In this document: piece after piece, positions 1 to 23,648 of the stretch
Layout of the letters: the number at the start of each line of letters is the position of its first letter
Position numbering within the stretch: position 1 is the stretch's first letter
Source of the DNA: a virus
Direction: 5' to 3' (one strand)
Length of the DNA stretch: 23,648 nt
Virus record (IMG/VR): IMGVR_UViG_3300035698_009782
Coordinates: 1 to 23,648 of that record
Position numbers and translations under genes: made by a program
Notes under the pieces: generated by a model
Databases searched by the model: none
The model's input: only the letters and a program-made list of their open reading frames with translations
What the model was told of the DNA's origin: nothing

Positions 1-28
1 AGAAGACAAGGATGCAGACAACATAGTC

Positions 29-241
29 ATGCTAGACGCTGACTTCCATGCGATGTGGCACACTATGTTTTCCAACCTCACGGTTGAGGAAGTACACGAC
101 TTCATCGACCTCATCATGCAACCCGACCAGGTAATCACAAGGAAGACCATGGAACAGTTGCGCAATGCCCTGAAAGGAGGGGAGCTACATGCAAGCCTAT
201 CGCTTCGTCTGTGTCAAATGCCTGAAACCAGAGTGGCATAA
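29..241 (+). CDS. Hypothetical protein, possibly cut by the left edge
   Basis: A 70-residue acidic, mostly helical protein with no motif I recognise. The frame is also open back to base 2, so the real start may lie outside the window and ATG 29 is only the first visible one. Codons end mostly in C or G (GAC, TTC, AAC, CTC, ATC), which supports coding and matches the next four genes but not the AT-rich genes after 960. Its 3' end overlaps the next ORF by about 53 nt, longer than usual for phage genes, so one boundary may be wrong. No function is assigned. Confidence 0.5.
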   Translation: MLDADFHAMWHTMFSNLTVEEVHDFIDLIMQPDQVITRKTMEQLRNALKGGELHASLSLRLCQMPETRVA

Positions 242-368
242 GGCAAACCTCAAGTCCGACGGTCTCGCCCTGTCCCTTCGCTTCAAATGTTACGTCTGCA
301 AGCACGAGATCGCTTTCGCTGTAGGCTACGTACCAGAAGAAGATGAGGAGGAAGATGACGATGACTGA
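189..368 (+). CDS. Small zinc-ribbon (double CxxC) protein
   Basis: A 59-residue protein with cysteine pairs C8/C11 and C34/C37, the spacing of a zinc ribbon, and an acidic tail of Glu and Asp. Zinc binding is inferred from the Cys pairs; partner and role are unknown. An SD-like AAAGGAGGGG lies about 8 nt before the ATG. It is the first of three consecutive small CxxC-pair proteins (189, 456, 729) that share GC-richer codon use. The stop overlaps the start of the next gene (ATG 361). Confidence 0.7.
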   Translation: MQAYRFVCVKCLKPEWHKANLKSDGLALSLRFKCYVCKHEIAFAVGYVPEEDEEEDDDD

Positions 369-459
369 TCTTCAAACTTTTATCATCGGAGGAACGGCTC
401 TGTTGGTGTTCATGCTCATGATCCTTTGGATGCTGGGTAAACCGAAGAGGCGGCTATGA
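361..459 (+). CDS. Very small single-pass membrane protein
   Basis: A 32-residue peptide: a short N-terminus, one hydrophobic stretch of about 20 residues (residues 7-26, rich in Ile, Leu, Met, Val) and a basic end with Lys-Pro-Lys-Arg-Arg. This is a typical small inner-membrane peptide with the positive end probably cytoplasmic. A GAGGAGG sequence lies just upstream. The stop overlaps the ATG of the next gene in an ATGA arrangement (456-459), so translation is probably coupled. Function unknown. Confidence 0.55.
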   Translation: MTDLQTFIIGGTALLVFMLMILWMLGKPKRRL

Positions 460-719
460 AGTGTAAACATTGCGAGGGAGAAGTCACAGTACGGAGAGCA
501 GTGGTGCAAGTAAGCTATCGAATCACTTTCTCAGGAGAGTGTTCTCGGTGTGCTGAATACGTCACGGAAGACCGAAGGGACTTCATGTTCTCACAGATGT
601 GGGACAAGGTAGCTAGAGTAGCCGAAAAGTACGGGTTCGTCATAGAGATCGAACACCGCGCTCAAGGCACACAGCTCAAGTTCCCATTCTACGAAGACCA
701 ACAGGCAGAACAAGACTAG
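456..719 (+). CDS. Zinc-ribbon (double CxxC) protein
   Basis: An 87-residue protein with C3/C6 and C29/C32 forming a likely N-terminal zinc ribbon. A helical, charged remainder (residues 45-87) ends in an acidic tail. ATG 456 overlaps the preceding stop by four bases. The ribbon layout resembles the proteins at 189 and 729, although overall identity looks low. Small zinc-ribbon proteins are common in phage accessory regions and often bind nucleic acid or host proteins; that role is inference only. Confidence 0.7.
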   Translation: MKCKHCEGEVTVRRAVVQVSYRITFSGECSRCAEYVTEDRRDFMFSQMWDKVARVAEKYGFVIEIEHRAQGTQLKFPFYEDQQAEQD

Positions 720-728
720 GAGGCCAGT

Positions 729-905
729 ATGGAACTGCGATGGATAACCTTCACGAGCCGACACTGTCGGCACTGTGGAAAACGTACAAACCACCTGATC
801 GGCTACTTGGTGAGAACTATATTCGTCGGAGGACGAAAGTTTGAACTCAAGATCAAGGTGAGGAAATGCACTAAGTGTCACGGGAGGCACTTGTGGATAT
901 GGTGA
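729..905 (+). CDS. Small basic zinc-ribbon protein
   Basis: A 58-residue, strongly basic protein with C13/C16 and C47/C50. The Cys pairs lie in short CRHC and CTKC knuckles separated by a beta-strand-like stretch, the usual zinc-ribbon plan. A strong SD (AGGAGG) lies about 6 nt before ATG 729, just after the stop of the gene before. It is the last gene of the GC-richer SD-bearing block; a hairpin follows at 921-944 and codon use changes sharply after that. Confidence 0.7.
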   Translation: MELRWITFTSRHCRHCGKRTNHLIGYLVRTIFVGGRKFELKIKVRKCTKCHGRHLWIW

Positions 906-920
906 ACTTCGGAGGGGTCA

Positions 921-944
921 GTGGAGCGCCCGTAATTGCTCCAC
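921..944 (+). terminator. Hairpin, possible terminator of the zinc-ribbon block
   Basis: GTGGAGC (921-927) pairs perfectly with GCTCCAC (938-944) around a 10-nt loop. The downstream tract is only weakly T-rich (ACTTTCCTT), so this may be a weak terminator or a processing stem. It sits exactly where GC-richer SD genes give way to AT-rich SD-less genes. Confidence 0.45.
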
Positions 945-970
945 ACTTTCCTTAAGATAATAAATATAAT

Positions 971-1261
971 ATGACATACAACAACAGAACAGTAATAGCT
1001 TTTGACGTGGACGGTACTCTTATTGATATTCAGGATAATCCTAGAAACGCTGTTATTGAAATGCTTAAAATGCACAAGAGATTCGGGGCTGAAATTATCG
1101 TATGGTCTGGCGGAGGCTTAGTCTATGCTCAGATGTGGGTACGCCGACTCGGGCTGGAAGACCATGTGGACAGAGCTATGGCGAAAGACAATCAGCTAAA
1201 TCCTGATATAGCCGTCGACGACATAGGTTGGAAATACTCTAAAGTGTGCATTTTAGTGTAA
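971..1261 (+). CDS. HAD-superfamily hydrolase (small phosphatase)
   Basis: A 96-residue HAD phosphatase. Motif I is FDVDGTL with D12 as nucleophile and D14 as acid/base; motif II is Ser46 in VWSGGG; motif III is probably K72; motif IV is D83-D84. All four motifs fit in 96 residues, so there is no cap domain. HAD enzymes of this size in phages are often nucleotide or polynucleotide 3'-phosphatases; the substrate here is unknown. It starts at TATG with no SD. TATAAT lies directly before the ATG but is too close to be its -10 box. It is the first gene of the AT-rich block. Confidence 0.85.
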   Translation: MTYNNRTVIAFDVDGTLIDIQDNPRNAVIEMLKMHKRFGAEIIVWSGGGLVYAQMWVRRLGLEDHVDRAMAKDNQLNPDIAVDDIGWKYSKVCILV

Positions 1262-1280
1262 ACGATATATACAACGCTTT

Positions 1281-1310
1281 TTGACCTTTTTGTAGTTTGT
1301 GCGATATAAT
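1281..1310 (+). promoter_or_regulatory. Sigma70-type promoter for the noncoding RNA / tRNA region
   Basis: TTGACC (1281-1286), an 18-nt spacer, then a perfect TATAAT (1305-1310). The expected start site is near 1317. It sits just after the HAD gene and directly before the long stretch without genes, so its first product would be the candidate structured RNA and then the tRNA array. Confidence 0.75.
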
Positions 1311-1316
1311 GTAATT

Positions 1317-1960
1317 GAAGGAGTTTAGACGTGGGCTTTTTCTATGCCGTTAAGGTAAATCAAAACATGTATGGGCGTTAGAAGGTCGCAGGTAGTAGTA
1401 TATTGAGGAGGGGGTCTGGGGGACTTCTGCCTGCCGACAGCTCACATTTGGAATGGATATTTGAGTAGGGGAAACCCTTTGTACGTACCGCCTAGGACGG
1501 AATCGTCAGCTTGAATATCTTTTGGAGATGTGAATTAGCCCCACAAGGCTCTCTCCATATAATTGCGACAGCCTCTATCAGATTAAAATTTTCGTTTTTA
1601 ATAACCTGTTATAGCTGTTTGCGTAGGTTTAGCCACCTACAACCGTGTCGGCGTGATCCGATTAAGACGGCCACCCTCTCTGATAAGCTTACCCAAAGGC
1701 AAAGGGGAGACGAGGGGGTGCGTAAATAAAAGTGCAGAAGCACTGACTGTACCTTCGCTTCTGATCTGGCTAGTGCCTATAATTAAGATATAGGTTTATG
1801 GGCACTAGTTAGAAAAACTGTTCAAAACTATTACTGATGGCTTTCTGTAAGAGCAATGTAGTTAGTCTGATGTCAGTATTAGAAGTCCTATGCACCCTCG
1901 CCAGGTGGTGGGCAGAATGGTGGATAAATATTAAACAAAAAATGGCGTAATTAAGCAGTA
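1317..1960 (+). ncRNA. Candidate large structured noncoding RNA (GOLLD/ROOL-like in size and setting)
   Basis: About 640 nt with no credible ORF, between a strong promoter and a tRNA array. Clear helices: 1385-1392 with 1430-1438 (one bulged C); 1467-1470 with 1475-1478 closing a GAAA tetraloop; 1565-1572 with 1614-1622, enclosing 1582-1588 with 1596-1602; 1623-1628 with 1635-1640; 1672-1676 with 1716-1720; 1735-1741 with 1757-1763; 1770-1777 with 1801-1808 (8 bp); 1828-1837 with 1873-1882 (one mismatch). GOLLD and ROOL are large phage-associated RNAs of roughly 600-800 nt usually encoded beside tRNAs, so size and location fit. I cannot match a conserved sequence of either family. The 3' end is uncertain: no T-tract is seen before the gene at 1973. 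Confidence 0.6.
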
Positions 1961-1972
1961 AGATAACCGCAT

Positions 1973-2263
1973 ATGAATTTCAAACGCGGAAAAAAGAAAC
2001 AAAGAGGCAATCTAGATAGATGGTCTCTGTCAAAACAGGTACAAATACGAGAACTAAAAAAGGACATTCCTGATGAAATGAGGGGGAAGTCTAAGAAGAA
2101 ATCATCAGGAGCGCACAAGTACGATCATAAACACGAGTACGAAACAAAGATAAAAAGTGCTCTAAAACTTTACTATAGTCAACTAGATACTTGTAAAATT
2201 TGTGGAAAAGAAGCTAATTGGAAATTAGTAAGAAAAGACAACAAGAACAAAATAGCGGGGTAG
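1973..2263 (+). CDS. Small, very basic CxxC protein overlapping the first tRNA
   Basis: A 96-residue protein with about the first 50 residues dominated by Lys and Arg, and a single CxxC pair (C74/C77) near the C-terminus. Its stop codon falls inside the tRNA-fMet-like gene, overlapping it by about 10 nt, so the mRNA and tRNA are probably processed from one transcript. It starts at TATG with no SD. The charge suggests RNA or DNA binding; nothing more specific can be said. It resembles the 50-residue protein at 2792 in composition but does not clearly align with it. Confidence 0.6.
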   Translation: MNFKRGKKKQRGNLDRWSLSKQVQIRELKKDIPDEMRGKSKKKSSGAHKYDHKHEYETKIKSALKLYYSQLDTCKICGKEANWKLVRKDNKNKIAG

Positions 2264-2327
2264 AGCAACGGTAGTTCATCGGTCTCATAAGCCGAAGGTC
2301 TGAGTTCGATTCTCAGTCCCGCCACCA
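2254..2327 (+). tRNA. tRNA-Met(CAT), initiator-like (fMet)
   Basis: Complete cloverleaf with encoded CCA. Acceptor 2254-2260 with 2317-2323; anticodon loop CTCATAA (2284-2290) with CAT at 2286-2288; T-arm CTGAG/CTCAG. Initiator hallmarks: no Watson-Crick pair at 1:72 (A·C); A11:U24 in the D stem; anticodon stem pairs 29:41 and 30:40 are G:C, with U31·G39 as the third (most bacterial initiators have three G:C). From base 2 through the D stem and around the anticodon it looks strikingly like Escherichia coli tRNA-fMet, from memory. An elongator Met or Ile2 role is less likely. Confidence 0.8.
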
Positions 2328-2328
2328 A

Positions 2329-2405
2329 GCGCTAGTAACTCAATTGGTTAGAGCACCTGCCTTCCAAGCAGGATGTTATCGGTTCGAGCCCGATCTGGCG
2401 CTCCA
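2329..2405 (+). tRNA. tRNA-Gly(TCC)
   Basis: Acceptor GCGCTAG with CTGGCGC, anticodon stem CCTGC/GCAGG with loop CTTCCAA (anticodon TCC), T-arm ATCGG/CCGAT, discriminator T as expected for bacterial Gly, and CCA encoded. One base separates it from the previous tRNA. Confidence 0.9.
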
Positions 2406-2406
2406 T

Positions 2407-2481
2407 GATTTCGTAGCCAAGTGGTTAAGGCGGACGGTTGCAACCCGTCTATCGGAGGTTCGATTCCTCCCGAGATCTCCA
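2407..2481 (+). tRNA. tRNA-Cys(GCA)
   Basis: Acceptor GATTTCG with CGAGATC, anticodon stem GACGG/CCGTC with loop TTGCAAC (anticodon GCA), T-arm GGAGG/CCTCC, discriminator T typical of Cys, and CCA encoded. Confidence 0.9.
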
Positions 2482-2482
2482 A

Positions 2483-2559
2483 CTAGATGTAGCTCAGTAG
2501 GCTAGAGCGCGCAGTTTGGATCTGCGAGGCCGTAGGTTCAAGTCCTACCATCTAGACCA
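2483..2559 (+). tRNA. tRNA-Pro(TGG)
   Basis: Acceptor CTAGATG with CATCTAG, anticodon stem CGCAG/CTGCG with loop TTTGGAT (anticodon TGG), T-arm GTAGG/CCTAC, discriminator A and CCA encoded. Confidence 0.9.
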
Positions 2560-2634
2560 CGGAATATAGAATAACGGTTAGTTCAGCGGGTTTTCAGCCC
2601 GGAGGTTGGGGTTCGATCCCCCATATTCCGACCA
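2560..2634 (+). tRNA. tRNA-Glu(TTC)
   Basis: Acceptor CGGAATA with TATTCCG, anticodon loop TTTTCAG (anticodon TTC), T-arm TGGGG/CCCCA and CCA encoded. The outermost anticodon-stem pair (27:43) is a G·G mismatch. It directly abuts the preceding tRNA with no spacer. Confidence 0.85.
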
Positions 2635-2635
2635 A

Positions 2636-2709
2636 TTCGGGATAGTATAATGGCAGTACGCAAAGTTTTGGACTTTGCAGTCTAGGTTCGACCCCTAGTC
2701 CCGGAACCA
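2636..2709 (+). tRNA. tRNA-Gln(TTG)
   Basis: Acceptor TTCGGGA with TCCCGGA (one T·G pair at position 2), anticodon stem CAAAG/CTTTG with loop TTTTGGA (anticodon TTG), T-arm CTAGG/CCTAG, CCA encoded. Confidence 0.88.
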
Positions 2710-2710
2710 A

Positions 2711-2781
2711 GCGGGTAGATGCAAGGCGTGTGATGGTCTCCAAAACCATTAGGCTGGGAGCATTACCTAGTACCCGTGCCA
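2711..2781 (+). tRNA. tRNA-Trp(CCA) with reduced D-arm and non-canonical T-loop
   Basis: Acceptor GCGGGTA with TACCCGT (G·T at 1:72), a perfect anticodon stem ATGGT/ACCAT with loop CTCCAAA (anticodon CCA), discriminator G as expected for Trp, CCA encoded. The T-stem CTGGG/CCTAG is intact, but the T-loop is AGCATTA instead of the TTC-type loop of its neighbours. The D region folds at best as ATGC/GCGT around a 3-nt loop, with no GG. Both partners of the elbow contact are thus missing, as in some mitochondrial tRNAs. Confidence 0.75.
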
Positions 2782-2791
2782 AGAAATTTTT

Positions 2792-2944
2792 ATGAGGAAA
2801 CATTACAAAAACAAAAAGCGTTCCTGTGGGTTATGCAAACCACATAAACGAGGACGTACAAAGAGAAGTGAAGGCGATATTTCACGACTGAAAGAAGATC
2901 AACGGCTCAAAGATATTCAGGAGGATATAAAGTTCATTACCTAA
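2792..2944 (+). CDS. Small basic CxxC protein inside the tRNA array
   Basis: A 50-residue protein with a basic N-terminal half containing C12/C15 in an RSCGLCKPHKRG context, and a charged, probably helical C-terminal half. I recall small bacterial and phage proteins with a similar KKRxCxLCKPHKRG core that are conserved but uncharacterised. The charge and position suggest RNA binding; that is inference. It starts at TATG with no SD. It lies between tRNA-Trp and the Leu-like tRNA, and its stop is 3 nt before the latter. Confidence 0.7.
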   Translation: MRKHYKNKKRSCGLCKPHKRGRTKRSEGDISRLKEDQRLKDIQEDIKFIT

Positions 2945-2947
2945 TAA

Positions 2948-3025
2948 GGGCGAGTGGCGGAACTGGTATACGCAATCGCCTCAAAAGTGGTCCAATTATA
3001 GGTTCGAATCCTATCAGGTGTACCA
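2948..3025 (+). tRNA. tRNA-Leu(CAA)-like, acceptor stem does not pair
   Basis: The D-arm is Leu-type (TGGCGGAACTGGTATACGC), the anticodon loop is CTCAAAA (anticodon CAA) on a stem with two wobbles, the T-arm ATAGG/CCTAT is normal and CCA is encoded. However, acceptor GGGCGAG does not pair with CAGGTGT (three of seven positions are outright mismatches). The variable region is only about 6 nt, whereas bacterial Leu tRNAs carry a long variable arm. It may be a fusion of two tRNA halves or a decaying gene. Confidence 0.55.
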
Positions 3026-3026
3026 A

Positions 3027-3065
3027 GCATCCGTAGCCCAATTGGTAGAGGCACTGGTCTTAGGG
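3027..3065 (+). pseudogene. Truncated tRNA-Leu(TAG) 5' half
   Basis: A normal-looking 5' half: acceptor GCATCCG, D-arm GCC/GGC with a GG-containing loop, then CTGGT and a loop CTTAGGG with anticodon TAG at 3061-3063. After the anticodon the sequence runs into G-rich and then C-rich DNA; no complementary anticodon strand, T-arm or CCA follows. The gene appears broken just after its anticodon. Confidence 0.6.
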
Positions 3066-3091
3066 GGTAGCCTAACAGCGCCCCCCCCCTA
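3061..3091. repeat. G/C inverted repeat with a nine-C run
   Basis: TAGGGGG (3061-3067) is complementary to CCCCCTA (3085-3091), and the right arm contains nine consecutive Cs (3081-3089). The break in the truncated tRNA lies at its left arm. It could fold as a hairpin ending the tRNA transcript, but no T-tract follows. The homopolymer is also a likely place for a length error. Confidence 0.5.
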
Positions 3092-3120
3092 CTATAATAT
3101 TATATAAAAACCTAAAAAAC

Positions 3121-3149
3121 TTGACAAAGTACAAAAACTATACTATTCT
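3121..3149 (+). promoter_or_regulatory. Sigma70-type promoter before the structured leader
   Basis: A perfect -35 TTGACA (3121-3126), a 17-nt spacer and TATTCT (3144-3149) as -10. The predicted start is near 3156, giving a leader of about 130 nt before ATG 3288. Confidence 0.7.
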
Positions 3150-3164
3150 CATAGCCGTGAGAGG

Positions 3165-3264
3165 TAGCATTTTCCCGTCCCCTATAGGGAGCGTTCTTTA
3201 TTCCAACTCGCCGTTGATTTCCACTTGATGCGGCCGACTCGCTATGTGGGTCGGGAGGATGCTA
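3165..3264 (+). ncRNA. Structured leader or small RNA
   Basis: The ends pair as a long closing stem: TAGCAT (3165-3170) with ATGCTA (3259-3264), extended by 3171-3176 against 3253-3258 through G·T and G·C pairs. Inside are CCC-TATA-GGG (3180-3189) and a 7-bp hairpin CCGACTC/GGGTCGG (3234-3240 with 3248-3254, loop 3241-3247); the latter competes with the inner part of the closing stem at 3253-3254. A multibranched fold that can switch pairing is typical of cis-regulatory RNAs, but it matches no riboswitch class I recognise. A stand-alone RNA is also possible. Confidence 0.45.
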
Positions 3265-3287
3265 TAAACTAATAAGTAAAACATCAT

Positions 3288-3551
3288 ATGTCAGACAAAG
3301 AAACAAAAGTTATGTCCGAGCCTACATGGAGAAGCATTGCTGGTCTAGTATGTGGTATCTGTGGAATAGCACTTTTTTGGGCCTATGGCCTAGGTCAGAT
3401 ACTAGGTACATTAGGAATAATCTTTTCAGCATTGGGGGTTCAAAAGAATGAACGTCTAGCAAAAGTAGGATTGGTTTGCGGTATTATATCGTGGGCGGTA
3501 ATAATTATACCAGTCGTATTAGTATTCATAATCGTAGCGGCGTCGGCGTAA
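3288..3551 (+). CDS. Small two-pass membrane protein (DUF4190-like)
   Basis: An 87-residue protein with a short charged N-terminus, then two Gly-rich hydrophobic segments (about residues 16-47 and 58-86) separated by the basic turn QKNERLAK. This is the layout of DUF4190-type membrane proteins, whose function is unknown. It starts at TATG with no SD, behind a structured leader, and is closed by a strong terminator at 3559-3587, so it forms a single-gene transcription unit. Cytoplasmic-membrane location is inferred. Confidence 0.65.
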   Translation: MSDKETKVMSEPTWRSIAGLVCGICGIALFWAYGLGQILGTLGIIFSALGVQKNERLAKVGLVCGIISWAVIIIPVVLVFIIVAASA

Positions 3552-3558
3552 AGAAGTT

Positions 3559-3587
3559 GGGATATTTAACAATATCCCGATTTTTTT
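3559..3587 (+). terminator. Rho-independent terminator
   Basis: GGGATATT (3559-3566) pairs perfectly with AATATCCC (3571-3578) around the loop TAAC, followed by GA and seven Ts (3581-3587). It is the clearest intrinsic terminator in the window and ends the 3288 transcript. Confidence 0.9.
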
Positions 3588-3625
3588 ATGGTACTATAGA
3601 GCTATAAAAATAAACTTACTTTTAT

Positions 3626-3958
3626 ATGCAAGTGAAAGAAATGACAACAGCTAATTCACAAGAGCTGTTAAAGGCAACAGAATTATTAGTAGTAGATTTT
3701 TGGGCTTCATGGTGCGGACCGTGCAAAATGATGACACCTATATTCACAGAGATTGCAAAAGAGATAGAAGACGAAGACGATTTGGATATTGATTTCGCCA
3801 CAGTAAACGTAGAGGACGCTCCCGATCTAGCCCAACACTATGAAGTCTTGTCACTACCGACGTTCATAATTTTCAAAGGTGGATCAGTCAAATATGTATG
3901 GGCAGGTAGTTCGTCCCCGTCTATATTCAAGAGAATAATTTTAGATAATATTAAATAG
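3626..3958 (+). CDS. Thioredoxin
   Basis: A 110-residue thioredoxin-fold protein with the canonical active site WCGPC (W29, C30, C33) after the strand VVDFWAS, and the cis-proline segment SLPTF near residue 77. The length matches bacterial thioredoxins and no signal peptide is present, so it is a cytoplasmic disulfide reductase. In phages such proteins can serve ribonucleotide reductase or, as in T7 with the host protein, the DNA polymerase; neither partner is in view. It starts at TATG with no SD. No convincing promoter is seen between the terminator and this gene. A XapX-like gene follows after 1 nt. Confidence 0.93.
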   Translation: MQVKEMTTANSQELLKATELLVVDFWASWCGPCKMMTPIFTEIAKEIEDEDDLDIDFATVNVEDAPDLAQHYEVLSLPTFIIFKGGSVKYVWAGSSSPSIFKRIILDNIK

Positions 3959-3959
3959 T

Positions 3960-4118
3960 ATGAAAGACATTTTATTGGCCCTCTTAACGGGTGGAATAGT
4001 AGGTGTAGTATTTGCCCTAGTAAAATTGCCCATTCCAGCACCACAAGTTCTAGCAGGAATAGTTGGTATATTCGGAATATATTTAGGATTTAAACTAGTT
4101 GGTCTTTTCATTACTTAG
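3960..4118 (+). CDS. XapX-like (DUF1427) small membrane protein
   Basis: A 52-residue, very hydrophobic protein with two membrane segments (about residues 4-22 and 32-51) joined by the turn LVKLPIPAPQVLAG. The Pro-rich PAP turn and Gly-rich helices are characteristic of the XapX/DUF1427 family, of unknown function. The start follows the thioredoxin stop after one base (TAG-T-ATG), and its own stop precedes the ferredoxin start in the same way, so the three genes are probably translationally coupled. Confidence 0.7.
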   Translation: MKDILLALLTGGIVGVVFALVKLPIPAPQVLAGIVGIFGIYLGFKLVGLFIT

Positions 4119-4119
4119 T

Positions 4120-4371
4120 ATGAAGATAACCATCAGAGTAGATCCAGCAATGTGTATAGGCGCTGGTTCATGCGCTGTAATGTCAGACGCCTTCCAGATG
4201 AATGAAGAAAATAAAGCGGATGTAGTTAAAGGCGAGGGACAAAATCGTTACGAAAAAATAGTAGAAGCTAATGAGGAGGAATTAGAAGTATTGATGATGG
4301 CGGCACAGTCGTGCCCGACTCTAGCAGTTTCCCTTATAGACGAAGAGGGACGTCAAATTTACCCTGAATAA
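4120..4371 (+). CDS. Ferredoxin, probably 3Fe-4S type
   Basis: An 83-residue acidic ferredoxin. The cluster motif is C12-IGAGS-C18, with Ala at the position where a 4Fe-4S ferredoxin has its second cysteine, and C65 in SCP near the C-terminus. This three-cysteine pattern is that of single-cluster 3Fe-4S ferredoxins such as those serving actinobacterial P450s. It would carry electrons to an unidentified oxidoreductase; radical-SAM QueE at 8938 is a possible client, as such enzymes need low-potential electrons. ATG 4120 is chosen because it is TATG one base after the preceding stop and the protein then begins at the first beta-strand. Confidence 0.8.
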   Translation: MKITIRVDPAMCIGAGSCAVMSDAFQMNEENKADVVKGEGQNRYEKIVEANEEELEVLMMAAQSCPTLAVSLIDEEGRQIYPE

Positions 4372-4384
4372 CAACTGTTACAGT

Positions 4385-5065
4385 ATGGAGTATACAAGAG
4401 AGGATTATGAAAAGGATTTGGTGGACCCTAAAATGCCACATCTAAAAGACAAAGCTAGATTTTTGGCTTTCTACGAAATGCTGGGTTCAGACGAGCCTGC
4501 ATTAAGCGTACAATATCCGTGTCATAGAATGAACTGGGTAAAACCAAAAAAGGGAGGTTTAATTTTAGTGCTAGGGTGTCACGCTGGATACGACTTAGTA
4601 AAATGGCTTTTAAGCGACAAGAAAGCTTTTGCTATTGGCGTCGATATTTCAAAATCAATATTAGAAGAAGCTCAACGAAGACTAGACAAAGCAGGAGTAA
4701 GCAAAAACGCTTTACTGGTCAAGTCTTTTATAGAAGACCTGCCAAAATATCCGCCAACATTTAAAAGAGAAGACGAAAAAGCGGGGCGTCTAAACATGGA
4801 ACATATTACCGATATTGTTCTAACGGAGACACTGGAGCATGTACAGGAGCCAGTGTCAGTACTTTCAGTAGCTAAATGGTTTATGTCCGAGGGTTCTACT
4901 CTATGGATAAGTGTACCGAATCACCGATGGGGGAACTTCTCTCATGCTCGGGGCATAAACTCGGAAGAGCTTTTAGTCATGCTTTATAAGGTGGGATTCT
5001 CAAAACAGAACGTAAAGTTCGTAAAAGAAAAAGGCAGTATGACCTACGCCAAAATCGTATTATGA
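4385..5065 (+). CDS. Class I SAM-dependent methyltransferase (paralogue of 7143)
   Basis: A 226-residue Rossmann methyltransferase. Motif I is VLGCHAG (residues 62-68), followed by GVDIS (85-89) and a motif IV-like VLTETLEHV (about 145-153). It aligns along its length with the protein at 7143: shared elements include DxxxDL.DP.M.H.KDK at the N-terminus, LGCH.G and VLTETLEHV. The substrate is unknown; the neighbouring glycosyltransferase and dehydrogenase point to a sugar or glycan. Its stop overlaps the next start (ATGA), so it is coupled to the GT2 gene. Confidence 0.85.
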   Translation: MEYTREDYEKDLVDPKMPHLKDKARFLAFYEMLGSDEPALSVQYPCHRMNWVKPKKGGLILVLGCHAGYDLVKWLLSDKKAFAIGVDISKSILEEAQRRLDKAGVSKNALLVKSFIEDLPKYPPTFKREDEKAGRLNMEHITDIVLTETLEHVQEPVSVLSVAKWFMSEGSTLWISVPNHRWGNFSHARGINSEELLVMLYKVGFSKQNVKFVKEKGSMTYAKIVL

Positions 5066-5805
5066 AAATCGCAGGGATAACGAGAATACGAAACGAGGAA
5101 CATATCATTCAGAAAACGCTAGACCATGTAGCGACATTCGTAGACGAGATTTATGTCTATGACGACTGCTCTACTGATAGGACGGTTGAAATATGTGAAG
5201 CTCACCCAGCAGTAGTAAAAGTTATAAAGGGGGAAGTTTGGGCAAACGAACCTGCAGGTCGAAACCGAATGGAAGGAAGCGGTAGACAAATACCATTCGC
5301 AGAGGCGCGCAAGAACGGCGCTGAATGGGTTTACTACTTTGACGCCGATGAATACGCCGAGATAGACCTTACGACTCTAATACTAGATGACCCAAATATA
5401 AACGGGTATAGAATGAGGCTACTAGACGCATATATAACGCCAGAGGATAAAGACGAATTATTCACCCAGAGAAAATGGTTCGGTCCCGAATACAGAGATA
5501 TTCTCATGTGGGTGCGTGTAACAGAGCAAGTCCGCTTTGAACAGCGCGAGCCACGAGGAGTAATGCCGGCCATTAACCTATCAGGATATGTAAGACATTA
5601 CGGCAAGGCTATATCACCAGAAGAATGGGATAAGACGTGCGACTACTACTCAACAGTCAGATGGCCTGGAGTAAGAAACGATCTAGCTAAGCGCGGGGCA
5701 GACCGTAAAGGAAAATCAATAAAACACGACATGAAGTCGGACTTTGGAAGCCCCCTAATATCATGGGAGGATAGAGAGACCAAAGCATTTAAATTAGTTG
5801 ACTAA
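5062..5805 (+). CDS. Family 2 glycosyltransferase
   Basis: A 247-residue GT-A fold glycosyltransferase. Features: N-terminal strand MKIAGITRIRNEE (typical of GT2), the nucleotide-binding aspartates in YVYDDCSTDRT (D34/D35), and the metal-binding DxD in FDADEY (D94, D96). It transfers a sugar from a nucleotide sugar to an acceptor that cannot be read from the sequence (phage DNA base, virion protein or host glycan). It is short for the family and has no membrane segment, so it is probably cytoplasmic. It overlaps the upstream methyltransferase by 4 nt. Confidence 0.85.
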   Translation: MKIAGITRIRNEEHIIQKTLDHVATFVDEIYVYDDCSTDRTVEICEAHPAVVKVIKGEVWANEPAGRNRMEGSGRQIPFAEARKNGAEWVYYFDADEYAEIDLTTLILDDPNINGYRMRLLDAYITPEDKDELFTQRKWFGPEYRDILMWVRVTEQVRFEQREPRGVMPAINLSGYVRHYGKAISPEEWDKTCDYYSTVRWPGVRNDLAKRGADRKGKSIKHDMKSDFGSPLISWEDRETKAFKLVD

Positions 5806-5812
5806 AATAATT

Positions 5813-6517
5813 ATGAAAACAATCATAGCTGGGTATGGTGAAGTCGGCAAGGGCATGTGCGAGGTCTTAAAAGACGCGCATGATATTACTATCTACGACC
5901 CATTTAAAAACGAGCACGGGGAAGCTACGGGCATAGAAATGCTACTGATAGCCTTTCCTTTTAAAGACGAGGACTCATTTATTAGCTCAGTCAAAGAGCT
6001 ACAAGAAAAGTACACACCAGAATATACGATAATTCTATCTACAGTCAAAGTAGGAACGTCCGAGAAGCTAGGCGCTTGGCATAGTCCAATCGTCGGCAAG
6101 CACCCAGAGTTAGCTAAGAGTATTAAAATGCACACTCGTTGGGTAGGAGGCCCATTCAGCGAAGTAATAGAAAGTTATTTTAACAGAGCATGTATGTACC
6201 TTGAGTGGTCAGACACTGCAAAGGAAACAGAGTTCTTGAAATTAGCTTCGACCACTCTTTACGGACTGAACTTAGAATACGCTAGGTATATAAAAGAGGT
6301 ATGTGACAAAGAAGGATTTTCCTACACAAATACAATGTGTTGGAACCATGATTATAACGATCTGTATATAAGATTGGGTATGACAAACTTTCAGAAGTTC
6401 GTTTTAACTCCTCCCGAGGGAAAGCTAGGTGGACATTGCGTAGTTCCAAATGCAAATATTCTACAGGAACAGTATCCGAATCCTCTAGTTAAAGTGGTCG
6501 TCGATAAAAATAATTAA
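5813..6517 (+). CDS. Reduced UDP-glucose/GDP-mannose dehydrogenase-like protein
   Basis: A 234-residue protein, against about 390-450 in the family. It has an NAD-binding Rossmann motif GYGEVG (residues 7-12), STVKVGTS (76-83) matching the family's STVPVGTT, and GGHC (206-209) with C209 at the catalytic cysteine position. The family oxidises the C6 hydroxyl of a nucleotide sugar to a carboxylate. Much of the N-terminal domain and central helix appears to be missing, so activity may differ. ATG 5813 (TATG) is preferred over TTG 5798, which would overlap the upstream gene. It lies between a GT2 and a methyltransferase. Confidence 0.75.
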   Translation: MKTIIAGYGEVGKGMCEVLKDAHDITIYDPFKNEHGEATGIEMLLIAFPFKDEDSFISSVKELQEKYTPEYTIILSTVKVGTSEKLGAWHSPIVGKHPELAKSIKMHTRWVGGPFSEVIESYFNRACMYLEWSDTAKETEFLKLASTTLYGLNLEYARYIKEVCDKEGFSYTNTMCWNHDYNDLYIRLGMTNFQKFVLTPPEGKLGGHCVVPNANILQEQYPNPLVKVVVDKNN

Positions 6518-6522
6518 GAGGT

Positions 6523-7140
6523 ATGATAACAGGAAACGTAAAAGAGTTTTGGAAAAATATAAGCAAACAGCCAAACTGGATTGAGTATATTTTGCCGAAG
6601 CGAACAGCTGAAGAGTTTGACGCTGAAGGAAAGCAAGAAGCGCAAGAGATTTTAAAGAGAGTAGACAGCGATCATGTAGTTGTAGACTATGGTTGTGGTA
6701 TCGGTCGTATATCGAAACACGTCTCAGAACACGTTAGGCGCCTTGTAGGTGTAGATGTTTGTGCCGACTTTATAGAGAAGGCGAGAGATCGAGACCCGCG
6801 AACAGAATACCAAACGATCGAGAACTTTAAGGAAGAGGGAGTGTCCGACTTTGCTTACTCCATAGCAGTTCTGCAACATAACACAGAAGAGAACAGAGTT
6901 TTAATAATGGCTAATATACATCGCATTTTAAGACCCGGTGGTGTCTGTCTAATAACTTTTGCCCACGGTCCTGCTTATAGAGAGGGTGCATTTTTGCATA
7001 AATTTTCTGAAGAGGAAATACGCGAACTTGCAAAGGACTTTTCAGATATAACAATAGTGCCTGGAAACTTAGTCAAATACGGAGGCCACCCACTACCAGA
7101 GGGTGAACGCAATGAGCTAATTCTAATTGCTAAAAAATAA
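6523..7140 (+). CDS. Class I SAM-dependent methyltransferase
   Basis: A 205-residue methyltransferase of the methyltransf_11/25 type. The SAM-binding motif I is VDYGCGIGR (residues 54-62), followed by VGVDVC, AYSIAVLQH at the motif IV position and a LRPGGVCLITF strand. It is distinct from the paralogous pair at 4385 and 7143. Spacing to the gene before is 5 nt and to the gene after 2 nt, so it belongs to the same operon. The substrate is unknown. Confidence 0.85.
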   Translation: MITGNVKEFWKNISKQPNWIEYILPKRTAEEFDAEGKQEAQEILKRVDSDHVVVDYGCGIGRISKHVSEHVRRLVGVDVCADFIEKARDRDPRTEYQTIENFKEEGVSDFAYSIAVLQHNTEENRVLIMANIHRILRPGGVCLITFAHGPAYREGAFLHKFSEEEIRELAKDFSDITIVPGNLVKYGGHPLPEGERNELILIAKK

Positions 7141-7142
7141 AT

Positions 7143-7862
7143 ATGGAAAACGAGTATGGCTCAGCCGAGTATCATAGGGATTTAGCAGATCCTAACATGG
7201 CACACACAAAAGACAAGGAGCACTTTAAGGCTTTTTATAATCAGCTTGGTAAAGAAGAAAACCAGTTAGCACAGCAGTATATTCCAGCGCGTACCGACTG
7301 GGTAGCAATTCCAAAGCACGCTAGTATTCTAGAATTAGGTTGTCACGTAGGTTTTAATCTATTACAATGGCTAACGGAAGAGGGCACTGACAGAAGCGGT
7401 ATGGGTATTGATATATCCCAACCGTTGTTAGACGAGGCAACACGAAGATTTGAAGAATATGAAAAAGAACATAGAGGATTTTTGGCCCTATGGAATTTTG
7501 TAAAAGCAGATTTAGAAGAGATAACTTCATTCCCAAAATGCACTGCGAGAATCCCATTTTCAGACTTTGTACTAACTGAAACACTGGAGCATGTCATAGA
7601 TCCCAAAAAGGTTCTAGCTACAACATTTGATTTAATGATGACATCAGTTGGTTTAGATATATCTAAAGAGGATGTGACTGAGAGCATAAGACTATGGATA
7701 ACAGTACCAGCAACAAAGACTGGAAACTCATCTCATGTTAGAGGAGTAACTCCAGATGAGCTAAAAACGTGGCTATCAGAAGTAGGCTTTGATCTGAACG
7801 ATATAGAGTATATGGATATAGTCAAAGGGGAAACGCGTTGTAAATTAGTAATTAACTTTTAA
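7143..7862 (+). CDS. Class I SAM-dependent methyltransferase (paralogue of 4385)
   Basis: A 239-residue methyltransferase with motif I ELGCHVG (residues 64-70), GIDIS and the shared VLTETLEHV motif. It is full-length colinear with the protein at 4385, differing mainly in a small insert before the last third. The two copies bracket the GT2, dehydrogenase and third methyltransferase, which suggests duplication during growth of the cassette. It starts at TATG two bases after the preceding stop. Confidence 0.85.
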   Translation: MENEYGSAEYHRDLADPNMAHTKDKEHFKAFYNQLGKEENQLAQQYIPARTDWVAIPKHASILELGCHVGFNLLQWLTEEGTDRSGMGIDISQPLLDEATRRFEEYEKEHRGFLALWNFVKADLEEITSFPKCTARIPFSDFVLTETLEHVIDPKKVLATTFDLMMTSVGLDISKEDVTESIRLWITVPATKTGNSSHVRGVTPDELKTWLSEVGFDLNDIEYMDIVKGETRCKLVINF

Positions 7863-7879
7863 TAATTAAAAAAATAGTT

Positions 7880-8443
7880 ATTAGTAAGCAAAAGTGTATA
7901 GCATCTAGGAGACTAGAATTCGACATGGGTCACAGAGTCCCTAATCATGCGTCAAAATGTTTCAACGTGCACGGGCATAGATATGTAGCCATCATTGAGG
8001 TAGAGGCCACTCTAGTAGAAGAGGAAGGGCACGCTTCAGAGGGTATGGTCATGGACTTCGGTGATATTAAAAAGTACCTAGGCAGATTTATTGACACGTA
8101 CATGGATCACGGCTACATGGGACACAAAGACTACGACAAAGAACTTTTAGAAAAACTGCACAAAGATGACATGAAACACATTTCAACGTCTTTTGTGCCA
8201 ACAGCAGAAAATATAGCATTATGGTTATTCAAAATAGCAATGGAGCAATTGGAAAGTAATAAACAGGAGAGCCAAAGCTATTTTGAAGTAAAGTCAATTA
8301 AGCTATACGAAACGCCTAATTGTTACGCTTTAGTATCTAGAGAAAATGCTTTAGAAGCTTTCGGTCAACCAGACATAGAATTGGATGTGAGTCTTTACGA
8401 CCCAGCACACGCTATAGGCCTAGACGGCAAGACTAGTCGCTAA
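7880..8443 (+). CDS. queD: QueD, 6-carboxy-5,6,7,8-tetrahydropterin synthase (non-ATG start likely)
   Basis: QueD/PTPS-family enzyme, second step of 7-deazaguanine (preQ0) synthesis: dihydroneopterin triphosphate to 6-carboxytetrahydropterin. Zinc ligands are H18 (in MGHRV) and H31/H33 (HGH), with nucleophile C27 (KCFNVHGHRY); numbering is from 7880. ATG 7925 lies inside the first conserved strand (FD-M-GHRV, where relatives have Ala or similar) and would remove it. The frame is open upstream as IASRRLEFD but contains no ATG, GTG or TTG. ATT 7880 (preceded by T) is my provisional start; ATA 7898 or ATT 7865 are alternatives. The enzyme probably serves modification of phage DNA or tRNA, together with QueE. 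Confidence 0.8.
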   Translation: MSKQKCIASRRLEFDMGHRVPNHASKCFNVHGHRYVAIIEVEATLVEEEGHASEGMVMDFGDIKKYLGRFIDTYMDHGYMGHKDYDKELLEKLHKDDMKHISTSFVPTAENIALWLFKIAMEQLESNKQESQSYFEVKSIKLYETPNCYALVSRENALEAFGQPDIELDVSLYDPAHAIGLDGKTSR

Positions 8444-8444
8444 T

Positions 8445-8555
8445 ATGAATGAAGCGGGGAGGCTATCTATAGCAATAATAGCAACTGGTCTAACTGGGAT
8501 AAGTTGCACAATATGGGTTATAGCTAGTATAATAAAATCATTCCTCAACAGTTAG
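8445..8555 (+). CDS. Very small single-pass membrane protein
   Basis: A 36-residue peptide with one hydrophobic segment (about residues 9-31) and a short polar end. The start follows the QueD stop after one base (TAA-T-ATG), like other coupled starts here. Function unknown. Confidence 0.5.
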   Translation: MNEAGRLSIAIIATGLTGISCTIWVIASIIKSFLNS

Positions 8556-8577
8556 AGGAAAAATAAGTTTAGAGTGT

Positions 8578-8883
8578 ATGTCAAAACATGAAGAAGTGAT
8601 GGACGAGTACGAGCTTTCGTTATCCGTTAAGTTTCGTCATGACAAAGAAAAAAATAAAATTGATTTGGCCTATAAGCCACTATCAGGCGACCTCATGAAG
8701 ACCCCAATATTCATGAAGGAGTATTTGATTAGCCTAATTTTGGGATCAATACCAGAAGATCAGAGGAGCAAGACTGCCGCTATAGCAATAGCTATGACGA
8801 GCAAGACTGAAATGGCAACCGAGATGGCACAAACAAAAAACCCAATCAAGAAAGCATTGCTTAGAAAGAAGATGGGAAAATAG
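8578..8883 (+). CDS. Hypothetical protein
   Basis: A 101-residue charged protein: a beta-rich first half (EYELSLSVKFRHDKE) and a helical, Ala/Met/Lys-rich second half ending in a basic tail. No motif is recognised. It starts at TATG with no SD and has AT-rich codon use, in contrast to queE just downstream. Confidence 0.6.
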   Translation: MSKHEEVMDEYELSLSVKFRHDKEKNKIDLAYKPLSGDLMKTPIFMKEYLISLILGSIPEDQRSKTAAIAIAMTSKTEMATEMAQTKNPIKKALLRKKMGK

Positions 8884-8925
8884 TCCTTTACAAGACGAAG
8901 TGAGTCATAAACCTGTAACGACAAG

Positions 8926-8931
8926 AAGGAG
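8926..8931 (+). promoter_or_regulatory. Strong Shine-Dalgarno of queE
   Basis: AAGGAG lies 6 nt before ATG 8938. It is worth listing because SD sequences are otherwise absent from genes between 971 and 23648; its presence sets queE apart as an imported segment. Confidence 0.75.
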
Positions 8932-8937
8932 TCCGAC

Positions 8938-9675
8938 ATGACCATTCGAGTATGTGAGATGTTCGTTTCGCTTCAGGGCGAAGGCCCGACCACCGGCACC
9001 AAGTCCCTGTTCGTCAGGCTCTCGGGCTGTAACCTGCGCTGCATCTGGTGCGACACCCCGTACACCTGGTACTTCAAAGGCCAAGAGTACAAGGACATGC
9101 CACCGAACAGCATGGAGAAGTTCGACCAGACCGCTGAGACCGCCGAGTACAACAAGCTCAAGTTCGTCGACCAAGTACTCTGGCACGCTGGAGACGTTCG
9201 ACATATTGTCCTGACTGGTGGAGAGCCTATGCTTCAGTGGCGCGCGCTCAAGAGTGCACTGCCCCTGCTCCAGCACTACGGCTTCACCTTTGAGCTCGAG
9301 ACCAATGGTACGATCCCGCTGGACACCGAGTTCGGAGCGATGTTCACCCAAGTGAACTGCTCGCCGAAGATTTGGATGAGTGGTAACAGGCGCAACACGT
9401 TCTACCCAGAAGCCCTACGCTCTATCATGGAGCATGAGGCTTACTGCTTCAAGATCGTGACTATGTGCGATGCGTCGACTCTCACCAAGATCGAGAGGTT
9501 CGTTGAGGCTATGGGTATTCCGCCGGAACGCGTGTTCATCATGCCCGAGGGCGTGACTATCGAGTCCCAGCAGATGCCTAAGATCGGACGACATGTTGCC
9601 TTCTGTGAGCGTAACGGGTTTGTTCTCTCACTTCGTCAGCACATCATTGACTACGGAAACGCACGAGGCGTGTAG
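8938..9675 (+). CDS. queE: QueE, 7-carboxy-7-deazaguanine synthase (radical SAM)
   Basis: A 245-residue radical-SAM enzyme converting 6-carboxytetrahydropterin to 7-carboxy-7-deazaguanine. The N-terminal SLQGEGPTTG matches QueE; the 4Fe-4S cluster ligands are C31, C35 and C38 (CNLRCIWCD), and the SAM-binding strand has TGGEP (93-97). With QueD it covers two of the four preQ0 steps; FolE and QueC would have to come from the host or elsewhere in the phage. Codon use is GC-richer (third-position C/G) than its flanks and it has a canonical SD, so it was probably acquired from another phage or a bacterium. Confidence 0.93.
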   Translation: MTIRVCEMFVSLQGEGPTTGTKSLFVRLSGCNLRCIWCDTPYTWYFKGQEYKDMPPNSMEKFDQTAETAEYNKLKFVDQVLWHAGDVRHIVLTGGEPMLQWRALKSALPLLQHYGFTFELETNGTIPLDTEFGAMFTQVNCSPKIWMSGNRRNTFYPEALRSIMEHEAYCFKIVTMCDASTLTKIERFVEAMGIPPERVFIMPEGVTIESQQMPKIGRHVAFCERNGFVLSLRQHIIDYGNARGV

Positions 9676-9695
9676 CTACAGAATGTGCAACTTAA

Positions 9696-9723
9696 GGGGG
9701 GTGGCGATAATATCAAAACCCCC
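9696..9723 (+). other. G/C hairpin between queE and the terminase genes
   Basis: A run of six Gs (9696-9701) can pair with five Cs (9719-9723), with a short GAT/ATC stem inside. There is no T-tract, so it is not a canonical terminator; it marks the junction between GC-richer queE and the AT-rich packaging genes. Confidence 0.35.
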
Positions 9724-9738
9724 GCTAATGCTGTATGT

Positions 9739-10341
9739 ATGAAAAGTAAACCAAAAGGAAGATCCGCCCCTATGGCCTTGATAGAGGAGCGAAGAGAGTA
9801 CTCAGTAGCTCTAAAACTAACTGGATTAAGTATCCCGACTGTTTTGAAACAGTTAAATAGTCAGGCTGAAATAAAAGGGTGGGGAACAATAGGGCGCGCT
9901 ACTCTAGAAGCAGACATTGCAAATTATTATAGAAAAAACAAATCAGTATCAATAGAAGACTACGATCATTTGGATCAAATGCGTCAAGCGCACACGGCAG
10001 AAATGGAGATGACTATAGAAAAAATTGCTCTGCATATTAGAACAAACAAAAACTGGAAGCCTTTTGAATATGTAAACGCTCTTGAGGCGTACCACAAAAT
10101 GCAGATGAACTATGCTGAAATACAGAACTGGAACATAGGTAGAAAGAATCCTTTGATAATCGCGAACGAAATAAACATTCACCAAACTTTCACGGCAGCA
10201 CAAGTGGATGCTAGTAGGACAAATAAACAAGCAATGAGTGGACTCGTTGCTATGTTAGACGATGCCATTCTTAAACTAAAGGGTGAAGAAGCAGACGATG
10301 AAGAAGAAGCGGATATTATAGATGTAGAGGCAACAAGTTAG
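9739..10341 (+). CDS. Candidate terminase small subunit
   Basis: A 200-residue protein, identified mainly by position directly before the large terminase (1-nt gap). The N-terminal half looks like a helix-turn-helix region (about residues 15-45, LKLTGLSIPTVLKQL), the middle is helical, and the C-terminus is strongly acidic. That is the plan of small terminases, which bind the packaging site and form a ring. ATG 9739 is chosen over an upstream in-frame start near 9685, which would cover the G/C hairpin. Sequence recognition is weak. Confidence 0.6.
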   Translation: MKSKPKGRSAPMALIEERREYSVALKLTGLSIPTVLKQLNSQAEIKGWGTIGRATLEADIANYYRKNKSVSIEDYDHLDQMRQAHTAEMEMTIEKIALHIRTNKNWKPFEYVNALEAYHKMQMNYAEIQNWNIGRKNPLIIANEINIHQTFTAAQVDASRTNKQAMSGLVAMLDDAILKLKGEEADDEEEADIIDVEATS

Positions 10342-10342
10342 T

Positions 10343-12202
10343 ATGTCTGAAATACTAATAGAACCACCAAGCTTTACCGATCACTTGAGCCAGCCTTTAC
10401 TAGAGGCTACACGAGCAGTTTTAAAGGAGGCAAAAAATCCACTAGATTTAATATACTATAAAGACTGGCTGGAGAACCCAGCTAAGTGGCGCTACCCAAT
10501 GGTATCATTTGATACTTTTATTGATTCGAAAACATATTTAGGACAGGGTGAATTCGTATACCCAGAAATTAGAAAAGTGGCTAAAGGTATTTTAGAGGGC
10601 AAGTATCCCGAAGCCGTTATCATGGCGGGTATTGGTTCTGGTAAAACAACATCGGCCGAGCTTATAGAATGTTACTTAACGCACAAGATACTTTGCCTGC
10701 GAGACCCTTACAGACAGTTTCAACTAGCAAAAGACAAACCAATAGCCATGATTAACATGGGTATAAACGCAACACAGGCGTTGAAGGTAGCCTTTGAAGG
10801 AGTTAAGACCTTTATAAGTGGTAGCCCTTGGTTTAAGCATTTCAACCCAAAAATTATAGCTGGTGAGATTCTTTTTAAAAAAGAAAACATCTTGCTCATT
10901 TCAGGAAACAGTAAATCTACAACCCCACTTGGATACAACATCTTTTTTGCTGTTCTGGATGAGGCCGCTTTTTATTTAGATACAGACAACAGACAGGTAG
11001 CTGAAGAAATCTACACAGCACTGCAACGACGTATCGTTTCCCGTTTCGGTTACGAGGGACTGTCGATGATTATCTCATCACCTTTGTATGAGGGTGACTT
11101 CGTGATGACAAAGTTAGAGGAAGCTAAAACACAGTTCTCGGAACAAGTGTACAGCTGTCAGTTGCCTACGTGGAAAGGAAAACCAATAGAAAAAGCGGAC
11201 ATGGCTAATAAGTTCTATTTTAACAATAGAACAGGTACTGTATTAGACGAAAAACCAGCAGACGATACTGACATATCATTTGTGGCCGACGACTTCGATG
11301 CTAACAAGTCAGTATGGGAGATTCCTGGGGAATATAAGAAATCCTTTCTACAAGACCCAGATAGAGCAAAGAGAGACCTTGCTGGTATCCCGTCAGGCTC
11401 AATACAAGCCTATATGCCACGCACAGACAAGATAAACGAACTCTTTACCACAGATCCATCTCCAATCGTTAAGGGGGCCTATTCAGGGCTAGAGAAGCCA
11501 CTTAGAACGAATTATTATATACATTTGGACCTTGCTTTGAATAAACAGAAAAATGGAAAGGATTGTGGAGACTTTGCGGGTATGGCTATGGCTCGATTCG
11601 ATGGCTGGATACAGGACGAGGAAACAGACGAAAGGCAGAAGACAGCAAAGATAGTTTTAGCGGAACAAATAGGGGCAGGACCTACAGGAGAAATCAACTT
11701 CTCAGATGTGAGAAATAAGATTTACACACTACGAAAAATGGGCTTTAATATAAAGCTTGTAACAATGGATCAATTCCAAAGTGCCGACACAAAGCAAATA
11801 CTGAGAGCCAAGGGCATAAGGTCTGACCTTTTATCAGTGGACAGAACAACTGAACCATACGACACATTCAAGGAAATGATATATTCAGATCGTGTCACAT
11901 GTCACGAGATGCCCGTATTAAAAAAGGAGCTATCACAGCTAGAGATAACCAAGTCGTCTAAAATAGATCACCCTCCAAAGGGAAGCAAGGACGTAGCTGA
12001 TGCGTGTTGTGGTGCTGTGTTTAATGTTATTATGAATACGACAAACTCAACGCTAGGAATGGCTGTAGGCGATTTAAGTCATGCTCATATTCCAGGTCAG
12101 GTACCAATCACTGAACAACAAAAACGGGAGAAGGACGCTAGAGAAAAAGAAGAGAATTATAGGGTACTAGACGACATGGCTCGGGACGGCTTATTTGACT
12201 AA
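10343..12202 (+). CDS. terL: Terminase large subunit (packaging ATPase/nuclease)
   Basis: A 619-residue packaging motor. Walker A is GIGSGKTT (about residues 96-103) and Walker B with catalytic Glu is AVLDEAAF (about 205-212). The C-terminal nuclease half has acidic residues in YIHLDLALN and in the terminal DVADACCGAV segment, as in RNase H-like terminase nucleases. Length is within the usual 420-660 range. It translocates DNA into the prohead through the portal at 12491. The start follows the preceding stop after one base (TAG-T-ATG). Confidence 0.93.
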   Translation: MSEILIEPPSFTDHLSQPLLEATRAVLKEAKNPLDLIYYKDWLENPAKWRYPMVSFDTFIDSKTYLGQGEFVYPEIRKVAKGILEGKYPEAVIMAGIGSGKTTSAELIECYLTHKILCLRDPYRQFQLAKDKPIAMINMGINATQALKVAFEGVKTFISGSPWFKHFNPKIIAGEILFKKENILLISGNSKSTTPLGYNIFFAVLDEAAFYLDTDNRQVAEEIYTALQRRIVSRFGYEGLSMIISSPLYEGDFVMTKLEEAKTQFSEQVYSCQLPTWKGKPIEKADMANKFYFNNRTGTVLDEKPADDTDISFVADDFDANKSVWEIPGEYKKSFLQDPDRAKRDLAGIPSGSIQAYMPRTDKINELFTTDPSPIVKGAYSGLEKPLRTNYYIHLDLALNKQKNGKDCGDFAGMAMARFDGWIQDEETDERQKTAKIVLAEQIGAGPTGEINFSDVRNKIYTLRKMGFNIKLVTMDQFQSADTKQILRAKGIRSDLLSVDRTTEPYDTFKEMIYSDRVTCHEMPVLKKELSQLEITKSSKIDHPPKGSKDVADACCGAVFNVIMNTTNSTLGMAVGDLSHAHIPGQVPITEQQKREKDAREKEENYRVLDDMARDGLFD

Positions 12203-12205
12203 AAG

Positions 12206-12234
12206 TTGAAAAAGTATAAAAAACGCTGTATAGT
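12206..12234 (+). promoter_or_regulatory. Promoter giving an almost leaderless transcript
   Basis: TTGAAA (12206-12211), a 17-nt spacer, then TATAGT (12229-12234). ATG 12244 begins only 9 nt after the -10 box, so transcription would start about 2-3 nt before the start codon. It would drive the small gene at 12244 and the portal and head genes. Confidence 0.6.
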
Positions 12235-12243
12235 AAAATAGAT

Positions 12244-12444
12244 ATGAAAAAGTATTTAGTACATAGTACAGTTTTTGTTGGAGACGAAAAGCGCATTAAC
12301 GAATCTTTTTCTGCACTTCAAAATAGAATAGCAGCAAAGGGTGAAAAAATAGAAAACGTTTCTTTTGATAGGGACGGAAAAACATGGTGCTTTAATATAG
12401 TAACTAGTATTGGAGTCGATAGTAACGAGCGGGTAGAAAAATAA
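12244..12444 (+). CDS. Hypothetical protein between terminase and portal
   Basis: A 66-residue protein with an alternating strand-helix-strand pattern (KKYLVHSTVFVG, a helix, then WCFNIVTSIG) suggesting a small alpha/beta fold. No family is recognised. It probably starts on a near-leaderless mRNA from the promoter just upstream, at TATG. Confidence 0.6.
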   Translation: MKKYLVHSTVFVGDEKRINESFSALQNRIAAKGEKIENVSFDRDGKTWCFNIVTSIGVDSNERVEK

Positions 12445-12472
12445 CTAATAAGATCAGTGGTCGCGAAGTCGT

Positions 12473-12490
12473 AATTCCGCTGGAATTTTT
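12473..12490 (+). promoter_or_regulatory. Hairpin with T-tail abutting the portal start codon
   Basis: AATTCC (12473-12478) pairs with GGAATT (12482-12487) around GCT, followed by Ts up to base 12490; the portal ATG is at 12491. It looks like a small terminator or attenuator between the 12244 gene and the portal, or a structure limiting portal translation. Confidence 0.4.
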
Positions 12491-13891
12491 ATGGATAATG
12501 AAAACAACAAGGGTGTTGTGCAACGCGCAATAAACCCTTTACTAGATCGTTTGGGCTACGTGGAAAAGTCTAAAGCAATTGCAGCTGCAACTCCGGGGCA
12601 GTTCCAAAACTTTGACCAACGGCCAGGAACAGACTACACGAAGAAAGATAAGGGAATGCATAAACCATCAAATGTATCATTTGAGTTCCTACGAAGGATA
12701 GCTAGGGTAGATGCTTTAACGCGAATTTGTGTAAACACGATTAAGAAATCAGTGTCACAATCAGAGTGGGATATTGTTCCAAGAAAGGGTCATGAAAAAA
12801 ATACAAAACATATAGAAGAGGTTAACGACCTTTTCATGTTTGTAAATTCAAGTGGTGAAAACCTACGTGTTCTTTTAGACCGAGTGCTAGAAGATCTTTT
12901 GGTTTTAGACGCAGGAGTTATTGAAAAAATATTCAACGCTAAAGACGAGCTAGTAGAAATAAACTCAGTCGATGGTGCGACTATAAGACCTAGATTTAAC
13001 CAGTACGGAGAATTCGATCATGACTTCTCTTACGCTCAAGTTATAGATAATGAGGTGGTAGCAAAATTTGCGTTGAAAGAGGTTATCTACATGATGCAAA
13101 ACCCACAGAGCGACATTAAGGCTTACGGGTATGGTATGGCTCCAATCGAGTCAATCCTATTGGCAGTACAATCTTCTTTAAACGCTGACCTATACAACGC
13201 TCAATCATTCTCAGAGGACAACATTCCACCGGGAATGATCGACCTAGGAGACATGCCTGAATCAGAGGCACAGAACTTTATCAGAATGTGGAACGCTACT
13301 GTCCAAGGAAACACGCAGAAGATGAAATTCGTTTATGGAGGAAACTCAGCTCATCGTTATCTGCCTTTCAAGGGGAACAACAAAGACATGCAATTCGTCG
13401 AATACACGGATTGGCTATCACGAGTTAAACTCGCTGCATTTGGTTTGTCTACTCTAGACGCTAATATCCTTCAGGACGTAAACAGAGCTACAGCAGAGGT
13501 GCAGTATCAAATTACACAGTCCCGTGGTGTTCGAAGTACCAAACGAGCTGTAGAGGAATACTTTAACAGAGAGATCGTTTTAGCGACTGGATACGAAGAT
13601 GTAGTCTTCAAGTTCCAAGAGGCTACAAGTCTTACCGAGAAAAAGAAGCAAGCGGATATAGATAAAATTTATATTGATACAGGAGTACAAACTCCAAGAG
13701 ATATTGCTGAAAGAGAGGGATTTGATTACGACGAAGCAGACGACTTGGACGACGACTTAGATGAACCAGCAGAAGGAATGGGTACTGACCCAACACCAAA
13801 AGAAGGTGAAGGAATAGATGGCGACGGGGACGCTTTGGAATCGAAAAAAAGCGTGCGTAAAAACTCTAAGCATTGGAAGCCTATCTACTAA
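12491..13891 (+). CDS. Portal protein
   Basis: A 466-residue portal, identified by position after terL, length and recognisable segments: the N-terminal RIARVDALTRICVNTIKKS region, the helical NADLYNAQSFSEDNIPPGM segment, a central wing-and-stem region, and an acidic, disordered C-terminus (about residues 410-455). It forms the twelve-subunit ring at the head vertex through which DNA passes. It starts at TATG. Its stop is 2 nt before the next gene, a minor head protein, as in SPP1- and Mu-like phages. Confidence 0.85.
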   Translation: MDNENNKGVVQRAINPLLDRLGYVEKSKAIAAATPGQFQNFDQRPGTDYTKKDKGMHKPSNVSFEFLRRIARVDALTRICVNTIKKSVSQSEWDIVPRKGHEKNTKHIEEVNDLFMFVNSSGENLRVLLDRVLEDLLVLDAGVIEKIFNAKDELVEINSVDGATIRPRFNQYGEFDHDFSYAQVIDNEVVAKFALKEVIYMMQNPQSDIKAYGYGMAPIESILLAVQSSLNADLYNAQSFSEDNIPPGMIDLGDMPESEAQNFIRMWNATVQGNTQKMKFVYGGNSAHRYLPFKGNNKDMQFVEYTDWLSRVKLAAFGLSTLDANILQDVNRATAEVQYQITQSRGVRSTKRAVEEYFNREIVLATGYEDVVFKFQEATSLTEKKKQADIDKIYIDTGVQTPRDIAEREGFDYDEADDLDDDLDEPAEGMGTDPTPKEGEGIDGDGDALESKKSVRKNSKHWKPIY

Positions 13892-13893
13892 TT

Positions 13894-15228
13894 ATGGCAG
13901 ACGAAAAAGATTTGCATTTTGAGTCGAACCCACTTTTCCTAGAAATGGAAAGTTCTAAACGATATAAGGACGAGGAAAAGTTAGTTCGTAAGTCACTAAA
14001 AGACCAATGGCAGGATGTAGTTCTGTCAGGGGTTATTAACGATCTTTTTAAGGAGTACAAGAATTACTTTAAACGTCCAAACAATAAAAGGGTAGCCGTA
14101 CGAAAGGCAAAAACAGTTGGTAATAAAGAAGAGCTTAGACAAGTAGAGGACGAAGAACTAGCCGGAGACAAAATACTAGTACCAGAAACGGCTTTGCTGT
14201 TAACCCCTTTGCTTCTGTTCTTACGTAATAGAGTAGACATGGAAATAAAGCCGATCTCTAGCTACTACTCTTTTAGACCTAAAACATCTTCATATTTAAA
14301 GCACACGGCTAATATAGCGGGGCAGACAGTTATCGACCAAATCCCATCACCTAGAAAGTTAACCTTCAGATTGTCTAAAGCTGAATACACGCGAAAAATA
14401 AGGGAGAGGGTAGATACTTTAATTTCAGGTCTAGACGCTACAACGAAGAAACGACTGGTTAGGGAGCTGGCTAGAGGTATTGAGCTAGGAGAGACAAAGA
14501 CCCAAATGGTAAACAGACTTCAGACGCTAGGGGGCAAGATAGCGAAGAAACGCGCGAAGGTTATAGTAGCCACTGAGACACAAGCTATTACTGAATATAT
14601 ACGATATGAAACGGCACGACTCAACGGAGTAAGGCAAAAGACATGGATCACCGCTATGGACGAGCGCGTGTGTCCTATCTGTGGCCCACTACAGGGACAA
14701 GAGGTACCAATGGATAAGAACTTTATATCTGAGGGCTTCTCTTATCTTTACCCTCCAGCTCATGTAAATTGCCGTTGCTGGGTAGAGTACGAAACCAACT
14801 TTGATAGTTACGCCCAGTATCTGATTCCAGTAAAACAAAAGTCCTTAAGTAGCCAGATCAAAGAAGTTATCCACAAGGCAAAAAGTGACTACCAATACAA
14901 GAAGGGGAAGGAAGGAATAGCCTTTCAGATTCCAAATCCTAACGCCGTATGGGCAGGGGGTGAATCATTAGTAGGTCCCGATAAGAGTGTGGGAAATATA
15001 TATTTTGCTATCAGCGAAATGACTGGTTATAAAAAGAGAACGCTAGAGCTATTAGAGCGAAACACGGAGGGCGTTATGCGGTTGGACGTAGAATCTTTTA
15101 TCCCTATTTATGAGGTAGACAACTTGCTACTAGAAGCAAGGAGTACTCTCACAGATAATGGATTCGTTCAGCTTTTACTTAGATTAGGGATAACGAAAAA
15201 AATTACGCCAAAATTGGCACAAAAATAA
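13894..15228 (+). CDS. Minor head protein (SPP1 gp7 / Mu gpF family)
   Basis: A 444-residue protein with the diagnostic core of the Mu F/SPP1 gp7 family: a helical segment with TETQAITEYIRYE, then MDERVCPICGPLQG (C260/C263) and PPAHVNCRCW (about 288-297), whose Cys and His residues probably bind metal. About 120 residues follow the core (from the KEVIHKAKSDYQYKK segment on) as a mixed alpha/beta C-terminal domain I do not recognise. These proteins associate with the portal and take part in head assembly. ATG 13894 (TATG) is preferred to an upstream TTG overlapping the portal gene. Confidence 0.9.
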   Translation: MADEKDLHFESNPLFLEMESSKRYKDEEKLVRKSLKDQWQDVVLSGVINDLFKEYKNYFKRPNNKRVAVRKAKTVGNKEELRQVEDEELAGDKILVPETALLLTPLLLFLRNRVDMEIKPISSYYSFRPKTSSYLKHTANIAGQTVIDQIPSPRKLTFRLSKAEYTRKIRERVDTLISGLDATTKKRLVRELARGIELGETKTQMVNRLQTLGGKIAKKRAKVIVATETQAITEYIRYETARLNGVRQKTWITAMDERVCPICGPLQGQEVPMDKNFISEGFSYLYPPAHVNCRCWVEYETNFDSYAQYLIPVKQKSLSSQIKEVIHKAKSDYQYKKGKEGIAFQIPNPNAVWAGGESLVGPDKSVGNIYFAISEMTGYKKRTLELLERNTEGVMRLDVESFIPIYEVDNLLLEARSTLTDNGFVQLLLRLGITKKITPKLAQK

Positions 15229-15239
15229 TAGTTTTGAGT

Positions 15240-15617
15240 ATGCTAAAGTTAGGGGATTTCCGTTGCCACAACTGTAACACGCTTCTGTATCGAGCCTCAG
15301 GAGAGGTAGATACTGAGGTAATTTGTACAAATTGTAGGCGCATAAATTATCCGCATAGACCTAAAGATCCTACTTTTGGCTTGCGAGGAAAAGATTTCCA
15401 ACAAATTGCTATAGATTTAAATTGCCCACTAACTCACAGATTATTGTTACGAGTTATAGGGAAGGGCATAGTAGAGGTAAGATCAAAGTTCGCAAAGAAG
15501 ACATGGAGGTTTGATACTGTACTGGTAAGGGAAGGAAAAAAGCCAGAAGCTCTTGACGAAATTACTGCTACAGAAAGAGAACGAGCAGACAAAAACATGG
15601 AAAACCTTGCAAGGTAA
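15240..15617 (+). CDS. Mu Com-like zinc finger protein with C-terminal extension
   Basis: A 125-residue protein. Residues 6-36 form a zinc finger with C9/C12 and C29/C32 and the pattern FRCHNC.TLLYRA...VICTNCRRINY, closely resembling the Com family of phage Mu (RCxxCxxLL...I.CPRC...N). Mu Com activates translation of the DNA-modification gene mom by binding its mRNA. Com itself is only about 60 residues; here roughly 90 extra residues follow. It could be an RNA-binding regulator or simply a head-operon zinc protein. ATG 15240 (TATG) is chosen over TTG 15234. Confidence 0.7.
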   Translation: MLKLGDFRCHNCNTLLYRASGEVDTEVICTNCRRINYPHRPKDPTFGLRGKDFQQIAIDLNCPLTHRLLLRVIGKGIVEVRSKFAKKTWRFDTVLVREGKKPEALDEITATERERADKNMENLAR

Positions 15618-15635
15618 AAAAAGGTATGGTATAGT
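15607..15635 (+). promoter_or_regulatory. Promoter for the protease-scaffold and capsid genes
   Basis: TTGCAA (15607-15612), a 17-nt spacer and TATAGT (15630-15635), overlapping the end of the Com-like gene. Transcription would begin near 15642, giving a leader of about 155 nt before ATG 15797. A dedicated promoter fits the high demand for scaffold and capsid protein. Confidence 0.65.
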
Positions 15636-15641
15636 TTTACC

Positions 15642-15796
15642 ATCAATGATGTACGAGGGTTAAGAACACCCTGAGACCTCATAAAGAAGGCCAAAGTAGT
15701 TCGATGCTATATTTACGTTCGGGGATTGGCGTCCCTGTGTAAATGGTATTGAAGAATTGGTCTTCTTCTTATTTACGGATAACAGTAAAAGGTACT
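15642..15796 (+). promoter_or_regulatory. Structured 5' leader of the protease-scaffold gene
   Basis: Three hairpins can form: GGGT/ACCC near 15657-15672; GGGAT/GTCCC near 15722-15735; and a two-part hairpin with GTAAAT (15739-15744) paired to ATTTAC (15771-15776) and GAAGAA (15751-15756) paired to TTCTTC (15763-15768). The last buries the alternative ATG at 15743 in a stem, leaving ATG 15797 free. A role in mRNA stability or translation is inference. Confidence 0.45.
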
Positions 15797-17869
15797 ATGT
15801 TCAAAATTTATGTGCCGATTACCAAGTCCACCAAGACAAAAGATGGGTCAAAGCTCCTTGTAGAAGGGTTGGCTACATCACCCGCGATCGACGTTGAGGA
15901 AGAGAAATTCGACCCCAAGGCGATTGCAAAAATGTGCGATGCAGTAAACAAAGGCGATATACCTATCAGAGCAGAGCACCAAGATAAGTTCTACACCGAG
16001 ATCGGAGTCTGGAAAGAGGCGAAGATCAAAGACGACAAAATGTACGTCAAAGGTGAGCTTGACTTGGACATGTCCCTATCGAGGGATATTGACGCTATGC
16101 TTAAAAAAGGTAAAGGTATCGCACTTTCAGTTGGCGGCAGGGTCGTTGAAGTCGACTACGAATACGTGGAGGAACTCGGAAAGAGTATCAAAGTGTACAA
16201 AGAGATTATCCTTGACGAAATCTCAGTCGTACGAAACCCAGCAAATCCTGAAGCTACACTGAGCATTGCAAAGTCTGTGGACTGGGATAAGGTAAACCCA
16301 TCTCATAATCCTGAAGGCGTTCCATACACAACTGAAGCACAAAGACTAATAAAAACATATAAGTCTATGGAAAAGGTAACTCCTGATGCTCTCCAAAAGA
16401 AAGCAGAAGAACCGGCTACTAACCTAGAGTCATTTGTAAAATCAGTAGAGCCACAAGTTGTCGATCTGTTCTCTAAAATGTGTGACGCAGAACCTTGCGA
16501 CTCATATGCAGAAAACGGACTGACTACTGCGGACCTAATGATTGTAACTCAACTAGTGCAGATCATGGAAAAGGTAGAACTACCCTCAGATGAGGAAGTA
16601 GAAGCTGCTTACCAAGACGACGCAATATTCGAGGCATGGCAAAAAATAGGTGAGGACGGCGGAATAATTTTATCCGACGGTGGCCGTTACCCTACGATGA
16701 TGCACCACAACGCTGATTATACAATCAACCGTAAGTGGGTACTGATTCGATTGAAACAGCTAGTTGACAGTGGATATTGGAAGCCAAAAGATTATAAGAT
16801 TATCTTAAGTCACTTGTATCAGCACCTAAAAGAAATGGAGCTGGTCAAGCACTCTAAGACAAAGACTAAATTAACTAAGTCTATGATTACGAAGAAAGAA
16901 CTTGATACATTACAAGCTTGCGCGGAGTTCTCAAAGAACGGCGGCGAGCGACCAGCAGTAGACGGTAATGAACTCTCAGATGAGCAAATTACTAAAGCTG
17001 CAGACGCTTTTAAGGCTATTAAAGATAGCGGAAAGCTTTTCTCTGTTATTAAAGGAACAGAGGAAAAAGCACCAGAAGGTGAGGAAGTAAAGGAAGAAGC
17101 ACCAGAGGGTGAGGAAGTTCCAGCAGAGGAAACACCTGCTGAGGAAACTCCAAAAGAGGAAGCGCCAAAGGAGGAAGCTCCAGAGGTAGCTGTTGAAAAA
17201 ACTGATGAGCCTGAGACTCCAGCAGTCGCAGATGAACCTACAAAAGAAACTCCAGAGGGAGAGGAACCTGCCGAAGGAGCAGAAACACCTGCCGTTGAAG
17301 GAGAAAAAGTTGTAGAGGATGCACCTGTTGTAGAAGAGGGAACAGAAGAAGCTCCTGAAGTAGCACCTGCTACGGAGGAAGCACCAGTTGAAGACGCACC
17401 AGTCGTTGAGACACCTGAAGTAGCCCCAGCACCAGTTGTTGAGGAAGCTCCAGTCGAGACCCCTGCACCTGCAGAAACATCGCCCGAAGTGGCTGAAGTT
17501 TCAAAGAGTGTAGCAAAGGCGCTCGAAGGTCTTGAAGGAAAAGTGTCTAAAGCTGAACACAGCGAACTGCAAAAGTCTGTTAAGGACCTAGCAGACGTTG
17601 CAAAGAGCCTATCAGAGAAAGTTTCAAAGGTGGAAGACCTAGAAGCTAAGATAGAAAAAATGGCTCTTGTTGTCGGTAAATTGGCAGACCTGCCTAATGG
17701 CCGAAAATCCGTATCGGTGTACGAAATTGCTCAAAAGGCATTTCAGAGAGATGAGGTAAGCGACGTTCAAAAAAGCGTAGAAGGCCTTACTAAAAAGTAC
17801 ATGGATGAGGGACTATCATTTGCAAAAGCAAATGTACAAGCTAAGCAAGAAATTGCTAGCGCTGAATAA
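15797..17869 (+). CDS. Prohead protease fused to scaffold (HK97-type, U35)
   Basis: A 690-residue fusion. Residues 1-155 are an HK97-type prohead protease with catalytic H61 (IRAEHQDKF), S111 (GIALSVGG) and E141 in LDEISVVRNPANP. A middle domain (about 190-420) is helical. Residues about 421-568 are a low-complexity tract rich in Pro, Glu, Ala, Thr and Val. Residues about 570-650 form a coiled coil typical of scaffolds. The scaffold would organise capsid assembly and then be cleaved by its own protease. ATG 15797 is chosen because the protease domain begins there, it is TATG, and upstream ATG 15743 lies in a hairpin. Confidence 0.9.
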   Translation: MFKIYVPITKSTKTKDGSKLLVEGLATSPAIDVEEEKFDPKAIAKMCDAVNKGDIPIRAEHQDKFYTEIGVWKEAKIKDDKMYVKGELDLDMSLSRDIDAMLKKGKGIALSVGGRVVEVDYEYVEELGKSIKVYKEIILDEISVVRNPANPEATLSIAKSVDWDKVNPSHNPEGVPYTTEAQRLIKTYKSMEKVTPDALQKKAEEPATNLESFVKSVEPQVVDLFSKMCDAEPCDSYAENGLTTADLMIVTQLVQIMEKVELPSDEEVEAAYQDDAIFEAWQKIGEDGGIILSDGGRYPTMMHHNADYTINRKWVLIRLKQLVDSGYWKPKDYKIILSHLYQHLKEMELVKHSKTKTKLTKSMITKKELDTLQACAEFSKNGGERPAVDGNELSDEQITKAADAFKAIKDSGKLFSVIKGTEEKAPEGEEVKEEAPEGEEVPAEETPAEETPKEEAPKEEAPEVAVEKTDEPETPAVADEPTKETPEGEEPAEGAETPAVEGEKVVEDAPVVEEGTEEAPEVAPATEEAPVEDAPVVETPEVAPAPVVEEAPVETPAPAETSPEVAEVSKSVAKALEGLEGKVSKAEHSELQKSVKDLADVAKSLSEKVSKVEDLEAKIEKMALVVGKLADLPNGRKSVSVYEIAQKAFQRDEVSDVQKSVEGLTKKYMDEGLSFAKANVQAKQEIASAE

Positions 17870-17885
17870 CTAAATTATAAGACGT

Positions 17886-18854
17886 ATGGATTTCTTAGAA
17901 AAGACATTACAGAAGGTGGAGAAGACTTTGTCAACTCCAGCTTATACAAACCCGTCTACACTTACTTTGGTACGTGAAAACCTATCAAGCTATGTAGACC
18001 GTCTCGATTCACGCGAGACACCACTACGTGATCGTATTGCACGAAAACAAGGTAGTGGACTAGCTGCATCATGGAACTTGATGACAGCTGTAGGATCAAG
18101 TACACCTGCATTTACTGAGGGAGGTACACCTACTGAGGACGCAACAAGCTACGCTCGTCGTTCTGCTGTTTACAAAGAGCTTGGTAAAACAAAGTCTATC
18201 ACCGACAAGATGATTGCCGCTGGTGCGAGTTTTACAGATATTGAAGCTATTGAAACAGAAGCAGCAATGAGAGAAGTTTTACTAGGAGAAGAAAGCCTGA
18301 TTGTTACTGGAGACAGTGGAGCAGTAGCAACACAGTTCGATGGTCTTGATACTTATATCACTACCAACATTACTGATGACGCTAACAACGCTCTTGGTTT
18401 CCGAACAGACCTATTAGACGCAGAGATTTCTACATTACTAAATAGCTATGGTGTTATGCCAACAGCTATCTACACTTCATATGGAATGAAGCGTGCTATC
18501 AACCAGTCTTTGGCCGGTGATGTACGAATCAACCTTGACCAGACTAATACTGTGTCAACTGGAGTAGAGATCGGATTCTATCAATCAATGATTGGTAAAC
18601 TTCCTTTCGTAGCATCTCATGCTATTGCTGACGACGCTACAACTTACCCAGGTAACACTGTTGGTGACTTGTACGTTGTTACAGAGCGAACACGAGGTCA
18701 GGAGAACATTTACATGGAAGATCTTTATGGTCTCGGTAAAGGTATGCTTGACAGAACAGGAGCTGCTATCAAGTTCATGGTTACTGAGGCTACAGTACTA
18801 GTTGTACGAGCCGAGGAATTCCAGAGCAAGATCAGTAATGTTCGACTCGCCTAA
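17886..18854 (+). CDS. Major capsid protein (HK97 fold)
   Basis: A 322-residue capsid protein directly after the protease-scaffold gene. The N-terminal helix (about residues 1-20) could be a delta-domain remnant or N-arm. The body has the HK97-like pattern: a Ser/Thr/Gly-rich E-loop (SSTPAFTEGGTPTEDATSYARR), the spine helix region EAIETEAAMREVLLGEESL, and A-domain strands to the C-terminus. Codon use here is the most regular in the window, as expected for the most abundant protein. It starts at TATG. Confidence 0.88.
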   Translation: MDFLEKTLQKVEKTLSTPAYTNPSTLTLVRENLSSYVDRLDSRETPLRDRIARKQGSGLAASWNLMTAVGSSTPAFTEGGTPTEDATSYARRSAVYKELGKTKSITDKMIAAGASFTDIEAIETEAAMREVLLGEESLIVTGDSGAVATQFDGLDTYITTNITDDANNALGFRTDLLDAEISTLLNSYGVMPTAIYTSYGMKRAINQSLAGDVRINLDQTNTVSTGVEIGFYQSMIGKLPFVASHAIADDATTYPGNTVGDLYVVTERTRGQENIYMEDLYGLGKGMLDRTGAAIKFMVTEATVLVVRAEEFQSKISNVRLA

Positions 18855-18870
18855 ATGTAATTCCCTGATG

Positions 18871-18890
18871 GGGTAGCATAAAAGCTACCC
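18871..18890 (+). terminator. Hairpin after the major capsid gene
   Basis: GGGTAGC (18871-18877) pairs perfectly with GCTACCC (18884-18890) around ATAAAA. No T-tract follows, so it is more likely a partial terminator or an mRNA-stabilising stem that sets the capsid gene apart from the genes downstream. Confidence 0.55.
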
Positions 18891-18925
18891 TTGATGGGAG
18901 AAATAATTCATTAAGAACTAAAGAT

Positions 18926-19510
18926 ATGATAAGCAAAAAGCTTTCACAAGTTCTCGGGGCGATCAAGAAAGGTTACGCAGTCGACACATTTCTAGGTGGA
19001 TTCCCACTAGTACAGTCAATCATGAACCCAACGGGTGCAGCGACAAATGCTGTAATGGGAGATGTTAGCCTTACAGCAGCAGCACAGACTATAACCACTG
19101 GTCTAACTGACCCGGATGTATTTCGTGCACTATCTGTTAAGGGAAACCAATCAGGAATGGCTCAAATTGTTACTATTAAAGGTAAGGATTGGGCTGGACG
19201 AAATGTTCAAGATAGAGTCACTCTATCAGGAGTATCTAGCGTCCTAGGTGTTATCCCTATGTCCTCTGTAGATGCAATTTCACTACCTGCACAGTCCTCT
19301 CCTGGACAGCAAGTACGAATTGGATCTTCAAACAAGTTGGGTCTTTACCGACCATTGTTTGAGAATACTGACGCGTCCGTTATTCGTTTCAAAGCGAATG
19401 GAACAGATGAGGCGGCAACTATCGACAAGAAATACGACACAGTTATTCCTACAACTGCTCCGAATGCGACCAACGATTACGAGGTACAATACCTCACTGA
19501 CTCGTTCTAA
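18926..19510 (+). CDS. Probable virion structural protein
   Basis: A 194-residue protein, beta-rich and dominated by Gly, Ser, Thr, Val and Ala after a short basic N-terminal helix. By position directly after the capsid gene it could be a head decoration or head-completion protein. A specific family is not recognised. It starts at TATG with no SD. Confidence 0.6.
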   Translation: MISKKLSQVLGAIKKGYAVDTFLGGFPLVQSIMNPTGAATNAVMGDVSLTAAAQTITTGLTDPDVFRALSVKGNQSGMAQIVTIKGKDWAGRNVQDRVTLSGVSSVLGVIPMSSVDAISLPAQSSPGQQVRIGSSNKLGLYRPLFENTDASVIRFKANGTDEAATIDKKYDTVIPTTAPNATNDYEVQYLTDSF

Positions 19511-19574
19511 AGAGAACTTTTGAGGGGGCATCTAATAGGTGTCTCCAATTAAAGTTTACTTTAAATACAAACCT

Positions 19575-19826
19575 ATGGGACCTTCAGGAATAAACCAAGT
19601 TACACTTAGAAGCCTATTAGACCCGCTAAATGTAGCAAGCGTAAAAAGATATTATCAATGGGACTCAGACGGAGATCCCACAGATATTTATTACGCACAG
19701 GCAGAAGCAGAAAATGGTGAAACATGTCTACAAAAGCAATTTGTATACGCTACTGTAAGTGGCGTTAAAAACGTAGCAAGTGTCAGTTGGCAGTCGTCAT
19801 TATGGCAAACAGTGTGGGATATTTAG
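19575..19826 (+). CDS. 83-residue virion-associated protein, copy 1
   Basis: Paralogue of the protein at 22417: both are 83 residues with shared DSDG.PTD.YYAQAEA, VYATVSGVK and a terminal WDI. The start is placed at ATG 19575 (TATG), giving the same length and the matching N-terminus MGPSGINQVT versus MSVKGLDLVT; a GTG at 19539 would add 12 residues with no counterpart. An acidic, Trp-rich, beta-like protein of unknown function, probably structural because both copies flank the large beta-rich protein at 20013. Confidence 0.7.
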   Translation: MGPSGINQVTLRSLLDPLNVASVKRYYQWDSDGDPTDIYYAQAEAENGETCLQKQFVYATVSGVKNVASVSWQSSLWQTVWDI

Positions 19827-19844
19827 TAATTTGAAAGTTGTTTT

Positions 19845-20003
19845 ATGGCTAACGCAGAAAAACGTAAGTATGGAGAAATCAAAATACCACTAAGTGTGGT
19901 AAAAAAGTTTATAAGTACAAGGCGCAAATTAAAAGAGGGAGTAAACGTAGACGACTGGATAAAAGATAAGCTAGTGGAATACATAGATTCGAATAACGCA
20001 TAA
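19845..20003 (+). CDS. Small protein, possibly ribbon-helix-helix
   Basis: A 52-residue protein: a basic N-terminus, a strand (YGEIKIPLSVV) and two helices. That order and length match ribbon-helix-helix DNA-binding proteins, but it could equally be a small virion or assembly factor given its place between structural genes. It starts at TATG. Confidence 0.5.
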   Translation: MANAEKRKYGEIKIPLSVVKKFISTRRKLKEGVNVDDWIKDKLVEYIDSNNA

Positions 20004-20012
20004 CTTTGCTTT

Positions 20013-22400
20013 ATGGGTAAAAAATTATTAGGCGCCGCAGGTAATTTCGATAACGCGGCAAACTGGAATAACAATCACTTTTCTGACCCACTACATGCTA
20101 GTGGTAATATAGTATTGTCAACTGAGTCATTCTCGGACGCATTTACTGCTCCATCTTTAGTAGACGACGCGGTGGCAGTATCTTTAGTTTTAGTAAATTA
20201 CACTGGAACAGGTAATCTAGTCGCCACACTACAAGAGTTTGACGGGGCTGTTTGGGTAGATAAATCTTCAGGAACAAGAGATCTTGCTACTGCCTCTACT
20301 CACTCAATAAACCAAATTAGACTAACAGTTCCATATTCGTTCACTACATTGACTGCCAGCTATTACAGATGGAAATTTACTCAGACGGCAACTAATGTAA
20401 CAATAGCGGCGAACGCAGGAGGAACCCTAATAGCGGTTGAGTCTTGGGACAGCAGTACAGGAGCACCAGTAGCCGGAGACGACGTACTGGCTATATCAAC
20501 AGCAGGATCGGAAGAAAAGGCGCTACTCTTTGGGACGGAAGCATGTGGATCAGGCGCTGGAGCAGATACAGATCAATCGTATAGAACTTTCGACTACGGT
20601 CTTTATTGTGGAGCTAAGGGAGGAATATTATTTGACGATCTAGCTAATACAAAATTAGAATTAAAAGGCCATTTAGTTTTCGCTAAGGACGCTTATTTTG
20701 AGGTGGTACTAACAGCAAATCCTTCTATCCAATGTAATATCGAAATGGAACACGATGCAGCAGATGGAGATTTTGGAATAACGGTTGCAGACGCGCCGTT
20801 ACTTGTAAAGCTTACTGGAGCCGTAAAAGCAGAAAAAGAACAATTATACGTTGCAGGTAATGGAACAACAGGCAATGAACTAACGGTAGACGGTAGCACA
20901 GTTGACTGGAACGTGAACGACAGACTTATAATAATGTCTACAGGTACTTATGATGAAGTAGAGGTTAAATACATTAAGAGCATTGCTCTAGGGGCGATCA
21001 TTTTAAGCGATACGCCAGGAGGAGCAGAAAGTGGATTAGCGGCGGTACATACAACGCGAGCGCACGTAGTAAATACCCAAACAAATATTTATGTAACAGC
21101 AAAGGACCCAACTAAGGGGTACTACTTTATCAACGAAAACGGTGACGAATTAGCTGTCCTCGATTTCACTTGGGTATCATTTATAAACCCAGGCGGTGCC
21201 TCTCTTAGTAGACGCGGAGTCCAGATAAAAGACGGCGGTGGGAAATACTTTAGGGAGTTCGGTAATGTGGTTTGCTGGGAGCCTGTTAGCTCTTGGGGGT
21301 TTGGTTCTAGAGGATCACGGGTTGCAGAAACATTTGCGGGCTTGATTCAATATAAAGGCCAGTATATATACATGGCTTCTATTAACGAAACCTATGACGA
21401 TATAATATCTGTATCGACAACGAACGCAGGTATAAGTATCGTTAACGGTAACGTCACAGTCAACGACCCAATAATCAACGGATTTAATTCCAGCAATAAT
21501 ATATTTGCGGGAGGTATTCAGCAAACAAACTCAATTGCCGTTGTTACAAATCCTGATATTCAAGCAGGGCGTCAGAGTACATTGGTATTCGCGGGTGCAC
21601 CGAAAGCAAGTTACACAGGAGGATTCTATGGCGACATAGGAGGATCAATGACTAAAAATATTCGTATAGGTACAGACACCTTTAACGAAGTTGTATTTGA
21701 TTCATGTACATTTGATAGCTCTATAGATAAAGTGGATTCCAGCTATCAGAATTTAGTACGGGGATCGAAGATAGCCTTACAGAGATATAATGACACTGAT
21801 AACAAGCACTTTGTATATACGCCTTCTGGAATAAAGCAATCGTGTGGAGCAGGGCTTGATGATACAACAGTTTACGAAGCGGACTCTCTATCAGAACGAT
21901 TAGAGCCTATAGAAGATGTAGTCGGTATAGTACAGACATTCAAAATTCTTTCTGAGGTTGGTAAGTCTGCTCAAATTTACGGGCGAATCAAGAAGAACGC
22001 AGCAATGGAGTCAGACGAAGTACGAGTAGAGTTATGGCTTCCTGGAAGTACATCAGCAGACGACACGGCCTACATGCCTACAAACCAAGATTGGAATGTA
22101 TTTTCAATAGGGGCCGCATACGAAGGAAATGTTCCAGCATACTCACTAGTTAAGGTAGTAGCTCTATCAGTAACTCCGAACGCTTACGTTTATATTGATT
22201 CACTCTATAACGGAACAGACGAAATTAACGGATTGGATGTTTGGGAAAACGGAGAACCTTCTGAAATAATCTTGCAACAGTTAGGAGATTACGCTGCTGT
22301 ATGGGCGCAACAAACAGACTCAATGGATACGCCTGGTACAGTAGGACAAAAGGTATCGCGACAGCTTCTAACGAAAGGGCTATTTTACAGTGAGCAATAA
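20013..22400 (+). CDS. Large beta-rich virion protein (fibre, spike or head-decoration candidate)
   Basis: A 795-residue protein, one of the two longest in the window. It begins with GAAGNFDNAANWNNN, a pattern seen at the start of beta-helical and fibre-like proteins. A long beta-rich body of short strands and Asn/Gly turns follows, with a central stretch (about residues 360-560) resembling a right-handed beta-helix. The C-terminal domain may be a beta-sandwich. Such proteins bind receptors or decorate the capsid. No tail-tube or tape-measure gene precedes it, so a head-fibre role is as likely as a tail spike. It is flanked by the paralogous 83-residue proteins. Confidence 0.65.
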   Translation: MGKKLLGAAGNFDNAANWNNNHFSDPLHASGNIVLSTESFSDAFTAPSLVDDAVAVSLVLVNYTGTGNLVATLQEFDGAVWVDKSSGTRDLATASTHSINQIRLTVPYSFTTLTASYYRWKFTQTATNVTIAANAGGTLIAVESWDSSTGAPVAGDDVLAISTAGSEEKALLFGTEACGSGAGADTDQSYRTFDYGLYCGAKGGILFDDLANTKLELKGHLVFAKDAYFEVVLTANPSIQCNIEMEHDAADGDFGITVADAPLLVKLTGAVKAEKEQLYVAGNGTTGNELTVDGSTVDWNVNDRLIIMSTGTYDEVEVKYIKSIALGAIILSDTPGGAESGLAAVHTTRAHVVNTQTNIYVTAKDPTKGYYFINENGDELAVLDFTWVSFINPGGASLSRRGVQIKDGGGKYFREFGNVVCWEPVSSWGFGSRGSRVAETFAGLIQYKGQYIYMASINETYDDIISVSTTNAGISIVNGNVTVNDPIINGFNSSNNIFAGGIQQTNSIAVVTNPDIQAGRQSTLVFAGAPKASYTGGFYGDIGGSMTKNIRIGTDTFNEVVFDSCTFDSSIDKVDSSYQNLVRGSKIALQRYNDTDNKHFVYTPSGIKQSCGAGLDDTTVYEADSLSERLEPIEDVVGIVQTFKILSEVGKSAQIYGRIKKNAAMESDEVRVELWLPGSTSADDTAYMPTNQDWNVFSIGAAYEGNVPAYSLVKVVALSVTPNAYVYIDSLYNGTDEINGLDVWENGEPSEIILQQLGDYAAVWAQQTDSMDTPGTVGQKVSRQLLTKGLFYSEQ

Positions 22401-22416
22401 AAATAAATGTTAACTT

Positions 22417-22668
22417 ATGTCAGTAAAAGGACTCGATTTAGTAACTATCCGCAACATGCTGGACGAGCAAAACGCTGCTTTTATAAAGAAGTATTATGCT
22501 AACGATAGCGACGGGTACCCTACAGATGTTTACTACGCACAAGCAGAGGCAATAGACACAGCAAAGTGTCTTCGTCAACGACTAGTATACGCAACAGTCA
22601 GTGGAGTAAAGAGCATTATAAAGGAATCGTGGGAGGAATTCGCATGGGACTCCTCTTGGGATATTTAA
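22417..22668 (+). CDS. 83-residue virion-associated protein, copy 2
   Basis: Paralogue of the protein at 19575, of identical length and with the same conserved blocks (see that entry). Its central motif reads DSDGYPTDVYYAQAEA. It differs from copy 1 mainly in the region before WDI, where it is more acidic (KESWEEF against VSWQSSL). It starts at TATG. Confidence 0.7.
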   Translation: MSVKGLDLVTIRNMLDEQNAAFIKKYYANDSDGYPTDVYYAQAEAIDTAKCLRQRLVYATVSGVKSIIKESWEEFAWDSSWDI

Positions 22669-22678
22669 ATAATTTTTT

Positions 22679-22744
22679 ATGATTTACAAAGTAGGCGCTA
22701 GTTTACCAGCAGCAATACCAGACACAACAGTCATTCAAGACTAA
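22679..22744 (+). other. Short ORF, probable 5' part of a frameshifted gene
   Basis: A 21-residue ORF (MIYKVGASLPAAIPDTTVIQ plus Asp, then TAA) starting at TATG. The reading frame one base over continues without interruption as NGDLKDDMYD into the ORF at 22764. Joining them by skipping one T at the stop would give a single protein of about 94 residues. Confidence 0.45.
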
Positions 22745-22763
22745 CGGTGATTTAAAGGACGAC

Positions 22764-22961
22764 ATGTATGACGTTGCCTATGCGGATAAAGCTCCAGCTG
22801 GATTCTTTGGCCTTACAGGTCGCTGGACATTCACGACGGCTGAATTTGTCGCCGACATTGATGGAGCTAATGGAGATTATTTAGAAGTCTTAATCCAAGA
22901 CAGCTTAGTAGATCTTGACAACTTTAATATAACGGCCAAAGGTCGATTATTCGGTAGCTAA
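22764..22961 (+). CDS. Small protein, probable 3' part of a frameshifted gene
   Basis: 65 residues from ATG 22764, acidic and beta-rich, with Gly/Phe-rich GFFGLTGRWTF. Its ATG is preceded by C, not T, unlike the other starts in this AT-rich part, which argues that it is internal to a longer gene beginning at 22679. Against this, AAAGGA lies 5 nt upstream and could serve as an SD. Probably virion-associated by position. Confidence 0.5.
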   Translation: MYDVAYADKAPAGFFGLTGRWTFTTAEFVADIDGANGDYLEVLIQDSLVDLDNFNITAKGRLFGS

Positions 22962-23009
22962 TAGGCTAAAACAAGGAAAGCAGTTAGAAAATAATTAAAC
23001 AAAAAGTTT

Positions 23010-23315
23010 ATGTCGGAGGAAGACAAAAAAGTTTTAGTAACGATGTTAGAGGCGATACAGAAGTCAAACGAAAAAGATGCAAAACATCTAAAGGAATCGT
23101 TGATAGACTTTAAGCAAGTGTATCGGGACGACCTAGTTGATATAAAAGACTCTGTAGGAAAGATTGAAAAACATCTAGAAATACAGAACGGAAAGGTGTT
23201 TAAAAATACATCATTCCGATTGAAATGGGCCGGAGTGTATGTAGCCGTCGGAATACTAGGAGCTGTCGCAGGAACAGTCGGTTCAGTTGTTGGTATAATA
23301 AACGCGATTCAATAA
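23010..23315 (+). CDS. Holin-like / coiled-coil membrane protein
   Basis: A 101-residue protein: an acidic helix-rich, probably coiled-coil region (residues 1-65), then a basic turn and one membrane segment at the C-terminus (about residues 74-100, rich in Gly, Ala, Val). This layout matches XhlA/hemolysin-type lysis accessory proteins, and the gene lies 13 nt before an M23 peptidase, so holin or holin partner is the best guess. A tail-chaperone-like role is possible but less likely. Confidence 0.6.
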   Translation: MSEEDKKVLVTMLEAIQKSNEKDAKHLKESLIDFKQVYRDDLVDIKDSVGKIEKHLEIQNGKVFKNTSFRLKWAGVYVAVGILGAVAGTVGSVVGIINAIQ

Positions 23316-23328
23316 TTAACCAATTTGT

Positions 23329-23648
23329 ATGACGAGTAGAAAAAAAACTTATGCCTACCCAATAGAGGGAGCATATAAAAAGGATTTTTATACTACGCAG
23401 GGCTATGGTCTAACGACCTTTGCAAAGTCCTCATTAGGTAAACGATTCTATAGGAATTTTAGGGGAGGTATTCACCCAGGCCACGATTGGGGTACTCACC
23501 TAATAAACCGAGAAGCTATTGCTACCAAGAAGGGAGAAGTAGTTTTCGCGGGATTAAACGGAGGTTGGGGAAATAGTGTAGAAATACTATGCGAAGATGG
23601 CTGGCGTAGACAATATACCCACCTGAAAAGCGTTTCTGTTAATAAGGG
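23329..23648 (+). CDS. M23-family peptidase (endolysin or virion lysin), partial
   Basis: 106 residues visible; the gene runs off the right edge. The zinc site of LytM/M23 peptidases is partly present: H49-x3-D53 in IHPGHDWG, and Y-T-H98-L in the second motif. The core strands EAIATKKGEVVFAG and GWGNSVEI are typical. The enzyme cleaves peptide cross-links in peptidoglycan. No signal peptide is visible, so release probably depends on the holin-like protein upstream. It starts at TATG. Confidence 0.85.
   Translation, partial: MTSRKKTYAYPIEGAYKKDFYTTQGYGLTTFAKSSLGKRFYRNFRGGIHPGHDWGTHLINREAIATKKGEVVFAGLNGGWGNSVEILCEDGWRRQYTHLKSVSVNK

Follow-up and report, generated by a model that had tools for sequence, protein, structure and literature searches.

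Which molecule, if any, is specified by the long stretch without a gene that lies between a promoter and a tRNA array in a phage contig, and does it belong with the large phage RNAs GOLLD and ROOL? These two RNAs are unrelated to each other, form hollow cages, both lie near phage tRNA islands, and are of unknown function; the ROOL cage is octameric and the GOLLD cage is a 14-mer. The window, that is, the whole stretch of DNA analyzed here, covers positions 1 to 23,648 of the 23,648-bp IMG/VR virus record IMGVR_UViG_3300035698_009782. Judged by its sequence, this contig comes from an uncultured tailed phage, a virus of bacteria, with genes for a terminase (10343-12202), a portal protein (12491-13891) and an SU10-like major capsid protein (17886-18854). 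The nearest terminases are only about 57-59% identical to that of the contig, and by this measure the phage is therefore without near kin in the searched collections. A terminase profile searched against GTDB genomes found no relative, so no host was assigned. A PTPS-family (QueD-like) gene (7925-8443) and a radical-SAM (QueE-like) gene (8938-9675), both kept in several terminase relatives, probably constitute a deazaguanine modification set for DNA or tRNA.

The gene-free gap extends from 1262 to 1972 (711 nt) inside an otherwise gene-dense contig, and no longer gap free of both genes and tRNAs is present in the whole 23.6 kb. It is flanked by a small HAD-family gene upstream (971-1261) and by a 96-aa ORF with a CxxC motif downstream (1973-2263, + strand; coding score +0.12), for which a search found no relatives. 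Within 1301-1972, reading frames of at least 30 codons score between -0.24 and +0.03 bits/codon, including the longest one (1496-1726, 77 codons, -0.22); the one exception is a 30-codon minus-strand frame at +0.20 bits/codon that is otherwise unsupported. By comparison, the training genes of the contig score from +0.03 to +0.37 bits/codon. Translation of the gap in six frames gave no Pfam match, and a decayed protein gene was rejected on this ground. Thus, the coding scores, the six-frame Pfam search and the exceptional length of the gap bear out the original prediction of about 640 nt without a credible gene. A replication origin was rejected as well (a single 11-nt repeat pair, no skew change and no DnaA-box cluster).

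The excellent promoter that had been claimed in front of the RNA is present on the + strand at 1281-1310, where a sigma-70-type site (TTGACC-18-TATAAT) agrees with the consensus at 11/12 positions; a + strand scan of the 23.6 kb found no other site with 11/12 matches. From the usual 6-8 nt spacing, transcription is predicted to start at about 1316-1318, which coincides with an 11-bp hairpin at 1317. No intrinsic terminator was found on the + strand between the candidate RNA and the tRNAs. At the normal threshold, the tRNA array (2254-3040, + strand) contains genes for six tRNAs (Met, Gly, Cys, Pro, Glu and Gln), and two further ones appear at a relaxed threshold (Trp, 2711-2781; Leu, 2948-3040). 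These genes had been expected immediately downstream of the RNA; they are near it but do not adjoin it, as the 96-aa ORF intervenes before the first tRNA at 2254. A ninth tRNA is represented by its 5' part only (GCATCCGTAGCCCAATTGGTAGAGG..., 3018-3085), with the 3' half missing and a nine-C run following; either the tRNA is broken or an error was made in sequencing or assembly. A tRNA with an intron was rejected because ARAGORN, allowing introns of 0-800 nt, adds no tRNA around the region, and no credible tRNA remains were found in the gap.

On the + strand, a total of 15 helices whose pair probabilities average 0.8 or more are predicted in the candidate RNA, where at least eight had been proposed. 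The 5' end forms the 11-bp hairpin GAAGGAGUUUA/UGGGCUUUUUC (1317-1342; pair probability 0.98, z -3.1), and the RNA body (1343-1949) is closed by a 9-bp helix, 1343-1351/1941-1949 (mean p 0.94); 6/100 shuffles are likewise closed by a helix of 9 bp or more, so that this helix is weak evidence alone and could have arisen by chance. Inside the body, a domain of nested helices (1407-1556) consists of 1407-1425/1537-1556, 1442-1449/1526-1533 and 1455-1466/1509-1520 (mean p 0.91-0.99), of which the sub-stretch 1440-1535 has a z of -3.2. It holds an AGGG-GAAA-CCCT hairpin evident in the sequence (1467-1478; p 0.87), whose GAAA loop (1471-1474) is the GNRA tetraloop noted originally. The domain is followed by a long interrupted hairpin, GCGACAGC...GCUGUUUGC with AUUAAAA/UUUUAAU (1565-1622; p 0.80-0.93, z -2.6), by two neighboring hairpins, GUAGGU/ACCUAC and CCGU-GUCGG/CCGAU-ACGG (1623-1670; p 0.91-0.98), and by the hairpin CCACCCUCUC/GAGGGGGUGCG (1671-1722; p 0.86). 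The most striking element is a hairpin at 1765-1813 with 18 uninterrupted base pairs, G-U pairs included, whose stability (z -6.5) was reached in 0/200 shuffles and whose helix length was reached by the longest helix in 0/100 shuffles. Near the 3' end lies a hairpin formed by UAUGCACC/GGUGGAUA around CUCGCC/GGUGGG (1889-1926; p 0.66-0.82).

As a whole, the + strand of the candidate (about 1317-1950) folds with a minimum free energy of -203.8 kcal/mol and a z of -2.8, about -3.3 or -4.2, a spread that reflects the chosen ends and the shuffle sample; 0-1/100 shuffles were equally good. The - strand is weaker (z -1.5 to -2.2, with 4/60 and 9/100 shuffles equally good). Confidently paired bases make up 31% of the candidate vs 16% of shuffles, 4/100 of which equal it, and most of its 150-nt windows show ordinary folding. 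As several windows inside ordinary coding genes of the same contig reach z values of -3 to -5, the folding energy is supportive rather than diagnostic. Three genuine ROOL RNAs recovered from phages EFDG1, Lb338-1 and LP65 served as a yardstick. Their RNA strands have z values of -3.1, -4.2 and -1.2, respectively, with weaker opposite strands, and their longest helices measure 15, 19 and 10 bp. The candidate (z -2.8 to -4.2, longest helix 18 bp) lies inside this ROOL range (z -1.2 to -4.2) or at its strongly folded extreme and is similar in helix length (10-19 bp in ROOL).

We compared the candidate with known RNA classes. Rfam 15 at gathering thresholds returned tRNAs only, and at E<=10 the region 900-2400 gave no large-RNA family, only a few weak matches at chance level. 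For the window alone, neither the ROOL model RF03087 nor the GOLLD model RF02032, which describes the conserved 3' region, gave a match at E<=10. The ROOL model detected the full-length ROOLs of EFDG1, Lb338-1 and LP65 with E values of 1e-29 to 1e-61; the GOLLD model lacked a positive control among the phages tested, and the GOLLD negative is weaker for this reason, its sensitivity not being demonstrated. The same two models matched none of the 40 virus records with relatives of the HAD gene. RNase P, tmRNA, group I and II introns, ribozymes, 6S and OLE RNAs were rejected in the absence of an Rfam 15 match; 'GGCAGAA' near the 3' end recalls RNase P, and AAGATATAG and GTTCAAAACTA resemble catalytic-core elements of group I introns but stand in the wrong order.

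The likenesses to ROOL and GOLLD are those of setting and build. ROOL is likewise encoded in phage genomes, is about 575-590 nt long and lies among or beside tRNA genes, as do the ROOLs of the control phages; it shares no common sequence that we could find with the candidate. GOLLD is a phage or prophage RNA that adjoins tRNAs, as the candidate lies near an island starting at 2254, but many GOLLDs exceed 800 nt (PMC12286853). Other long phage RNAs have been likened to these two on the grounds of size, location or abundance: phage K has two unclassified lncRNAs near tRNAs, whose location and abundance prompted a comparison with GOLLD and ROOL (PMC9241854), and the Vibrio phage ICP1 has an unclassified RNA of about 800 nt (PMC7567579). 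They resemble the candidate as large phage RNAs, those of phage K also in adjoining tRNA genes, and differ from it in having been seen in RNA-seq (PMC9241854, PMC7567579). The phage K and ICP1 records are matched by neither the ROOL nor the GOLLD model, and comparing them with the candidate yielded nothing past chance matches of 14-17 nt.

Relatives of the candidate were sought by several routes. Low-stringency blastn against phages and plasmids gave only chance matches of about 30 nt. No relative was found by searching IMG/VR via the flanking genes, in the whole records of 24 terminase relatives, or by blastn and nhmmer comparison of 75 loci with relatives of the HAD gene. A scan for the motif ACCCAAAGGCAAAGG, which reads PKGKG in one frame, found 119 stretches; of the ones examined, almost all fell inside long open frames, and no match could be extended. 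In the whole collections, GGTTTAGCCACCNNNAACCG had 0 matches and GGGGAAACCCTTTGTA had 23, of which 0 were extended; GTGGGCAGAATGGTGGAT had nine in GTDB genomes, the best one inside a coding frame. A single-sequence covariance model of the central hairpins (1564-1722) recovered only itself from about 1 Mb. Because the phage is without near kin and the searched collections may omit near-identical records, the lack of homologues is weak evidence against function.

The original prediction of a large structured RNA candidate is thus upheld by the gap, the promoter, the strand-biased folding and the tRNA setting, while its proposed membership in GOLLD or ROOL is not. We see about an even chance that the locus encodes an orphan, stand-alone, large structured noncoding RNA of about 630 nt that works in a GOLLD/ROOL-like manner and is a member of neither. 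The gap, a promoter placed at the first hairpin, the + strand fold, the 18-bp hairpin, a stability in the ROOL range and the precedents of phage K and ICP1 speak for such an RNA; the absence of a homologue, the unspecific stability, the mostly ordinary 150-nt windows, a closing helix that chance could produce and the intervening 96-aa ORF speak against it. A highly divergent GOLLD or ROOL beyond the reach of the Rfam models would fit the size and setting as well, but with both models negative at E<=10 and the ROOL model so sensitive on its controls (GOLLD being without one), we regard it as highly improbable, and the suggestion of a divergent member did not find support. It is unlikely, though conceivable, that the structure is the long 5' leader of a tRNA operon, in which a single transcript from 1316 would span the 96-aa ORF and the tRNAs and have its leader cut off and either discarded or used to aid processing, without any independent existence. 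The shared strand, the single promoter and the lack of a detected + strand intrinsic terminator before the tRNAs agree with this; a length of 630 nt, a hairpin at the very 5' end and ROOL-like stability are not required of a leader.

Phage tRNA arrays turn over rapidly, and the stretch could instead be decayed or transitional DNA left by lost genes or tRNAs beside a recombination-prone array, folding by chance. The broken tRNA that ends this array (3018-3085) would suit such a history, as would the failure to find conservation and an energy no better than that of some coding windows. We nevertheless hold it to be rather unlikely, as the six frames carry no protein remains, no credible tRNA remains were found, and the strand-biased fold, the 18-bp hairpin and the promoter are still in place.

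If a stand-alone RNA is made, it would be transcribed from its own sigma-70-type promoter, from 1317 to about 1950 on the + strand, and transcription would probably extend across the 96-aa ORF and on into the tRNA genes, since no terminator was found before the tRNAs. Nucleases would then release the RNA from the longer transcript, and the 5' hairpin together with the helix joining the ends may shield it against decay. Its size, stability and position beside tRNAs, which are comparable to those of GOLLD and ROOL, suggest by analogy that such an RNA would be abundant, would fold by itself and would serve during infection as a physical object (a scaffold, a container or a binder of tRNAs or ribosomes) rather than as a message or an antisense RNA. 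Tentatively, and with more doubt than confidence, it could be the first member of a previously unrecognized class of large ornate phage RNAs that have no sequence relationship to GOLLD and ROOL, do a job of the same kind by the tRNA array and possibly form a multimeric particle; no homologue, and hence no covariation, was found for it. According to published structures, GOLLD and ROOL are unrelated and each form cages (PMC12286853), so convergence on cages is possible; for the candidate, whose sequence argues neither for nor against a multimeric cage, a cage is speculative, and so are assembly and any cargo. If this is true, a third unrelated RNA of equal size and place would point to a convergent need common to phages with tRNA arrays and would offer one more molecule for seeking that need; a single orphan sequence is a lead only.

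Several other elements were seen in the window and in related records. A second structured element at 3121-3283, for which Rfam gave no match above chance, has a TTGACA-17-TATTCT promoter followed by 134 nt with a z of -3.9 and a 12-bp stem; it directly precedes an 87-aa membrane-protein ORF (3288-3551) and may represent a small RNA or a leader. The terminase frames of two relatives, L002:7255-11166 (1303 aa) and L004:8675-11608 (977 aa), are much longer than that of the contig (619 aa) and match it partially, in a way that resembles an intein or a fusion. At L017:3229-3480, tRNA-like pieces with unusual spacing are rejected by ARAGORN whether or not introns are allowed. Finally, in another phage, which carries a related HAD gene, a non-coding stretch of roughly 240 nt with visible inverted repeats lies within the tRNA array (L039:8780-9015).
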